Shown: piece by piece, positions 1 to 64,000 of the stretch | Numbering within the stretch: position 1 is the first letter of the stretch | Layout of the letters: each line of letters opens with the position of its first letter | Source: Arcobacter arenosus | GTDB taxonomy: Bacteria > Campylobacterota > Campylobacteria > Campylobacterales > Arcobacteraceae | Reading direction: 5' to 3' | Assembly (NCBI RefSeq): GCF_005771535.1 | Contig: NZ_VANU01000001.1 | Location: 1-64,000 of the forward strand | DNA length: 64,000 nt | The notes under the pieces: generated by a model | Database searches by the model: none | What the model saw: the letters and a program-made list of their open reading frames with translations, nothing else | What the model was told of the DNA's origin: nothing | Program-made: the position numbers and the translations under genes

Positions 1-40
1 GTTTATTCTTTATGATTTTTTCTTGTGTATGTAGATTCAT
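1..40 (-). CDS. Start of an unidentified gene, possibly an IS481-type transposase (partial)
   Basis: An ATG at 40-38 opens a reading frame that runs off the left edge after 13 codons (MNLHTQEKIIKNK). A strong ribosome binding site, AGGAGAAATT, lies a few bases upstream. The short pattern EKIIKNK is like the N-terminus of some helix-turn-helix IS481-type transposases, which would fit a mobile region. Thirteen residues are too few to be sure, and another cargo protein is possible. It follows the last recombinase gene on the same strand. Confidence 0.4.
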   Translation of the reverse strand, partial: MNLHTQEKIIKNK

Positions 41-44
41 TTTA

Positions 45-75
45 ATTTCTCCTAAATCTATTATCTAGGAGAAAT
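45..75 (-). promoter_or_regulatory. Hairpin that can hide the ribosome binding site of the next gene
   Basis: ATTTCTCCTA (45-54) and TAGGAGAAAT (66-75) are a perfect 10-bp inverted repeat with an 11-nt loop. Read on the minus strand, the 3' arm contains the AGGAG Shine-Dalgarno sequence of the gene starting at 40. If the transcript reads through from the recombinase operon, the site would be paired. The hairpin lacks a U-run, so it is not a typical terminator. Confidence 0.45.
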
Positions 76-83
76 TGTACTTT
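59..83. repeat. Left copy of a direct repeat flanking the recombinase operon
   Basis: CTAGGAGAAATTGTACTTT at 65-83 matches CTAGGATTAATTGTACTTT at 6077-6095 in 17 of 19 positions, in the same orientation. Both copies are preceded by TATTAT. The copies lie just outside the four recombinase genes. They may be recombinase binding or core sites. Confidence 0.5.
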
Positions 84-139
84 ATTTTTTAGTAAATTGT
101 CAGATTAAGTCTTAACTAGTACATATAATCTATAAACTA

Positions 140-1540
140 CTATTCGTATAATTCATAAGTAATTTCATCATCAATAACTATACCTCTTGAAATTGCATAC
201 TTCACAACATCAAATTTACTATCTATAAAATCTTCACCAAATTCATTTAAAGCTTCTCTTTTTACAAGGCTTTGTGAATTTTTATCCCTTAGAAAACTTC
301 TTAGAGAAATTTTGATTGCACCATCATTTAGATTTAATTTCATTAATTCAAGTGCAGTAACTATGTATCTAAAAGTTGTTTCAGCATTTGCATGACCAAG
401 TTTTTGTTGTAATGCTAAAATTAACAATGGACTTGGTGTTGTTCCAGTATTTTCAAGAGGTATATTTTTAGCATTTGCTACATCCATAATAGTCCATGTT
501 GCAAAAGTGTGTCTTAACCAATGTGGAGTAATTTTATTTGTGGTTCTTCCCATTAGATTTGAAGCTGTTTCAAATGCTTTCCAAATATCATGTTTTTCTA
601 ATACTTTCCCATTTTTTAAAATCCATAAAGGACTTTCTTTAGGCATTTGAATATCTAATCTTTTGCATCTTTGTTCATATTTATACAATCTATCATTGTA
701 TTCTCTAATTAAATATTTTTCATTTATTTGTTGCATGACTCTAAGTGGTAATTCATATTGATTAAACTCATCACCACCTTTTGGGATGTAATTTCTTTTT
801 ACAACATCATTTAACTCTTTACCACTTGAAATCAATTTAAAAAAACTTTGGAAATCTTCTTTTTTTGCATCTAAAACAGCAGTTATTCTTAATCCTGTTT
901 CAACCATAAAAACTGCTAATAATTCAAATACTAAATCAATATTTTTTAAATGTTGAGACAATTTAGCAAATTCTGTTCTAGTTAGTGCATGATAAGCGAT
1001 AGTTTTTGGAGATGATTTAACTTTTAATTTCCAAACTTCAACAACTTCACTAGTTGAACTAGCTCTATAATTGAGGTGATGCAACATACTTTTGTATTCA
1101 AATTTTCTTATTTTTTTTGTTGAAAGTATCATGTCATTTTGAATACCAATTTGTTTCATATATTTATAAAATTTAAACCATGTATTTAATTTGTGATTGA
1201 CACTATCATTTTTTATAGGGTTATAGTCATAATATTTTATATCAGGATTATCATTACTATCCCAACATAACATTGCATTTCTAATTCTTTTAATATCACT
1301 CTCTGTTGCTTTATCCCAAGTTAAATCTATATCATCTAAATATTTATATAGTTCAGCAACTTGAAATGCCTTCATTTTATGTGAACTTTTTCCACTTAAT
1401 CCACCATTCCTTCCACCATAACGAGCTTCATAAATTAAAAAGTCACAAGAAGGAACATCAATTACATTATCAACCAATAATAAAGATATTTCTCTTTTGG
1501 CTATATTTGGATGATTTACTGTTATAACTTCAATTTCCAT
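140..1540 (-). CDS. Tyrosine recombinase (site-specific integrase), fourth gene of the module
   Basis: This 466-aa protein carries a full tyrosine-recombinase catalytic set: Arg in TGLRITAVL (about residue 218), HWLRHTFA (about 340), LGHANAETTF and the likely nucleophile Tyr in FRYI (about 390). It would cut and rejoin DNA at a specific site. The N-terminal 180 residues are probably the arm- and core-binding region. Its start overlaps the end of the upstream coiled-coil gene by 11 bp, so it is probably translated by coupling. Being the last gene, it lies next to the left direct repeat. It is longer than simple phage integrases and fits multi-recombinase elements. Confidence 0.85.
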   Translation of the reverse strand: MEIEVITVNHPNIAKREISLLLVDNVIDVPSCDFLIYEARYGGRNGGLSGKSSHKMKAFQVAELYKYLDDIDLTWDKATESDIKRIRNAMLCWDSNDNPDIKYYDYNPIKNDSVNHKLNTWFKFYKYMKQIGIQNDMILSTKKIRKFEYKSMLHHLNYRASSTSEVVEVWKLKVKSSPKTIAYHALTRTEFAKLSQHLKNIDLVFELLAVFMVETGLRITAVLDAKKEDFQSFFKLISSGKELNDVVKRNYIPKGGDEFNQYELPLRVMQQINEKYLIREYNDRLYKYEQRCKRLDIQMPKESPLWILKNGKVLEKHDIWKAFETASNLMGRTTNKITPHWLRHTFATWTIMDVANAKNIPLENTGTTPSPLLILALQQKLGHANAETTFRYIVTALELMKLNLNDGAIKISLRSFLRDKNSQSLVKREALNEFGEDFIDSKFDVVKYAISRGIVIDDEITYELYE

Positions 1541-1997
1541 TTGAAATCTTTAATATTTTTATTTCATCATAAAGTCTATCTCTTTCATTTTTAAGATTTT
1601 CAATTGCTCTATCTTTTAAATTCAATTGTTCAGTTAATAGCAATTTTTCATCATGAAACTTAGCTATTTGTTCTACTAAATTTTTAACTTGAGTCTTCAA
1701 TTTAGATACTTCTTGCATTGATTTTTTTGGAGCAGCAGTTTTTATTTTTTTGTATTCAACTCTGTACTCTTCAATTATTTTCTTAATATTAATAAAATCT
1801 TCACTAGTTGGATTTTTTAAACTTGTAGGACTAATATTTCTAAGTAATTTACTACTATAAAGTTCATTAGCTAAATTTACAACCTTATTAAAGGTAACTT
1901 GATTATTTGAAGGAGAAGATTCATCTTTTAAAATATCAATCGCTTCAGTTAAAGCCTTAATCTTTAACTCTTTTTGCTCTTGTGAATCTCTAGCCAT
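1530..1997 (-). CDS. Small coiled-coil accessory protein of the recombinase module
   Basis: I place the start at ATG 1997-1995 (MARDSQEQKE, 155 aa) rather than at 2075. A good ribosome binding site (AAGGAAGGAC) lies upstream, and this start overlaps the previous stop by 8 bp, exactly as at the previous junction. The second half is a long Lys/Glu/Leu heptad coiled coil (LVEQIAKFHDEKLLLTEQLN and following). It has no catalytic motif. In Tn554 and gamma-mobile-trio elements a small protein of this sort accompanies the recombinases (TnpC, GmtX), so an accessory DNA-binding or directionality role is inferred. Confidence 0.7.
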   Translation of the reverse strand: MARDSQEQKELKIKALTEAIDILKDESSPSNNQVTFNKVVNLANELYSSKLLRNISPTSLKNPTSEDFINIKKIIEEYRVEYKKIKTAAPKKSMQEVSKLKTQVKNLVEQIAKFHDEKLLLTEQLNLKDRAIENLKNERDRLYDEIKILKISNGN

Positions 1998-3867
1998 TTT
2001 TTTGTCCTTCCTTGTATTCATTATACTCTTTAACAATTTTTCTAAATGGATCTTGTTCAAATCCACCAGCTTCAATAAAATATGTATTTTGTTCTAATCT
2101 TGATTTTAATTCAGGATCAATATTGCCGTACATATCATTTTTTAATTTTTCAATATGCTCTTCAAAGAAAAGTGCATTTGAACAATTTGCACCTTTACAT
2201 CTTGATGGAGCTGGCCCATTCATAACAATACTTTCAATATTAAAACCTCTTTGACAAGCTAATTGTTCAGGTTTTGATAAATCATGAATACATAGACTCA
2301 CAGGTGTTTGAATAATTGCTAATTTTTGTTCTTCGATTAGTTTTAGTAATCCATTTTTCATAAGAACTACAAAATCATCAGCTTGTCTTCCAACAAATCT
2401 ATGATTTGGCATAAGTCTCTTACCATTTTCACCAAAAAGTTTTTTATTTTCTCTAATTTGATCTGTGATTTTTTCAACAAAGCGTTCTGATTCTTCTTTA
2501 GTTAATTCTTGGATTGCTTCCTTTAGTTCTCTATTATAATGTCCCATATACTGTAATGTCATTGTTATTGATGTATGACCCAAAAACATTCTTGCTAATT
2601 CTAATCCATCTTTTTCATTTAAGTGTACAATTAAAAAAGCCATTGCGTGTCTTAGTTGGTGGGGATCAATTTTTTCTTTTATATTTAATTTTTTTGCATA
2701 CCATCTGATTAAATTTCTAATTCTTGTTGATTTAGCATTTACAACTCTTGAATACTTAATAGATGTTGTAACAATTTCTTTATTAAATCCATTATCTTTT
2801 ATATTAGAAATTGTAGATAATATTTCGATAGCTTTTTTTACAATCTCTGGAATTGGCATTTCTAATTCAATACCATCTTCAGTAGGAGCAGTTTTATAGA
2901 CTAGTCTTTTTAAATTAAAATGTTCTCCTTCTGTGATTTGAGGATGTCTGTTTAATGAAATAAACTCCCCAATTCGCATACCTGTTAAAAATAAAATAAT
3001 TAAAATACATGACGCTTCTGACATTTCAATTTCTTCTTTTAGAATTATATTTATTTTTTTTATCAAATTTTTTTTATTATCAGTTTCTACAATTTTTTCT
3101 TTTAATTTTTTAATAGAAGGATTTATAAACTTATTGTTTATTATAAAATCATAATCTGATAAGTATTTTTCATTTAAATTAAATGATTTAGATTCAACAT
3201 AGTATCTTGCAGTTTTAACAATTTCATCTTTATAATCTTCTATATATATTATTGCATTTAAAGTCATTTTCTTTAATAACTCTAGAGGGTATGATTTTCT
3301 TGAATTTTCTATAAGGCTTTCTTTTGCTCTTTGAATTGCAGATTTTTTTATTAATTCAGGAAATAATTTTGAGTTTAATAATAAATCTTCATTTAGCCGC
3401 ATAAAAAAAGGTAAATATTTATTTGCAAATGTTATCCAATCTTTTAAATAAAATATTTTCTTTTTTACAGTATAAGGCAAAACTGTGAGAAGCTTTTTTT
3501 CTATAAATTGATCTATGTGTAATGAATTTATATCTGATACTTTTTCAATCTTATTATCTAGAGAAACAATATCATATATTAATGATTGAAAAGAATTAAT
3601 CCAGTGTGTAATACCTGAATTTATAGGTTTATTCCCAATTAGACCACTTAGTTTTAAATATACAATAGTTTTAAATATAGTTTCAAATTTACTATCTAAT
3701 TTTAAATGACAATGAAAATCACCATCTTTAGAACTATGACCAAAAATTCTTCTTTCACTAAATAATAAACCATTTTCATTAGGAAATTTTTCATTTCTGA
3801 AAATATAATTTACATCAGTAATATCTATTGCTTGTTTTAATTCTTCTAAAATAAAATTCTTATGCAC
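1990..3867 (-). CDS. Large tyrosine recombinase, second gene of the module (TnpB-like)
   Basis: A 625-aa protein with the tyrosine-recombinase core in its middle: Arg in TGMRIGEF (about residue 300), HQLRHAMA (about 402), LGHTSITMT and Tyr in QYMGHY (about 440). All key residues appear present. About 170 residues follow the catalytic core, including a Cys-rich stretch (CIHDL, LACQRG, SRCKGANC) that could bind a metal. The length is close to Tn554 TnpB (about 630 aa, from memory). It starts inside the end of the 706-aa gene with an 8-bp overlap. Likely the main strand-exchange enzyme together with the 466-aa protein. Confidence 0.8.
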   Translation of the reverse strand: MHKNFILEELKQAIDITDVNYIFRNEKFPNENGLLFSERRIFGHSSKDGDFHCHLKLDSKFETIFKTIVYLKLSGLIGNKPINSGITHWINSFQSLIYDIVSLDNKIEKVSDINSLHIDQFIEKKLLTVLPYTVKKKIFYLKDWITFANKYLPFFMRLNEDLLLNSKLFPELIKKSAIQRAKESLIENSRKSYPLELLKKMTLNAIIYIEDYKDEIVKTARYYVESKSFNLNEKYLSDYDFIINNKFINPSIKKLKEKIVETDNKKNLIKKINIILKEEIEMSEASCILIILFLTGMRIGEFISLNRHPQITEGEHFNLKRLVYKTAPTEDGIELEMPIPEIVKKAIEILSTISNIKDNGFNKEIVTTSIKYSRVVNAKSTRIRNLIRWYAKKLNIKEKIDPHQLRHAMAFLIVHLNEKDGLELARMFLGHTSITMTLQYMGHYNRELKEAIQELTKEESERFVEKITDQIRENKKLFGENGKRLMPNHRFVGRQADDFVVLMKNGLLKLIEEQKLAIIQTPVSLCIHDLSKPEQLACQRGFNIESIVMNGPAPSRCKGANCSNALFFEEHIEKLKNDMYGNIDPELKSRLEQNTYFIEAGGFEQDPFRKIVKEYNEYKEGQKNG

Positions 3868-5980
3868 TTTTTAACTTTCCTATTTTAACTGTTCTTTTTA
3901 AAATCATTTTTACAAATTCAAAATGTTTATATTTTTCTTTTTCACAAAATCTTTTTTCATCTTCATTAAAATATTTTAAAGTATCTGTTGCAGCTTTATA
4001 ATCATGCAAATACTCTTTTCCCCAATGTTCTTCATTTATAAATTCATCTTTCTGTTTTTCCATAAAATCTATCCATGCATAAATAACAGGACCATGTATT
4101 TTAGGGATTACACTTGCTTGTTCACAACTTGTTAAACACTTAGTCCAGTCAATACAATATTCATTTTCTTTTAAATTTGGAGCATTTGAAAAAGTAGGTT
4201 TTTTATTGTTTTTACAGTTAGCCATAGAACCATTGAATAATTTTGTTAAAGGGTGATTCTTCCTAATAATATTACCTTTAAACATAGAAACTAAAAAATT
4301 TTGAGATTTAGCTATTTTACATTTTTTTGATTCACTCCATTCTATAGAATTATTTTCATAATGGTTTTTAGTAGTTCTACTGTCAATATGTTTTTTACTT
4401 AATTGTCTTTCAAATTCTTGTTTACCTTTTAGATATTCTTGAAAATTGTGGCTTTTTCTAATGAGTCTATGATCTATAAAATCTATTCTTTCATTTTTTT
4501 CATTGTAAATTTCATATTTTTTAAAAAATGATCTAGGTGATTCTTTTATATAACCTAAAATTCTTGTATTTAAACTTTCTATTTTTGATTCTTTGGATGA
4601 AGTTCTATTAAAATATTGAAATAGATGTTTGTTTTTTGAAGACTCAAAAATATCTTTTGCCCAATTAATATAAAAATTAACAAACTTCATTTCATCTGAA
4701 TCATTTTTTATTACACATGTAATTATTGAATTTGATCTTTTCTTTTTACTTTCAATTAAACTCATAATTCCTAAATCATCACTTTTTAATTTATATTTAG
4801 ATTCTTTTTTTTCTACCTTCCAATCTAACAATGTTTCGTTGTTTAATCCTGTTCTAATCATTAGAAATAAATATAGAGGGTATATTGTTTCACGACTTGG
4901 ATATAAATATCTATCAATCTCTTCTACTGAAAATCCAAATTGTTCTTTAATAAACTTCCTACCACCTAAAGAATCTGTTATACAACTATAACTTTCGCTT
5001 AATTGAATATTCTTAGGATAATTTGGGAATAACTCTTTTGTCCATATTACAGCTAATTGTTCATTGTTTGATAAAACTATACCTCCTATTGAAAGCGTTT
5101 TAAGTATTTCCTGAATTTTTAGTTCTTTTTTATTTGGGTGTAATTTAAATATTACAGATGCATCAATATTATAGTCTAGTAGTAATTTATTAATTAAAAA
5201 CTTAGAATAAATATTTTGTTTTTTTGAATGTAATAAAGTAGTTAACAAATTTTTTACTGATAATAAGGCTTTTTTTTCTTCAATAAATGATATATATTGT
5301 TCAGCTTTAACTTTTATAAATTTCAATTCTTCCAATGCAAAATAATCAAGTTGATACATCACAGAGGATGATAATTCCTTTAATTTACCTTTTGAGTTTA
5401 ACTTACCATATTTTTTAGGTATAACTAAAATAAAATCATTTATAAGTAGACTTAACTCACTAAAGAATCTAGTTATATCACGTTTATCTTGATTAGGATA
5501 TTTAGCATCTTTGTATAATTCATCGTATACTATTAACTGATGTTCTGTTTTAAAGTCATTTATATTATTCAAACTAATTGATTTAACTTCTAAAATATCT
5601 ATTACTAGTCCTATAGCTATTAATAAAGATTCTGTAATTTTTTCAGATTTTCTATCAATAAAAATTGCATTAATTATACTAAAGATAAGAGATTCATGTT
5701 TTATTCGATTATCTAAAATACAACTTTTACTAATCTTAGGATTTAAAGAGTAATATTTAAACCCTTGATTATTTTTTTCAATAAAATACTCTTTTTTAAA
5801 TTTATGATAAAAATATTTTCTGGGTGTTTTTATGCTTGAACTTTTTGAAGTATTACACATAATATAATATCTAAAGTGTTTTTCTGCAAATAACTCATCT
5901 TTTATATCAAAATGAATTTTATCTTGGAGATTTATTAAATCTGAATCTAAATATTTTAATTTTCTTTTTTGTCTTGCCAT
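3860..5980 (-). CDS. Degenerate tyrosine-recombinase-like protein, first gene of the module
   Basis: This 706-aa protein keeps the recombinase outline but not its chemistry. The motif matching TGLR reads TGLNNETLLDW (about residue 372), so the first catalytic Arg is Asn. The HxxR motif is altered to HRLIRK (about 505). A candidate Tyr remains in KNHYEN (about 540). The C-terminus has Cys-rich segments (SMANCKN, YCIDWTKCLTSC) like the 625-aa neighbour. It may bind DNA structurally rather than cut it. It opens the operon, and its -10 box ends only 5 nt before the ATG, suggesting a leaderless message. It could equally be a divergent active enzyme. Confidence 0.7.
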   Translation of the reverse strand: MARQKRKLKYLDSDLINLQDKIHFDIKDELFAEKHFRYYIMCNTSKSSSIKTPRKYFYHKFKKEYFIEKNNQGFKYYSLNPKISKSCILDNRIKHESLIFSIINAIFIDRKSEKITESLLIAIGLVIDILEVKSISLNNINDFKTEHQLIVYDELYKDAKYPNQDKRDITRFFSELSLLINDFILVIPKKYGKLNSKGKLKELSSSVMYQLDYFALEELKFIKVKAEQYISFIEEKKALLSVKNLLTTLLHSKKQNIYSKFLINKLLLDYNIDASVIFKLHPNKKELKIQEILKTLSIGGIVLSNNEQLAVIWTKELFPNYPKNIQLSESYSCITDSLGGRKFIKEQFGFSVEEIDRYLYPSRETIYPLYLFLMIRTGLNNETLLDWKVEKKESKYKLKSDDLGIMSLIESKKKRSNSIITCVIKNDSDEMKFVNFYINWAKDIFESSKNKHLFQYFNRTSSKESKIESLNTRILGYIKESPRSFFKKYEIYNEKNERIDFIDHRLIRKSHNFQEYLKGKQEFERQLSKKHIDSRTTKNHYENNSIEWSESKKCKIAKSQNFLVSMFKGNIIRKNHPLTKLFNGSMANCKNNKKPTFSNAPNLKENEYCIDWTKCLTSCEQASVIPKIHGPVIYAWIDFMEKQKDEFINEEHWGKEYLHDYKAATDTLKYFNEDEKRFCEKEKYKHFEFVKMILKRTVKIGKLKSA

Positions 5981-5985
5981 AAATT

Positions 5986-5991
5986 ATTATA
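5986..5991 (-). promoter_or_regulatory. -10 box of the recombinase operon, probably leaderless
   Basis: On the minus strand TATAAT occupies 5991-5986, followed by AATTT and then the ATG at 5980. Transcription would begin at or next to the start codon. No Shine-Dalgarno sequence is present. The -35 region is poor, as is usual in Campylobacterota. Confidence 0.45.
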
Positions 5992-6054
5992 GCAATTAAA
6001 TTTAATACAATTAAAAAACATTGCATATTGTAATGCCATTATGAGGTTAGAAAG

Positions 6055-6732
6055 TTAAGCAGATAATTTATTATAACTAGGATTAATTGTACTTTTTGAA
6101 AAATTTAATATAAAAGCAGGGTCAAATATCTTTCCACTATATGGCTCTATAACTTCAACAATAAATCTTACCACTGAAGTTGGAGTAAAGAACTCTCCAC
6201 CTTTTTGACCTTCACTTAGTGCAAATTTTCCTAAAAAGTATTCATAAATTTTTCCAAATACATCTCCACTAGCATCTTTGGGAATATCTGAAAAAGTCTT
6301 AAGCAACTCAGGCAGGATAGTTTTATCCTCTTTTTCTATATTGTAGTAGTTGTCTTTTGGAAGTATATCTTGAAACTTTTCATCTTGCCATGACTCTATA
6401 TCTTCCATAGCCTCTTTTATAGCTTTTGCTATACTGTTTGAATCTGAAAGATTTAAAAGATACTCATATCTTGATTTTTCACCCAGATAAAATCCACAAA
6501 TTCTAAGTGCTATTTTTTCTATATTCTCTGGATTTCTTGTGTTTTGACTCTCACTAAACTCTTTTAAAATTTGCTCTTCGTAAAGTGAATATTTATTATC
6601 AGCAAATCTTAGAAAAATGATTCCAAGTACGGGTACTGCATAATCAGCTGATTTGATACCACCTGTTGCTCTTAGTCTATTGGCACTTGCCCATAAATTG
6701 TCTTCTAACTTTTTTAACTCTTGTGTTGTCAT
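6055..6732 (-). pseudogene. hsdM: Type I restriction methylase HsdM, N-terminal fragment
   Basis: The first about 206 residues are a clear type I DNA methyltransferase N-terminus: helical bundle (LEDNLWASANRLR), GVIFLRFADNKY-like stretch, GEFFTPTSVVRFIVE and IFDPA. In intact HsdM the last motif continues as CGSGG, the AdoMet-binding loop. Here it breaks after the Ala codon at 6115, and the frame runs 19 unrelated residues to a stop. The rest of the gene, with NPPY, is missing from the window, as are hsdS and hsdR. The break coincides with the recombinase module, so an insertion disrupted it. The fragment cannot methylate DNA. Confidence 0.85.
6069..6095. repeat. Right copy of a direct repeat flanking the recombinase operon
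   Basis: CTAGGATTAATTGTACTTT at 6077-6095 matches the left copy at 65-83 in 17 of 19 positions. It lies 19 bp inside the break in hsdM, where an integrase arm or core site is expected. Confidence 0.5.
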
Positions 6733-6859
6733 ATATTTTGTAAAACCTATTTGTATTATTTAAAATATTATTTTACAAAAAGTTTGCCCTATATTGGATA
6801 AAAAGAAGAGATTTAATGATGTAGTTGGTTTAATTGGAAGTTTGAGGCATAAACAAAAA

Positions 6860-6888
6860 TTGACAAAACAAATATTCTTAGATATAAT
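6860..6888 (+). promoter_or_regulatory. Perfect consensus sigma-70 promoter facing pemK and radC
   Basis: TTGACA (6860-6865) and TATAAT (6883-6888) are separated by exactly 17 bp. Both boxes match consensus, which is rare in Campylobacterota. Transcription would start near 6895 and run into the structured element at 6891-6936, then antisense through the pemK-like gene and radC. No coding sequence lies downstream on this strand. Confidence 0.6.
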
Positions 6889-6890
6889 AT

Positions 6891-6936
6891 TTTTACAATT
6901 ATCCTTCGGGACGACCCGTCTTATGACGGGGTAAAA
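6891..6936 (+). ncRNA. Compact GC-rich three-stem element, possible small RNA or terminator
   Basis: TTTTAC (6891-6896) pairs with GTAAAA (6931-6936), enclosing two hairpins: TCC-TTCG-GGA (a UUCG tetraloop) and CCCGTC-TTAT-GACGGG. The patch is far richer in GC than its surroundings. It directly follows the pemK-like stop on the minus strand, so it could end that operon, but no U-run is seen. Alternatives are a dispersed palindromic repeat or an RNA made from the consensus promoter just upstream. Confidence 0.4.
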
Positions 6937-7329
6937 CTATTCTAAGAGTTTTAAATACTTCTTTTTCAATATTTCATAGTCATTTTTATTTATCACACCA
7001 ATTTTATTAAGTAATCTTTTAGTACTAAAAAGTCGCGTTTGAATCAATATAGCAGTACTTATTTTATGAGGTATAAATTTAAATTTAAAAAAGAAACTTC
7101 CTTCTCTTTGCGTTGTAGTTAAAGGTATTCCAATAAACATATCTTTTGTTAGCTTTTTATATATAATTACAGGTCGTACAAACTCTTCTTCTTTGCCATT
7201 TTGTTCAACCCCAATGTTATGTCCCATTTTTATATTAAAAATATCTCTAGTTTTAAACCCCACTAAAACCTTTTCTGTATTTGTTTCTTTTTTCACATTA
7301 TTCCATATGTCAAAATCATTTTCTATCAT
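6937..7329 (-). CDS. PemK/MazF-like protein (type II toxin family) coupled to radC
   Basis: The 130-aa protein has features of the PemK/MazF fold: GHNIGVEQNGKEEEFVRPVI, a central IGIPLTTT strand and ILIQTRLFSTKRL, then a KIGVI segment near the C-terminus. Family members cleave RNA, and many are toxins paired with a small antitoxin. No antitoxin gene is visible. The gene instead overlaps the 3' end of radC by 4 bp (ATGA), which suggests co-expression. The first about 25 residues precede the conserved domain. The family call is good. Whether it is an active toxin is unknown. Confidence 0.7.
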   Translation of the reverse strand: MIENDFDIWNNVKKETNTEKVLVGFKTRDIFNIKMGHNIGVEQNGKEEEFVRPVIIYKKLTKDMFIGIPLTTTQREGSFFFKFKFIPHKISTAILIQTRLFSTKRLLNKIGVINKNDYEILKKKYLKLLE

Positions 7330-7988
7330 AAAACACCCTCTTCTTTTAAACTTATAAAATCATCTTTTGTAAAGATTATATGGTCAAGTAGTTCTATGCC
7401 TAAGATTTGTCCTGCTTCTTTTAGCCTTTGTGTTACAGTTATATCTTCACTGCTTGGTTTTAATATTCCACTTGGGTGGTTATGGGCTACTATTATACTA
7501 GCACATCTTTTTTCTATTGCATAGGAGAATACTTCTCTTGGGTGTACTAGACTTTGGTTTAGGGTTCCTATTGTGATTACTTTGGTTTCTATTAGGTTAT
7601 TTGCTCCATCTAAATATAGACTTAGGAAATATTCTTGTTGTTTGTTTTTGTATGGGTTTAGTTCATCATACACATCTTTTGCTGATGAGATTTTATAGTG
7701 TTGAGTATCTATTAGATATCTTTTTGAGAGTTCTATTGCTGATATTATTTGACTGGCTTTTGCTTTTCCTAAACCATGGATTTTAAGTAGTGTTTCTAAA
7801 TCCATTGTTTCAAAGTTTGAGTTAAAAAACTTCTCAATCTCACGGGAGAGTTTTATTACATCTTTGCCTTTTACTCCACTTCCTAGAAGTATGGCTATAA
7901 GTTCATAGTTTTTAAGTGCTGATAATCCGTATTTATATAACCTTTCCCTTGGTTTATCAATTTCATGAAGTTGTGTAATAGTTTTCAT
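7326..7988 (-). CDS. radC: RadC family JAB-domain protein
   Basis: 220 aa, the normal length for RadC. The N-terminus has a helix-hairpin-helix region (LLKIHGLGKAKASQI, about residues 66-80), and the C-terminus carries the JAB/MPN metal motif VAHNHPSG with SSED following (about 168-180). The family is linked to DNA metabolism and mobile elements, but its biochemical role is not settled. It shares an operon with the downstream PemK-like gene. Tn554 inserts into radC in staphylococci, but this copy is intact even though a multi-recombinase element lies only 0.6 kb away. Confidence 0.9.
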   Translation of the reverse strand: MKTITQLHEIDKPRERLYKYGLSALKNYELIAILLGSGVKGKDVIKLSREIEKFFNSNFETMDLETLLKIHGLGKAKASQIISAIELSKRYLIDTQHYKISSAKDVYDELNPYKNKQQEYFLSLYLDGANNLIETKVITIGTLNQSLVHPREVFSYAIEKRCASIIVAHNHPSGILKPSSEDITVTQRLKEAGQILGIELLDHIIFTKDDFISLKEEGVL

Positions 7989-8067
7989 AAACTTTCTCCT
8001 AAGTATAAAAGAAAGTTTATCAAGTTTTAAAAGTAGTAGTTAAAAATATAACATTTTGCAATATTTT

Positions 8068-8283
8068 TTAAAATGGTTCAGATTCTTCTTTTTTATCAAC
8101 TTCAAAAATAAGCTTTGCTTCATCTAAAAGTTTTTGAGCTTCTTCTAGTTGTTTCATTCCATTTTTATATAGGTCTAAAGAATCACTTAGTGTGATTTGA
8201 GGATTAGATAATTTTTCTAAAAGTTCTTTTGCTTTTTCAATTTTTACTTCAAATGTTTGTTCTTCTTTTTGCTCTTCGCTCAT
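8068..8283 (-). CDS. xseB: Exodeoxyribonuclease VII small subunit
   Basis: A 71-aa acidic helical protein with the XseB pattern: FEVKIEKAKELLEKLSN, then LSDSLDLYKNGMKQLEEAQKLLDEA. With XseA it forms exonuclease VII, which degrades single-stranded DNA to oligonucleotides in the cytoplasm. Its start codon shares one base with the metX stop (TAATG), so the two are translationally coupled. The large subunit gene is not in the window. The length is normal for the family. Confidence 0.9.
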   Translation of the reverse strand: MSEEQKEEQTFEVKIEKAKELLEKLSNPQITLSDSLDLYKNGMKQLEEAQKLLDEAKLIFEVDKKEESEPF

Positions 8284-9389
8284 TATTTTCCTTCTAATAA
8301 ATCAACTAAATATTGATCAAATTTTTCAACTTCAACCAAAAATGAATCATGTCCTGATTTACTTTCAATCATTTTATATGTAACTTGGTCACCTTTTCCA
8401 AGTTTTATCATAATATCTCTAATCTCTTCCATCTCTTCAGGGAAAAACAACATATCATCAGAAAAAGATATAAGGTGTAATTTTGCATTAACTTTCTCAA
8501 ATGAATCTTCAAGTTTATCTTTATTTCTTCCTGCATCAAAGATATTCATTGTTTTGCAGATATAAAGATAAGATAAAGGGTCAAAGATTTTTGGAAAAGA
8601 ATATGCATTGTATTCTAAGTATCTTTCAACTTCAAATCTACCCATTAACTCATATAAACCATCTGTTCTAGCATAGTCTCTACCAAACTTTTTATTAAAT
8701 AGATTTGGACTTAGATATGCGATTAATCCTGCCATTCTTCCAATTGCAAGTCCAGGTAATCCAGAAGCTTCTAAATCACCTTTTTTATATTGTCCATCTT
8801 TAAAAGCTGGGTCATGTCTTATTGATTCTATTGCAATTTTATTAAAAGCAATTGCCCATGGTCTAGTATATGCTGTAGTAGCCAGTGCAAAAACATGCTC
8901 CGCAAAATCTGGAAATTCGATTGAGTAACATAATGCTTGCATCCCACCCATGCTTCCACCTACGACAGCTTTAGCCTTTTCAATTCCTAGTTTTTTATAA
9001 AGTCTCATTTGAGCTTTTACAATATCAGAAATCGTTAATACAGGAAATTTTAATCTATACTCTTTTTTTGTACTAGGGTCGATACTTAAAGCATTTGTTG
9101 AGCCAAAGGTACTACCAATGTTGTTTGAACAAATTACAAAATATTTTGTTGTATCAATTGCTTTACCATCTCCAATTAATTTGTCCCACCATCCTGGTTT
9201 TGCTTCATCAGCATATCGTCCAGCGGCATGATGACTCCCTGCTAAGGCATGACAAATTACAATAACATTTGATTTATCTTCATTTAATTCACCATATGTT
9301 TCATAAACAATCTCAAACTTTTCTAGAATCCTACCACTTTCTAGATATAAGGGTTCATTAAATTTTTCAGTTTTTGTTTCTAATCTCAA
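8283..9389 (-). CDS. metX: Homoserine O-acetyltransferase
   Basis: 368 aa alpha/beta hydrolase that transfers an acetyl group from acetyl-CoA to homoserine in methionine synthesis. The nucleophile elbow GGSMGGMQAL holds the catalytic Ser (about residue 146). The acid lies near FSDDMLFFPEEM, and the His is in KSGHDSFL (about 349). Length and the conserved CHALAGSHHAAG and RDYARTDGLY segments fit MetX. It is the first gene of a metX-xseB operon. No SAM or other methionine riboswitch was recognised in the short upstream gap. Confidence 0.93.
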   Translation of the reverse strand: MRLETKTEKFNEPLYLESGRILEKFEIVYETYGELNEDKSNVIVICHALAGSHHAAGRYADEAKPGWWDKLIGDGKAIDTTKYFVICSNNIGSTFGSTNALSIDPSTKKEYRLKFPVLTISDIVKAQMRLYKKLGIEKAKAVVGGSMGGMQALCYSIEFPDFAEHVFALATTAYTRPWAIAFNKIAIESIRHDPAFKDGQYKKGDLEASGLPGLAIGRMAGLIAYLSPNLFNKKFGRDYARTDGLYELMGRFEVERYLEYNAYSFPKIFDPLSYLYICKTMNIFDAGRNKDKLEDSFEKVNAKLHLISFSDDMLFFPEEMEEIRDIMIKLGKGDQVTYKMIESKSGHDSFLVEVEKFDQYLVDLLEGK

Positions 9390-9459
9390 TTTGATTCCAA
9401 AATATAATAATCTATTTTTTTTAGTGGAATATGGTATCTAAAATTTGATAAATTAGTTG

Positions 9460-9918
9460 TTAATTTTGTTTTACTAGAGATAATTGCTCATATGGAGTTT
9501 TCATTATATCTTGCCATTTTTCACTTGGTGTCCACTCATCAAAGACTTTGAAATTTATCTCTTCAAAGGGCGTATGTAAAATATGTTTGTGGTAAAGATA
9601 ACAAAATACAGTAACTCTATAATTTAGTGCACAATGAACCCAAACCTTTTTGTTTTCTAAAGAAGTTAAAAGATTCAAAAAAAGAGAAACTTGCTCTTTT
9701 TTTGGATTTTCAAAATCAACTGGGATATGAAAATATGCCATTTCTAGGTCTGTAACAGTTTTATCTTCATTTTCTATGGCATTTGAAGCATTATGTAAAG
9801 CAAGATTTATTATAACTTCAAAACCTTCGTTTTTTATATCTTCAAACTGCTTTTCTGTTGGCTGACCTGAGGTAACAAGATTTTCATTTATTTTTATGTA
9901 GTTTATAATCTCTTCCAA
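9460..9918 (-). CDS. Protein tyrosine phosphatase-like protein
   Basis: 152 aa with a dual-specificity-phosphatase-like fold: TSGQPTEKQFEDIKNEGF near the N-terminus, then VWVHCALNYRVTVF. That loop reads C-x4-R rather than the classical C-x5-R, as in a family of small phosphatase-like proteins where activity is doubtful. It overlaps the 3' end of the adenosine deaminase gene by 35 bp and probably shares its message. Substrate is unknown. Confidence 0.75.
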   Translation of the reverse strand: MEEIINYIKINENLVTSGQPTEKQFEDIKNEGFEVIINLALHNASNAIENEDKTVTDLEMAYFHIPVDFENPKKEQVSLFLNLLTSLENKKVWVHCALNYRVTVFCYLYHKHILHTPFEEINFKVFDEWTPSEKWQDIMKTPYEQLSLVKQN

Positions 9919-10906
9919 TTTCTTCTACCTTTTTTAGATATTTTTCTTTTAGTTCATCACTTATAAATGATGCTTTAAAAGAGTTTTTAACAAGTTGAAT
10001 AATATCTTCATCTGTTAATTCTAAATTATCTACAAGGTTAATATAGTTTTGATTTAAATAACCTTTAAAGTATGCTGGATCATCTGAATTAACTGTTACT
10101 AAAAGATTATAATCCAATAGCTTTTTAATATTGTGTTCTTTGTATGAGTTAAAAACTTTTAATTCAATATTTGAATTTGGACACACAGTTAAAGGTATTT
10201 GCTCCTCTTTTAATCTTTTTAATAGTTCTTTTGAATTTATTGCTTGAACCCCATGATCTATTCTTTTTACTTCTAATAAATCTAAAGCTTCATAGATATA
10301 TGAAACATCTGCTTCTTCACCGGCATGGGCAACAATCTCAAAACCCTCTTCTTTTGCTTTTTTAAAAACATCTTTAAACTTTGATGGAGGATGCCCTATT
10401 TCTGATGAGTCTAAACCTATCCCTTTAATTATATTTTTAAACACTAAGGCTTCTTCAAAAGTTTTAAAAGCGTCTTCTTGTGATAGGTGTCTTAAGAAAC
10501 ACATTATAATATGAGAGGTGATTCCATATTTTTCTTTTGCATCATCTAAGGCTTGTTTTATTCCAAGGATTACTGTTTCAAAACTTATTCCCCTTTTTGT
10601 ATGGGTTTGTGGGTCAAAAAATATCTCTGTATGAATAATATTATTCTCAACACATTTTTTTATATAAGCCCAAGTCATATCATAAAAGTCTTCTTTAGTA
10701 ATCAATACAGCCGCACCAGCATAATAGATATCTAAAAAACTTTGAAGATTTGAAAAATCATATGCTTTTTTTATCTCTTCAATACTTTTATAAGGGATAT
10801 CAATTTTATTTTTTTTAGCTAGTTTAAACATAAGTTCTGGTTCTAATGAACCCTCTATATGTAAATGAAGTTCTGCTTTTGGTAGTTTTTTTATTAGGTC
10901 AATCAT
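9884..10906 (-). CDS. add: Adenosine deaminase family protein
   Basis: I start it at ATG 10906 (MIDLIKKLPKAELHLHIEGS, 340 aa) because AGGATTG lies just upstream. An in-frame start at 10963 would add 19 unconserved residues. Metal and catalytic motifs are in order: HLHIEGS, ThG-type central region, SSEIGHPP, HAGEE and NSDDPAYF. The enzyme deaminates adenosine (or adenine, as some bacterial members prefer) to inosine or hypoxanthine for purine salvage. The C-terminal gene end overlaps the phosphatase-like gene. Confidence 0.9.
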   Translation of the reverse strand: MIDLIKKLPKAELHLHIEGSLEPELMFKLAKKNKIDIPYKSIEEIKKAYDFSNLQSFLDIYYAGAAVLITKEDFYDMTWAYIKKCVENNIIHTEIFFDPQTHTKRGISFETVILGIKQALDDAKEKYGITSHIIMCFLRHLSQEDAFKTFEEALVFKNIIKGIGLDSSEIGHPPSKFKDVFKKAKEEGFEIVAHAGEEADVSYIYEALDLLEVKRIDHGVQAINSKELLKRLKEEQIPLTVCPNSNIELKVFNSYKEHNIKKLLDYNLLVTVNSDDPAYFKGYLNQNYINLVDNLELTDEDIIQLVKNSFKASFISDELKEKYLKKVEEIGRDYKLHKNK

Positions 10907-11036
10907 AACAATCCTAAAATTTCTTTTTATTATACAATCTTTATGTGTGAAAAAAGTGTTCAATTTAACTTTAAATATTAAGTTTAAATTTTTCTTTGAA
11001 GAGTAAGATATTCAAAAATATTATTAAGGAGTTATA

Positions 11037-11771
11037 ATGAAAAAAATAGTTTCTTCTTTACTACTTGCTTCAAGTTTTTTATTGGCAAATGGTGAATATG
11101 TTACATATAATGTAGATGGGAAAGATTATCAAGGGTATTATTCAAGTCCTTCAAAAGATGCCCCTTTAGTATTTATGATACATGATTGGGATGGAATAGA
11201 CAAGTATGAAATAAAAAGAACAGAGATGTTAAATCAAATGGGTTACGCAGTTTTTGCTGCTGATATGTTTGGTAAGGGAGTAGTAGCTGATACGATAGAA
11301 AAAAGAAAAGCTTTAACAGGAGCTTTATACAAAGACAGAGAAAAAATGAGAACCTTAATACAAGGTGGTTTTGAGGAAGCAAAAAAATTAGGTGCAAATA
11401 CTAATAATGCAGTAGGTCTTGGTTATTGTTTTGGTGGTACAGTTATCTTAGAGATGGCAAGAAGTGGAGCTGAACTTAAAAAGTTTGTCCCTTTTCATGG
11501 AGGGTTAACTACTCCTGAAGGTCAAGATTATTCAAAGGTAAAAGGTGAGATTGTTGTATTTCATGGAACAGCAGACAAAGCAGTTAGTATGGATGATTTT
11601 GCTGATATAGCTAAAAGAATGGAAGCACAAAAAGTTACCCATGAGATGTTAACTTATAGTGGTGCACCCCATGCATTTACAAAGTTTGGCTCTGATAGAT
11701 ATCATGAAAGAGCAGATAAAGCTTCGTGGAAAAGATTCTCAGAAATATTAGATGAAACATTAAAAAATTAA
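11037..11771 (+). CDS. Exported dienelactone hydrolase family protein
   Basis: 244 aa with a signal peptide (MKKIVSSLLLASSFLLANG) and an alpha/beta hydrolase domain. GLGYCFGGTV carries the Cys nucleophile of the dienelactone hydrolase family. FHGTADKAVSM supplies the Asp and GAPHAFTKFGS the His. It probably hydrolyses an ester or lactone in the periplasm; the substrate is unknown. The ribosome binding site AAGGAG sits just before the ATG, and a strong terminator follows immediately. It appears to be a single-gene unit. Confidence 0.88.
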   Translation: MKKIVSSLLLASSFLLANGEYVTYNVDGKDYQGYYSSPSKDAPLVFMIHDWDGIDKYEIKRTEMLNQMGYAVFAADMFGKGVVADTIEKRKALTGALYKDREKMRTLIQGGFEEAKKLGANTNNAVGLGYCFGGTVILEMARSGAELKKFVPFHGGLTTPEGQDYSKVKGEIVVFHGTADKAVSMDDFADIAKRMEAQKVTHEMLTYSGAPHAFTKFGSDRYHERADKASWKRFSEILDETLKN

Positions 11772-11798
11772 GATAAAGGAGAAAATCCTTTATCTTTT
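11770..11798 (+). terminator. Rho-independent terminator after the dienelactone hydrolase gene
   Basis: AAGATAAAGGA and TCCTTTATCTT form a perfect 11-bp stem with a GAAAA loop, followed by TT. It begins within the stop codon of the preceding gene. Confidence 0.75.
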
Positions 11799-11800
11799 GA

Positions 11801-11806
11801 TATAAT
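11801..11806 (+). promoter_or_regulatory. -10 box for the small coiled-coil gene at 11841
   Basis: TATAAT lies directly after the terminator and 34 bp before the next start codon. A ribosome binding site (AGGAG) follows. Transcription would restart here. Confidence 0.5.
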
Positions 11807-11840
11807 TCCGGAAAATCAAAAAGATTAGACAGGAGATTAA

Positions 11841-12101
11841 ATGGATTATATCAAAGAACTTACAAACCTTATTCAAACTGACATTTTACCTGAAGTAAAT
11901 GATAATATTAAAGATATAGAAACTCAACTAGCAAAAAAGAAAAATAAAGCATTAAAAGAAGAATTAGACTATATGAAGCAAGTTAAACTTTATTTTGATG
12001 AAGTATTAATTGATATAGAAAAAAATCTTCTAACACAAGAGCAAGCCTTGGATATTTTAGAAGGACTTGAAGATATGAAAGTTGAGAATCAAGATTTTTA
12101 G
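11841..12101 (+). CDS. Small coiled-coil protein, function unknown
   Basis: 86 aa, acidic and almost wholly helical (ETQLAKKKNKALKEELDYMK, then EKNLLTQEQALDILEGLEDM). It has no signal peptide, membrane segment or catalytic motif. ACAGGAGATTAA before the ATG is a good ribosome binding site, and a -10 box lies at 11801. I do not recognise a named family. A small cytoplasmic adaptor is as much as can be inferred. Confidence 0.65.
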   Translation: MDYIKELTNLIQTDILPEVNDNIKDIETQLAKKKNKALKEELDYMKQVKLYFDEVLIDIEKNLLTQEQALDILEGLEDMKVENQDF

Positions 12102-12233
12102 AATCTCAACTTATTTACTTTATTTTATTTAAACTTAATTAAAAAAACTAACTTTTATATACCCGACAGATTTAAATTGTAAAGATATATAATTCCTACA
12201 TAAATATACTGTATTAAATTAATAAGGATTAAA

Positions 12234-13313
12234 ATGTTAGAGTTAGAAATATATCAAATTGTAAATTTATTAGGATTTATTTTAGGGTCTGCCTTTGGAA
12301 TGATTGCACAAAAAAGACAATTTTGCTTTAGTGGTTCAATAAAAGACTATATTCTTACAAAATCTACAATGAGAGGTGCTTCTGTAGTAATGGCTATGAT
12401 TGTAGCAATAATCTCTACATTTTTTGTTTCTTCATATTTTGAACTTGACTTAACTAATACAGTTTACTATAAAGACAATTTAAACTATTTTGCAATTATA
12501 TTTGGTGGTGCTTTATTTGGTGTTGGTATGATGTTAGCAGATGGTTGTAGTAATAGACATTTGATTAAGTTTGCCCAAGGGGATAAAAACTCTTTAATAA
12601 GTATTGTTTTTATTGGTATTTTTGCTTTTGCAACAACAAGAGGTTTATTAAATGGTTTTTTAGACCCATTTGTAAATAACCCTACTTTAATAGAATGGTC
12701 AAGTAAATTAGAAAACTTTACAATGAATATCTATTTTATTATTGCTGTTTTATTAATACTTTTAAAAGTTTTAGTTAGACACGCAGTAAGATTACCAAAC
12801 CTTTGGGATGGTGTTTTAATTGGATTACTTGTTGCAGCAGCTTGGTTTATAACTTCAGTTATAGGAAGTGAAAGTATCGAAAGAATGATTGACCCAGCAG
12901 GGATAACATTTGTTTATCCTACAGCTAAAACACTTGAACTGTTTATGTTATACCAAGTAAATGAACTTAGCTTTTCAATAAGTTTAATTGTAGGTATTGT
13001 ATTTGGTGCTTTCTTAATGTCAAAATTTAATAGAAAATATAGTTTTGGTTGTACTTCAGCAAAAGGTGAGCATAGAGTAAGAAATAATATGATTGGTGGA
13101 GCGATGATGGGAACAGGTGGTATCCTTTCTATTGGATGTACAGTTGGGCAAGGTTTAACGGGACTTTCAACATTGGCATTTGCTTCACTTGTGGCTATTG
13201 TTTCAATATTTGTTTCAGGATATTTTACAGCTAAATATTTAAATAAAAAAGATCAATTACCTATGTGTTTTATATTTGAATGGGGTGATAATAGAACTGA
13301 CTATCAAATATAA
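12234..13313 (+). CDS. YeeE/YedE family membrane transporter (sulfur compound uptake)
   Basis: 359 aa, about nine hydrophobic segments. The family signature appears twice, once in each half: FGVGMMLADGCSNRHLIKFA (about residue 95) and GGILSIGCTVGQGLTGLS (about 298). A third Cys motif is FGCTSAKGEHRVR. The conserved Cys residues line the pore in the thiosulfate transporter of this family, so uptake of thiosulfate or a related sulfur species is inferred. No sulfur carrier (TusA/YeeD) gene adjoins it. AAGGATT lies before the ATG. Confidence 0.88.
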   Translation: MLELEIYQIVNLLGFILGSAFGMIAQKRQFCFSGSIKDYILTKSTMRGASVVMAMIVAIISTFFVSSYFELDLTNTVYYKDNLNYFAIIFGGALFGVGMMLADGCSNRHLIKFAQGDKNSLISIVFIGIFAFATTRGLLNGFLDPFVNNPTLIEWSSKLENFTMNIYFIIAVLLILLKVLVRHAVRLPNLWDGVLIGLLVAAAWFITSVIGSESIERMIDPAGITFVYPTAKTLELFMLYQVNELSFSISLIVGIVFGAFLMSKFNRKYSFGCTSAKGEHRVRNNMIGGAMMGTGGILSIGCTVGQGLTGLSTLAFASLVAIVSIFVSGYFTAKYLNKKDQLPMCFIFEWGDNRTDYQI

Positions 13314-13480
13314 TTATAAGTATATATGAATAATCAGTCATAAGAAAAACTTATAAATATGTGTAATTATGTAATAATTATGTAAATTTATTCTTAATTT
13401 TTTATAAAAAAATATACTTTATCTCTCTTTATTAGTTATTATTAATAAGACAGTAAGACTAATTAAAGGGGGAAGAAAAT

Positions 13481-13741
13481 ATGAGAAGTATACTTATTGG
13501 TTTTTTAATTGGTATTTTAATTCCAATACTAGGTGTGACGATTCATGGGGAAATTTCACAAGTTGTGGGTGATATACTTTTAATGCCTACATATATACTT
13601 TCTGGTTTATTTAATGAACCATTTTGGTATTTAGACTCAATCCAAAAAAGTATTCTATTTTTTTCATGTGGCTTATTTTATGCCTTTGTCTTAGGTTTAA
13701 TTCAGGTAATGCCTAATCTTGAATCAAAAACATATAACTAA
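13481..13741 (+). CDS. Small inner-membrane protein, function unknown
   Basis: 86 aa with two or three hydrophobic segments (ILIGFLIGILIPILGVTIHG at the N-terminus, ILFFSCGLFYAFVLGLI near the C-terminus). AAAGGGGGAAGAAAAT is a strong ribosome binding site. It ends at a bidirectional terminator shared with the protease-like gene. I do not recognise the family. Confidence 0.65.
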   Translation: MRSILIGFLIGILIPILGVTIHGEISQVVGDILLMPTYILSGLFNEPFWYLDSIQKSILFFSCGLFYAFVLGLIQVMPNLESKTYN

Positions 13742-13742
13742 A

Positions 13743-13771
13743 AACTATAATTCCTTTTAGGAATTATAGTT
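13743..13771. terminator. Bidirectional terminator between convergent genes
   Basis: AACTATAATTCC and GGAATTATAGTT form a perfect 12-bp stem with a 5-nt loop. It lies between the stop codons of converging genes at 13741 and 13770. Confidence 0.7.
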
Positions 13772-14708
13772 AGAAATTCTTCCTAAAGTTTTTAATATCT
13801 TCTTTTGTCAATTTTAGATTTTTGATTTGATTTTCTTGCATTACACTATTCATCAAAGAATACTTATCATTTATATGAGGAAGTCCAACTAAATGTAATA
13901 TTTCATGGGCTAAAACAGCTTTTAATTCACCCATTGAACTAAATCCATAAATCTCTATTTTATCCATTCTTTGTTTTTGGGTTTTTTCTTGAACTCTTTT
14001 CCCATCTTTAAAATAGGTTTTTGTATTTATCTCTTTTACTCCAAAAGTCATACCTTTGACTTTTTTAAAACCTCTTGTCAAGGTTTCAATCTCTTTACTT
14101 AATCTTTTATATTCTCTAATTTGATTGTTAAAACTATTAACTTTTGTATTAAATTTATTTACTTTTCTTTTTATATCATCTCTATATCTGTTCATTTTAT
14201 TTATTTCTATATCTAGCTTTTTCTTTGTTGAAAGGATATCTGCTTTTATTCTTTTAAACTGTTCATTTGAAAAATTTCTTTTTTTATTTATCTCTTTAAC
14301 ATAGGAATTAAAATCTTTAATCCTACTATTTAAAAGAGCATTCTCTTTTTTAAATAGTTCTTTTTCTTTATTTATTATTTTTTGATTTTTTGGGAAATAT
14401 TCTTGTAATTGATTTATTTTTTTTTGTTTACTTTTTAATAAATCTATTTTTCTTTCTATTCTTTTTTCAAGTAAAGAGGGTTCCACATAAACTAGATTTA
14501 TTGGTTTACCATTGTTAGATAAATCAAAAATATTAGTTTGAAGTTGGGATTCTAAGTCCTCTTCGATTTCAAGGAGTAAGGACTTTAATTGTTCAGTTGA
14601 GATTTTTGAATTGTAATATCTATCTATATTGCCAACACTTACATATTCAAAAGAGGCAAAGAGTATATTTGTGAAAATAAAAATGAGTAATAAAATTTTT
14701 GAAACCAT
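13770..14708 (-). CDS. Exported metzincin-like zinc protease with a coiled-coil region
   Basis: 312 aa with an N-terminal signal peptide (ILLLIFIFTNILFA). About 170 residues of Lys/Glu-rich coiled coil follow (QKKINQLQEYF through RLSKEIETLT). The C-terminus has the metzincin zinc site AHEILHLVGLPH and a Met-turn-like SLMNSVM. This fits a matrixin-type peptidase acting outside the cytoplasm. The coiled coil is unusual for the family and may anchor or regulate it. It is transcribed alone and ends at a shared terminator. Confidence 0.78.
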   Translation of the reverse strand: MVSKILLLIFIFTNILFASFEYVSVGNIDRYYNSKISTEQLKSLLLEIEEDLESQLQTNIFDLSNNGKPINLVYVEPSLLEKRIERKIDLLKSKQKKINQLQEYFPKNQKIINKEKELFKKENALLNSRIKDFNSYVKEINKKRNFSNEQFKRIKADILSTKKKLDIEINKMNRYRDDIKRKVNKFNTKVNSFNNQIREYKRLSKEIETLTRGFKKVKGMTFGVKEINTKTYFKDGKRVQEKTQKQRMDKIEIYGFSSMGELKAVLAHEILHLVGLPHINDKYSLMNSVMQENQIKNLKLTKEDIKNFRKNF

Positions 14709-14755
14709 AAAAGATTTTAATTAAAATATCTTTTATGACTCCTTATTATTTCAAA

Positions 14756-15958
14756 TTAAAGTTTTTTTAGTTTTTTATAACCTGCTTTGATTGTTTTTAG
14801 TAAAGGCTTTCTATATGAAGTAAATACATAATGTTTAATCTCATAAGCTAGTCTTCCGCTTACATGGAATAATCCCATAATATTACCAGCCGCATATTTA
14901 CCACCAAGGGCAATTAAAATACCATCTAGTTTTGGATTACATTTTTCAAGTTTTCTTTTTTTAATCATATTTAAAATATTTTTTCCTGCATTTGTTCCAC
15001 TAATTCTTGCAATGGTAACATTTGGAGGCATTATCTCATCCTTTGAGTTTCTAATCTCTGCTGAATCTCCAATGGCAAAAATATTTTCATATTTATCTGT
15101 TTGCATATATTCATTCACAATAACTTGCCCTCTTCCATTTTTCTTAACATCAAGTTCCTCAGTAACTTTTGAAGCTTCAACTCCACCTGTAAAGATTAAA
15201 AATGAGTGTTGAATTTTTGTCCCATTTGAAAGGTATGCATAACCATCTTCACATTTTTGTAATTTTGTATTTGTGATTACATTAATCCCTAAAGACTTTA
15301 ACCTTTTATGTGAAATTGAGATTAACTCTTGTGTTAATCCAGGTAAAATAGTATCAGAACTACTAATAAGTGAAACTTTTAGATTGTCACAAGAGAAATT
15401 TCCCCGTGAAAAAAACATTTTTGAATTATATGCCATCTCAGCAGCAATTTCAACTCCTGAAAGTCCAGCTCCAACAACTACAATATGAGTGTCATGACAT
15501 TTTTTTGCTTCATCTTGTATTTTTTTAAATAATTGATTTTCATAACTTTGTTTAAAAAACATCGCCCAATTTAATTTTTTAATATCATGGGCACTATTTA
15601 ATCCTGAGATTGAAGGTGGGAAAAATGTTCTTGTACCTGCCGCCATAACTAAATAATCAAATTCTACAATCTCTTGCTCTTGTGTAAAAATTTGTTTTTT
15701 CTCTTGGTCAATTTTTTTTACATTTAAATTCTTATATTCTAAATAAGGGTGATTATAACCCATGCATAAGGTTGTTAAGTCAATTGTTACATCCGCAATA
15801 CTTGATTTATTTGCTATTAAATCATATACTTCTGGCTGTAGATTATGAAATGTATTTTTATCTATAAGTGTTATTTTTATATTCTTGTTTTTAACAAGTT
15901 CTCTAAGTGCATATATTCCTGCATATCCACCACCAATAATTACTACTTTGTCCATCAA
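14756..15958 (-). CDS. ndh: Type II NADH dehydrogenase / FAD-dependent pyridine nucleotide oxidoreductase
   Basis: 400 aa with two dinucleotide-binding Rossmann motifs: VVIIGGGYAGIYALREL at the N-terminus for FAD and IVVVGAGLSGVEIAAEM (about residue 160) for NAD(P)H. IFAIGDSAEI (about 298) is the conserved C-terminal FAD contact. Such enzymes pass electrons from NADH to quinone at the inner membrane without pumping protons. The C-terminal basic helix region (YRKPLLKTIKAGYKKLKKL) may attach it to the membrane. A related sulfide:quinone reductase is less likely because the conserved Cys pattern is not evident. Confidence 0.8.
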   Translation of the reverse strand: MMDKVVIIGGGYAGIYALRELVKNKNIKITLIDKNTFHNLQPEVYDLIANKSSIADVTIDLTTLCMGYNHPYLEYKNLNVKKIDQEKKQIFTQEQEIVEFDYLVMAAGTRTFFPPSISGLNSAHDIKKLNWAMFFKQSYENQLFKKIQDEAKKCHDTHIVVVGAGLSGVEIAAEMAYNSKMFFSRGNFSCDNLKVSLISSSDTILPGLTQELISISHKRLKSLGINVITNTKLQKCEDGYAYLSNGTKIQHSFLIFTGGVEASKVTEELDVKKNGRGQVIVNEYMQTDKYENIFAIGDSAEIRNSKDEIMPPNVTIARISGTNAGKNILNMIKKRKLEKCNPKLDGILIALGGKYAAGNIMGLFHVSGRLAYEIKHYVFTSYRKPLLKTIKAGYKKLKKL

Positions 15959-16151
15959 TATTCCTCTAAATGTGTGTTATTATATTAAAAATGGAGTGTA
16001 TCCAAATTTTATAGCCTCTATATAGCACAAAAAGTTATAAAAAAAATAAAATTTATTTATAATTTTGCAATTTCTATTCCTAAGTTTTAATATTAATTTT
16101 TCACAACAATAAATTTTGATATAGTACAAGATATATTTTTGAAGGATTAAT

Positions 16152-16571
16152 ATGGCAATAGAAAAAAATCAAGTTGTTAAACTACAATATGAGTTAAAAG
16201 TAAATGATAATTTAATTGAAAGTAATTTAGATGCTGACCCTATAGAGTTTGTTTTTGGTAAAGGTGAACTTTTAGAAGGTCTTGAAGAAAGAATTGCATC
16301 TATGAATGAAGGTGAAACAAGAGAACTTACAGTTCCTGCAATTGAAGCTTATGGAGAATATGATAAAACCTTAACTGAAGTTATTCCTGCTAGTGATTTT
16401 GAAGGGATAGATTTAGAGATTGGTTTAGTTTTAGAAGCAGATGATGAGGATGGAAACACTTTTAAAGCTACTGTGATAGAAGTTGATAAAGAAAATGTTA
16501 CAGTTGATTATAATCACCCAATGGCAGGTGCTGATTTAGATTTTAAAGTTGTAATAAACAAAATAGTTTAA
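16152..16571 (+). CDS. FKBP-type peptidyl-prolyl isomerase, SlyD-like
   Basis: 139 aa: FKBP half-domains (VKLQYELKVNDNLIES, EFVFGKGELLEGLEERIASM) flank an insert-in-flap domain (EAYGEYDKTLTEVIPASDFE to DYNHPMAGADLDF). This is the SlyD architecture, which speeds proline isomerisation and acts as a chaperone. The His/Cys-rich nickel-binding tail of E. coli SlyD is absent. GAAGGATTAAT precedes the ATG. A paralogue of identical length lies at 21090. A strong bidirectional terminator follows. Confidence 0.88.
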   Translation: MAIEKNQVVKLQYELKVNDNLIESNLDADPIEFVFGKGELLEGLEERIASMNEGETRELTVPAIEAYGEYDKTLTEVIPASDFEGIDLEIGLVLEADDEDGNTFKATVIEVDKENVTVDYNHPMAGADLDFKVVINKIV

Positions 16572-16607
16572 TATAAAATTCCAAGTATTAAACTTGGGGT
16601 TTTATAT
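16571..16607. terminator. Bidirectional terminator between slyD-like gene and DUF2391 gene
   Basis: ATATAAAATTCCAAGT and ACTTGGGGTTTTATAT form a 16-bp stem with minor mismatch and a 5-nt loop, with T-rich flanks on both strands. Confidence 0.75.
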
Positions 16608-16615
16608 AATATTTT

Positions 16616-17017
16616 TCACTCTTTATCAAAACCATCTACAATAATTGCCCCCATTGATGCTGGCATTGATATAACTATAATTCTTTTAATAGTAATAATT
16701 GTTTCATCTATTATAGGAAGTTTTCCAATTGAAAATAAGATTAGTGATACTACAACAAAGGCTATTAGATAAGCAACTACCACTCTAAAGATAAAAGCAA
16801 ACATTCTATATTTTACATTACCTTGAAAAATAGATTGATAAGTATAAAATCCCAAAAAGAAAAAAGATAAAAATAATAGTAAAAGTAGATTTGTAAAAGG
16901 AAGTGTTTCCCCTAATTCCCAAGCTTCCTGAGAAAAAGATATTGGAATTGCTAAGGCAAAGGCACCAATTATGATTTGACTAATATCTTCGAGATTAAAC
17001 CTTAAATCTTGTTTCAT
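16616..17017 (-). CDS. Integral membrane protein, DUF2391-like
   Basis: 133 aa with about four hydrophobic helices. The segment IIIGAFALAIPISFSQEAWE near the N-terminus and the end MPASMGAIIVDGFDKE are typical of the DUF2391/TIGR02587 membrane family. Function is unknown. It is the last gene after a DUF59-HupE-DUF59 set on the same strand, so it may share their message. Confidence 0.65.
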   Translation of the reverse strand: MKQDLRFNLEDISQIIIGAFALAIPISFSQEAWELGETLPFTNLLLLLFLSFFFLGFYTYQSIFQGNVKYRMFAFIFRVVVAYLIAFVVVSLILFSIGKLPIIDETIITIKRIIVISMPASMGAIIVDGFDKE

Positions 17018-17046
17018 ATAAACTCTTTTGTTTTTAGTATTATATC

Positions 17047-17382
17047 TTAATTAGCATTTTGTCTTAATTTTTTAAGTCCTTCAGGAGATATCATAGTTAA
17101 ATCCCATTTGGGAGAAAAAACAAGTTTTACTTTACATTTATCAATTTCTTCTATAGATTCAACCTTTGAAGAGATTAAGTCTAAAAAAGATTTATTACTG
17201 TTACATCTTAAATTAATTTGTGTCATATGAATTGTAACTTCTATTTTTTCATCAATAGATTCAATAAAAATATCATAAATTAGTCCTAATTCATAAATAC
17301 TAATAGGAACTTCTAAATCTTCAATAGTATTTAACTGTTGTATAATTTTTTGTTTTAATATTTCTTTTTGTTCTTTTTTCAT
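17047..17382 (-). CDS. DUF59/MIP18 family protein (metal-sulfur cluster assembly type), Cys retained
   Basis: 111 aa. Family features are EVPISIYELGLIYDI, the loop HMTQINLRC where the Cys aligns with the conserved Cys of SufT/PaaD-type proteins, and PKWDLTMISPEGLKKL at the C-terminus. The family helps iron-sulfur cluster delivery. It lies 43 bp downstream of a HupE-like gene, and a clear paralogue (18472) lies upstream of that gene. The pairing around HupE is unusual. A job in metal supply is inferred. Confidence 0.75.
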   Translation of the reverse strand: MKKEQKEILKQKIIQQLNTIEDLEVPISIYELGLIYDIFIESIDEKIEVTIHMTQINLRCNSNKSFLDLISSKVESIEEIDKCKVKLVFSPKWDLTMISPEGLKKLRQNAN

Positions 17383-17425
17383 AATAATACTTTAGCCTAA
17401 AAATATAGCAAGAAAATAGTTTTTA

Positions 17426-18454
17426 CTATTTTCTCTTTTCAAGTTTATACTCTCCATCTAGTTTTAATACTATAGTTGTTAAAAGGCTAGAATCATTTCT
17501 CCAATACCAACCGTGTTTTCCAACAAACTTAGATACAATTTTCCCTGAATCTTTACTTGATGTATTTTCCTTAAAACTTTCAAAATAACCATTTACAGCA
17601 CTTGCTGGCTCACCATGAAAATCATAATGTAATTTTGTATTGTCTGAATACCAAGAGTATTTTAGTTCTTTACCAATATCCATCCAAACTTTAAATTCAA
17701 GTTCTGAATGTGCTGGAAGTTTTATAGTAATAATCTCTTTATATTTTTCTTCCTTAAGCACTTTTGGACTAGAAGAACTTGTTAAATAATTCTCAATTTG
17801 AATATAACAAAGAACTAAACCAATTAAATATATCAGTATATTAATTGAGATTTTAAAAGTATTATAAATACTATATTTTTTAATCTTTGACAAAGTCATA
17901 TACATTATAAAAATTGCAATAAGTTGTCCAATCTCAATACCAACATTAAAACTAATAATATTTGATAATAAACTTTCACTTTTCAAAGGAAATTGTTGTA
18001 GTATGGAAGATAAACCTAGTCCATGGATTAATCCAAATAAAAATACCATCACTACAATATTTAAGGGCTTTATATTAAAAAGTTTCTCAAACCCTTTTAG
18101 ATTTACAAAAGCGATATAACAAACACTAAAAGCTATTGTTGATTCAATAATATAACTGTTTACTTGAATACTATTAATTGTTGCAAAGATTAAAGTTATA
18201 CTATGACCTAAAGTAAATGCTGTGATAAGTTTTACAATATGAGATATATTTTTTATTAAAAAAACTATTCCTAATAAAAATAAAAGGTGGTCATAACCTT
18301 TTAACATATGAATCATTCCAATATAAATATATTTTAAATTTTCATCTTCTAATATCATATTTTTTTCTTCTTGGCTTACACCATGACCAAAAATAGGACT
18401 AGAAGAAAAATAGATTAAAAATAAAAAAACTATTGGAAAAACATTTATTCTCAA
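17426..18454 (-). CDS. HupE/UreJ_2-like membrane protein
   Basis: 342 aa. A signal peptide ends near SSPIFG, so the mature protein would begin HGVSQEE. Six or so membrane helices follow, with the HupE motifs GMIHMLKGYDHLLFLLG, FTLGHSITLIFA and GLIHGLGLSSIL. The C-terminal about 110 residues are hydrophilic and probably periplasmic. Family members are linked to nickel or cobalt entry for hydrogenase or urease, though no such enzyme is in the window. The His-rich membrane segments fit metal transport. The gene is sandwiched between two DUF59 paralogues. Confidence 0.78.
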   Translation of the reverse strand: MRINVFPIVFLFLIYFSSSPIFGHGVSQEEKNMILEDENLKYIYIGMIHMLKGYDHLLFLLGIVFLIKNISHIVKLITAFTLGHSITLIFATINSIQVNSYIIESTIAFSVCYIAFVNLKGFEKLFNIKPLNIVVMVFLFGLIHGLGLSSILQQFPLKSESLLSNIISFNVGIEIGQLIAIFIMYMTLSKIKKYSIYNTFKISINILIYLIGLVLCYIQIENYLTSSSSPKVLKEEKYKEIITIKLPAHSELEFKVWMDIGKELKYSWYSDNTKLHYDFHGEPASAVNGYFESFKENTSSKDSGKIVSKFVGKHGWYWRNDSSLLTTIVLKLDGEYKLEKRK

Positions 18455-18471
18455 ATTAAACCTTTTTTTCT

Positions 18472-18813
18472 TTATAAGCTATTAACATTAGTTAATTTTT
18501 CTAGACCTCTTGGAGTCATCATTGAGGAATCCCATTTTGGACCAATTACAAAATTAACCTTAGCCTCATCTATACTTTCAATTTTTTTAAGTTGCTTTTT
18601 TATCTCATCAAGAAAATAGAATTGATTATTTTGTCTTGAATCAATTTGTGTTATAGTAATTTCTACATTCACTTCGCTTTCCTTTGATATCTCAACTTTT
18701 GTATTATGGATTAAACCTAAGTCATATATATTTAAAGGTAATTCAATGTCGTTTATTAATTTTAATTGTTGAAGCACATCATTTTGTAATGATTCTAAAT
18801 CTAACTTTTTCAT
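18472..18813 (-). CDS. DUF59/MIP18 family protein, conserved Cys missing
   Basis: 113 aa, paralogue of the protein at 17047: ELPLNIYDLGLIHN and PKWDSSMMTPRGLEKL align well. The loop ITQIDSRQ has Gln where the conserved Cys should be, so cluster or metal binding by that residue is lost. It is the first gene of the DUF59-HupE-DUF59-DUF2391 set, after a region with three GCTATAAAT repeats. It may act as a partner of the Cys-bearing copy. Confidence 0.72.
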   Translation of the reverse strand: MKKLDLESLQNDVLQQLKLINDIELPLNIYDLGLIHNTKVEISKESEVNVEITITQIDSRQNNQFYFLDEIKKQLKKIESIDEAKVNFVIGPKWDSSMMTPRGLEKLTNVNSL

Positions 18814-18934
18814 CTCTACTCCTTTTGTAATTAAAAAATATTATCAAATATATATAGCCTGAATATAATAATTTTAAAGAATTTTTTAAATGACTTCAAT
18901 CGTGAGTTTTTCGCATTTTTTGGGTATTTAAAGA

Positions 18935-18996
18935 GCTATAAATAATATTAGGTATTTTTTTAATTTTTAGTTTTTTCGCTATAAATGGCTATAAAT
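18935..18996. repeat. Three GCTATAAAT repeats upstream of the DUF59-HupE operon
   Basis: GCTATAAAT occurs at 18935-18943, 18978-18986 and 18988-18996, all in the same orientation. It is between the operon start (18813) and the end of the dehydrogenase gene. A regulator binding site is possible. The AT-rich background makes this weak evidence. Confidence 0.3.
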
Positions 18997-19007
18997 AAAG
19001 ATTTCTT

Positions 19008-19952
19008 TTAAAAATTTCTTATGTAATCAACTACATTTTCAAAAGCAGCTTTAAAATATATCTCGTAGTTTTGCTTTTCAACATAACCTAAATGTGGAGT
19101 TGCTAATACATTTGGTAAATTTAATAATGGTAAGTTTTTTGGTAAACAAGGTTCACTCTCAAAAACATCTATTGCTAAGAATTTATTTTTATTTTTACTA
19201 TAAACTTCATATAAAGCATTTTTTTCAACTAATTGTGCCCTACTAATATTTACAAAAATAGAACCATCTTTTAAAAGTTCTAAATCCTGCTTTTTAACAC
19301 AATATTTAGATTTTTCACTAAGTTTCAAATTTATTGAAACTATATCACAAGTTGAAAAGAACTCCTCTTTTGATAAGCTTGCTTCAAATCCATCTTCTAT
19401 AGCTTTATTTCTAGACTCTTCACTTCCCCAGACTTTTATTTTCATTCCAAATACATTTGCATAAGTAGCTATTCTTTGCCCTATTTTTCCATATCCCCAG
19501 ATTCCTAGGGTTTGTCCATGTAAAGATTTTCCCAAACCTTTATAAGCACTATTTTGCCAATTATCATTTTTAAAATTTGAAATATAATCATATAAATGTC
19601 TTGAAGCCATCATAATCAAAGACCAACAAAGCTCTGCTGGAGCAATAGGTGAACCAATACCATCTACAACTTTTACACCAAAATCATCACAAGCTTTTAA
19701 ATCAATATTAGAACTTAATCTTCCAGTTTGAGATATAAGTTTTAAATTTGGAAGTTTTTCTAAAAGTGTTTTTGTTATTAATGTTCTTTCTCGAATAAGA
19801 ACTAAAATATTAATATCAAACAACTTATTTGCTAGTAGATTTTCATCTGTAATAGTTTCATTTAAAACGGTTACGTCAAAATCACTTAAAAGGGAAAAAG
19901 CTTTTAAACCTTTAACTACATCTTGATAGTCATCTAATATTGCAATTTTCAT
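19008..19952 (-). CDS. D-2-hydroxyacid dehydrogenase (NAD-dependent)
   Basis: 314 aa of the D-isomer-specific 2-hydroxyacid dehydrogenase family. The Rossmann motif GIWGYGKIGQRIATYANVFG is at about residue 148. Catalytic residues fit: Arg in FVNISRAQLV, the acid near AIDVFESEP and His in ATPHLGYVEK. The enzyme reduces a 2-keto acid or oxidises the hydroxy acid with NAD(H). The substrate cannot be read from the sequence; phosphoglycerate is less likely because the ACT domain of long SerA is absent. Single gene, with its own upstream gap. Confidence 0.85.
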   Translation of the reverse strand: MKIAILDDYQDVVKGLKAFSLLSDFDVTVLNETITDENLLANKLFDINILVLIRERTLITKTLLEKLPNLKLISQTGRLSSNIDLKACDDFGVKVVDGIGSPIAPAELCWSLIMMASRHLYDYISNFKNDNWQNSAYKGLGKSLHGQTLGIWGYGKIGQRIATYANVFGMKIKVWGSEESRNKAIEDGFEASLSKEEFFSTCDIVSINLKLSEKSKYCVKKQDLELLKDGSIFVNISRAQLVEKNALYEVYSKNKNKFLAIDVFESEPCLPKNLPLLNLPNVLATPHLGYVEKQNYEIYFKAAFENVVDYIRNF

Positions 19953-19968
19953 AAAGTTCCTAATTTAT

Positions 19969-20088
19969 CTATTTTTGTTGAGTAATTTTTTGATTTGTTT
20001 CTTTTATATTGTCATACTTGTCTTTCATAATAACAAACATATATCCAATGGCAACCACAATTATAGCTATAATAAAATAGTTTTTCAT
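19969..20088 (-). CDS. 39-residue single-span membrane protein
   Basis: A small gene with start ATG 20088 and stop TAG 19971-19969. The N-terminus MKNYFIIAIIVVAIGYMFVI is one membrane helix, and the rest is a short charged tail ending QKITQQK. AAAGGGATTTT is a good ribosome binding site. No homology is recognised. The composition and ribosome binding site make it a believable gene. Confidence 0.55.
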   Translation of the reverse strand: MKNYFIIAIIVVAIGYMFVIMKDKYDNIKETNQKITQQK

Positions 20089-20141
20089 AAAATCCCTTTG
20101 AAAAAGATTTATTATGATACTGTATTATTTTTAATATTTAA

Positions 20142-20906
20142 TTAGATTTTTTTCATCCATGATTTAGCTAATTTTGCAATATCTTTTGCATGGTCTAAAC
20201 CATTTACACATCTTCGTGCATTTTCAAAATCATATTTATTTTTTGTAATATGTTGATGGATAGATTGACCAAAATACCCAACACTCATCCCATGTAATAT
20301 TACGAAAAGTGAAGCCCCAGGCTCTAAAGCTTTTTTTACCATTTGTTCTAGTGATATCCCAAAAAGATTAGCATAGAATTTATAGTTTCGTTCCCATGTT
20401 AACTGTACATATCCCCTCCCATAATATGGATAATAGTGGAAGTTTCTTTTTCTCCAACTTTCACGCTCTTGCCATTTTCCATCATCTTGTGAAGGTGTTC
20501 CACCATATATATAATAAGCTTCTTCAATGGGAAGAAAAGATCTATTAGTTTCCCATTCAATTGTGGCTAACACATACGCCCAATGTGCTTTTAGATTTAA
20601 AGAAAATTTTGGACCATAGATACAAACAGCTTCGATTAATGCTTCTTTGCTAGAAAATGTCATACTTATAATATCTTTGTTTTCTTGTGCATTAGAGTTT
20701 AGATTTTCTATTCTAGATGATTGTTTTTCAATTTTTTCTAATTCATCTTTTAAAGTAACTATATCTTCAAAACCTGAATCTATTTGCCATAAAGAGAATG
20801 CTCCTTCTGTTCTTCTTCCCAAAAGACCATCTATTGGACCAGGAGAATAACATAAACAGTGAAGATTTGATTGGATTAATTCAACTTCTTTTTTATTAAT
20901 AGCCAT
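20142..20906 (-). CDS. Peptidoglycan-binding, GH19-like lysozyme/endolysin
   Basis: 254 aa. Residues about 8-45 are a peptidoglycan-binding repeat (VELIQSNLHCLCYSPGPIDG then RRTEGAFSLWQ). The C-terminal domain resembles glycoside hydrolase 19 or phage lysozyme: YVLATIEWETNRSF with a candidate catalytic Glu, then YYGRGYVQLTWERNY. No signal peptide is present, as for endolysins released through holins. No other phage gene is nearby, so it may be a phage relic or a cell wall enzyme in use by the host. AAGGAGTTAAT precedes the ATG. Confidence 0.78.
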   Translation of the reverse strand: MAINKKEVELIQSNLHCLCYSPGPIDGLLGRRTEGAFSLWQIDSGFEDIVTLKDELEKIEKQSSRIENLNSNAQENKDIISMTFSSKEALIEAVCIYGPKFSLNLKAHWAYVLATIEWETNRSFLPIEEAYYIYGGTPSQDDGKWQERESWRKRNFHYYPYYGRGYVQLTWERNYKFYANLFGISLEQMVKKALEPGASLFVILHGMSVGYFGQSIHQHITKNKYDFENARRCVNGLDHAKDIAKLAKSWMKKI

Positions 20907-21089
20907 AATTAACTCCTTTATTAATAATATAGTTAATTATAATGCAATTTTATATTAGATTTCTTAATAATTATATTTAAAATGTTAAGGCTTACTTTTT
21001 TAATATTTCTAATGAATATCAGAGACTATTTAGCTAAAAAAAGATTTTTTTTGTTAGAGTGTAAACACTATGAAAAAAAAGGAGATATA

Positions 21090-21509
21090 GTGGCAATAGA
21101 AAATAATCAAATGGTTGCAATAAATTATGAGTTAAAAATTGGTGGTGAAGTTATTGATAGTAATATGGGTAAAGATGCTTTAGAGTTTGCTTTTGGTGCT
21201 GGACAATTAATCCCTGGATTAGAATCAAGAATACAAGATATGAAGGAAGGTGATTCAAGAGAGATTTCTGTACCTTGCCAAGAAGCATATGGAGAGTATA
21301 ATGAAGAAGCAAAGCAGATGGTACCAAAAGAACAATTTGGAGATTTAGAATTACAAGTGGGTATGCCTTTACAAGCTCAAGGTCAGGATGGTAACCCAAT
21401 CCAAGTTACAGTAGCAGCTATTAATGATGCTGATGTAGAAATTGATTTTAACCACCCTTTAGCAGGTAAAGACTTAAACTTTTCAATCACAGTTCAAACT
21501 ATTAAATAG
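21090..21509 (+). CDS. FKBP-type peptidyl-prolyl isomerase, second SlyD-like copy
   Basis: I use the GTG at 21090 (139 aa): AAAAGGAGATATA lies just before it, and the length and N-terminus (VAIENNQMVAINYELKIGGE) then match the paralogue at 16152. A frame open from 20982 adds 36 unrelated residues. FKBP parts (FAFGAGQLIPGLESRIQDM) surround the insert-in-flap domain (EAYGEYNEEAKQMVPKEQFG). No metal-binding tail. It is expected to be a cytoplasmic prolyl isomerase and chaperone. Confidence 0.88.
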   Translation: MAIENNQMVAINYELKIGGEVIDSNMGKDALEFAFGAGQLIPGLESRIQDMKEGDSREISVPCQEAYGEYNEEAKQMVPKEQFGDLELQVGMPLQAQGQDGNPIQVTVAAINDADVEIDFNHPLAGKDLNFSITVQTIK

Positions 21510-21517
21510 TTTTTCCC

Positions 21518-21539
21518 CCTTCAAGAGAAATCTTGAAGG
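21518..21539. terminator. Stem-loop terminator after the second slyD-like gene
   Basis: CCTTCAAGA and TCTTGAAGG form a perfect 9-bp stem with a GAAA loop between convergent genes. The T-run lies on the side that would serve the minus strand. Confidence 0.6.
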
Positions 21540-21555
21540 AGATGGATTGATTATT

Positions 21556-22008
21556 TTACCATTTCGGTTCAAAAGCTACTCTTTCTCCATCATCTGTTGT
21601 ATGCTCTTCTAATGAGTTTTCTTTTGATTGAACTACCATATAAATCATAGTTTCATCTGAATCATTTCTAATACCTCTTACTCCACTAGGTGCAACACGA
21701 ATAACAGACCCCTCTTTTATCTCAAAACATTCCCCATCAACTTGAAAAAAACCATAACCTTTTAGAATAATATATGATTCTTCATTTTTATAATGTATAT
21801 GAAAATATGGTTGTTCAGTTTTAGGAGCCAATGAATTAAAAGAGATTTCAGTACCAGTTGATTTTGTAGCCTCTTTTAAAAATACTTTACCCTCTATTTT
21901 GTTTTTATTTACTTTATGAATAAGTGAATATTCCATCAATTCATCTAAATTACCTAAATTAACTGCTGTGTAGTTTTTCTCATCTTTTATCTTTTCAATA
22001 GTTTTCAT
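21556..22008 (-). CDS. Cupin-domain protein
   Basis: 150 aa with a cupin barrel: metal-ligand-like PYFHIHYKNEESYIILKGYG (about residues 70-90) and a second motif DGECFEIKEGSVIRVAPSGV. The family binds a metal for many small-molecule reactions or senses ligands. The substrate is unknown. A near-palindromic TTGACT-N4-AGTCAA lies 22 bp before the start and may be an operator. It appears as a single-gene unit. Confidence 0.8.
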   Translation of the reverse strand: MKTIEKIKDEKNYTAVNLGNLDELMEYSLIHKVNKNKIEGKVFLKEATKSTGTEISFNSLAPKTEQPYFHIHYKNEESYIILKGYGFFQVDGECFEIKEGSVIRVAPSGVRGIRNDSDETMIYMVVQSKENSLEEHTTDDGERVAFEPKW

Positions 22009-22029
22009 ATCATATCCTTTTAAATTTAG

Positions 22030-22045
22030 TTGACTAATCAGTCAA
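22030..22045. promoter_or_regulatory. Candidate operator upstream of the cupin gene
   Basis: TTGACTAATCAGTCAA has symmetric 6-bp arms (TTGACT and AGTCAA). It resembles operators bound by TetR-type repressors. No TetR gene is seen nearby. Confidence 0.35.
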
Positions 22046-22091
22046 ATATTTAAAAGAATAGTATTAAAAAACTAAAATTTTGATTAAGATT

Positions 22092-22526
22092 TTATCTAAT
22101 AGTTTTCTTTCTTTGAAAAAAACTAAATGCACCAAAAATACCAAAGATTATCCCTAAAATACTTAAGATACCTAGATATCTTTCAATAGGAAGTTTATCA
22201 AAATCTTTTACTTTATAATCATCTGATAATTCAATATTAAACTCTTTATCATGACTTCCATGGTCACTTGACATAGAAACTTTTACATGCCATATACCTG
22301 CACTGTCAGGCATAAAAGCAAAATTTCCATTTATATCAGTATAACCTTTTGCATATGGTAAGTTTCCACCTGGAGCAAAAACTTTTACTTTTGCATCACT
22401 TATACTAATATTATTAGCAGAGGAGATATGTACACTTATCGCGCCTTCTACTACATTGTAAAAAATACCATGTGCAAATAGTGACATACTTGAAATCAAA
22501 AATGCAAAAAAATACTTCTTAAACAC
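22092..22526 (-). CDS. Exported membrane-anchored protein, possibly nickel/cobalt-associated
   Basis: 144 aa starting at GTG 22526, which overlaps the upstream stop by one base (TAGTG). A signal peptide ends at SLFA, so the mature protein begins HGIFYNV. An Ig-like carboxypeptidase-regulatory-type domain follows (GYTDINGNFAFMPDSAGIWH), then one C-terminal membrane helix. The arrangement resembles NikL-type accessory proteins of nickel ECF transporters. No transporter gene adjoins it. The His at the mature N-terminus could bind a metal. Function is inferred. Confidence 0.65.
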   Translation of the reverse strand: MFKKYFFAFLISSMSLFAHGIFYNVVEGAISVHISSANNISISDAKVKVFAPGGNLPYAKGYTDINGNFAFMPDSAGIWHVKVSMSSDHGSHDKEFNIELSDDYKVKDFDKLPIERYLGILSILGIIFGIFGAFSFFQRKKTIR

Positions 22527-23212
22527 TATTTTACCTCAAAAGAAATACTACTTTGAATAGTGATATTATTAACATTTGGATCATTTATTTCATTTGTATA
22601 GTATTTTGCTGCGATTATTTGTAATCCACTTGATTTTACAGGAATATATGCAATACCAAATTTATTTGTTTTTATATCTAAGTCTTCATAATCAGATGTT
22701 TCAAAACCAGCATTTGCTAAGGCTTCTCCATCTTTTAAAACTAGTACTGGTAACTTTTTACCTTTTTTTATTTTTAAAGGATTGATTAAAGGAACAACCT
22801 CCATAGTTAATCCTATTGGATTTATAAATTTATCACTCCAAGTGAAATATCTTTTTCCATATTTGATACTTTTTAAAGTATTAAAAACTATTCCCTTATA
22901 TTTACTTGGTTCAATATTTTTATACCCTTCATCTGTTTTAGTCCAATACCCTGCATCAAATGATAATGCTATCATAGAAGGTTTTTTTGCCATTAATAAC
23001 TCTGAACCCTTTGAATAATCAATTCCTGTTTTTATCTCTTGATTATTTTCATCATAAGCTGTTGCGCCTTTCAGTTGTTTTATATCAAAACTGCTATATT
23101 TCCCATGAGCCCAAAACTCGGCACTGTAAACGTTTTTATCTACTTTCGCTGTTATTTGGTGTGCAAAAGTAAAGCTAGTAGCAAGCATTGCTGATAAGAT
23201 TATTTTCTTCAT
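22526..23212 (-). CDS. Exported DUF4198-type protein
   Basis: Start at ATG 23212 (MKKIILSAMLATSFTFAHQ, 228 aa), supported by AAAAGGAGAAATT. An in-frame start at 23239 is less likely. After the signal peptide the mature protein would begin with His (HQITAKVDKNVYS), as does the coupled downstream protein. The body resembles DUF4198 periplasmic proteins (FWAHGKYSSFD, PLINPLKIKKGKKLPVLVL), which are found with metal uptake systems. Metal binding is inferred, not shown. Confidence 0.72.
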   Translation of the reverse strand: MKKIILSAMLATSFTFAHQITAKVDKNVYSAEFWAHGKYSSFDIKQLKGATAYDENNQEIKTGIDYSKGSELLMAKKPSMIALSFDAGYWTKTDEGYKNIEPSKYKGIVFNTLKSIKYGKRYFTWSDKFINPIGLTMEVVPLINPLKIKKGKKLPVLVLKDGEALANAGFETSDYEDLDIKTNKFGIAYIPVKSSGLQIIAAKYYTNEINDPNVNNITIQSSISFEVK

Positions 23213-23460
23213 AATTTCTCCTTTTAATTTTGAGAGCAATTTATCAAGTAACTTATAAACAATGAATAAAATTATTTTTTACTTATGTATTTTTAGAACA
23301 AAATTTGATAATAAATTTTTAGAATCAGTTACTTTCTATTTTTTCCAAAACTCTTTATTGTAAATTATGGAATAGGATTATCATTTACAAAAGATAAAAA
23401 ATCTTCTGTCAAAGAATGATAAATTTGAAATCAAATGATTTAGTTTTATTTCTATATTTC

Positions 23461-24783
23461 TTAAGCTATTTTTTTTGGCTTATACTTTTTAAATAAAAAA
23501 ACTGCAATTACAAAACTAAATGCTTCTGCCAAAGGAATAGCCATAAATATTCCACTATCACCAAATAAAAATGGTAGTGTTAGAATAAAAATCACAGGAA
23601 GAACAAGACTTCGAGAAAGGGCTATAAGCATTGAAGCCAAAGGTTTATGAATAGCTGTTAAATAAGCAGAGATTACAAGATTAAGCCCATCAAAAATGAA
23701 AACTATCCATATAAATTTAGTAAAATTTAAAACGATTTGTTTTGTATCTAAATTATTATCTTCTAAAAAAATATTGGCTAAGGTTTCAGGTAATAAGAGT
23801 ATTAAAAATATCATAACAACTCCCACTAAACTTGTAGATATAAAAGCCAATTTTATAAACTCATTTATTCGTAAATATTTTTTTGCACCAAAATTTTTGC
23901 TAATTATAGGTTGTAAAGAATCACTAATACCAAAACTAATCATTATACCAATCAGTAAAAGATAATTAATCACCGTAAAAGCAGCGATGCCTTCAATACC
24001 AAAATTTTGTATCATCACATAATTAAAAATCAAAGTGGTTATTCCCACCGACATTTCATTGACAAACTCAGATGTGCCGTTATAACATGCTTTGATAATT
24101 TGAGTATAACTCCCTCTTGGTTTGACAAACTGTAAAATTGCTTTTTTAGAAAAGAAGTGGGGTAAAAGAATAACTAATAAAGCTAACTGGGAAATACCCG
24201 TTGCAAGTGCAGCTCCAAAAATACCTTTTTGTAAATATACTATCATAAACCAATCTAAAATTACATTGATTAGAGAACTTAAAAGTAAAGCCATAAAAGC
24301 AAGATTTGGTCTATTATCAACTCTTACAAAATAGTCTAAAACAACTCCTATCATCAAAAAAGGGATAAAGATTAACATAATTGACAAATACTCTATAGCA
24401 ATAGGAATCAACTCTCTATTTGCACCGAAGAAATTTAAAAGTGTTTCAATATTTAAAAATAAAACTGTGCACATAAAAAAACTAAAAAGAGTAATAGTTA
24501 TTATTGTTTTGCTAAAAACAACCGAAGCATCATGAATTTTTTCTTCACCTATTAGTTTTCCAGATACAACACTGCTCCCAACTGATAACATTAGTGCAAA
24601 TCCAAATAAAAAAGAGAAAACAGGAAAACTTATATTAATTGCAGCAAGTCCAATATCTCCTACATAATTTCCTATAAAAAATCCATCAACAATACTTGCA
24701 GATGAAATAGCCAACATCCCCAATACAGAAGGTATTGAATATTGAAAAAAAATAGATGATATTTTAGATTTTGTTACACTCAT
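23461..24783 (-). CDS. MATE family efflux transporter
   Basis: 440 aa with about 12 membrane helices in two halves. The N-terminal part (FFQYSIPSVLGMLAISSASI, GDIGLAAINISFPVFSFLFG) is typical of MATE multidrug and organic cation exporters driven by Na+ or H+. Its start overlaps the stop of the upstream secreted-protein gene by 4 bp, so the two are coupled. Substrate unknown. The 220-bp gap after it holds nothing I can name. Confidence 0.9.
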   Translation of the reverse strand: MSVTKSKISSIFFQYSIPSVLGMLAISSASIVDGFFIGNYVGDIGLAAINISFPVFSFLFGFALMLSVGSSVVSGKLIGEEKIHDASVVFSKTIITITLFSFFMCTVLFLNIETLLNFFGANRELIPIAIEYLSIMLIFIPFLMIGVVLDYFVRVDNRPNLAFMALLLSSLINVILDWFMIVYLQKGIFGAALATGISQLALLVILLPHFFSKKAILQFVKPRGSYTQIIKACYNGTSEFVNEMSVGITTLIFNYVMIQNFGIEGIAAFTVINYLLLIGIMISFGISDSLQPIISKNFGAKKYLRINEFIKLAFISTSLVGVVMIFLILLLPETLANIFLEDNNLDTKQIVLNFTKFIWIVFIFDGLNLVISAYLTAIHKPLASMLIALSRSLVLPVIFILTLPFLFGDSGIFMAIPLAEAFSFVIAVFLFKKYKPKKIA

Positions 24784-25403
24784 TGCTTTTCTTTAAAGAA
24801 TATTTTTATTAAAACTTCTTTTGTTTTTATATTTAAAATTTTAAAAGTAATATTAAATTTGCTATCTGATATTTTTGGACATGAACGCAAAAAATCTCCA
24901 CTCTTATGAAATGATACTTTTCCACTATATGCTAATAAACCTAAAATTTCACCTTCAACTTCAAAAGCAAGATTATTTTTTATCTTATTTATTTTTTTAA
25001 ATTGACTCAAACTAATATTCGATAAAACTATACTACTTATATTTTTAATATTTTCTATTTTTAAATTTTTAAAATAGTTTTTATTTATATATTCATTTTT
25101 TAAATTAGTATTTGTATCATCAAAAACAGATATTAAATCAGCAAACTTTTCTTTTGTTGATATTCTTAATTTTTTTGTTTTATCATTGTATTTTAAATCA
25201 AGAGTATTATTACTTCTAACTTTTAAATTTTTAAAACAAAACTCAGTATTGTTTTCTTGAGTTTCATTACTCCACCAATTTAAAATCTTGTAAAATAATA
25301 CTTCATTTTTTTCTAAATAATACAAATCAGATTCATACAACTCACTATTAGCATATGTTGTAGTATTAAAAATGAAAAAGAAAAGAAATAATAAATTTTT
25401 CAT
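24780..25403 (-). CDS. Exported protein of unknown function, coupled to a MATE gene
   Basis: 207 aa with a signal peptide (NLLFLFFFIFNTTTYA). The mature part is Lys/Asn/Ile-rich with many predicted strands and no recognised motif. Two Cys residues (FCFKN, LRSCPK) could form a disulfide. Overlap with the MATE gene suggests a shared message, but whether it assists export is unknown. Confidence 0.55.
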   Translation of the reverse strand: MKNLLFLFFFIFNTTTYANSELYESDLYYLEKNEVLFYKILNWWSNETQENNTEFCFKNLKVRSNNTLDLKYNDKTKKLRISTKEKFADLISVFDDTNTNLKNEYINKNYFKNLKIENIKNISSIVLSNISLSQFKKINKIKNNLAFEVEGEILGLLAYSGKVSFHKSGDFLRSCPKISDSKFNITFKILNIKTKEVLIKIFFKEKQ

Positions 25404-25411
25404 ATACTTAG

Positions 25412-26011
25412 CTAATTATTTATTAAAAACTTATCTCGTATCGTTGAATAATAGGGACCAGAAGCTCTAGCAACTGCATCGAGCTTCAACATATCAATAT
25501 TTGGCCATTCTATAATGTTGTCATGAACATGAATAGCTACAACATTAGCTAAAACAAGATTTCCTGCTTTTTCAACATCTCCAAAATCTACAATTGAATG
25601 TAAGCGACATTCAAAAGTAACCTTTGATTCGCCTACATAAACAGAAGCTATTTTTTTACAAGGAAGACAAGAAACTCCTGCAACTTTAAACTCATCAACA
25701 TCTAATTCATAATCTTTACCTGTTATTGCCATTTTTTCAACCAAATCATAACTAACAATTGAGATAGAAAAAACCTCTGTATTTTGAATATTTATAAGAG
25801 TATCTTTTTTAACTCCATCTAGTTTATTCAAAATTGATATAGAAACAACAGGGGGATTAACACTTGCTATATTAAAAAAAGAAAATGGAGCAAGATTAGG
25901 AATACCCTTTTTATCCAAAGTCCCAACCCATGCTATTGGTCTTGGAAGGACTGAACCAATAAGAAGTTTGTAAAGTTCTTCATTTTTTACATCTTTTGTA
26001 TCAATTATCAT
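25412..26011 (-). CDS. Flavin reductase-like protein (FMN-binding split barrel)
   Basis: 199 aa. IGSVLPRPIAWVGTLDKKGI, LAPFSFFNIASVNPPVVSIS and the later CRLHSIVDFGD are hallmarks of the flavin reductase/DIM6-NTAB split-barrel family that binds FMN. It may supply reduced flavin or act on a small substrate. It lies beside a broken isochorismatase-family gene and an AraC regulator on the same strand, perhaps an old catabolic group. Confidence 0.85.
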   Translation of the reverse strand: MIIDTKDVKNEELYKLLIGSVLPRPIAWVGTLDKKGIPNLAPFSFFNIASVNPPVVSISILNKLDGVKKDTLINIQNTEVFSISIVSYDLVEKMAITGKDYELDVDEFKVAGVSCLPCKKIASVYVGESKVTFECRLHSIVDFGDVEKAGNLVLANVVAIHVHDNIIEWPNIDMLKLDAVARASGPYYSTIRDKFLINN

Positions 26012-26090
26012 TTTATTTCCTATAAAATCTTGCTACCTATAAAAGAAGGTACACTTTTTTAAATTAGATATTAACTTTTTGAGTCTTAAA

Positions 26091-26636
26091 TCATTCTACA
26101 TTTATAATTTGTTCAGTCTCTTTAACTTCACAAAATACACCTGCTAAAGCACTAATAAAACTATAATGTACATCACAAGCTTTTATAGTATTTTCTTTAA
26201 AGTTTAAATCTTTTGTGGCACAAGCGTCATTTGCTACAGTGATTTTGTATCCTAAATCAAAACCTGCTCATACTGTTGTATCTATACACATATGAGTCAT
26301 GGCTCCACAAATGATTAATTCATTTATATTCTCTTTATCTAACTCTTCTTTTAACTTTGTATCTCTAAAACTATTTGGATAGTTTTTCTCAATAATCATA
26401 TCATCTTGAATATCTAAATTTTTATTTAACTCTACACCTTGGGTATTTTTTATAAAAAACATTGCATTATCTTTTATTGCAAAGTGTTGTACAAAATAAA
26501 TTTTATATTGTTTTTCTCTTGCGTATTTTATTAATTTGTTAGTTTGAAGTAAAGCTTCATCTACCTTTTGAAGTTCCATCTTACCACCACTAAAATAATC
26601 GTTTTGTAAATCTATTACAATTAGTGCTTTTTTCAT
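26091..26636 (-). pseudogene. Isochorismatase-family hydrolase broken by one in-frame stop
   Basis: Frame 26636-26271 encodes the first 122 residues (MKKALIVIDLQNDYFSGG, then ICGAMTHMCIDTTV). A TGA at 26270-26268 interrupts it exactly where relatives have Arg (TTVRAAFDLGY type). The same frame continues with AGFDLGYKITVANDACATKD to a natural stop at 26093-26091, giving a normal family length of about 181. One base change in AGA or CGA explains it. The catalytic Cys (THMC) is upstream of the stop. A sequencing error or read-through cannot be excluded. Confidence 0.8.
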
Positions 26637-26720
26637 TGTTTAATTCCTTTGTTTTTATAAAGAGAATTTTATTAAAAATAAAAAAAAGTGTATTGTAAAA
26701 AATTGACTATCTGTAAGAAG

Positions 26721-27533
26721 TTATTTTATTAAACTATCTTGATATTCTTTAGGAGAGATAGAAAATATTTGTTTAAAATATTTATATAGATGACTTTGAT
26801 CATTAAAACCAACATTTAGTGCTACTTCTGATATGCTCATATTTTTTGATAATAACTCTTTTGCTAAATTTACTTTGTGGTTTAAAATGTATTGATAAGG
26901 GGTTAAATCTAACTCCTGTTTAAATATTCTTATTAGATGAAAAGGTGTTATTAAAAACTGTTTTGAAATCTCTTCTAAACTTAGATTTAAATGTATATTT
27001 TGATCAATGTAACTCTTAATATCATATGCTAATATATTTTTTTCTTCTCTTACTAATTGATTACAATTTTTAATTATTTGTTTTGAAATAAATTGTATTA
27101 TTTGTTCCTCTTTTTTTATACAAATATCATCTAAAATAAGATTTTCACATAAGAAAATAAACTCCTGATAAGTTTTTTCATCAGCTATTATATTTGTTGA
27201 AAAGGGAACAAATCCATCAACTTTTAATAAATCATATTGAAGTTTTTCAATCCAATTTTTATCTAAATATAAAGCATAAAGCCCGTCACTATTTTTATCC
27301 ATTTTAGAAGCTGAGTGTATTTGGTATGGATTTATAATTGCAATATTTTTTTCTATTAAAATCAGTTCATTGTCTTTTAAATGTAGTTTAATATTGCCAT
27401 CTTTTAGTGCTATAATAGTCAATTTATCATGTATATGACTCTTTGAACAGCCATTAATATCTGTATTAAAAGTTAATTCTAAAAAAGGTAATTCAAGGTT
27501 TTTGTATGTTGTATTAATTTTTATTCCTTGCAA
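26721..27533 (-). CDS. AraC family transcriptional regulator
   Basis: 270 aa. A cupin-like sensing N-terminus (about 1-150) is followed by two helix-turn-helix motifs: LSLEEISKQFLITPFHLIRI and MSISEVALNVGFNDQSHLYK, then YFKQIFSISPKEYQ. This is a typical AraC-type activator that responds to a small ligand. It probably controls nearby minus-strand genes, perhaps the isochorismatase pseudogene and flavin reductase; that link is only positional. Confidence 0.88.
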   Translation of the reverse strand: MQGIKINTTYKNLELPFLELTFNTDINGCSKSHIHDKLTIIALKDGNIKLHLKDNELILIEKNIAIINPYQIHSASKMDKNSDGLYALYLDKNWIEKLQYDLLKVDGFVPFSTNIIADEKTYQEFIFLCENLILDDICIKKEEQIIQFISKQIIKNCNQLVREEKNILAYDIKSYIDQNIHLNLSLEEISKQFLITPFHLIRIFKQELDLTPYQYILNHKVNLAKELLSKNMSISEVALNVGFNDQSHLYKYFKQIFSISPKEYQDSLIK

Positions 27534-27537
27534 ATAA

Positions 27538-28008
27538 TTATGTATAGACTTGTCTTGTCATTATATAATTTATTAAATCAACATTATCTCTTATTGCTAT
27601 ATTTTTTCTTTCTACAACAAATAGATTTTTTTCAAAAAATGGTTTTGCTGTTATACTTACTTCTGCAAAAACCTCATCAAGTTTTTTTTCCTTTGCTATG
27701 TTAATTATTTTAGACATCATTATATTCCCAACACCTTTTCTTTGATAATTATGATGTACATAAAAACAATCAATATGACCATTGTTTTCAAATTCAAAGA
27801 AGCCTACTATTTTATTGTTGTTTTTTACGATATATGGCTTTGTTTTTTCAAATCTATTTTTCCATTTTTTGTAGTCAATTTTAGTTGGTGCCCAACTTTC
27901 TATTTGTTCTTTAGTATAATCCTTACTATTTACATTGTGAATAGTATTTGTAAATAATTGTGCTAAGTCTTCTACATCTTGACTTTTGTATTTTTCTATA
28001 TTATACAC
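27538..28008 (-). CDS. GNAT family N-acetyltransferase
   Basis: GNAT fold with the acetyl-CoA loop YQRKGVGNIMMSKI (about residue 107) and preceding CFYVHHNY strand. The start is unsure. I favour GTG 28008 (156 aa), which overlaps the lysE-type stop by 8 bp and gives a normal N-terminus (YNIEKYKSQDVEDL). ATG 28056 would overlap the upstream gene by 56 bp. It acetylates an unknown small molecule or protein. Confidence 0.78.
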   Translation of the reverse strand: MYNIEKYKSQDVEDLAQLFTNTIHNVNSKDYTKEQIESWAPTKIDYKKWKNRFEKTKPYIVKNNNKIVGFFEFENNGHIDCFYVHHNYQRKGVGNIMMSKIINIAKEKKLDEVFAEVSITAKPFFEKNLFVVERKNIAIRDNVDLINYIMTRQVYT

Positions 28009-28618
28009 GTTCACTAAATGCCAATTTAAGTCCAAGTGCTGCAAAACTTGTTGCAAAAAATCTTTGGATAAAAATACTCGCTTTTTCAGATTTTAAAATA
28101 TAAGCACTAAATAAACCTGATAAAAAACCATATATAACAAATACCACAAAGGTCATAATCATAAAAACAGCCCCAAGTAAAAGCATACTGTTTAAGACAC
28201 TGTGAACGTTGCTAGGGATAAATTGAGGGATAAAAGCCAAAAAGAAAATTGATAATTTAGGATTTAAAATATTTAACATAAAACCTTTTATAACAATGTT
28301 CAAATAATTACTTTTTGAGTTTTTTTCAGAAATACTTAAAGCAGATGAAGAGTTCCACATTTGCCATGCTAAATATAGTAAATATCCTACTCCAAGAAAC
28401 TTTACAACTTGGAAAGCAACTGCACTAGTATGAAAAATAGCAGCTAAACCAAGGCTACTAGCTAATAAAGCAGGGACAATACCTAATGTGCAACCTAATG
28501 CGGCAAAAAAACTAGCACGTTTTCCAGAAAACAAACCTGTAGCAATAGTATATAAAACTCCCGTACCAGGAATTAAAACAACTATTAATGATGTAATTAA
28601 AAACTCATAAGACAACAT
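28001..28618 (-). CDS. LysE family amino-acid exporter
   Basis: 205 aa with about six membrane helices. LIPGTGVLYTIATGLFSGKR near the N-terminus and GCTLGIVPALLASSLGL are LysE/RhtB signatures. FMLNILNPKLSIFFLAFIPQF is the conserved central motif. Such proteins export amino acids or their derivatives. It precedes the GNAT gene with overlap, so the two are probably co-expressed. Confidence 0.9.
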   Translation of the reverse strand: MLSYEFLITSLIVVLIPGTGVLYTIATGLFSGKRASFFAALGCTLGIVPALLASSLGLAAIFHTSAVAFQVVKFLGVGYLLYLAWQMWNSSSALSISEKNSKSNYLNIVIKGFMLNILNPKLSIFFLAFIPQFIPSNVHSVLNSMLLLGAVFMIMTFVVFVIYGFLSGLFSAYILKSEKASIFIQRFFATSFAALGLKLAFSERV

Positions 28619-28649
28619 TAGATATCTCCTTTTCTATTTGTGCAATTTA

Positions 28650-29258
28650 TTATATATACTTGCTTGCTGTAAGTAAAAATATTAGATATCCACCTTGAGG
28701 CTTATAGGCAATACTTGCATCTTGGATTTTTACATTTTTAAAACCAACATTTTTTGCTATTTTTACAACCTCATCTCTGTCAAATCCAAAATGATATACC
28801 CCTGTATCTTCTGTGTGAAAACTACCATCTTCTATATCTAAATCTGCTAAAGCTATTGTTCCATTTTCATTTAATATATTATAAAAATCTTTAAACAAAT
28901 TTTCTATATTTTCAATATGATGTAGGGTCATTGATGAAATTATTGAATCAAATTTTTTTTCTAATTTAGTTTTTGCTAAATCAATTTCTAAAATTTCAAG
29001 ATTACAATCAATCAAGTCTCTTTTATCATTTAATTTTTTATTCATTGATGGTGACAAGTCAATAGCTGTAATACTTTTAACAAATGGAGCGATTTTTTCT
29101 AATAATAATCCAGTACCTGACCCAAAATCTATTATTTCCATTGATTTATCAAAATCAATCTCTTTTGTTATTAAATTAGCTATGTTTTGAACATTATCAA
29201 CTCTATTTTTATCTTTTTCATAATTGTTTGATTTATCTTGAAAAAAATCTTTACTCAT
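28650..29258 (-). CDS. Class I SAM-dependent methyltransferase
   Basis: 202 aa. Motif I is IIDFGSGTGLLLEKIAPF (about residues 43-60), followed by ITAIDLSPSMNKKL and the post-I motif SMTLHHIENIENLF. It is a ubiE/methyltransferase-11 type enzyme using S-adenosylmethionine on an unknown substrate. The start is supported by AAGGAATAAA just upstream. It is monocistronic or reads on to the LysE gene 32 bp downstream. Confidence 0.85.
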   Translation of the reverse strand: MSKDFFQDKSNNYEKDKNRVDNVQNIANLITKEIDFDKSMEIIDFGSGTGLLLEKIAPFVKSITAIDLSPSMNKKLNDKRDLIDCNLEILEIDLAKTKLEKKFDSIISSMTLHHIENIENLFKDFYNILNENGTIALADLDIEDGSFHTEDTGVYHFGFDRDEVVKIAKNVGFKNVKIQDASIAYKPQGGYLIFLLTASKYI

Positions 29259-29282
29259 TTTATTCCTTGTAAAAAGTTCTGA

Positions 29283-29939
29283 TTATCTAATATTATAATA
29301 TGCTTTTTCTTCTAGTATTTTTTTATAATTTAATTCAAATAAGTCAGAAAAGTTTTTAATTGTATTTTTAAATTCTTGTGTTGAAAATTTTTCATTTTTA
29401 GGATTTAAAATATCCATGATTCTATCTCTTATATCTTTTAAACTAATATCTTGATTGCTAGGTTGTAACTGCCCATCTACTACCATTGGTAACTTAATAA
29501 ATAATATTGATGCGGTCATTACATCTTTAAAATCCATAGAATTAAAGGTTTCGACTAAAGCTTTTTTTTCATCATTTCCTAATGACTGAGGAATCATTCC
29601 TGATGTTTTTGCTATACCATCTTCTGTTACTCCATCATTATTAAAATCATATTTTTCATAATGGTGTAGAAGTAAATTATATGCACCTTCATCACTTAGA
29701 TTATCTACATTAATTTCATCAGCAAGTCTTGTATAGTTTTGCAAGGTAGATAATTCCTCTTTTGTTAGAGAATTTAAAAAGTCTTTTGCATTTGACATAT
29801 TTACATTATTTGCATTTGCCTTGTTGTATATAGCTTCAAACCCCTCTTTAAATGGTTCTCTAACTTCATAAAAACTATCTGCCATTTTTAGATTTTTTAC
29901 TATACTTACATGTTCTGCGTAGTTTGTATTTGTGTTCAT
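29283..29939 (-). CDS. Protein of unknown function with an EF-hand-like loop
   Basis: 218 aa, mostly helical and acidic, with no signal peptide. The segment DFNNDGVTEDG (about residue 95) resembles an EF-hand calcium loop, but the twelfth position is not Glu. AAAAGGAACTTTC lies before the ATG. I recognise no family. Ca2+ binding is only a suggestion. Confidence 0.6.
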   Translation of the reverse strand: MNTNTNYAEHVSIVKNLKMADSFYEVREPFKEGFEAIYNKANANNVNMSNAKDFLNSLTKEELSTLQNYTRLADEINVDNLSDEGAYNLLLHHYEKYDFNNDGVTEDGIAKTSGMIPQSLGNDEKKALVETFNSMDFKDVMTASILFIKLPMVVDGQLQPSNQDISLKDIRDRIMDILNPKNEKFSTQEFKNTIKNFSDLFELNYKKILEEKAYYNIR

Positions 29940-30058
29940 GAAAGTTCCTTTTTTATTTTAATAAGGTTTAAAATAAGTAAATAGATTGTTCATTAGACAA
30001 CTTATTGGTATTACATTATATATAAATAATATATAAAGGCACTTAATGTAAAAACATA

Positions 30059-30268
30059 TTATTTTTTGTTTTTTTTCCTAGAAGCTTTTGCCATTTTAGC
30101 TTTTTTCTTTGCTTTTTCTTTATTTATACTTGCTGCTTTTCTTGCATTTACAACTTGATCTTTTACTGTTGTATCTTTTGAAAAAGTTTTTGGAGTAGAG
30201 TTACTTCCTAATTTGATAAGGTCAACTTTTGAATTTTTTACACTATTGTTATTTTGACTTTTAGCCAT
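30059..30268 (-). CDS. Small Lys-rich protein, function unknown
   Basis: 69 aa, strongly basic, ending KKKAKMAKASRKKNKK. It looks disordered, with a Ser/Asn/Thr-rich first half. AGGATAAAAA before the ATG is a fair ribosome binding site. The basic tail may bind nucleic acid. No homologue is recognised. Confidence 0.5.
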   Translation of the reverse strand: MAKSQNNNSVKNSKVDLIKLGSNSTPKTFSKDTTVKDQVVNARKAASINKEKAKKKAKMAKASRKKNKK

Positions 30269-30401
30269 TTTTTATCCTGATATTTATTAAAAGCGAATTA
30301 TAATCTTTTTCAACTGATTTTCTAAATTGTTTGCAGTTGAAAAGTATAACACCATGTACACATGGGGTCCATTACATATATAAATTTCATCTTTACCTCG
30401 A

Positions 30402-30749
30402 CTAAAATTTTAAAAGTGAGTTCCACGTCCCTGAATTATATACATTTTCAAAACCTTTTGACAATAAAAGCCTTTTTGCTAATCCACTTCTACTTCCACT
30501 TGCACAACAAAGAATTATGGGTTTATTATTATCTAACTCATTTATTCTACTATCAAGTAATTCTAATGGAATGTTTATACTACCTTCTTTGTGAGCTGAA
30601 GTAAACTCATCTTTTGTTCTAACATCAATAATTTGTCCACCCTCTTTCAAAAGAGCTGGTACAAGTTTTAATACCTTGTATTGAGTATATTTTTTATAAG
30701 CTATAAAAGCTATTATTGCAATGATAGGATATATTATAGTTTCATTCAA
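30402..30749 (-). CDS. Membrane-anchored rhodanese-like protein
   Basis: 115 aa. The N-terminal helix (IIYPIIAIIAFIAYKKYT) is a membrane anchor or signal. The rhodanese domain follows: QIIDVRTKDEFTSAHKEGSI, then active-site CCASGSRSG (about residue 80) with the catalytic Cys. It would move sulfane sulfur, probably on the periplasmic side. Single gene. Confidence 0.85.
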   Translation of the reverse strand: MNETIIYPIIAIIAFIAYKKYTQYKVLKLVPALLKEGGQIIDVRTKDEFTSAHKEGSINIPLELLDSRINELDNNKPIILCCASGSRSGLAKRLLLSKGFENVYNSGTWNSLLKF

Positions 30750-30939
30750 AACTTTTCCTTATTTAAACTATTTGAGAATTGAATTATATCCATTTGAGTT
30801 TAATTCTTACCCTATTTTAACTATTTATTTTTTGAGATAATGGGAAATACAAAGAATATTAAATTTTATACACAAACTAATAAACAAATTTTTTAATTTG
30901 TAATAAAATAATCAAAAAACTCAAAAACTTGGAGTATAA

Positions 30940-31650
30940 GTGAAATATATTTATATATTAAAAACTGGAGATACATTTGACAATACAAAGTATAATTATG
31001 GAGATTTTGAAGATTGGATTATTAGAGAATTAAAGATTCCTTCAAAATATATTAAAACAATAGATGTAAAAAATAATCAAACATTACCAAAACTAGTTAG
31101 TGCAAAAGGTTTTATAATTACAGGTTCACACTCAATGGTAAGTGAAGAATTAAATTGGAGTTTAAAGTTAGAAGAATATATAAGAAAAATCAAGCAAGCA
31201 AATATACCACTATTAGGGATATGTTATGGACACCAGCTTATTGCAAAAGCTTTGGGAGGTTGTTCAAATTATAACAAAAACGGTAAAGAGATTGGAAGTG
31301 TAAAAATAAGACAACTTGCTAATGCAAAAAAAGATTTATTGTTCAAAAATATTCCTTTAAAATTTTATGCCCATGAAACTCACTATCAAAGTGCAATAAA
31401 ACTTCCAAAAGGTTCGATTGTTTTAGCTAAAAATTCACATGAAAAACATCAAGCAGTAAGATTTAGTAATTGTATTTGGGGAGTTCAATTTCATCCTGAA
31501 TTTAATATTACAGTTATGAAAGAATATATTGTAAAACAAAAAGAGAGTTTAGATAATCTAGGAATTGATATAAATAATCTACTAAAAAATGTAAAAAATT
31601 GTAGTGTGAGTAGTAAAGTTCTAAATAATTTTGAAAAGATATTGAAATAA
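30940..31650 (+). CDS. Class I glutamine amidotransferase-like protein
   Basis: 236 aa from GTG 30940, which follows GGAGTATAA. The GATase-1 triad is present: Cys in LLGICYGHQLIAKALGG (about residue 87), and His and Glu in GVQFHPEFN (about 180). It resembles stand-alone GMP-synthase-like glutamine amidotransferases that hydrolyse gamma-glutamyl amide bonds. The partner or substrate is unknown. Confidence 0.82.
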   Translation: MKYIYILKTGDTFDNTKYNYGDFEDWIIRELKIPSKYIKTIDVKNNQTLPKLVSAKGFIITGSHSMVSEELNWSLKLEEYIRKIKQANIPLLGICYGHQLIAKALGGCSNYNKNGKEIGSVKIRQLANAKKDLLFKNIPLKFYAHETHYQSAIKLPKGSIVLAKNSHEKHQAVRFSNCIWGVQFHPEFNITVMKEYIVKQKESLDNLGIDINNLLKNVKNCSVSSKVLNNFEKILK

Positions 31651-31734
31651 AAGCAATAATTACCTTTTATTTTTTGGTTTATTGTATAAAAATAAAATTA
31701 AAATAGTATATACTTTCAGCAAAGAAGGAAATAT

Positions 31735-32106
31735 ATGTACACTGATGATTTAGCAATAATTGACAAAAAAATAGATGAACTTATAAATGATAAAACCATA
31801 TACAACTTTGAAATTCTAAAAGAAAAAATAATAGAAATATTAAATGGTGTAGAGATGTTTATGATAGAAAATGAACTAGATTCAAAAGCAATTGATTTAT
31901 ACCTAAAAAAAGTAATTACAAAAAGAAATGAACTAGTAAAACAAAAAGAAAAATCAATTCTTCAAGATACAAAAGAAAACAGATATAAAATTATTGAAGA
32001 GATTTGTAAAAAATGTGACTTTCAAACAAAAGAAGAATTAATTCAAAAAATTGAAGAACTTGAGAAAAAGAATATTTATGAACTCGATGAGATATTAAAT
32101 AGATAA
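31735..32106 (+). CDS. Helical coiled-coil protein, function unknown
   Basis: 123 aa, Lys/Glu/Ile-rich and helical throughout (EILKEKIIEILNGVEMFMIE, QTKEELIQKIEELEKKNIYE). Two Cys (EICKKCDF) form a C-x2-C pair. AAGAAGGAAATAT is a good ribosome binding site. No known family. A palindromic repeat pair follows about 85 bp downstream. Confidence 0.55.
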   Translation: MYTDDLAIIDKKIDELINDKTIYNFEILKEKIIEILNGVEMFMIENELDSKAIDLYLKKVITKRNELVKQKEKSILQDTKENRYKIIEEICKKCDFQTKEELIQKIEELEKKNIYELDEILNR

Positions 32107-32190
32107 TACCTTTATTTCAATAATTATTGTAAAAGTGGAGATTCATCCTCTGGGGTGTTATTTTCTTAATGATTATAAGTACTTTTTTGC

Positions 32191-32279
32191 CTAGTTCCAA
32201 AGCTCCGGCTTTGGAATGAATACCAATATATAATTTACTTTTATATGCATTCCCAAGTAAAACTTGGGAATGAGCTAGA
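32191..32279. repeat. Pair of inverted REP-like palindromes
   Basis: CTAGTTCCAAAGCTCCGGCTTTGGAATG (split: 32191-32200 head, palindrome to 32218) and, in reverse orientation, GCATTCCCAAGTAAAACTTGGGAATGAGC (32248-32276) share the layout CTAG-(C)T-TTCCNAAG-loop-CTTNGGAATG. This resembles REP sequences mobilised by RAYT/TnpA_REP transposases. The second one contains the stop codon of the neighbouring lipoprotein gene. Confidence 0.55.
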
Positions 32280-32745
32280 GTTTTGAACATTCCAATTTAT
32301 TTGTTTTAATATACTCGTCAATTTTATAAGAATTTGCAAACCATATAAAATTATTAGCATAAACTTTTAAATTAGTCATATTTTTATCTAGAGTAGTTAT
32401 CTCTGCTCCAAATGTATAAAATTCTTTATTAATATGTATATAGAATTGAATTGAATTAGCTTCTATTTTTTTTACATAATCAGAAGGTTGTAACCTGTCA
32501 ATTTCTGTTACTGAACCGTTTACTGAAGTTGTAATTGTTTCTTTATTTCTATGATGACATTTCTGCATATACTCTTCTACTTTTTTTTCTACATCAGAAA
32601 TACTTGTATTATATGTGTATAATTTAAAATCATCTTTTTTTGCAATTTTTAACGCTTCTGGAGAAGTATAAGAACAAGCAGTATAAAAAATTGGAACCGT
32701 TAAAATAAAAAATATATTTTTTATTTTTTTTGATGTTTTTAGCAT
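32275..32745 (-). CDS. Probable lipoprotein of unknown function
   Basis: 156 aa with an N-terminal signal and lipobox-like IFYTAC (Cys about residue 24). The mature part has two more Cys (KCHHRN and LECSKL). No domain is recognised. The lipobox is weak at the -3 position, so a plain secreted protein is possible. The gene ends inside a REP-like palindrome. Confidence 0.6.
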   Translation of the reverse strand: MLKTSKKIKNIFFILTVPIFYTACSYTSPEALKIAKKDDFKLYTYNTSISDVEKKVEEYMQKCHHRNKETITTSVNGSVTEIDRLQPSDYVKKIEANSIQFYIHINKEFYTFGAEITTLDKNMTNLKVYANNFIWFANSYKIDEYIKTNKLECSKL

Positions 32746-32869
32746 AATTATAATTCCTTTTTATTTATTGGCATAAATATTTATTTAGATTATATATAAA
32801 AAACGTCACAATTTGCGTCACAAGAATTAGAAAATTAAAAAAATTTAGTGATTTATTCTAAAGCTAGAG

Positions 32870-33014
32870 AAAAGTGATGTTAGAAATATTAGATTTTGAG
32901 TTTAGTCAAGGCGAAGATTGATTTTTTCTCGGAGCGTACACGCAGTACGTGAGAATAAAAAATCAATCTTCAACGAAGAATAAGCTAAAAAGATGATGTT
33001 TAAAACATCACTTT

Positions 33015-33015
<1 letters not shown>
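32870..33015. repeat. Nested palindromic element after guaB
   Basis: Outer arms AAAAGTGATGTT (32870-32881) and AACATCACTTTT (33004-33015) are perfect inverses. Inner arms AAGATTGATTTTTT (32914-32927) and AAAAAATCAATCTT (32957-32970) pair as well, and the loop GAGCGTACACGCAGTACG is GC-rich. The right end reaches the guaB stop codon. It could act as a terminator and looks like a dispersed MITE-like repeat. Confidence 0.6.
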
Positions 33016-34481
<1,466 letters not shown>

Positions 34482-34484
34482 TTA

Positions 34485-35843
34485 TTATTTGTAATCAACA
34501 GCTTTTTCTAATGCCAAAGCACCATTGAACATAGTTTGTTCATCATACGCTTTTCCTATCAATTGTAAACCTATTGGCATACCATCTTCATCTTTATCAA
34601 TAGGAAGAGATATTGCAGGAAGTCCTGCTAAGTTTACTGAGATTGTATAAATATCACTTAGATACATCTCTAATGAAGTTTTAAAACTTCCAAATTCTGG
34701 TGCAGTTGTTGGAGCAACAGGTGAAAGAATTAAATCTGCGTCTTTAAAAATATCTTCATACATATCTTTAATAAGGTGTCTAACCTTTTGTGCTTTAATA
34801 TAATATGCATCATAATATCCAGAACTAAGTACGAAAGAACCAAGCATGATTCTTTTTTGTACTTCATCACCAAACCCTTGAGATTTAGTTTGAACATACA
34901 TATCTTTTAGTCCACCATCACCTTTTCTATTACCAAATCTAACACCATCAAATCTAGCAAGATTTGCAGATGCTTCTGCTGTTGCAACAATATAATATGT
35001 TGAAACAATCTTTTCAGTATCAAGCATTTGCTTATGAACAATCTCATGTCCAGCTTCTTCTAAAGCTTTTACTGCTTTAGAGAATCCTTTTTTGATTGGT
35101 TCACTTGCTTGGTCAACAAAGTTATCTATAACAGCTATTTTAAGTTTTTTATCACTATCTAAATTTGGAGCTACAGGAGTATAATCTACATTTGCAGAAG
35201 TTGAATCCATTGGATCGTGTCCAGAAATAATATCATATAAAATTGCCGCATCTTCTACGTTTTGAGTAATAGGGCCAACTTGGTCTAAAGAAGATGAATA
35301 AGCTGTAACACCATATCTTGAAACTCTTCCATAAGTTGGTTTCATCCCAACAACTCCACAATACGCTGCTGGTTGTCTAACCGAACCACCTGTGTCAGTT
35401 CCTAATGCAGCAATAGCAATACCACCAGCAACAGCTGCAGCACTTCCACCACTACTTCCACCAGCAGTTTTATTTGGATTATGAGGGTTTAAAGTTTTTC
35501 CGTAACATGAAGTATCTGTACTACTTCCCATGGCGAATTCATCCATATTTGCTCTACCAAATGGACTTAATCCTGCAGTTCTTAGATTTTTTATTACAGT
35601 TGCGTCATAAGCACTTACATAACCTTGTAAAATGTTACTACAACATGTAATATTCCAATTTTTTACATTTATAATATCTTTGATTGCAATAGGAATACCT
35701 TCACCAGAAGTTGAAAGCTCTTCATTTTTAAGCTGCTCTACATAAGCACCAATATTGCTTTGCTTAACTTTTAAAGCAATATCTTCTTGTATTTTCTTGA
35801 TTTCTTCACTATTTAGCTTTAGTGCTTCTTTTAGAGTTATCAA
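34485..35843 (-). CDS. gatA: Aspartyl/glutamyl-tRNA(Asn/Gln) amidotransferase subunit A
   Basis: 452 aa amidase-signature protein. The catalytic Lys lies in PIAIKDIINV (about residue 54), and the Ser cluster in GGSSGGSAAAVAGG (about 128-141) with GTDTGGSVRQPAAYCG following. With GatB and GatC it converts Glu-tRNA(Gln) or Asp-tRNA(Asn) to the amide. The MDEFAMGSSTDTS segment confirms GatA over general amidases. gatB and gatC are not in the window. Confidence 0.96.
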   Translation of the reverse strand: MITLKEALKLNSEEIKKIQEDIALKVKQSNIGAYVEQLKNEELSTSGEGIPIAIKDIINVKNWNITCCSNILQGYVSAYDATVIKNLRTAGLSPFGRANMDEFAMGSSTDTSCYGKTLNPHNPNKTAGGSSGGSAAAVAGGIAIAALGTDTGGSVRQPAAYCGVVGMKPTYGRVSRYGVTAYSSSLDQVGPITQNVEDAAILYDIISGHDPMDSTSANVDYTPVAPNLDSDKKLKIAVIDNFVDQASEPIKKGFSKAVKALEEAGHEIVHKQMLDTEKIVSTYYIVATAEASANLARFDGVRFGNRKGDGGLKDMYVQTKSQGFGDEVQKRIMLGSFVLSSGYYDAYYIKAQKVRHLIKDMYEDIFKDADLILSPVAPTTAPEFGSFKTSLEMYLSDIYTISVNLAGLPAISLPIDKDEDGMPIGLQLIGKAYDEQTMFNGALALEKAVDYK

Positions 35844-35950
35844 TATATTCTCCTAGGAATTATGTATAATAATTGCGCGCTATTATATAAAAAAAATGAT
35901 TAAATTCTGGTAAATGACTTTTTAGAAATAAATTTGTAATTTTTAGTAAT

Positions 35951-35985
35951 AAAAAAAGGGAGTAAGAAAACTTACTCCCTTTTAA
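35951..35985 (-). terminator. Rho-independent terminator of the rpmJ-rplQ operon
   Basis: On the minus strand GGGAGTAAG pairs with CTTACTCCC around a 4-nt loop, followed by a run of seven T. It lies 20 bp after the rplQ stop. Confidence 0.85.
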
Positions 35986-36004
35986 AAGATGTAAAATCTA
36001 AAGA

Positions 36005-36355
36005 TTATACGAAAGAAATGAATGCCATTGGAGTAGCATCCCCTCTTCTGATTCTTGTTTTTACAATTGAAGTATATCCACCATTTCTGTCTTCATACTT
36101 TGGTGCAATTTCGTTGATTAGTTTTTTAGTAGCTTCTTTATCTTGTAATAAAGCAAATACAGCTCTGTGTGTATTAAAATCTGCATTTCTTGCAGTTGTT
36201 ACTAATCTCTCAATATATCTTTTTAATTCTTTTGCTTTTGGAACAGTTGTTTCGATTTTTTCTCTCTCAATAATTGCGATTGCCATGTTTTTTAACAATG
36301 CTTTTCTATGAGAAGAAGTTCTGTTTAATCTTCTATATCCGTGCTTATGTCTCAT
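36005..36355 (-). CDS. rplQ: 50S ribosomal protein L17
   Basis: 116 aa. [20 protein letters not shown] is the classic L17 N-terminus, and the Lys/Arg-rich [19 protein letters not shown] and C-terminal [15 protein letters not shown] fit. Last gene of the S13-S11-S4-alpha-L17 operon, 13 bp after rpoA, with a strong terminator behind it. Confidence 0.98.
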
Positions 36356-36368
36356 ATTTAACCCTTAA

Positions 36369-37367
36369 TTATGCTTTTAGTTGCTCTAATTTTCTTCTTA
36401 AAGCTGATGCAACATTTTCAGGAAGTGTGTTTTCAATTGGGAAACCTAAAGATTCTAATTTCTCTTGGATTTCATCAAATGATTTCTTTCCTAAATTTTT
36501 AATGTTTTTAACTTCTACTTCGCTCATAAGTACTAATTCACCAAGGAATTTAAGCCCAGCTCTATCTAAAGAGTTGAAACTTCTAGCACTTAGATTTAAA
36601 TCATCAATTTTTACAATTAAATCTTTTAGTTCTACTGGCTCTTCACCTGCATCACTAACTGTTACTTCAGATAAATCAAATACTTTGTTAAATACTGACA
36701 TTTGTGAATACATAACAGATACTGCTTCTTTGAATGCAGCAATTGGAGTAATTTGTCCATTTGTTTGTACGTTAAATACAGCTTTTTCAAAGTTAGGGTT
36801 ATCTTCAACTAACATTTTTTCGATATCGTAAACTACTTTTTTTACTGGTGTAAAGAAAGCATCTAGTGGAATGAAATCTGAACTAACCATATCTCTAATA
36901 TCTTCAGATGGCATATAACCAATACCTCTTTGAATAATAACAGAAAAAGTTAAATTACAGTCACTGTTGATTGTAGCTAAGTGAACATCTGGAGAAACAA
37001 TTTCAACATCAGAGTTTACTAAGTCTTCACCTTTAATCTCTTTTGGACCATCAAAAGAGTATTCAACAACAACTTGATCTTCATCACCATTAATTTTAAA
37101 TTTTATGTTCTTAAGATTAATAATAAAAATAGCAATATCTTCTAGCATCCCTCTTAACGAATCAAATTCGTGAGAAGCACCTTCAATCTTAACTGCGATT
37201 GGAGCATATCCAACCGAGCTAGATAGTAGTAATCTTCTTAAAGGATGCGCTAATGTAATTGCAAAACCACTTTCAAATGGGTATGCAGAAATCTTAGCTT
37301 CGTTATCACTGATTGCTTCGATTTCAACTTCTGTTGGTAAAAATGGAGTGTCTGCAAATTTTTTCAT
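36369..37367 (-). CDS. rpoA: RNA polymerase subunit alpha
   Basis: 332 aa. The N-terminal assembly domain (about 1-230) shows GFAITLAHPLRRLLLSSSVG and EFDSLRGMLEDI. The C-terminal DNA- and activator-binding domain (about 250-315) shows LNLSARSFNSLDRAGLKFLG and LGKKSFDEIQEKL. Length and order are normal. It stands in its usual place between rpsD and rplQ. Confidence 0.98.
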   Translation of the reverse strand: MKKFADTPFLPTEVEIEAISDNEAKISAYPFESGFAITLAHPLRRLLLSSSVGYAPIAVKIEGASHEFDSLRGMLEDIAIFIINLKNIKFKINGDEDQVVVEYSFDGPKEIKGEDLVNSDVEIVSPDVHLATINSDCNLTFSVIIQRGIGYMPSEDIRDMVSSDFIPLDAFFTPVKKVVYDIEKMLVEDNPNFEKAVFNVQTNGQITPIAAFKEAVSVMYSQMSVFNKVFDLSEVTVSDAGEEPVELKDLIVKIDDLNLSARSFNSLDRAGLKFLGELVLMSEVEVKNIKNLGKKSFDEIQEKLESLGFPIENTLPENVASALRRKLEQLKA

Positions 37368-37386
37368 ACGCTGCTACCTTTATTTA

Positions 37387-38013
37387 TTATTTAGAATATA
37401 ACTCTACGATTAATCTTTCTTCAACAGGAATAACAACTTCTTCTCTAGTTGGGATTCTTGTAAAAATTCCGAATACTTTATCTTTATCTACGTCAACCCA
37501 TTCAACCATACCAGTTTGGTTAGTTAATTCAAGTGATCTTACAACTTGTGGGTTAGATTTAGATTTTTCTTTAATTTCAATTTTTTGACCTGGTTTAACA
37601 ACATAAGAAGGAATATCAACTTTCTTACCATCTACTAAAACGTGTCCGTGTGTTGTAAATTGTCTAGCATTTGCTCTAGTTGTAGCAAATCCCATTCTAT
37701 ATACAACGTTATCTAATCTTTGCTCGATTAAAGTAATAAGGTTTGCCCCTGTATTACCATCTCTTCTTACAGCTTCTTTAAAGTATTTTCTAAATTGTTT
37801 CTCAGAAACACCATACATATATTTAGCTTTTTGCTTTTCTCTTAATTGTAAACCATATTCAGAGATTTTAGCTCTTCTTTGTCCATGTTGTCCTGGAGCA
37901 AATGGTCTTTTTTCTAGTGCAGATTTTCCGTTAAGTCTTCTCTCACCTTTTAATCCAAGGTCTGCGTCTAATCTTCTTTCAATCTTTTCTCTTGGTCCTC
38001 TATATCTTGCCAT
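37387..38013 (-). CDS. rpsD: 30S ribosomal protein S4
   Basis: 208 aa. [20 protein letters not shown] is the S4 start. The S4 RNA-binding domain reads [20 protein letters not shown], then [21 protein letters not shown]. It nucleates assembly of the small subunit and in many bacteria represses its own operon. It is preceded by rpsK with a 10-bp gap. Confidence 0.98.
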
Positions 38014-38023
38014 TAACTACTCC

Positions 38024-38416
38024 TTACACTCTTCTTCTTTTAGGAGGTCTACAACCGTTATGTGGTAAAGGTGTTACATCCTTAAACCATCTAACAGAAA
38101 TACCTTCTATAGCTCCAACAGATTTAACTGCTGTATCTCTACCTGAACCTGGACCTTGGATTTTAATACCAACATTTTTAATTCCATGTTCTTTTGCTTT
38201 AGTTACTGCATCTTCAACTGCTGCTTGAGCTGCGAATGGAGTAGATTTTTTAGAACCTTTAAATCCTAAGTTACCAGCTGATGACCATGCAATTGCATTA
38301 CCCGCATTGTCAGTTACTGTTACCATTGTGTTATTAAACGTTGCTGCAATATGTACAATACCGTCAGCAATATTCTTTTTTACTATTTTTTTTCTAGTTA
38401 CTTTTCTTTTTGCCAT
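38024..38416 (-). CDS. rpsK: 30S ribosomal protein S11
   Basis: 130 aa. [36 protein letters not shown] and the C-terminal [14 protein letters not shown] are diagnostic. It binds the platform of the 30S subunit with S6 and S18. Normal length and position between rpsM and rpsD. Confidence 0.98.
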
Positions 38417-38428
38417 ACGTTATCCTTA

Positions 38429-38791
38429 TTATGCTGCACCAACAGTTCTTTTTTTACCTTTTCTAGTTCTGGCATTAGTTTTAGTCTTTTGCCCTCTACA
38501 AGGTAAACCTTTTCTGTGTCTTAAACCTCTGTATGAACCTAAATCCATAAGTGCTTTAATATCCATAGCAACTTTTTTTCTTAAATCCCCTTCTACCATG
38601 TAGTTTTCTTGGATTTCTTTTCTGATAGCTGCCGCTTCGTCTTCTGTTAATTCGTGTGCTCTTTTGTTGTAATCAATTCCAACAGCATCTAAGATTAATC
38701 TAGAGTTATGTAAACCAATTCCGTAGATATACGTTAAAGCGTATTCCATTCTTTTTTTGTTTGGTAAATCAACACCTGCAATTCTTGCCAT
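38429..38791 (-). CDS. rpsM: 30S ribosomal protein S13
   Basis: 120 aa. [26 protein letters not shown] and the tail [20 protein letters not shown] identify S13, at the head of the small subunit contacting 5S RNA bridges. Two bases separate it from rpmJ. Confidence 0.98.
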
Positions 38792-38793
38792 GA

Positions 38794-38907
38794 TTATCCT
38801 TGTCTCTGTTTATGTTTTTTATTGTCGCAGATTACTCTTACGATACCTTTTCTTTTGATAACTTTACATTTATCACACATTTTCTTTACTGAAGCTCTTA
38901 CTTTCAT
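38794..38907 (-). CDS. rpmJ: 50S ribosomal protein L36
   Basis: 37 aa from ATG 38907 to TAA 38796-38794. [20 protein letters not shown] and then [15 protein letters not shown] give the zinc-ribbon C-x2-C with the later Cys and His. It is the short zinc-binding L36. GGACAG is the ribosome binding site. It leads the S13 operon here; infA and secY, often upstream in bacteria, are not present. Confidence 0.95.
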
Positions 38908-39137
38908 CAGTCTGTCCTTTTTGTGTTTTTACCCACAATCCAACAGGGGAGAACTGCATAAAAAAACAAAATTCTTTGTTTTTTTGCCGTAACTAAGATT
39001 TTTTTGTTAAAATCTTTGGAACCAAACAAAGACAAACCAGACATCTGCTTAGTTTATAATTGCTTTTTTAGGTTCTTCCCAACTCTTTATAAAACACAAA
39101 AATTTTATAAAAAATTCCTTCTTGCTTGGAAAAATGG
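38908..39137 (-). promoter_or_regulatory. About 230-nt untranslated leader of the rpmJ operon
   Basis: From a -10 box at 39149-39144 the message would run about 230 nt before rpmJ. The leader can form several hairpins: AAGATT/AATCTT near 38997-39015, AAACAAAG/TTTGTTTTT near 38962-38981, and TGTG-GGTAAAAA-CACA just before the ribosome binding site. The 392-bp gap 38908-39299 holds this leader and the promoter of the divergent HD-GYP gene, but no gene. A ribosomal-protein autoregulatory structure is possible. Confidence 0.45.
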
Positions 39138-39143
39138 AAACGG

Positions 39144-39149
39144 ATTATA
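39144..39149 (-). promoter_or_regulatory. -10 box of the rpmJ-rplQ operon
   Basis: TATAAT on the minus strand preceded by AT-rich DNA (TTAAT). No clear -35 box, as is common in this phylum. It is the best promoter match upstream of rpmJ. Confidence 0.45.
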
Positions 39150-39299
39150 ATTAATTTTAGCTTAAAGATACTTTAACTAACTATTATATCGTTCAAGTTA
39201 TCGTTTTTGAATTCTTTTCTTAATATTAGTTTATCAATATTTAAAAATTTTAAGCTATAATAATTTTTTTTATAATTAGTTGACAAAGGTGATTATTTC

Positions 39300-40337
39300 A
39301 TGGAACTTAATAATTTAAATGCAGTTTATATTGACGATGAAGCTATTAATTTAATGCTTGTGGAAGCTTATGGGCAAGAGTTTGGCTTAAATATTAAGTG
39401 CTTTGATGACTCACAAGAAGGATTAGACTATATTTTAACTAACGATATTGATATTTTATTTACAGATTATATGATGCCAAATATTGATGGTATTGAATTG
39501 ATAAAAAGATTTAGAAAGACACAGGATGAAGTTCCAATTGTAGTTATTACTGCTGCTGGAGACGACCAAGAACTAAAAATAAATGCTTTAGAGGCAGGTG
39601 CAACAGATTTTTTAACTAAACCTATTGATATATCTGAGTTTAAAGCAAGAACAATCAATCTACTCAAACTAAGATTAGCTCAATTAAAACTACAAGATAA
39701 AGCTTTATTACTAGAAGATGAAGTAAAAAAAGCAACAAAAGAGATACAAAGCAGAGAGCATGAAACACTAATGGTACTTGCAAGAACAGCAGAATATAAA
39801 GATGCAGAAACTGCTAATCATACAATAAGAGTTGCTCACTATTCTAAACTTCTTGCTAAAAAAATTGGATTAGATGAAGAGAAGCAAAGCGTTATCTATT
39901 ATTCTGCACCATTCCATGATATAGGAAAAGTTGGAATTGCTGATTCTATTCTTTTAAAAGAGGGAAAATTAAGTGATGAAGAGTTTGATATAATGAAAAG
40001 TCATGTACATATTGGTAATGAAATATTAAAAGATACTAATAGTGCTTATTTAATTGAAGGTCAAATAATTGCACAAAATCATCATGAAAAATATGATGGT
40101 TCAGGTTATCCCCTTGGATTAAAAGGGGAAGATATTCCAATAAGTGCGAGAATTGTAACAATTGCTGATGTTTTTGATGCATTAACTTCAGTTAGACCAT
40201 ATAAAAAATCTTGGTCTATCCAAGATGCAGTATTATTGTTATTAAGAGAAAAAGGTAAACATTTTGATCCAAAATTAGTTGACCTTTTTGTTGAATCTAT
40301 AGAAGAGGTAAAAAAAATACATGACACTTATCACTAA
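39300..40337 (+). CDS. Response regulator with HD-GYP domain
   Basis: 345 aa. A receiver domain (1-120) has the phospho-acceptor Asp in DILFTDYMMPNIDG (about residue 56) and Lys in DFLTKPID. A short helix leads to an HD-GYP phosphodiesterase domain (about 155-340): FHDIGKVGIAD and HHEKYDGSGYPLGLKG. It should break down cyclic di-GMP when phosphorylated. A -10 box TATAAT is at 39256-39261. It overlaps the next gene by 17 bp. Confidence 0.93.
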   Translation: MELNNLNAVYIDDEAINLMLVEAYGQEFGLNIKCFDDSQEGLDYILTNDIDILFTDYMMPNIDGIELIKRFRKTQDEVPIVVITAAGDDQELKINALEAGATDFLTKPIDISEFKARTINLLKLRLAQLKLQDKALLLEDEVKKATKEIQSREHETLMVLARTAEYKDAETANHTIRVAHYSKLLAKKIGLDEEKQSVIYYSAPFHDIGKVGIADSILLKEGKLSDEEFDIMKSHVHIGNEILKDTNSAYLIEGQIIAQNHHEKYDGSGYPLGLKGEDIPISARIVTIADVFDALTSVRPYKKSWSIQDAVLLLLREKGKHFDPKLVDLFVESIEEVKKIHDTYH

Positions 40338-40686
40338 AAAAAATATTAATATCCAAGTTGAGCAAAGTGAAATCCCTTGGTTAAAAATATTCACAAATGA
40401 TAGTTATAAAGAGTTATCTGATTGTTCAGATGAGATTAGGTTTGAGATTTTTGAAGCTTTAAATAAAATAGAAAAACTTATGATTGATTATTACAAACCT
40501 GAAAAAATAAATGTTGCATCATTTGGAAATTATGTTCCACATGTTCATTTTCATATAATGGCAAGATTTAAAGAGGATTCATATTTCCCTGAACCAATGT
40601 GGGGTAAGAAACAAAGAGATGGAAAACTAGACTTACCATCTTTTGATGAGTTTTATGAAAAAATAAAAGAGGTATTTAAAGATTAA
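40321..40686 (+). CDS. HIT family protein
   Basis: 121 aa. The histidine triad is in VPHVHFHIMARF (about residue 78), with INVASFGNYV before it. HIT proteins hydrolyse or transfer nucleoside monophosphates. It overlaps the HD-GYP gene by 17 bp, which suggests co-translation, but no shared role is evident. Confidence 0.88.
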   Translation: MTLITKKNINIQVEQSEIPWLKIFTNDSYKELSDCSDEIRFEIFEALNKIEKLMIDYYKPEKINVASFGNYVPHVHFHIMARFKEDSYFPEPMWGKKQRDGKLDLPSFDEFYEKIKEVFKD

Positions 40687-40704
40687 AGTTTAAAAACTTT
40701 AATC
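40681..40704. terminator. Bidirectional terminator between the HIT gene and the hybrid kinase gene
   Basis: GATTAAAGTT and AACTTTAATC form a 10-bp perfect stem with a TAAA loop, and the plus side is followed by T-rich sequence. It spans the stop codons of both converging genes. Confidence 0.75.
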
Positions 40705-43308
40705 TACTTTTTTTAAATCTTCAACGCAACTACTAAGCTTATTAAATTCACTTTTATAATCAATTTGTGAATTCTCTTTTGCACTTAACTCAATTTTTTT
40801 AGATATTTCAAATACATCATTTATCTTAAGATTTGCAGAAGCCCCTTTGATTTTATGAGCATTTTGTATTATAGATTCAAAATCTTCATTATCAATTGAT
40901 GTTTTTAATTTTTCTAAATCTTTATCAATTGTAGAAATAAATGTTTTAAAAATATTTCTAAATATATCTAATTTTAAACCTAATGATTTTGCCACTTTTT
41001 CTAATGAGTATTTTTCTTCTACTACCGTTTTTTTACTATTTTCACTAACTTTTAATGTTGTTTCTTTATTTGCTTTTATATATTTTGTTAAAATTTCATC
41101 TAACATATATTCTTCAAATGGTTTTGGGATATAATCATCCATCCCTTCACTTAAAAACTTCTCTTTATCTCCAGCAACCGCATTTGCTGTTAAAGCTACA
41201 ATAGGAGTGTGTTTTAAATTATTTTCTTTTTCAAATTTTAAAATCTCTTTTGTTGCATCTATACCATTCATAACTGGCATATTAATATCCATAAAAATAA
41301 GTTCATACTTATTTCCAGATTTAATCTCATCAACAGCTAATTGGCCATTTTCAAGAAGTTTACAACGAATATGTTTTTGACTTAACATAGCTTCCATCAA
41401 ATATTGATTAACAGGATTATCTTCAACAATTAAACAACAAATATTTGAATGTTTTATTAATTCTCTATCAATTTTTACTTCATCTTCTAAATTTGGATTT
41501 AAAATATCAACTATTGTATCATAGAGTTTTGATTGATTTATTGGAGACTTTATCATTCTATGTTCATTTTCAATAGATATCTCTTTATCGCTGTAATCAG
41601 CGATAAATATTAGTGGAACATTAATTTTTGTTAAATCTAATTTTAATAAATCGTCATATTTTCCAATTATTAAACTAAACTCATTTAAAGTCTCAATATC
41701 ATCAGTAACCTCTGGCTCACTGTAGTTTGTTAAATACTTTTTAACCATACCAAGCTGAGAAGTACAATCATATTCGTAACAGAAAATTGCAATTTTAGAA
41801 CTTGTGTCAATTTGAGGATATAGATTTTTACTTTTTTCGTATTCCATTTCTAATTCAAAATAAAATTCACTTCCTTTATTTTCTTCACTAAGTAGCTCTA
41901 TTTTTGAACCCATAATATTTATAATGTTTGAACTTATAGATAAACCAAGTCCTGTACCACCAAATTTTCTTGTTACACTTGAATCAGCTTGAGAAAAAGG
42001 ATTAAATATAATTTTTTGATAATCTTTTGATATTCCTATACCAGAATCTTTGATACTAAATAAAATTTTTGCTGTTTTTTCATCTCTTTGAACTTGTTCA
42101 ATTCTAATTGAGATATTACCTTCATTTGGCGTAAACTTTATGGCATTACCTATTAAATTTGTTAAAACTTGTTTTATTTTTAATGAATCTCCAATCAAAT
42201 TATTTGGAAGTTTAGGATCAATAAAAAACAAAATATCTATATTTTTTTCGCTTGCTTTTGCAACAAAAAGTTCAATAGCTGGTTCAAACTCTTTAAAGGG
42301 ATTAAATGCCCTATTTTCTAATTCAAATTTTCCACTTTCTATTTTTGAAATATCTAATATATCATTTATAATTCCAAGAAGTGATTTTGCACTACTATTA
42401 ATTATATCAATATACCCCATCTCTTTTTTAGGAATATCTGAATTTTCTAAAAGTTTTGCAAAGCCTAATATACCATTTAAAGGTGTTCTTATTTCATGTG
42501 ACATTGTGGCAAGAAAAATTGATTTAGATGCTTCAGCTTCTTTTGCTTTTTCTAAAGAAATTATATGTTCTGTAATATCAATTGAAAATGATAAAAACTC
42601 TAAAATATTATTTTTTGAATCTAAAATTGGAACAATTATAGTTGAAGTATAAAAAACATTTCCATTTTTATCTAAATTTTTTATCTCTCCTGTCCAAATA
42701 TTATTTTTTGAGATTTTTGTAAATAAAGCATTAAAAAAAACTTCATCAAAATTTTTATGACACAATATATTATATTCTTCACCTAAAAGTTCACTTTCTT
42801 TATATAATGACTTTTCTAAATATTTATCATTTACATGGGTTATTTTCCCAAATTTATCAAACTTTGAAATCATTGCAGAGGCATCTACCGCCTTTTGATA
42901 CTCTTCTAAAAACTTATTTGATTCTGATAGATTTTCAATTAAAGAATTTGTTTTTTTATCTTTATTTTCTAAGTAGTTAATCAATTTATTAACTTGAATA
43001 ACAAAGTTATCTATATCTGTATTTGCAAAATTTTTTTCAAAAAATTGGTAATGGTCATTTTCTATTTTATCAAGAAATTCCGTTAACTCAAGCATAGGTT
43101 TTTTAACGAATTGATTTGAAACAAAAACTGCAATTATCACAAGAGTTATCAATAAAAGTGTCATATAAAATGCCATAAAATTCTTTGTTTGCATATCTAA
43201 ATATGAACCTAAAGCATAATCTATACCAATATATAAACTAATAATAAAAACAAAACCTGTTAAAATTACAGGTATTAAAATTTTTTCTAAAGTATCTAAA
43301 CCCTTCAT
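40699..43308 (-). CDS. Hybrid sensor histidine kinase with PAS, receiver and Hpt domains
   Basis: 869 aa. Two N-terminal membrane helices (about 9-30 and 43-64) enclose a very short loop, so sensing is probably cytoplasmic. A PAS domain covers about 135-250. The kinase core has SHEIRTPLNGILG (His about 272), GNAIKFTPNEG and GTGLGLSIS. A receiver domain follows (FMDINMPVMNG with Asp), then an Hpt domain at the C-terminus (AHKIKGASANLK with phospho-His). It can run a full phosphorelay within one chain. The output partner is not adjacent; the HD-GYP regulator converges from the other side. Confidence 0.92.
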   Translation of the reverse strand: MKGLDTLEKILIPVILTGFVFIISLYIGIDYALGSYLDMQTKNFMAFYMTLLLITLVIIAVFVSNQFVKKPMLELTEFLDKIENDHYQFFEKNFANTDIDNFVIQVNKLINYLENKDKKTNSLIENLSESNKFLEEYQKAVDASAMISKFDKFGKITHVNDKYLEKSLYKESELLGEEYNILCHKNFDEVFFNALFTKISKNNIWTGEIKNLDKNGNVFYTSTIIVPILDSKNNILEFLSFSIDITEHIISLEKAKEAEASKSIFLATMSHEIRTPLNGILGFAKLLENSDIPKKEMGYIDIINSSAKSLLGIINDILDISKIESGKFELENRAFNPFKEFEPAIELFVAKASEKNIDILFFIDPKLPNNLIGDSLKIKQVLTNLIGNAIKFTPNEGNISIRIEQVQRDEKTAKILFSIKDSGIGISKDYQKIIFNPFSQADSSVTRKFGGTGLGLSISSNIINIMGSKIELLSEENKGSEFYFELEMEYEKSKNLYPQIDTSSKIAIFCYEYDCTSQLGMVKKYLTNYSEPEVTDDIETLNEFSLIIGKYDDLLKLDLTKINVPLIFIADYSDKEISIENEHRMIKSPINQSKLYDTIVDILNPNLEDEVKIDRELIKHSNICCLIVEDNPVNQYLMEAMLSQKHIRCKLLENGQLAVDEIKSGNKYELIFMDINMPVMNGIDATKEILKFEKENNLKHTPIVALTANAVAGDKEKFLSEGMDDYIPKPFEEYMLDEILTKYIKANKETTLKVSENSKKTVVEEKYSLEKVAKSLGLKLDIFRNIFKTFISTIDKDLEKLKTSIDNEDFESIIQNAHKIKGASANLKINDVFEISKKIELSAKENSQIDYKSEFNKLSSCVEDLKKVD

Positions 43309-43380
43309 ATAAAAACAATCCTTAAAAATAATTAGGAGTTTATCATAAAATGAATTTATTTTTGAGTAAAAGAAGAAAGA

Positions 43381-43401
43381 AAAGGCTCAAAAAGAGCCTT
43401 T
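43381..43401 (-). terminator. Terminator of the leuD-leuB operon
   Basis: On the minus strand AAAGGCTC pairs with GAGCCTTT around a T5 loop, followed by TCTTTCTT. It is 5 bp past the leuB stop. Confidence 0.75.
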
Positions 43402-43405
43402 TTAA

Positions 43406-44473
43406 TTATTGACTAATATTATTAGCGATAATATCACCCATTTCTGAAGTAGTAACAACCTCTTTAGCATCATATGCTGCTAAATCTTTTGTTCTATATC
43501 CATCTTTTAGTGCTTTTTTAATAGCTGCATCAATTTTATCTGCCGCTTCCATTTCACCTAAAGAGTATCTTAACATCATTCCAGCAGATTCAATAGTTGC
43601 AATTGGATTTGCAATTCCTTGTCCTGCAATATCAGGAGCAGAACCATGAATTGGCTCATAAATTGCAGTTTTATCTCCAGTTGAAGCTGATGGTAATAAT
43701 CCAATTGAACCAACAACCATAGAAGCTGTATCAGATAAAATATCACCAAAGATATTTCCAGTTACAATTACATCAAATTGTTTTGGATTTCTTACTAATT
43801 GCATTGCCGCATTATCAACATACATATGAGATAATTCAACTTCAGGATAATCTTTAGCAATCTCTTCCATTGTGTCTCTCCATAATTGAGAAACTTCAAG
43901 AACATTTGCTTTATCAACAGAACAAACTCTTTTATCTCTTTTCATAGCTAGTTCAAAAGCAGTTTTACCAATTCTTTCAATCTCAGGTTTAGTATAAACC
44001 ATAGTATTAAATGCTTTAAAACCATCATTTTCTCTAGGCTTTCCAAAATAGATACCACCAATAAGTTCTCTTACAATCATAATATCAACACCTTCAATAA
44101 CCTCAGGTTTAAGTGTTGAAGCGTTTACTAACTCATCATAAATGATTGCCGGTCTTAAGTTTGCATAAACTTCCATTGCTTCTCTGAATTTTAAAAGTCC
44201 TGTTTCTGGTCTTAAATCCCTTGGTAAAGTATCCCATTTTTCTCCACCAATTGCCCCAAATAAACAAGCATCAGAATTTAATACACCATCAATAGTTTCT
44301 TGAGGTAGTGGAGTACCAGTTTCATCAATAGCAATACCACCCATTAAATACTCTTTATACTCTAAAGAGAACCCACAAGAATAAGAAACTGCATCTAAAA
44401 CCTTAATTGCTTCATCTACAATCTCTGGACCAATTCCATCACCTTTGATAATTGAAATATCATATTTTTTCAT
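43406..44473 (-). CDS. leuB: 3-isopropylmalate dehydrogenase
   Basis: 355 aa. [20 protein letters not shown] is the N-terminal motif, and [15 protein letters not shown] is the substrate-binding loop of leucine-type enzymes. [20 protein letters not shown] and [14 protein letters not shown] are further hallmarks. It oxidises and decarboxylates 3-isopropylmalate in leucine synthesis. It overlaps the leuD stop by one base. Confidence 0.96.
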
Positions 44474-44973
44474 TATTTGTTAACTCCCATTTCAGCTTTT
44501 GCATAGTTGATTAATCCACCAGTTGCAATTAATTCTTGCATAAATGGAGGAATTGGAATAAATTTATATGATTTATTAGTTGTATTATTTGTAATAATTC
44601 CTTCATCAAGGTTAATTGAAATCTCTTCACCCTCTTTAATCTCTAATGATTCAGGTAATTCAAAAATTGGTAATCCCATATTAAATGCATTTCTATAAAA
44701 AATTCTAGCAAAAGACGGTGCTACAACTGCAGCTACTCCCGCGGCTTTAAGTGCGATTGGAGCATGTTCTCTACTTGATCCACATCCAAAGTTTTCTCCA
44801 GCAACTATAATATCACCTTTTTGTAACTTATTTGGGAAATCAGGATCTGCATCTTCCATAACATATTTTGCTAAGTGTTCAGGGTCAGAACTATTTAAAT
44901 ATCTAGCAGCAATGATAACATCAGTATCAATATTTGCTCCAAAGTTCCATACTTTTCCAGTAATTTCGTTCAT
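44473..44973 (-). CDS. leuD: 3-isopropylmalate dehydratase small subunit
   Basis: 166 aa. [20 protein letters not shown] at the start and [20 protein letters not shown] in the middle define the swivelling aconitase small subunit. With LeuC it isomerises isopropylmalate. leuC is not in the window. It opens the short leuD-leuB operon, divergent from rpoD. Confidence 0.96.
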
Positions 44974-45144
44974 ATTAATTTTCCTTAAAATAGTCCATTG
45001 AATAGACTTTTAAATTCTAGTATTACTCTAAATTTTTTACTTTTTTTCTAATTCAGAAATTTTCTAAAGTCTTGCATTTTATCCAAAAGTATAAAAATAA
45101 TAGATTAAATAAAGTAAATTAATGAAGTTTTTAAATAATTTCGG

Positions 45145-45150
45145 TATAAT
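45145..45150 (+). promoter_or_regulatory. -10 box of rpoD
   Basis: GGTATAAT lies 41 bp before the ATG at 45191. Its position inside a possible longer reading frame from 45122 argues that the longer start is not used. Confidence 0.5.
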
Positions 45151-45190
45151 ACGTGCCTTATCTTTCAAAACAAACGAGGAACTTCCGTAT

Positions 45191-47044
45191 ATGAGCGTAA
45201 AAGATTTAAATAAAGAGATTGAGAATATTGTAAAAGAATACAAAGACTCAATACTTACATACGAAAAACTTATTAAAATCTTTCCTAAAGCTCCTACATC
45301 AGCGAATATCAAAAAACTTATTGCACTTGTTCAATTATATAATGTAACACTTATTACTGGTCAAGAACAAGCAAAAAGAATGAATGCTGAAGAGGCTAAG
45401 AAAAAAGAAGATTTAAGAAACAAGTTAAAAGACAATGATGATGATGTATTTGACCTACTAAAAAATAAAGAGCTTTTAGAGTGGTCAAGATCTGATTCTC
45501 CGGTTAGAATGTACCTTAGAGAAATGGGACAGATTCCTTTATTAACAAAAGAGGAAGAAATAGAAATCTCTAAAAAAATAGAAATGGGTGAAGATGTAAT
45601 TCTTGATGCTATTTGTTATGTTCCTTACTTAATAGATTTTATTCTTGAGTATAGAGAACCATTAGTAAATAGAGAAAGAAAAGTAAAAGAGCTTTTCAGA
45701 AACTTTGATGATGAGGATTCAGATAATGATGATTCAGAGGATGAAGTTGAAGATGATGAAGAATTAGAAGAAGATGAAGATACACCTAAAATAAAAAAAC
45801 TTGATAAGAGAGCTGAAACTATTATTGCTGCTTTTAAAATTTTAGAAAAAGCAAAAAAAGATTGGTTAAAATTTCAAGCAAAAGAATCAGCTGCTTCTGA
45901 TGATGAAGTAGATGTAATGCAATTTAATTTAGCAGTTGCATTTAAGAAAAAAGTTTTAAAAGAAGCATTATTAGATTTAGGTCCAACTTCAAAGCTTATT
46001 ACAGAGATTGTAAAAGCTATGGAAACTGCACTTAAATCAGATACTGGTTTTGAAACTGAATTAAAAAAACTAGAATATAAATTACCTTTATTTAATGATA
46101 TTTTATTAAAAAATCACCAAAAGATTTTAGATAATATTATCAATTTATCTAAAGTGCAAATTACTTCTATGGTTCCTGAAGCAACTATGGTTTCTACTTA
46201 TATGGAAATTAAAAAACTTTTCCAAACGGCAGAAGCATCTAAAGGTGGCTTTGACTTAGAACCAGAAGAGTTAAAAGACGTTTTAGAGCAAATTAAAAGA
46301 GGTAAAAAAATTACTGATGAAGCTAAAACTAGAATGGCTAAATCAAACCTTAGACTTGTTGTATCTATTGCAAAAAGATATACAAATAGAGGTTTACCAT
46401 TCCTAGATTTAATTCAAGAGGGTAATATTGGTCTTATGAAAGCCGTTGATAAGTTTGAATATAAAAAAGGTTATAAATTCTCTACTTATGCAACATGGTG
46501 GATTAGACAAGCAATTTCAAGAGCAATTGCGGACCAAGCTAGAACTATTAGAATTCCAATTCACATGATTGAAACTATTAATAGAATTAATAAAATCATT
46601 AGAAAAGGTATTCAAGAAAATGGTAAAGAGCCTGATGTAGAAGAGATTGCAAAAGAGGTAGCTTTACCTGTTGATAAAGTTAAACAAGTAATTAAAATTA
46701 CAAAAGAGCCTGTATCACTTGAAGCACCTATTGGAAGCGATGATGATGGTAAGTTTGGAGACTTCGTACCTGATGAAAAGGCACCAACTCCAGTTGATAA
46801 CATTATGAAAGAGGATTTACAAGGTCAAATTGATCAAATTCTTGCACAATTAAATGAAAGAGAACAAGCTGTTGTTAGAATGAGATTTGGTCTTATGGAT
46901 GATGCATCAGATAGAACTCTTGAAGAGATTGGAAAAGAACTTTCTGTAACAAGAGAAAGAGTAAGACAAATTGAATCAAGTGCTATTAAAAAATTAAAGC
47001 ACCCTAAAGTAGGTAAAAACCTAAAAAATTATGTAGAAAGTTAA
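45191..47044 (+). CDS. rpoD: Primary sigma factor RpoD (sigma-70)
   Basis: 617 aa from ATG 45191, after GAGGA and the -10 box at 45145. Region 1.2 shows SPVRMYLREMG (about residue 103). An acidic insert with many Asp/Glu (about 180-200) follows. Region 2 is RLVVSIAKRYTNRGLPF with LIQEGNIGLMKAVDKFEY. Region 3 has ISRAIADQARTIRIP, and region 4.2 is ERVRQIESSAIKKLK near the C-terminus. It directs polymerase to housekeeping promoters. A gene of unknown function follows after 3 bp. Confidence 0.96.
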   Translation: MSVKDLNKEIENIVKEYKDSILTYEKLIKIFPKAPTSANIKKLIALVQLYNVTLITGQEQAKRMNAEEAKKKEDLRNKLKDNDDDVFDLLKNKELLEWSRSDSPVRMYLREMGQIPLLTKEEEIEISKKIEMGEDVILDAICYVPYLIDFILEYREPLVNRERKVKELFRNFDDEDSDNDDSEDEVEDDEELEEDEDTPKIKKLDKRAETIIAAFKILEKAKKDWLKFQAKESAASDDEVDVMQFNLAVAFKKKVLKEALLDLGPTSKLITEIVKAMETALKSDTGFETELKKLEYKLPLFNDILLKNHQKILDNIINLSKVQITSMVPEATMVSTYMEIKKLFQTAEASKGGFDLEPEELKDVLEQIKRGKKITDEAKTRMAKSNLRLVVSIAKRYTNRGLPFLDLIQEGNIGLMKAVDKFEYKKGYKFSTYATWWIRQAISRAIADQARTIRIPIHMIETINRINKIIRKGIQENGKEPDVEEIAKEVALPVDKVKQVIKITKEPVSLEAPIGSDDDGKFGDFVPDEKAPTPVDNIMKEDLQGQIDQILAQLNEREQAVVRMRFGLMDDASDRTLEEIGKELSVTRERVRQIESSAIKKLKHPKVGKNLKNYVES

Positions 47045-47047
47045 TAG

Positions 47048-47734
47048 ATGAATTTTTATGAAGAGTGGGTTGAAATAGATTTAAATCCTATAATATCATT
47101 TTCATCAAATGGTAAAATAACTTATTCAAATCAAGAAGCTCAATTTTTGCTTAGCCGTATTAAGCAAAAAGAGCTTTTCGATTTAACGTTAAAACATGCT
47201 CCAAAAACTTTTGGAATAGAAACTACATATTTTGATTTAAGTTTAAAAAACTATTCTTTTTATGCAATTACTGTAAAGTATGAAAATGAAGATGAGATTC
47301 ATATGAAACTTTACAAAAGTGCAATGGTTAAAAAAGATTCAGAACTAAGTACAAAAAATACTAATATCACAAATATTTTTACTCTAGTTGATTTAGCAAT
47401 TTCAACTAAAAAAATCAAATCTAATGCAAAGTTTATTAAAAACTATGACCCGTCTATTCCAGAATTTAAAATTAATGCAAGTGAATTTATTAAAGCATTA
47501 AATCTAATTTATGATAATTTTCAAGAATCAGAGATGTTAACAACATCTGTAATTCTTAAAATTGGTGAATATATTAGACTAGAAGGTAAAAAACACTCTA
47601 TTATTAGTGTAGAAGTATTTTCAAGTACTAAGTGTTCTACCGAAAAATTTAACTATAAAGATGAAAATGCATCATTTATAGTAACAAAAGATGAAGATAA
47701 AATTACTATTGATCTTCCATTAATCTCAGAGTAA
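47048..47734 (+). CDS. Protein of unknown function with possible PAS-like N-terminus
   Basis: 228 aa. LNPIISFSSNGKITYSNQEA (about residues 12-31) resembles the start of a PAS domain. The middle has FIKALNLIYDNFQESEM, like the start of a histidine-kinase-type helix region, but no His phospho site or ATP-binding box is seen. It follows rpoD by 3 bp and may be read with it. Its stop overlaps the convergent membrane gene by 29 bp. Confidence 0.6.
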   Translation: MNFYEEWVEIDLNPIISFSSNGKITYSNQEAQFLLSRIKQKELFDLTLKHAPKTFGIETTYFDLSLKNYSFYAITVKYENEDEIHMKLYKSAMVKKDSELSTKNTNITNIFTLVDLAISTKKIKSNAKFIKNYDPSIPEFKINASEFIKALNLIYDNFQESEMLTTSVILKIGEYIRLEGKKHSIISVEVFSSTKCSTEKFNYKDENASFIVTKDEDKITIDLPLISE

Positions 47735-48269
47735 ACTTAGCCAATAAAACTGATATTGGAACAATTGCTAATCCCACTAAAAATGGGATTGGTAAAAATA
47801 TTTTATTGTTATTTAAAGCAAAAAATCCAAATATTAAAAATCCATAACCAAATATTCTATAAATAGAAATAAATCCACTTGCAGAAAAAAATGTATTTTT
47901 TAATGAATTCTTTTTAACTTTTGATTTTTCTTCTTGAATAATCTCTTTAATTTTTTCAGGGGTTAAATCCTCTTCAGCTATAGGTTCTACATCTTCAGAA
48001 TATAAATCAAATGGGTCATCTATTTCATCAACTTTGTCTCTATCATCTAATATTTTTTTCTCATTGGAAGAATCAAAATTAGATAATCTATTTTTTATAT
48101 TTCTTTGATATGAAAAATATGAAGCTAAAGTTACAAATAAAGAGCCAAAGAAAGCAACTTGAGTATTTAAAACCCAAATCTTATCATAAGCTATAATTGC
48201 ATAAATAATAATGCAAAGGTCTACAATAATAAAAACCTTTGCAAAATTTAAAATCTCTTTTTTATTCAT
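47706..48269 (-). CDS. Membrane protein of unknown function
   Basis: 187 aa from ATG 48269 (MNKKEILNF), an 8-bp overlap with the previous gene, preferred over a start at 48338. Two N-terminal membrane helices, an acidic middle (DPFDLYSEDVEPIAEEDLTP) and two C-terminal helices. The topology suggests a cytoplasmic loop of about 80 residues. It is coupled to the AtpZ-like gene, but no known function is recognised. Confidence 0.6.
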   Translation of the reverse strand: MNKKEILNFAKVFIIVDLCIIIYAIIAYDKIWVLNTQVAFFGSLFVTLASYFSYQRNIKNRLSNFDSSNEKKILDDRDKVDEIDDPFDLYSEDVEPIAEEDLTPEKIKEIIQEEKSKVKKNSLKNTFFSASGFISIYRIFGYGFLIFGFFALNNNKIFLPIPFLVGLAIVPISVLLAKFTLRLMEDQ

Positions 48270-48570
48270 CTTCGTCGTAAGACTTATCCCCATATTTTGC
48301 TCTATGGGCATATCTTGGGTCATTTTCCATTCCCTCAAATTGTTTTTGAGCTCTTTTATATGCCTTATAGATATTTAATCCAGCTGCAGCAATTCCCCAA
48401 AATATTCCTAACCATAAAGTCCAAGCATAACCTGTCCATGTTTTTAGACCATAACCAACTGCAAAACCAAGTGCAATAGCCGCAACAATAGATATTCCTA
48501 AAGAAAGGTTATCTAATGCTTCAAGCTTATCTCTATGTTTTGGTACTACTTTTTCTTGTTTATTTTCCAT
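48262..48570 (-). CDS. AtpZ/AtpI-like membrane protein
   Basis: 102 aa with two membrane helices (LGISIVAAIALGFAVGYGLK and LGIFWGIAAAGLNIYKAYK) between charged ends. This matches small AtpZ/AtpI family proteins that assist ATP synthase assembly or Mg2+ entry. The ATP synthase operon is not nearby. It is followed with an 8-bp overlap by another membrane gene. Confidence 0.75.
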   Translation of the reverse strand: MENKQEKVVPKHRDKLEALDNLSLGISIVAAIALGFAVGYGLKTWTGYAWTLWLGIFWGIAAAGLNIYKAYKRAQKQFEGMENDPRYAHRAKYGDKSYDEDE

Positions 48571-48581
48571 TTTTACCTATC

Positions 48582-48902
48582 TTACATGTAAGTACATAAA
48601 TAATCTGTAATCTCTTCAACTTTTATTTCAAAAGAAGAATTAGCAGGTATTTCAAAAGTATCACCCTCTTGAAATCTTTCCCAATTACTTTCTACTCCTG
48701 CAAATAAAACTTCAACTTTCCCTGAAATAATCTCCATTTTTTCTGCTGCTTTTGTTCCAAAAGTATACTCACCTGGTAACATTACACCTAAAGATTTAAT
48801 TACACCTTCATTATCAGTATAATTTCTACTTGTAACTCTCCCATCAAAATAGATGTTTGCTTTTTTTAATAAATCAACGTTTTTTTCAATTAAATGTTCC
48901 AT
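48582..48902 (-). CDS. ppnP: Pyrimidine/purine nucleoside phosphorylase (DUF1255)
   Basis: 106 aa from ATG 48902, supported by AAGGATT; an in-frame start at 48929 adds 9 residues. LGVMLPGEYTFGTKAAEKME and WERFQEGDTFEIPANSSFEI are the PpnP hallmarks. It cleaves nucleosides with phosphate for salvage. The small cupin-type fold fits the length. Confidence 0.9.
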   Translation of the reverse strand: MEHLIEKNVDLLKKANIYFDGRVTSRNYTDNEGVIKSLGVMLPGEYTFGTKAAEKMEIISGKVEVLFAGVESNWERFQEGDTFEIPANSSFEIKVEEITDYLCTYM

Positions 48903-48922
48903 AAAAATAATCCTTAAAAAAT

Positions 48923-49062
48923 GTCCCATTTTTTGTCTTCACTTCGTTCGCCACAAGACTACGCTATGAAAAAAGGGACCTTATATTTATTTAACTTCTT
49001 TTAGGAATATGGCAAAGCCATATTTAAAGAAGCAAATCCTAAAGGAAACAACGAGTTGTTTC
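48923..49062. repeat. Cluster of three hairpins between hemL and ppnP
   Basis: Three inverted repeats sit in 140 bp: GTCCCATTTTTT with GAAAAAAGGGAC (48923-48934, 48968-48979), CTTCTTT plus AATATGGC with their complements (48995-49032), and GAAACAAC with GTTGTTTC (49045-49062). They lie after the hemL stop and could end its transcript. The first partly overlaps the upstream region of ppnP. Confidence 0.45.
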
Positions 49063-49074
49063 TTTTCCCTAATT

Positions 49075-50358
49075 TTATAATGTTTTCATCACTTCATTTG
49101 CAGCTGCAATACACTCATCAATCATTTCATCAGTAATTACAGTACACATAAAACCTGCTTCATATTGAGAACAAGCAAAATAGAAACCTCTTTTAATCAT
49201 CTCATGGTGGAATTTACCAAATCTCTCAAAATTACAATATTCACTTACTTCTTTAAAGTTTGTAGGCATTTTGTCAGCAAAGAAGAAACCAAACATAGAA
49301 CCTCTAGTATCAACTTGTAAACCAATACCATTATCTTCTGCTACTTTTTTTAGTCCACTTGTTAATCTAACAGCCTTTTTATTTAATTCTTCATAAATCT
49401 CTGGATTAGCTTTAAGTTTTCTAAGACTTGTTAAACCAGCAGCCATAGCAACAGGGTTTCCACTTAATGTACCTGCTTGATAAACTGCTCCATCTGGACT
49501 TAAGTGTCCCATTATCTCTTTTGAAGCAGCAAAGGCACCAACAGGCATACCTGCACCTATTACTTTACCAAAAGTAATAATATCACCTTTAACATCGATT
49601 AATCCATGTGCACCAGTTAAAGAAGTTCTAAATCCTGTCATAACTTCATCTAAAATTAATAATGTCCCATTTTTATCACAAAGTTCTCTACACTCTTTTA
49701 AAAACTCTGCAGAAGCAGGAACTAATCCCATATTTCCAGCAATTGGTTCCATAATAACACAAGCGATATCATTTGATTGTTCAAAACATTTTCTTAAATC
49801 TTCAAGATTGTTATATTCACAAACTATTGTATGTTTTGTTAAATCAGCAGGAACTCCTGGAGAACTTGGTGTTCCAAAAGTTGCTAAACCTGATCCAGCT
49901 TGAACTAATAAAGAATCTGAATGTCCATGGTAGTTTCCAACAAATTTGATAATATCATTTCTTCCAGTTACACCTCTTGCTAATCTAATAGCAGACATTG
50001 TTGCTTCAGTACCAGAACTTACAAATCTAACCTTATCAATGTGATCGTACATCTCAACAATTTCAGATGCAAGTTCAGTCTCTAAAACACTTGGTGCACC
50101 AAAAGATAAACCTTTTTTTACTGTTTCAATTACAGCTTTTTCAATCTCTTCATTACAATGTCCAAAAATTAATGGACCCCAGCTTTGTACAAAATCTAAA
50201 TACTTATTTCCATCTATATCAATTAAATATGCACCCTCACCTCTGTCAATAAAAGGAGGTGTTCCACCTACACTTGTAAATGCTCTTACTGGAGAATCAA
50301 CACCCCCAGGTATAACTTGTTTTGCTTCTTCATATGCATTGATTGATTTTTCAAACAT
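49075..50358 (-). CDS. hemL: Glutamate-1-semialdehyde 2,1-aminomutase
   Basis: 427 aa from ATG 50358 ([20 protein letters not shown]); TAGGACC precedes it. PLP enzyme of class III aminotransferases: [43 protein letters not shown] and [13 protein letters not shown] with the PLP Lys. It makes 5-aminolevulinate for heme from glutamate semialdehyde. Convergent neighbours and hairpins follow. Confidence 0.96.
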
Positions 50359-50411
50359 TATTGGTCCTATATCTATATATTTTAAAAGCAATATTCTACT
50401 ATAATAGGAGT

Positions 50412-51224
50412 ATGAAACTTATTATACTTGCCTTTATTTTATCACTTTCTTTACATTTTTTATTCTTTTCTTCCTTAGAAAAAAAAGAAGAGATTAAACA
50501 AAGTGCATCTACATCAAAAAAAATAAATAAATCATCAATAAACTATGTTAAATTAATGCCTAAACCGGTACAAAAACCTATAGAAAAATCTGAGCCTAAA
50601 AAAGTTGTAAAACCTGAAGTAAAAAAAACAAATCCTAAAAACTTTAAAGTGGTTGATAAGAAAAAAATAGTACCACAACAAAAAAAGCCTATTGCTAAAG
50701 AAGCAAAAAAAATTATTCCTAAGCCAGTAAAAAAAGTTGAAGTAAAACCAACACCTACAAAACAAATTCCTAAAAAAACTGAAATAAAACCCCAAGAAAA
50801 AAGAAAAACAATCCCTAATAAATCATTAGAAAATTTTTTATTAGCAGAACCTATACCCCTTGACAAAAATATGTTAGATGATATAACAAAAAGCTATTTA
50901 AGACTTTATGGAGAGGAATATAATTCTTTTACCAAGGTTCAAAAGGTTTATTTACAAAAAAACTTAAAAAATATTGGTCGAATTACGCAAAAATATTTAA
51001 AATATCCAAGAATTGCTATAAGAACAGGTCAACAGGGGATGAATATAGTTGAATTTTTCTTACATCCAAATGGTGATATAAGTGATTTAAAACTTTCAAA
51101 CTCTTCTGGTTATACAAGTTTAGATAAAAATACAATTGAAACAATTGAGATTGCATATAAAGATTATCCTAGACCCAAAACAAAAACAAAAGTAAAGATT
51201 TATGTTTATTACAAGTTGTATTAA
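50412..51224 (+). CDS. TonB-like energy-transducing protein
   Basis: 270 aa from ATG 50412 after ATAGGAG; earlier in-frame starts lack support. One N-terminal membrane helix ([19 protein letters not shown]). A long Pro/Lys/Val linker follows (about 45-155) with PKPV and KPEVK repeats, then a C-terminal TonB-type domain: [20 protein letters not shown] and [14 protein letters not shown]. It carries energy to outer-membrane receptors. exbB and exbD are not adjacent. Confidence 0.8.
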
Positions 51225-51265
51225 GTAAAATACGAAAAAAATTATTAAAGAGTTCAAGGTTTTTA

Positions 51266-52189
51266 ATGTTAACAGAAAAAATTAGAAATAAAGAAAGTGG
51301 TATAGTTCTTTATGGAATCACACCCCCTAAAGTAAAACATACTCAAGAAGAGATTAAAGAGATTGCTTCAAGGCATGTTGATAGAATTTCTAAATTAGAT
51401 GTAGATGGATTGGTATTATATGATATCCAGGATGAATCAGATAGAACAGATGAAAAAAGACCTTTCCCTTTTATTAAAACCTTAGATCCTTGTGAATATT
51501 CACACAATTATTTGCAAGAACTAAAAACACCAAGAATAGTTTATAGGGCTGTGGGAAATTACACAAATGAGACTTTTACAAAATGGTTAGAATTTACAAG
51601 ACAAAACCAAGTTCACTCTGTATTTGTAGGAGCAGCTTCCCATGAACAAAAAAATCCTCTGACTCTAAAAGATGCTTATACTTTAAAAAAAGAAGTTAAT
51701 AAAAACCTATGTTTAGGTGGAATAGCAATTCCAGAAAGACATATGTCTAAACACAATGAACATATTAGAGTTGTTTCTAAACAAAATTCTGGTTGTGAAT
51801 ATTTTATTACTCAGTGTGTTTATGATGTTCACGCAGCTAAAACTTTTTTAACTGATTATGTAAAATATGCAAAAGAAAATTCACTTGAACTAGTACCTAT
51901 AATTTTTACACTTACGCCTTGTGGAAGTGCAAAAACTTTAGACTTTATGAAATGGCTTGGAATTAATGTACCAAACTATTTAGAAGAGGAATTAAAAGAA
52001 TCAGGTGATATTTTACAAGACTCAGTAAAATTATCAAAAGATATTTTTGAAGAGTTATATACTTTTGGACTTAAAAAAGGGATTCCTATTGGTTGTAATA
52101 TCGAAAGTGTTGCAATTAGAAAAGAGGAAATTGATGCGTCTATTGAACTTTTAAATGAAGTTAAAAAAATCATCAAAAATCATAAATAA
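51266..52189 (+). CDS. Methylenetetrahydrofolate reductase (MetF)-like protein
   Basis: 307 aa TIM-barrel protein. VYGITPPKVKHTQEEI-like start, GLVLYDIQDESDRT, SVFVGAASHEQKNP and GGIAIPERHM give the MetF-type fold, and EYFITQCVYDVHAAKTFL the substrate strand. The family uses FAD to reduce methylenetetrahydrofolate to methyl-THF. It is divergent from standard MetF, so a related folate or corrinoid role is possible. Its end overlaps the convergent cache gene by 10 bp. Confidence 0.72.
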   Translation: MLTEKIRNKESGIVLYGITPPKVKHTQEEIKEIASRHVDRISKLDVDGLVLYDIQDESDRTDEKRPFPFIKTLDPCEYSHNYLQELKTPRIVYRAVGNYTNETFTKWLEFTRQNQVHSVFVGAASHEQKNPLTLKDAYTLKKEVNKNLCLGGIAIPERHMSKHNEHIRVVSKQNSGCEYFITQCVYDVHAAKTFLTDYVKYAKENSLELVPIIFTLTPCGSAKTLDFMKWLGINVPNYLEEELKESGDILQDSVKLSKDIFEELYTFGLKKGIPIGCNIESVAIRKEEIDASIELLNEVKKIIKNHK

Positions 52190-52998
52190 ACCTTTAAAAC
52201 ATAATAACCGATTACATTTCTAGAGATATCATAAATTGGAGTATTTACTATATAAAAATAATCCATCTTATGATATTGCGTTCCATTAAAATCAATAGAA
52301 TTTAAAAAACTTATATCTTCATTTGTTTTATTTAAAAGTACAAAGTTTCTAAGTTCTTGTTCCTTTGAAAATTCAACTTTTGAGGCAACTGTTTGATATT
52401 CTTTATTCATAAGGATATATAGTTTTACCCCTTTTTTTTCAAACTCCTCTATTAAAGAATTAAAATTAGTTATTGCTTCAATTGAACCTAAATATTTACC
52501 ATCATCAATAACTGGCGAAATTCCTCTAATAAGCATTGAAAATCTACCAATCTCTATACACGAAATAGAGGTTTCATATTTTTTTACAATCTTTAAAGAA
52601 TGCCTAAAAGAATCTAAAGAATCATTTTCTCTATTTGGATCCCAAAGTCTATAAAAACTATTCAAATCTTTATCATGAACATGGATTTTAAAATCATCAA
52701 AAAGATAAGTATTTAGTAAAGATTCTTTAGATTTACTAAGGTATTTTAAACAATTACATCGTTCATTTGTTCTTAAACATTTTTTTATACTTTCATCTTT
52801 TGCTAATAAAACTGAAGCTGTCATAACAAGATTTTTATTCTTCTCAACTAAATCAGTCAATTCTTTTAGATATGAGTCTATTCTAATCTCAATTTTTTCT
52901 TGTTTTTGATTTGTTAAATAATTATCAAAAACCCAAATTAAACTAACACAACTAAATACAACAAATAGTGTAATTTTTAAAAAATTCTTATTGTTCAT
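52180..52998 (-). CDS. Stand-alone periplasmic cache-type sensor protein
   Basis: 272 aa with one N-terminal membrane helix (FLKITLFVVFSCVSLIWVF) and a periplasmic double-cache-like domain (LLIRGISPVIDDGKYLGSI, then DYFYIVNTPIYDISRNVIGY). It has no cytoplasmic output domain. Cys residues (KKCLRTNERCNCLKY) could bind a ligand or metal. It is the third gene of a regulator-kinase-sensor operon next to a sulfur reductase operon, so it probably feeds a signal to the kinase encoded just before it (11-bp overlap). Confidence 0.7.
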   Translation of the reverse strand: MNNKNFLKITLFVVFSCVSLIWVFDNYLTNQKQEKIEIRIDSYLKELTDLVEKNKNLVMTASVLLAKDESIKKCLRTNERCNCLKYLSKSKESLLNTYLFDDFKIHVHDKDLNSFYRLWDPNRENDSLDSFRHSLKIVKKYETSISCIEIGRFSMLIRGISPVIDDGKYLGSIEAITNFNSLIEEFEKKGVKLYILMNKEYQTVASKVEFSKEQELRNFVLLNKTNEDISFLNSIDFNGTQYHKMDYFYIVNTPIYDISRNVIGYYVLKVYL

Positions 52999-54154
52999 CT
53001 TCTAACTTATCCAAAAATTTTCTTTTATAAATTTCAATTTCATAGGTGAAAATTGAGCCAACATCCTCTTTTGATTCTAGTTTAACATTAATCCCATTTT
53101 TATCACAAATAGTTTTTATAATATTTAAACCTAAGCCAAAGCCACCTTGTGTTTGATCTTCCCTTGTAAATCTTTGAAAAACACTTTTTGTATCTTTTAT
53201 TCCATAGCCATAATCTTTAATTGTAAGAAAACAAGTGTCAAACTCTAATTTAAGATAAACTTCTATTTTACTTTCTGGTTTGGAATATTTAATTGCATTT
53301 ATAATTGTATTATCTATAATTCTTTGTAATTCCAAAAGATTCATATAAACAAATACTTCATTTTCTATATTAGTTTCTATTGTCATAAATTTAGATTTTG
53401 CAATATCTTCAAAGAAATCAACCCTAGTAAAAAGATACTCAGAGAGATTTATTTTGTCTTTTGAATACTTAACTTTTTGATTTTTAATATAATATTCAAT
53501 TGATTCATAATTGATTTGTATCTGCTTCAATGCAATTTTCATTCTATTTATATGTTTATTCTCACCACTTTTCCTAGCAAGTAAATCTAAATTTAAATTT
53601 ATTATTCCAAGGGGAGTTTTTAATTCATGCATTGTGTCATTAAATAGAATATTCGTATATTTTTGAACTAATTCATAAGGTTTTGAAATATTTCTAATAA
53701 TACTTCTATTTAATAATATGATGTTAATAAGAACAGAAAAAAATAAAATAGTTGCTAATAAAAGAACCTTTGAGTAATCGATTTTTGTTTCACAAATAAT
53801 AGTTGAGATGCCATAAATATTGTTATTAACATGTTTTTTATAGTAAAGGTATGGGTAATCAACAAATGTTTTAAAATTATAATTTTTTAAATCCTTTGAT
53901 AAATCATAAAGTTGCTTCTCTCCCATTTTATTTAAAAAGGCATATTTTATTTTGACACTTCTTGTTAAATTAATCTGTTCTGAGTAGATTTGATTTTCTA
54001 ATTCATTGGAATATTTCTCCAATGCCATCTCTTTTAAAATCAATTCATTTTCATAGGCATAAGATAAAGCAAAATAAACTGGTATAGTAAATAATACCAT
54101 CAATAATAAGGTATAAATATAAGCATATTTTTTCTCATCATTTTGTTGCTTCAA
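52988..54154 (-). CDS. Sensor histidine kinase
   Basis: 388 aa. Membrane helices at about 10-30 and 128-150 enclose a small periplasmic loop of about 95 residues. The kinase core has TMHELKTPLGIINLNLDLL (phospho-His), AIKYSKPESKIEV (N box) and GFGLGLNIIKTICDK (G2 box). It phosphorylates the OmpR-type regulator encoded just upstream. The genes overlap by 17 bp. Confidence 0.9.
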   Translation of the reverse strand: MKQQNDEKKYAYIYTLLLMVLFTIPVYFALSYAYENELILKEMALEKYSNELENQIYSEQINLTRSVKIKYAFLNKMGEKQLYDLSKDLKNYNFKTFVDYPYLYYKKHVNNNIYGISTIICETKIDYSKVLLLATILFFSVLINIILLNRSIIRNISKPYELVQKYTNILFNDTMHELKTPLGIINLNLDLLARKSGENKHINRMKIALKQIQINYESIEYYIKNQKVKYSKDKINLSEYLFTRVDFFEDIAKSKFMTIETNIENEVFVYMNLLELQRIIDNTIINAIKYSKPESKIEVYLKLEFDTCFLTIKDYGYGIKDTKSVFQRFTREDQTQGGFGLGLNIIKTICDKNGINVKLESKEDVGSIFTYEIEIYKRKFLDKLEDEQ

Positions 54155-54803
54155 TTTTGTATCCTAATCCCCTAGAGGATATAATAAAATCTTTATAGGT
54201 TTTAATTCTAATTTTTCTAATATACATTCTAATATCAGCATAATGAATCTCTTTCCCTTCCCACACATTTTCCCTAATTGTTTCCATATCACAAAAACAA
54301 TTTGCATTACTAACTAAAAATTCAACTAACTCTTTTTCTTTTAAGGTTAAATCAATCTCTTTGTCTTTTAATTTTAGTGTTCTGTTTTGCAAGCTAAATG
54401 TATATTCATTCATTAAATCACACAAAGAATTTTCTTTAGTATTATATTTAGTAGTAATTAAACTATTAATTCTTAGTTCTAACTCTTTTAGTTCGTAGGG
54501 TTTTTTAAGATAATCTTTACAACCAAGTTGATAACCAATTGTAATATTATCAATATCAACCAGTGAAGTAGTTATTATAATTGGAGTATCATTTCCTATA
54601 TCTTTAAGATATCTAATAACCTCATGTCCATTTAGTTTGGGCACCTTTATATCTAATATTGCTAAATAATATTTATTTTCAACTAAGGCATCTAAAGCTG
54701 ATTCTCCATCATAGAAGCTATCAACTTCATATCCAATATCTTCTAGATATTCTGTAACACTTTCATTATATATGTAATCATCTTCTAATAGTAATATTTT
54801 CAT
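54138..54803 (-). CDS. OmpR family response regulator
   Basis: 221 aa. The receiver domain (1-115) has DDYIYNESV, phospho-Asp in LAILDIKVPKLNG (about residue 52) and Lys in DYLKKPYEL. The winged-helix DNA-binding domain follows (about 130-220): LTLKEKELVEFLV and DIRMYIRKIRIKTYK. A 17-bp inverted repeat upstream of the neighbouring psr operon contains paired 7-bp half-sites that suit this type of regulator. Pairing is inferred from position. Confidence 0.92.
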   Translation of the reverse strand: MKILLLEDDYIYNESVTEYLEDIGYEVDSFYDGESALDALVENKYYLAILDIKVPKLNGHEVIRYLKDIGNDTPIIITTSLVDIDNITIGYQLGCKDYLKKPYELKELELRINSLITTKYNTKENSLCDLMNEYTFSLQNRTLKLKDKEIDLTLKEKELVEFLVSNANCFCDMETIRENVWEGKEIHYADIRMYIRKIRIKTYKDFIISSRGLGYKIEATK

Positions 54804-54820
54804 AGTTTAAGTATATAACT

Positions 54821-54839
54821 AGAAAGATTAAATCTTTCT
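54821..54839. terminator. Stem-loop between the psrC-type and regulator genes
   Basis: AGAAAGAT and ATCTTTCT make an 8-bp stem with a TAA loop. It may limit read-through from the reductase operon into the regulator genes. Confidence 0.45.
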
Positions 54840-54865
54840 AATTATATTAATTTTTTTATTTTATT

Positions 54866-55855
54866 TTAAGATATGCCAGAAGAACCAGTAAATAACTGTC
54901 CAGCATAAACAACATAGAATCTTAGTAGTGCTACACCAACTAAAACCACAATAGAGTTAATCATAATGAATTTAACTTTATAAGCATGGTTTTTTAAAGC
55001 TGTAAAAGCAATGATTACTGGCAAGATTAATCCTAGTAAAATTACACCTAACCAAAATACAGCTGCCCATCCACCAGTACTTAATGCATCAATTGCAGCA
55101 ACTTTTGATTCTCCACCTGTATAAAGCATTCCAACAAATAACATTATTAAAAGTGGAATCTCAACCATAATAACTCTTAAATCTAACATTAAAAGGTATT
55201 TAATACTCTCTTTGTTAACACTACTTTTAAAGAACAACATTCCTACTAAAATATTCCCAGCAATTCCAGCTGAAATCCCAGATGCTAGGAATAATACAGG
55301 TAATATTGGAGAATTCCACATTGGAATACTCATATTTGCTGATAATAGAAACCCTGTATATGCTCCAACAACTAAAGCTAAAAAGAATAAGAAATATTCA
55401 GCTTTTTTAGCATATTCTGTATATCTTTTGATAAAAGCTATTACGGGTGCAAACATTTTTAAAATAGGCAATTTTTTAATTATATCTTCAAAAATTATAC
55501 CTGTAAAGATTAGTGCAAAAGGAGTGTATAAAAACAATGCTATAACACCAAGTGTCATTACAGAAGTAAAATTATAACTAATTAACAACCAATAAAATGA
55601 TAAGGGTTTACCTAAATCTAATATCAATAATCCTAAACCAATTATAATTGATACAGGAGAGATTATTGCCCCTGCTTTTACCATTGCATCCCAAATAGAA
55701 GGGTTTTTAGATTCATGATCGTGTCTATTCCATTTTACTAATAATGCAACTATAATTGAACCTGCACTGATACCTGCTAAAAACAGATATACTGCAATTG
55801 GCCAAGGCCAATTAATGACTTCATATTGAGCCATACTTCCCCACATATTATTCAT
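54866..55855 (-). CDS. psrC: NrfD/PsrC-type membrane quinol oxidoreductase subunit
   Basis: 329 aa with eight to nine membrane helices. WPWPIAVYLFLAGISAGSI at the N-terminus is the NrfD/PsrC signature. LFLASGISAGIAGNILVGML is a second family motif. It takes or gives electrons from quinol at the inner membrane and passes them to the Fe-S and molybdenum subunits. It overlaps the PsrB gene by 8 bp. The symbol follows the operon layout; PhsC is the alternative. Confidence 0.88.
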   Translation of the reverse strand: MNNMWGSMAQYEVINWPWPIAVYLFLAGISAGSIIVALLVKWNRHDHESKNPSIWDAMVKAGAIISPVSIIIGLGLLILDLGKPLSFYWLLISYNFTSVMTLGVIALFLYTPFALIFTGIIFEDIIKKLPILKMFAPVIAFIKRYTEYAKKAEYFLFFLALVVGAYTGFLLSANMSIPMWNSPILPVLFLASGISAGIAGNILVGMLFFKSSVNKESIKYLLMLDLRVIMVEIPLLIMLFVGMLYTGGESKVAAIDALSTGGWAAVFWLGVILLGLILPVIIAFTALKNHAYKVKFIMINSIVVLVGVALLRFYVVYAGQLFTGSSGIS

Positions 55856-56417
55856 AACTTACTCCTCTTTTATTTGGAACAAATGCTAATTTTGTTTTAG
55901 TACCTAAATACGCTTTTGGATATGTTAAAATATTTGAATTAGCTTTTTTATAAACATCTGATTCTTTATCATTGATATCCCCAAATGTTAATGCATCAGT
56001 TGGACACACTGTAACACATGCTGGGTCTTGACCTTTTGAAACTCTATTTGAGTAACAAAATGTACATTTGTCAATATTTTTTGTAACAGGGTCAACATAT
56101 CTCGCTTCATAAGGACAGGCAACAACACAATATTTACATGAAACACATAGATTTTGGTCAAGTTGGACAAGTCCATCTTTTGTTTGGAACGATGCCCCTG
56201 TTGGACAAACATCAACACAAGGTGCATCTTCACACATTGCACAAGATTGTCTTTTCATATCCATTTTAAGGTTAGGGAAAGTTCCTTCAGTATTTATTCT
56301 TACTTGAAGTCTAAATACATCTTCATGTACATTATTTTCACTTCTACAAGCTACACTACATGCTTGACATCCAATACATAAATTCTCATCATGTATCATT
56401 CTATAATTTTTTTTCAT
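55848..56417 (-). CDS. psrB: Four-cluster ferredoxin-type subunit (PsrB/PhsB)
   Basis: 189 aa with four [4Fe-4S] motifs: CIGCQACSVAC, CAMCEDAPCVDVCP, CVSCKYCVVACP and CTFCYS with CVTVCP. It passes electrons between the membrane subunit and the molybdenum subunit. Length and order match DMSO-reductase family electron subunits. It is 10 bp after the large subunit gene. Confidence 0.93.
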   Translation of the reverse strand: MKKNYRMIHDENLCIGCQACSVACRSENNVHEDVFRLQVRINTEGTFPNLKMDMKRQSCAMCEDAPCVDVCPTGASFQTKDGLVQLDQNLCVSCKYCVVACPYEARYVDPVTKNIDKCTFCYSNRVSKGQDPACVTVCPTDALTFGDINDKESDVYKKANSNILTYPKAYLGTKTKLAFVPNKRGVSYE

Positions 56418-56427
56418 AGCTTACCCC

Positions 56428-58722
56428 TTACGCCTTAATTATTCTTGCACCAATGTTTGTAATCATTGTTGAACAAACTGGTCCCTTTTGTAAAGACAAT
56501 AATTTACCTTGACTAGTTCCTATTCCATTGGTTCTTGTTAATTTTTCCGATTCTCTACCAAATCCCATGTAAACAAACAATGTATCAGGTCTAATCCCCT
56601 CTGTAATAAAAGCTGTAGCTTTTTCTTTTCCAACATAACTTTCAATAAAAATTTTATCTCCAGTTTTAATACCCTCTTTTTTTGCAGTAACAGGATTTAT
56701 CCAAACTGGGTTATCACTCATTAAACTATTTAGATATGGAATATTTTGTGTATGCCCATTTGTATGAATTGCTGTTTTACCTGAAGTGATAATATATGGA
56801 AATCCCTTCGCAACATCAAAATCATCTATTGCTGGAGCACCATACCCAGGGAACTCTTTTTCAACTTTCTCTGAAAAAAGTTCAATTTTTCCACTAGGAG
56901 TTTTAAACTTCATCATACTTGTCATTAATCCATCTTCATCAACATTTTCTACTGCTTTTGGATATTTGTTAACAAATTTATCTACATAATCTTTTTCCCT
57001 ATATAATAAACTTGGAATTCCAAATGATACATAACCATCTTTTACAAGTTTTTCAAGTAATTGAGTATTACCTTTTGCTTGTTGAACTCTATATTGAGTC
57101 ATATTATCCCATTTGTATGAACCATCAACATTTAATTTATTTGCTAAACTTCTAAATATTTCAGCAGTTGATAAAGTGTTATTAATTGGGTCAACGATTT
57201 TATTTCTCATTTGATACGCAGGAGCTTTTGATGATTTATCCATAATACCTTCATCTCTTTCAAGATAAGTTGCTTCTGGAATAACAACATCTGCTAACAT
57301 AGCAGTTTCACTCATATAAACATCATTTACAACAATTAAATCAAGTTTTTCCATAGCCCTTTTCATTTTTGTTGAATCAGCAACGGTAATTAATGGATTA
57401 TGTCTTGTTAATACCCATGCTTTTACCTCATATGGAATTCCTGTCATAATTGCATTTGGAATATCCATTAAAACACCATTTTTTCTAGAAACAAAAACAT
57501 TTTCCTCACCTTTTTCACCCGCTTTATCAATTCTTAGTTCTTTTAGAATTTTAATTGCTTTATCAGGATTTCCAATGGTAGGTGCAATATCTACTTTTGC
57601 TAGTTTATTTACAGTTTTAGCTTTTTTTGTCATATATAAACCACCCTCTTTTTCGAGGTTACCCATAAGTGCATTTGCAACTAAAATAGCTCTTGTTCTT
57701 TGATATTCACTTGGACCTGTTGTAGTTTTATGTCCCCAATCAATAATAACTCTAGGAGCTGCAGCAGCTATCTCTTTTGCAACTCTTTCTGCAACTTCAG
57801 ATTTAATTCCTGTGATTTTTTCTTGCCATATAGGAGTTGTATCTTTTGTATTTTCAATAATTTTTTCAATACCTATAGTATATTTATCAACAAATTCTTT
57901 GTCATAAGTTCCATCTCTTAACCATACATGTATTAAAGATAAAACAAAGGCAAGATCAGTTCCAGGTTTAACAGCATGCCACTCATCTGCTTTTGCTGCA
58001 ACAATTGAAAACCTTGGGTCTAATACTACAAGTTTAGTTTTATCAGAGTTTGCAGCATTTGCTAATTTTTTTGTTTTACTTACATCAATACCTTCAAATA
58101 GGTTATGCCCAAAATTTAAAATATAATCTGCATTAGAAAAGTCTCTTTTCAAACCTGTTCCATATGTATGGGGAAAAGCAATTTTATAAGAAACTGGACA
58201 TGAACTTACATGTGAGAAAATATTTGGACTACCATAAGCACTTGCAAATGTAGCCATATTATGATGGTGATCCCCTGTTTTTGCGGAAAAGATAACTGAT
58301 TTAGCACCATATTCCTCTTTTATTTTTGCTAATTTTTTAGCAATAAATTCTAATGCTTCTTCATTAGTTACTTCCATCCATTTGTTTTCACCCCTTTGCC
58401 CTACTCTAATTAAAGGTTTTACTAATCTTTCTTTATCATAAAGTTGAGAGTGTCCTGCTGCGCCTCTTGCGCATACTGAAGTTTTCATCCCTTTCGAATG
58501 TTTATTACCTTGAATGAATTTTATTTTTCCATTTTCTACTTTTGCTGTTATTTGACATCTACTACTACACATCTCGCAATAAGAGTTAACAGTTTTGTTT
58601 CCACCTGAAAATACTGGATTATCAAGAGAACCTAACTTACCTGCCATGCAAGAGGTACCTGCAATAGCAGCAGTTGCTGAAGTAGCTTTTAGAAAATCTC
58701 TTCTATTAAATGTACTACTCAT
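56428..58722 (-). CDS. psrA: Tat-exported molybdopterin oxidoreductase, PsrA/PhsA-like
   Basis: 764 aa. The twin-arginine signal is NRRDFLKATSATAAIAG. A [4Fe-4S] site follows (CEMCSSRCQI and later CARGAAG), and the Mo ligand is probably Cys in SHVSSCPVSYK (about residue 174). LNFGHNLFEGID, VLDPRFS and DWGHKTTTGPSEYQ fit the fold. It reduces polysulfide or thiosulfate in the periplasm, or a related sulfur or arsenic compound; the exact substrate cannot be settled. First gene of the operon. Confidence 0.9.
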   Translation of the reverse strand: MSSTFNRRDFLKATSATAAIAGTSCMAGKLGSLDNPVFSGGNKTVNSYCEMCSSRCQITAKVENGKIKFIQGNKHSKGMKTSVCARGAAGHSQLYDKERLVKPLIRVGQRGENKWMEVTNEEALEFIAKKLAKIKEEYGAKSVIFSAKTGDHHHNMATFASAYGSPNIFSHVSSCPVSYKIAFPHTYGTGLKRDFSNADYILNFGHNLFEGIDVSKTKKLANAANSDKTKLVVLDPRFSIVAAKADEWHAVKPGTDLAFVLSLIHVWLRDGTYDKEFVDKYTIGIEKIIENTKDTTPIWQEKITGIKSEVAERVAKEIAAAAPRVIIDWGHKTTTGPSEYQRTRAILVANALMGNLEKEGGLYMTKKAKTVNKLAKVDIAPTIGNPDKAIKILKELRIDKAGEKGEENVFVSRKNGVLMDIPNAIMTGIPYEVKAWVLTRHNPLITVADSTKMKRAMEKLDLIVVNDVYMSETAMLADVVIPEATYLERDEGIMDKSSKAPAYQMRNKIVDPINNTLSTAEIFRSLANKLNVDGSYKWDNMTQYRVQQAKGNTQLLEKLVKDGYVSFGIPSLLYREKDYVDKFVNKYPKAVENVDEDGLMTSMMKFKTPSGKIELFSEKVEKEFPGYGAPAIDDFDVAKGFPYIITSGKTAIHTNGHTQNIPYLNSLMSDNPVWINPVTAKKEGIKTGDKIFIESYVGKEKATAFITEGIRPDTLFVYMGFGRESEKLTRTNGIGTSQGKLLSLQKGPVCSTMITNIGARIIKA

Positions 58723-58754
58723 TTTTGATCCTTTTAAATATTGATAATGAAATC

Positions 58755-58874
58755 TTAATACTAGTATGTAAATTTAATGTAAATCTCATATTAAATCTCA
58801 CTTTAAGTTTATATAATTTAGATAAATCTATTTTTGCCTTTACATTTACATTAAATTTACTAAATAGGTATAAA
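58755..58874. promoter_or_regulatory. Divergent psrA / radical-SAM promoter region with 17-bp inverted repeat
   Basis: GTAAATTTAATGTAAAT (58768-58784) and ATTTACATTAAATTTAC (58844-58860) are perfect inverses 59 bp apart. Each arm holds TGTAAAT-type half-sites with 11-bp spacing. The left arm is 7 bp from a psrA -10 (TATTAA, 58760-58755), and the right arm 8 bp from a -10 for the radical SAM gene (TATAAA, 58869-58874). This suits an activator that works both ways. Confidence 0.65.
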
Positions 58875-58893
58875 CTTCTAGAAAGGATTAAAA

Positions 58894-60165
58894 ATGATTA
58901 ACAATATGAAAAATATACTTTTTAATAACATTGTAAATAATATAGTTGATAAAACTTTTGAGTCGTCCGTTAAGATTATAAAAACCCAAAAAAATGATTC
59001 TAAATTTAATCATATCAATAACGACATCTCTTATCTTCTTTATTTACATATCCCATTTTGCGACAATCTTTGTCCATTTTGCACTTTTCACAAATACAGT
59101 CATAATATGAAAACTTCTACAAAATATTTTGAAAATTTAAGAGAAGAGATAAAAATACTTAAATCCCATAATGTAAAAATTGACTCTATTTATATAGGTG
59201 GAGGAAGTCCACTTATAAACGATGTAGAGTTATTAAAAACATTAAAACTTTTAAAAAAATGTTTTGATGTAGATGATGTATCTTGTGAGACAGATCCAAA
59301 TCATATTGAAGTTGAAACTGTAAAAAAATTAAAAGGTTATGTGAGAAGATTATCCATTGGTGTTCAAAGTTTTAATGATACCTTATTAAAACAATTGGGA
59401 AGATTTGACAAATTTGGTGATGTTAAGTCATTAATAAAAAAAATCAAAGCTGTACAAGGAATCTTACCTATGACAAATATTGATTTGATATTTAATCTTC
59501 CAAATCAAACAGAAAAAATGTTAAGAGATGATATAAAAATAGCAAAATCACTTGGAATTGAACAAGTAGTTGCATATCCACTAATGAGTTCAACCCTTAA
59601 TTCAAAATTTACAAATAGATTTGAGCCAAACAATAATAAAGAACATTTTTATAATATCATAAATGAAGAATTAAAAGATTATCATGCTAATAACATGTGG
59701 TCATTTTCAAGGGATAAAGTTAATATGAATGATGAATATATCTCAACTCACAACGAATATATAGGACTTGGAAGTGGCGCTTTTTCTTATTTAGAGGGAA
59801 AATTATTTATTAATGCATTTGACTTAGAAAAATATGAAGAGTTATTAAAAACAAAAAAAGACACGATTTTAGCAAAAAGTGAATTTAGTAAAAAAAATGT
59901 AATTCAATACTATATCTTATGCACTCTATTTTCTGGTACTTTTGATATAAAAGCTTATAACAAAAAATTTAAAATTAGTTTAGAAAAAGTTTTAGGAAAA
60001 GAACTATTTATTCTTAAAAATTTTGGAATTATTTATATTGAAGATGATGTTATTAATTTAACAAAAAAAGGAAGATATATTCTTACAGTTATGATGTCAA
60101 ACTTTTACTCTCAAATGGATAAAGTAAGAGCTTTATTTAGAAACAAAAGCTATTTATTTAACTAA
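58894..60165 (+). CDS. HemN/HemW-like radical SAM protein
   Basis: 423 aa. The radical SAM cluster motif is FCDNLCPFCTFHKY (CX3CX2C, about residue 56). IYIGGGSPLIN and CETDPNHIEVET follow, then LSIGVQSFNDTLLKQLGR and a HemN-type C-terminal region. The family uses AdoMet radicals and includes oxygen-independent coproporphyrinogen oxidase and heme chaperones. It shares its divergent control region with psrA, so a job in anaerobic life is likely. GAAAGGATTAAAA precedes the ATG. Confidence 0.8.
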   Translation: MINNMKNILFNNIVNNIVDKTFESSVKIIKTQKNDSKFNHINNDISYLLYLHIPFCDNLCPFCTFHKYSHNMKTSTKYFENLREEIKILKSHNVKIDSIYIGGGSPLINDVELLKTLKLLKKCFDVDDVSCETDPNHIEVETVKKLKGYVRRLSIGVQSFNDTLLKQLGRFDKFGDVKSLIKKIKAVQGILPMTNIDLIFNLPNQTEKMLRDDIKIAKSLGIEQVVAYPLMSSTLNSKFTNRFEPNNNKEHFYNIINEELKDYHANNMWSFSRDKVNMNDEYISTHNEYIGLGSGAFSYLEGKLFINAFDLEKYEELLKTKKDTILAKSEFSKKNVIQYYILCTLFSGTFDIKAYNKKFKISLEKVLGKELFILKNFGIIYIEDDVINLTKKGRYILTVMMSNFYSQMDKVRALFRNKSYLFN

Positions 60166-60167
60166 AC

Positions 60168-60193
60168 AGTTGAATTAATTTTTTAATTCAACT
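60168..60193. terminator. Bidirectional terminator between the radical SAM gene and rodA
   Basis: AGTTGAATTAA and TTAATTCAACT form a perfect 11-bp stem with a TTTT loop between converging stop codons. Confidence 0.75.
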
Positions 60194-61301
60194 ATTTTAG
60201 TCTTCTTTCAAATTGATAAGAATCCATAAACCTAAAAGCTAGAAGATTTTCCAATATTGCAAATAAAACAATAAAGTTAATAAAAGAACTTCCCCCATAT
60301 GAAAACATAGGTAAAGGTAGGCCTACAACAGGTGCATAACCTATAACCATCAAAATATTTACACTCATATTAAAAAATATTAAAAAACCCAATCCGGAGG
60401 CAAAGGCGCGAATAATATAATCATCATGGAAATAGTAATTTAAAGATAATAGGTGAAATATCAATAATCCATAAACAAAGATAAGTCCAAAAGCCCCTAA
60501 AAAACCATACCTTTCAACAAAATAAGCAAAAATAAAGTCACTAGTAGCAATTGGTAAAAACTTTAATTGAGTTTGTGTTGCTTCTTCTGTATCTTTACCT
60601 ACAACACCTCCATTACCAATAGCAATAATTGATTGTTGAACTTGGTAACTTGGTTTTTCAGATAAAAAGTCTTTTATCCTTTTTTTCTGATAATCTTTAA
60701 TTAAATTTGAGTATATCAAGGGGGAAGCTAATGCAATAGTAATAACAATACCTGCCCATATTTTCCAATTTACGCCAATAATAAATAATATCCCATAACC
60801 AACTAAAAGTAAAACTAAAGCTGTCCCTAAATCTGGCTCTTTTGCTATCAAAACAAAAGGTAAAAGAATATAAAAAGAGAAATAGATAAAATCTTTAAAA
60901 TTGTAGCCACCTTTTTCAGGTTCTCTATTTTGAATTAAATATCCAATCATTAATATAAATACAGGTTTAAAAAGTTCACTTGGTTGAATTGTCATCCCTG
61001 TAATTGGTAAAGAAAGCCATCTTTTAGCACCAAGCCTTGTTTCTCCAAAAAATTCCACAGCTAATAAAAGTATAATCCCCAACCAATATAAAAGAGGAAT
61101 TAATCTAATATGGCGTCTAATAGGTAAAATAAAAACTATAAAAAAAGCAACTAATGAGATGGAAAAATACATCAACTGCTTATTCGCTAAAGCAGTGTTT
61201 GTTTCGCTTATCAAATTATAAGAAAGCAAAACCAAAGGTAAAATGAATATTATTAATAAATAGTCAAAATGAGATATAATTCTTTTGTCAAATAAACGCA
61301 T
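60192..61301 (-). CDS. rodA: Rod-shape determining protein RodA
   Basis: 369 aa with about ten membrane helices. GAKRWLSLPITGMTIQPSEL, AKEPDLGTALVLLLVGYG, FVERYGFLGAFGLIFVYGLL and GVVGKDTEEATQTQLKFLP are SEDS family marks; PMFSYGGSSFINF is near the C-terminus. It polymerises peptidoglycan glycan strands with MrdA/PBP2 for side-wall growth. It is divergent from the pseudouridine synthase gene, with only 19 bp between starts. Confidence 0.95.
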   Translation of the reverse strand: MRLFDKRIISHFDYLLIIFILPLVLLSYNLISETNTALANKQLMYFSISLVAFFIVFILPIRRHIRLIPLLYWLGIILLLAVEFFGETRLGAKRWLSLPITGMTIQPSELFKPVFILMIGYLIQNREPEKGGYNFKDFIYFSFYILLPFVLIAKEPDLGTALVLLLVGYGILFIIGVNWKIWAGIVITIALASPLIYSNLIKDYQKKRIKDFLSEKPSYQVQQSIIAIGNGGVVGKDTEEATQTQLKFLPIATSDFIFAYFVERYGFLGAFGLIFVYGLLIFHLLSLNYYFHDDYIIRAFASGLGFLIFFNMSVNILMVIGYAPVVGLPLPMFSYGGSSFINFIVLFAILENLLAFRFMDSYQFERRLK

Positions 61302-61320
61302 AATGAAAGAGTATCTAAAT

Positions 61321-62307
61321 ATGAATAAAATTTTTATTGTCCAAGAGCCAAATAGGTTAGATAAGTTTCTAAGCCTTAATATTGAGGCTTCAAGAAACCA
61401 ACTTGAACAACTAATAAAAAAAGAGTATGTAAAAGTAGATGGAAAAACTGTAAGTAAACCAGGAATAAAATTAAAAGAGAATCAAGAAGTAGAAGTATTT
61501 TTCCCCGAAGCACAAATAAATCCAGTAAAAGATGAAGAGTTTATACAAGAATCTTTAAAAGATAAAGAGGTTGGAATTATCTATGAAGATGAACATATAT
61601 TGGTTTTAAACAAACCTTATAATCTCACAATTCACGATGCCCCAAGTGTGAAAGATGCAACTTTAGTTGATTGGCTTAAACTAAAAAAAATATCCCTTTC
61701 AACAATTTCAGGTGAAGAAAGACATGGAATTGTTCATAGACTAGATAAAGGAACTAGTGGTGTTATGGTTGTTGCTAAAAGTAATGAAGCCCATGTTGGA
61801 CTTGCAAAACAACTAGAAGATAAAACCATGGGAAGATATTATCTTGCAATTATAGATTTACCCCTAAAAGAAGATTTAATCGTTGAAAAACCTATCGGGA
61901 GAAATCCTACAAATAGACTTAAAATGTCGATTTTAGAAAATGGGAAAAATGCAAAATCAGCTTTTTGTAAGTTAGCCACATCAAATAATGAAAAATATGA
62001 CTTAATAGCTGCTAAACTTTTCACAGGAAGAACTCATCAAATAAGAGTGCATCTAGCTTCGATAAATAGGCATATACTTGGTGATAATTTATATGGATTT
62101 AAGGGCGAATTAAATAAAATAAATAGATTTTATTTACATGCATATAATTTATATTTAATTCACCCAATTACAAATAAACAAATGAGTTTTACTGCAAAGC
62201 TTAATAATGATATGCAAGAATTTTTAGAAAAAAACTTTAACATGGAGAGTGTATATGACAAAATTAATGAAACTAACATCATTAACTGCTTTGATTTTAC
62301 TAGTTAG
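61321..62307 (+). CDS. RluA-family pseudouridine synthase (RluD-like)
   Basis: 328 aa from ATG 61321; a -10 box TATAAT is at 61275-61280, and an ATG at 61303 is the alternative. The S4 RNA-binding domain comes first (RLDKFLSLNIEASRNQLEQL). The catalytic Asp is in HRLDKGTSGVMVVAKS (about residue 143), and LFTGRTHQIRVHLA is the second motif. It turns uridine to pseudouridine in rRNA. The end overlaps the next gene start by 53 bp. Confidence 0.88.
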   Translation: MNKIFIVQEPNRLDKFLSLNIEASRNQLEQLIKKEYVKVDGKTVSKPGIKLKENQEVEVFFPEAQINPVKDEEFIQESLKDKEVGIIYEDEHILVLNKPYNLTIHDAPSVKDATLVDWLKLKKISLSTISGEERHGIVHRLDKGTSGVMVVAKSNEAHVGLAKQLEDKTMGRYYLAIIDLPLKEDLIVEKPIGRNPTNRLKMSILENGKNAKSAFCKLATSNNEKYDLIAAKLFTGRTHQIRVHLASINRHILGDNLYGFKGELNKINRFYLHAYNLYLIHPITNKQMSFTAKLNNDMQEFLEKNFNMESVYDKINETNIINCFDFTS

Positions 62308-63532
62308 TGGATGTACAAATGGTAATCTATCTCAACCAAATCTTCCAAAAATAGATGAAACTTTAGAAGTTGTTGATTCTGCTTCTATTAGAACTATCTC
62401 TGATATTAATAATATTGCCTTTGAGTGGAGAAAAGTTGATGATCCAAGAGTTGTTGGATATCACTTTTATAGAGCTAATCTTCAAGAAGATGGTGGAAAA
62501 TTAAAATTAATTGACACTGTTAAAAACAGATATACTACACATTATGTTGATGAAGATTTAACGCCAAATACAAAATATGTTTACAAAATCTCTTCAGCTA
62601 CAAAAGGGGAAGTTGAATCTAGAACTACAAATGATTATATCGTATCAACTTTACCAAAAATGGAAGGTGTTAGTTTTATTCAAGCAATTTCAAATCTACC
62701 AAGACAAATTAAAATTATTTGGAGACCTCATTCAAATGAAAGAATTGAGTCATATAAAATTGAAAGAAGTTCGCCTGCAACAAGTGAATGGGAAAAACTT
62801 GATACTGTTGAGGGAAGATTACAAGCTGAATATATAGATTTAGACTTAGATGATAATGTAGTTTATAACTATAGAGTTACTGCTATAAGTTTTGATGGAT
62901 TAGAATCACAACCAAGTACAATTGTAAAAGCACAAACAAAACCATTACCTGAGGGGATTTTAAGTTTACAAGCATCTAGAGATTTACCAAGAAAAATTGT
63001 ATTAACTTGGCAACCTTCACAATCTTCTGATGTAATTAAATACAATATTTATAGAAGTTCAAATGCTGAAAGTGGATTTGATGTTATCAAAACTGTTGAT
63101 ACAAATACTTTAGAATTCCAAGATTTTGTAAATGAAGATGGAAAAGCGTATTTTTATAAAATAAGTTCTGTTGACAAAGATGGATTAGAAAGTGATTTAA
63201 ATATCAATTCTGTAATGGGTTCAACTTTAGGAAAATTAGCAAAACCAGTTATCACTTTAGCACAAATTCAAGGTGAAAAAGCAATTTTAAACTGGCAACC
63301 TGGTGATAGAAGAGCTGTATCTTATGTTATTCATAAAAGTATCAAAGAAAATTTCTTTAAAACAAAAAAAGAAACAATTGAAAACATCAATGCTTTAAGA
63401 TTTGAAGATAAAGATATTGTAAGAGGTGTAGTTTATAGCTACTCAATTCAAGCTGTTGATAAAGATGGTATTTTATCTGAGATTACTGATAAAACAGAAT
63501 TAGTTTTACCTAAATTACAAGAGTTGAAGTAA
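62255..63532 (+). CDS. Fibronectin type III lipoprotein
   Basis: 425 aa from ATG 62255 (GGAG before it). Signal and lipobox: LTALILLVSGC (Cys about 20). Four FN3-type repeats follow, each with a Trp-rich strand and a repeated pattern: FEWRKVDDPRVVGYHFYR, IIWRPHSNERIESYKIER, LTWQPSQSSDVIKYNIYR and LNWQPGDRRAVSYVIHKS. It is probably an outer-membrane surface or periplasmic anchor protein. It starts inside the pseudouridine synthase gene and is followed by trmB after 3 bp. Confidence 0.85.
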   Translation: MTKLMKLTSLTALILLVSGCTNGNLSQPNLPKIDETLEVVDSASIRTISDINNIAFEWRKVDDPRVVGYHFYRANLQEDGGKLKLIDTVKNRYTTHYVDEDLTPNTKYVYKISSATKGEVESRTTNDYIVSTLPKMEGVSFIQAISNLPRQIKIIWRPHSNERIESYKIERSSPATSEWEKLDTVEGRLQAEYIDLDLDDNVVYNYRVTAISFDGLESQPSTIVKAQTKPLPEGILSLQASRDLPRKIVLTWQPSQSSDVIKYNIYRSSNAESGFDVIKTVDTNTLEFQDFVNEDGKAYFYKISSVDKDGLESDLNINSVMGSTLGKLAKPVITLAQIQGEKAILNWQPGDRRAVSYVIHKSIKENFFKTKKETIENINALRFEDKDIVRGVVYSYSIQAVDKDGILSEITDKTELVLPKLQELK

Positions 63533-63535
63533 TAG

Positions 63536-64000
63536 ATGCCGCACATTATATTTGACAGTTTTAAAAAAGAATTAGTAACACCTTCAAAAAATGAAGATGT
63601 TACTTTTAAATTTATTGCAAAATCATTTAATTTTACTAGTAAACCTAGAAAAACAGAATACAAAATTTGTGTAGAAAAAGAGAATAAAGATTTTTTACTT
63701 ACATTAAAACAAAAAGATGAAAATCACCTTTTAAAAGTTGATAAAGTAACTAGAGTAACTCCTGTGCAACTTGTAAAAGATGCTTTAAATGCCTATGTAA
63801 AAGAAGTTGATGCAAATATAGTTTTTTCAAATACTCAAAGTATAAACCAAAAAATCAAACCTACACAAAAATATCTAAAGGATATTGATTATTTTGTAAA
63901 TGATTTTGATACAGAAAAAGAGATTAACATAGAGATTGGATTTGGTAGTGGAAGGCACCTTTTACACCAAGCAAAAGAGAATCCAAAAATTCAATATATT
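63536..64000 (+). CDS. trmB: tRNA (guanine-N7-)-methyltransferase, partial
   Basis: The frame from ATG 63536 is open to the window edge (155 codons). NIEIGFGSGRHLLHQAKENP at the end is the TrmB AdoMet-binding motif. An N-terminal extension of about 130 residues (MPHIIFDSFKKELVTPSKNE) precedes it, longer than in E. coli and as remembered in Campylobacterota. It methylates G46 of tRNA. The catalytic C-terminus lies outside the window. Confidence 0.88.
   Translation, partial: MPHIIFDSFKKELVTPSKNEDVTFKFIAKSFNFTSKPRKTEYKICVEKENKDFLLTLKQKDENHLLKVDKVTRVTPVQLVKDALNAYVKEVDANIVFSNTQSINQKIKPTQKYLKDIDYFVNDFDTEKEINIEIGFGSGRHLLHQAKENPKIQYI

Follow-up and report, generated by a model that had tools for sequence, protein, structure and literature searches.

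A shared OmpR/PhoB-type promoter box probably couples the psr operon to an MqnK-like radical SAM gene in Arcobacter arenosus

The window, the whole stretch of 64,000 nucleotides of Arcobacter arenosus DNA analysed here, carries a perfect inverted repeat between psrA and a divergent radical SAM gene. The inverted pair consists of a promoter box, ATTTACATWAAATTTAC (two TTTAC at an 11-bp step), present once for each gene, rather than of a mirror element; the symmetry arises because divergent genes use the same box. From comparison with related loci, both promoters are probably activator-dependent: the OmpR/PhoB-type response regulator of the psr gene run (Table 1) would bind both boxes and co-induce the psr operon and the radical SAM gene, whose product is MqnK-like.

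Table 1. Features of the psr–radical SAM region (positions in the window)
Feature	Position	Strand	Remarks
dCache_3 protein	52180..52998	-	PF14827; overlaps kinase gene; proposed third (sensing) part
Sensor histidine kinase	52988..54154	-	HATPase_c; overlaps regulator gene; conserved order
OmpR/PhoB-type response regulator	54138..54803	-	PF00072 and PF00486 above cut-off; in psr gene run; candidate box ligand
psrC, NrfD-type membrane subunit	54866..55855	-	PF03916
psrB, 4Fe-4S subunit	55848..56417	-	Fer4 families
psrA/phsA, molybdopterin catalytic subunit, polysulfide or thiosulfate reductase	56428..58722	-	NF012032, 1058.5 bits against a cut-off of 694
Predicted -10 of psrA, TAAGAT	58752..58757	-	10 bp after box
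Putative regulator box of psrA	58768..58783	-	TTTACATTAAATTTAC; TTTAC at 58779-58783 and 58768-58772; kept in relatives
Putative regulator box of radical SAM gene	58845..58860	+	TTTACATTAAATTTAC; half-sites 58845-58849 and 58856-58860; kept in relatives
Predicted -10 of radical SAM gene, TAAACT	58871..58876	+	Conserved register; alternative TATAAA at 58869-58874
Radical SAM gene, MqnK/MenK-like menaquinone methyltransferase candidate	58894..60165	+	NF006385, 480.1 bits against a cut-off of 355

The psr genes and the radical SAM protein

The leftward run that begins at 58722 comprises psrA, psrB, psrC and the genes for the regulator, the kinase and the dCache_3 protein, with short gaps or overlaps between them. 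A catalytic subunit, a 4Fe-4S subunit and an NrfD-type anchor in one run are the make-up of PsrABC/PhsABC. The best PDB match of the catalytic subunit is 2vpw, and the model it matches, NF012032, is named for thiosulfate reductase PhsA.

The radical SAM gene is the only one in the genome above the cut-off of NF006385, a family listed as coproporphyrinogen oxidase-like. Judged by its sequence, the protein probably tailors the membrane electron carrier needed by the sulfur reductase. Four of the six signature motifs of menaquinone methyltransferases (MKMT; the list in Table 2 of PMC10320005) are exact in it, and the best matches anywhere in the protein to GxxFxxxYxGGGT and QxTxYPLx are 4/7 and 4/5 respectively. 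All six motifs are found in the boxed relatives of L300, L301 and L069; in Sulfurospirillum-type proteins two or three are off by a letter each. In the gene tree a long branch inside the MKMT-like group unites the window protein with its Arcobacteraceae orthologs; one further radical SAM protein, that of G049, failed the motifs and lies outside all tree groups. The HemN model TIGR00538 gives 107.3 bits (cut-off 324.95), and GPRYTSYPTA, present in the genome's own HemN, is absent from the window translation by eye. The HemW model TIGR00539 gives 166.6 bits (cut-off 205.4), and HNxxYW is absent. The only matches of the protein in a PDB search, at E up to 1e-5, were HemN (1olt) and NocN.

A second MqnK-like gene is found in G007 (L247, 6596-13921), in an mcc-like cluster and with no box in register upstream: the one-mismatch repeat at 267 bp has no -10 in register. 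Its neighbours encode a CXXCH protein (Pfam match just below the cut-off), an FKBP-type isomerase, NrfC- and NrfD-like subunits and a CcsB/ResB-like protein, which is the make-up of the mcc sulfite-respiration cluster.

MqnK makes methylmenaquinone, methylation of menaquinone lowers its redox potential, and polysulfide respiration of Wolinella depends on methylmenaquinone (PMC6682613, PMC13209400); the resemblance of the window protein to MqnK/MenK, taken with this dependence, would supply the reason for co-control. The protein could instead be a heme chaperone or another maturase, with co-control serving cofactor supply. CgdH2 of Campylobacter jejuni, from the MenK branch, binds heme and is reported as a heme chaperone, methylation being left open by the authors (PMC10320005), and two of the six motifs are imperfect in the window protein. 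This function is nevertheless unlikely, given HemN and HemW scores below the cut-offs, the lack of HNxxYW and the place of the G007 second copy in a sulfur cluster. That Psr complexes contain no heme in the known structure also counts against it.

The box in related loci

Twelve (L062-L073) of the 80 related loci were read for neighbours, and contigs of equal length were treated as one genome and counted once (L289 with L062, L294 with L064, L297 with L065 and L295 with L073). In the Arcobacteraceae the box precedes psrA in all six psr loci (the window, G007, G027, G204, CECT 8985 and Malaciobacter halophilus, the last with one mismatch); the radical SAM gene is likewise boxed in six of six. 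The Sulfurospirillum-type radical SAM gene lies convergent at the far end of the locus and carries a box with at most one mismatch in 14/14 genomes. A perfect box stands before the upstream psrA2 in each of the 11 loci whose stretch covers its start; the psrA that adjoins the regulator is unboxed in 13 of 13. This unboxed psrA may be read through from psrA2: in L291 it is preceded by psrA2B2C2 and a FIST-PAS-GGDEF-EAL gene, no gap exceeding 90 bp, so that one long operon from the boxed psrA2 promoter is possible. The FIST-PAS-GGDEF-EAL protein itself (945 residues; L291, 4643-7480) is encoded between the two psrABC sets and its gene abuts psrA1.

L300 and L301 have the divergent layout and both boxes, those of the radical SAM gene with one mismatch. 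In L069 the radical SAM gene comes first in its run, behind a perfect box, and psrB, psrC, regulator and kinase genes lie directly 3' of it (7158-12682); psrA was not found in the L069 stretch examined. Each of these three layouts has a boxed radical SAM gene: the divergent one of the Arcobacteraceae, L300 and L301, the convergent one of the Sulfurospirillum type, with the gene at the far end, and that of L069, where the gene heads the run. By the well-supported branches of its tree, linkage of the gene to psr must have changed at least twice.

Campylobacter-type psrA is boxed in four of seven loci (perfectly in L054, L302 and L306, with one mismatch in L071); the psrA of L303-L305, close relatives in which the regulator is present, has no box. 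The Campylobacter-type radical SAM gene is unlinked to psr, and five of ten such genes (L308, L309, L311, L313, L317) have no box. In L248 the unlinked gene has a box with one mismatch and a -10 at 9 bp. In the close relatives L310, L312, L314 and L315 the box is perfect and the only -10-like hexamer lies 13 bp on; three of these four genomes (G205, G320, G292) are those with the unboxed psrA. The 16-mer in the four loci, TTTACTCAAAATTTAC, lies ~96 bp upstream of the gene, and the same 16-mer stands before the G007 radical SAM gene. No box was found at the unlinked radical SAM genes of the regulator-less genomes G048, G026 and G016. The boxed radical SAM promoter of L053 has TATAAA in place of a hexamer ending in T; the radical SAM box of G055 is at 204 bp (within 250 bp), with the hexamer TATAAA. 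In L053 (6273-8532) and L301 (7145-9435) psrA matches in pieces, in at least two frames, owing to true breaks or to sequencing errors.

Malaciobacter halophilus has the regulator and the boxed psrA, with no radical SAM gene within the 20.7 kb stretch; its sole radical SAM match at E up to 1e-30 (59 percent) was located on a different contig, 9.8 kb long. This unlinked gene is a clean test of the box: a blind check revealed TTTACATTAAATTTAC, the 16-mer of the window, upstream of it, with TAGAAT 10 bp on. Some related bacteria keep the box where the radical SAM gene has relocated. The earlier note had tied the radical SAM gene of the window to sulfur respiration, and the comparison points the same way, psr neighbourhood and box following the gene through three arrangements and one relocation.

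Counts over 30 loci, which describe more than they test because the patterns were shaped on known sites and many promoters are close relatives, place a box with both TTTAC exact in the 300 bp upstream of 19/39 psrA/radical SAM ORFs against 0/397 other ORFs. With at most one mismatch the figures are 29/39 and 18/397, and for box plus -10 within 250 bp they are 25/39 and 5/397. The 14 psrA/radical SAM ORFs missed by the last pattern are regulator-side Sulfurospirillum-type psrA, unlinked radical SAM genes, ORF fragments, M. halophilus psrA (one mismatch in the box) and the G055 radical SAM gene (hexamer TATAAA). Across five whole genomes the exact box plus -10 pattern has 20 matches (reversed control 12). 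Eight of these are psrA or radical SAM promoters; the other 12 have no common target by the first residues of the downstream ORFs. In the A. arenosus genome the other exact matches comprise one without an ORF of at least 60 residues starting within 300 bp and one 182 bp from a 104-residue ORF. The bare TTTAC-N6-TTTAC repeat is not enriched in this genome (27 matches against 52 in the reversed control), so that most copies outside these promoters are probably due to chance.

The psr-linked regulator

The psr-linked regulator is OmpR-type, not an AraC-type protein like PsrR. Its nearest named relatives are from Arcobacter sp. CECT 8985 and M. halophilus, and D51 and K101 are invariant in four orthologs. 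In a tree of 33 regulators a 100/99 branch splits 22 of the psr group from 11 paralogs; the former include that of L070, with a regulator and no psrA in the contig, and L307 (G091), with no psr genes in the stretch examined, was counted as a paralog locus. The putative recognition helix, placed as in the OmpR family, has the sequence ADIRMYIRKIR in the Arcobacter and Sulfurospirillum types, apart from one change in M. halophilus, and mostly ADIRMHVLKIR in the Campylobacter type, whether psrA is boxed or not; the paralogs differ.

A close regulator (E at most 1e-66, a threshold chosen after the list was seen) is present in five of 60 genomes (A. arenosus and relatives), and all five also have psrA and a radical SAM homolog. 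Among the 60, seven have psrA with E no higher than 1e-100, and nine have a radical SAM homolog above 140 bits; the chance of five out of five falling among these nine is near 2e-5, calculated by hand and ignoring kinship. G048 and G046 have no close regulator; their psrA genes, distant copies at 43 and 31 percent identity, are both unboxed.

The dCache gene adjoins the kinase gene in most psr loci read; it is ~4 kb off in L303-L305 and was not found in L071. The separate dCache protein is the likely sensor. The trio of dCache protein, kinase and regulator recurs in paralogous systems, for example L055 in the same genome, which suggests a family of three-part two-component systems.

Since the regulator has 48 other matches in its own genome, a different protein could bind the boxes, either a paralog (for example that of the tripartite set G000:C1:325475) or a global OmpR-type regulator, which would leave something else for the neighbouring regulator to control. 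A paralogous regulator-kinase-sensor set is indeed encoded in the same genome, and such a set adjoins the boxed psrA2 in Sulfurospirillum-type loci. We consider this quite unlikely: all six boxed Arcobacteraceae loci have the psr-linked regulator in the run, the paralogs fall in a clade of their own and differ in the putative recognition helix, the psr-less paralog loci L055-L060 show no box with a -10 (score of at least 12, ORF of at least 150 residues), and psrA in genomes without the regulator is unboxed, if only in two distant copies. Assignment of both sites to the nearby regulator, as first proposed from the window, draws comparative support from the 100/99 clade, the co-occurrence in 5/60 genomes and the absence of the box from those two psrA genes.

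Register of the box and the -10 hexamer

Box and -10 keep a nearly fixed distance. In 45 boxed promoters (the psr-linked genes and the M. halophilus gene, with the box chosen without the -10 and the -10 defined by T1, A2, T6 and at least four matches) the spacing is 10 bp in 35, 11 bp in eight and otherwise in two. Both exceptions are radical SAM promoters, of G055 and of L293, and in the latter three tandem half-sites shifted the choice of box one step upstream. These half-sites of L293 are all TTTAC-type and follow one another in 11-bp steps. An earlier set of 31 promoters, many of them found by a score including the -10, gave 10 bp in 28 and 11 bp in three, with any other spacing from 2 to 21 bp in at most two. 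TAAGAT, the predicted -10 of psrA, is likewise found in four of the five other Arcobacteraceae loci and at Sulfurospirillum-type psrA2.

The earlier note had set the -10 boxes 7–8 bp from the repeats; TATTAA and TATAAA are indeed present there, but the conserved hexamers are TAAGAT and TAAACT at 10 bp. Its reading of the half-sites as tandem and OmpR-type stands, the 11-bp direct repeat recurring at a near-fixed distance from the -10 in four Campylobacterota groups (Arcobacteraceae, Sulfurospirillum type, L069 and Campylobacter type). Direct half-sites 11 bp apart and a box that covers the -35 at a short, fixed distance from the -10 are features of a PhoB-type box, and the boxes here show them.

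Activation fits, because the box sits at the -35 place and keeps the -10 register, as with PhoB and as argued for PceP. A box over the -35 region of both promoters would also suit a repressor that covers them and keeps both genes off until a signal arrives. Such a role is distinctly improbable: a repressor does not need the 10–11 bp spacing kept in 43/45 diverged promoters, and PceP, with repeats over the -35, is read as an activator by its authors (PMC7755780).

The inverted repeat

The arms GTAAATTTAATGTAAAT (58768-58784) and ATTTACATTAAATTTAC (58844-58860) are exact reverse complements over 17 bp. Dinucleotide shuffling of the 171 bp between psrA and the radical SAM gene, repeated 2000 times, produced a perfect non-overlapping 17-bp inverted repeat once; a repeat search across the whole window gave matches no more numerous than in shuffles. 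Across the 3.13-Mb genome the 17-mer occurs exactly twice, and the next best among the copies listed have two mismatches. Each arm is a tandem TTTAC with an 11-bp step, oriented to its own gene. The perfect repeat was correctly described in the earlier note, as were two TGTAAAT-type half-sites per arm at 11 bp, save that one of the four is AGTAAAT; the mirror-image layout that it described for the sites serves no conserved function by itself. Identical arms are found only in the window among seven divergent loci, the box pair differing by at least one base in the six others, and the boxes are 61 bp apart in the window against 27–32 bp in L051, L052, L062, L288, L300 and L301. What is kept is the single box.

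The segment 58784-58844 of the window thus has ~30 bp extra between the boxes relative to these six, near three helical turns. A third TTTAC (58839-58843) lies just 5' of the radical SAM box, 6 bp off register.

A cruciform, terminator, RNA element or chance origin, for which the perfect 17-bp complementarity might speak, is scarcely credible, in view of the shuffles, of arm identity and distance that vary while the single box is conserved, and of the arms' position upstream of both proposed -10s, by which neither transcript would hold both arms; the hairpin or terminator reading was dropped, with no terminator-like site found.

Discussion

The preferred reading, two divergent promoters activated from like boxes, can be set out as a sequence of steps. 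The kinase would phosphorylate the regulator in response to a sulfur-related signal, for which the dCache protein is the probable sensor. A regulator dimer would bind head-to-tail on each 16-bp direct-repeat OmpR/PhoB-type box, 10 bp upstream of the -10 and in the place of a -35, and recruit RNA polymerase. One promoter would then express psrABC with regulator, kinase and sensor, positive feedback being expected because the regulator lies in the psr gene run. The other would express the MqnK-like methyltransferase, which would convert menaquinone into low-potential 8-methylmenaquinone, an electron carrier suited to polysulfide (or thiosulfate) reduction. Regulator binding, activation, the signal and quinone methylation are what we infer here from comparative data. 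The unboxed psrA of L303-L305 does not fit the model. The unlinked Campylobacter-type radical SAM genes, unboxed or out of register, also speak against it, as do the unboxed regulator-side psrA of the Sulfurospirillum type, the TATAAA of L053 and the helix common to Campylobacter-type regulators with boxed and with unboxed psrA.

We lean, by a little, towards seeing the three-part system as a quinone-matching switch, in which one operator induces a low-potential sulfur reductase together with a menaquinone-remodelling enzyme whose gene came under this operator, or retained it, across several arrangements and lineages. The mechanism of control is of a known kind; the literature searched gave no description of a regulon linking a sulfur reductase to a probable quinone-modifying enzyme, of a two-component system for psr, of mqnK together with psr or of the TTTACAT repeat. 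The parts of a 2019 review of Campylobacterota respiratory regulation used here name the AraC-type PsrR of Wolinella as psr regulator and give menaquinone and methylmenaquinone without functional distinction so far (PMC6682613). If true, the shared operator would show quinone being matched to electron acceptor by transcription. The result offers a 16-bp box with defined geometry and places a radical SAM family listed as coproporphyrinogen oxidase-like in a metabolic context.

Comparison with known systems

The pho box takes the place of the -35, with about 10 bp between it and the downstream -10, and has the half-site CTGTCAT. DccR of C. jejuni binds tandem TTCAC-type half-sites. PhoB and the window system share an OmpR/PhoB-family regulator and two 11-bp direct repeats, the arrangement of the Escherichia coli pho box (PMC3978041); in the window the half-site is TTTACAT, the proposed targets serve sulfur respiration and, probably, quinone modification, and the regulator is encoded within the target run. 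PceP (RR2) of Sulfurospirillum is, like the window regulator, an OmpR-family protein of Campylobacterota, and it controls an anaerobic respiration, as is proposed for the window regulator. It serves tetrachloroethene respiration and binds in gel shifts, with CTATA repeats six nucleotides apart that overlap the -35 (PMC7755780), and differs from the window system in its half-site and in the length of its operator (CTATW-N17-CTATW), besides having other targets and another sensor. HP1043/HsrA of Helicobacter pylori is OmpR-type and was footprinted on TTTAAG direct repeats centred 11 bp apart (PMC5253667), the same step as in the window, but it is an orphan regulator that works independently of phosphorylation (PMC8345958). 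PsrR of Wolinella succinogenes regulates PsrABC (PMC6682613) and differs from the window regulator in being an AraC-family protein outside the two-component systems. The class C radical SAM enzymes MqnK/MenK resemble the window protein in belonging to a HemN-like group with motifs that are largely present in it; the window protein differs in two imperfect motifs of six and in a regulation tied to psr by the shared box.
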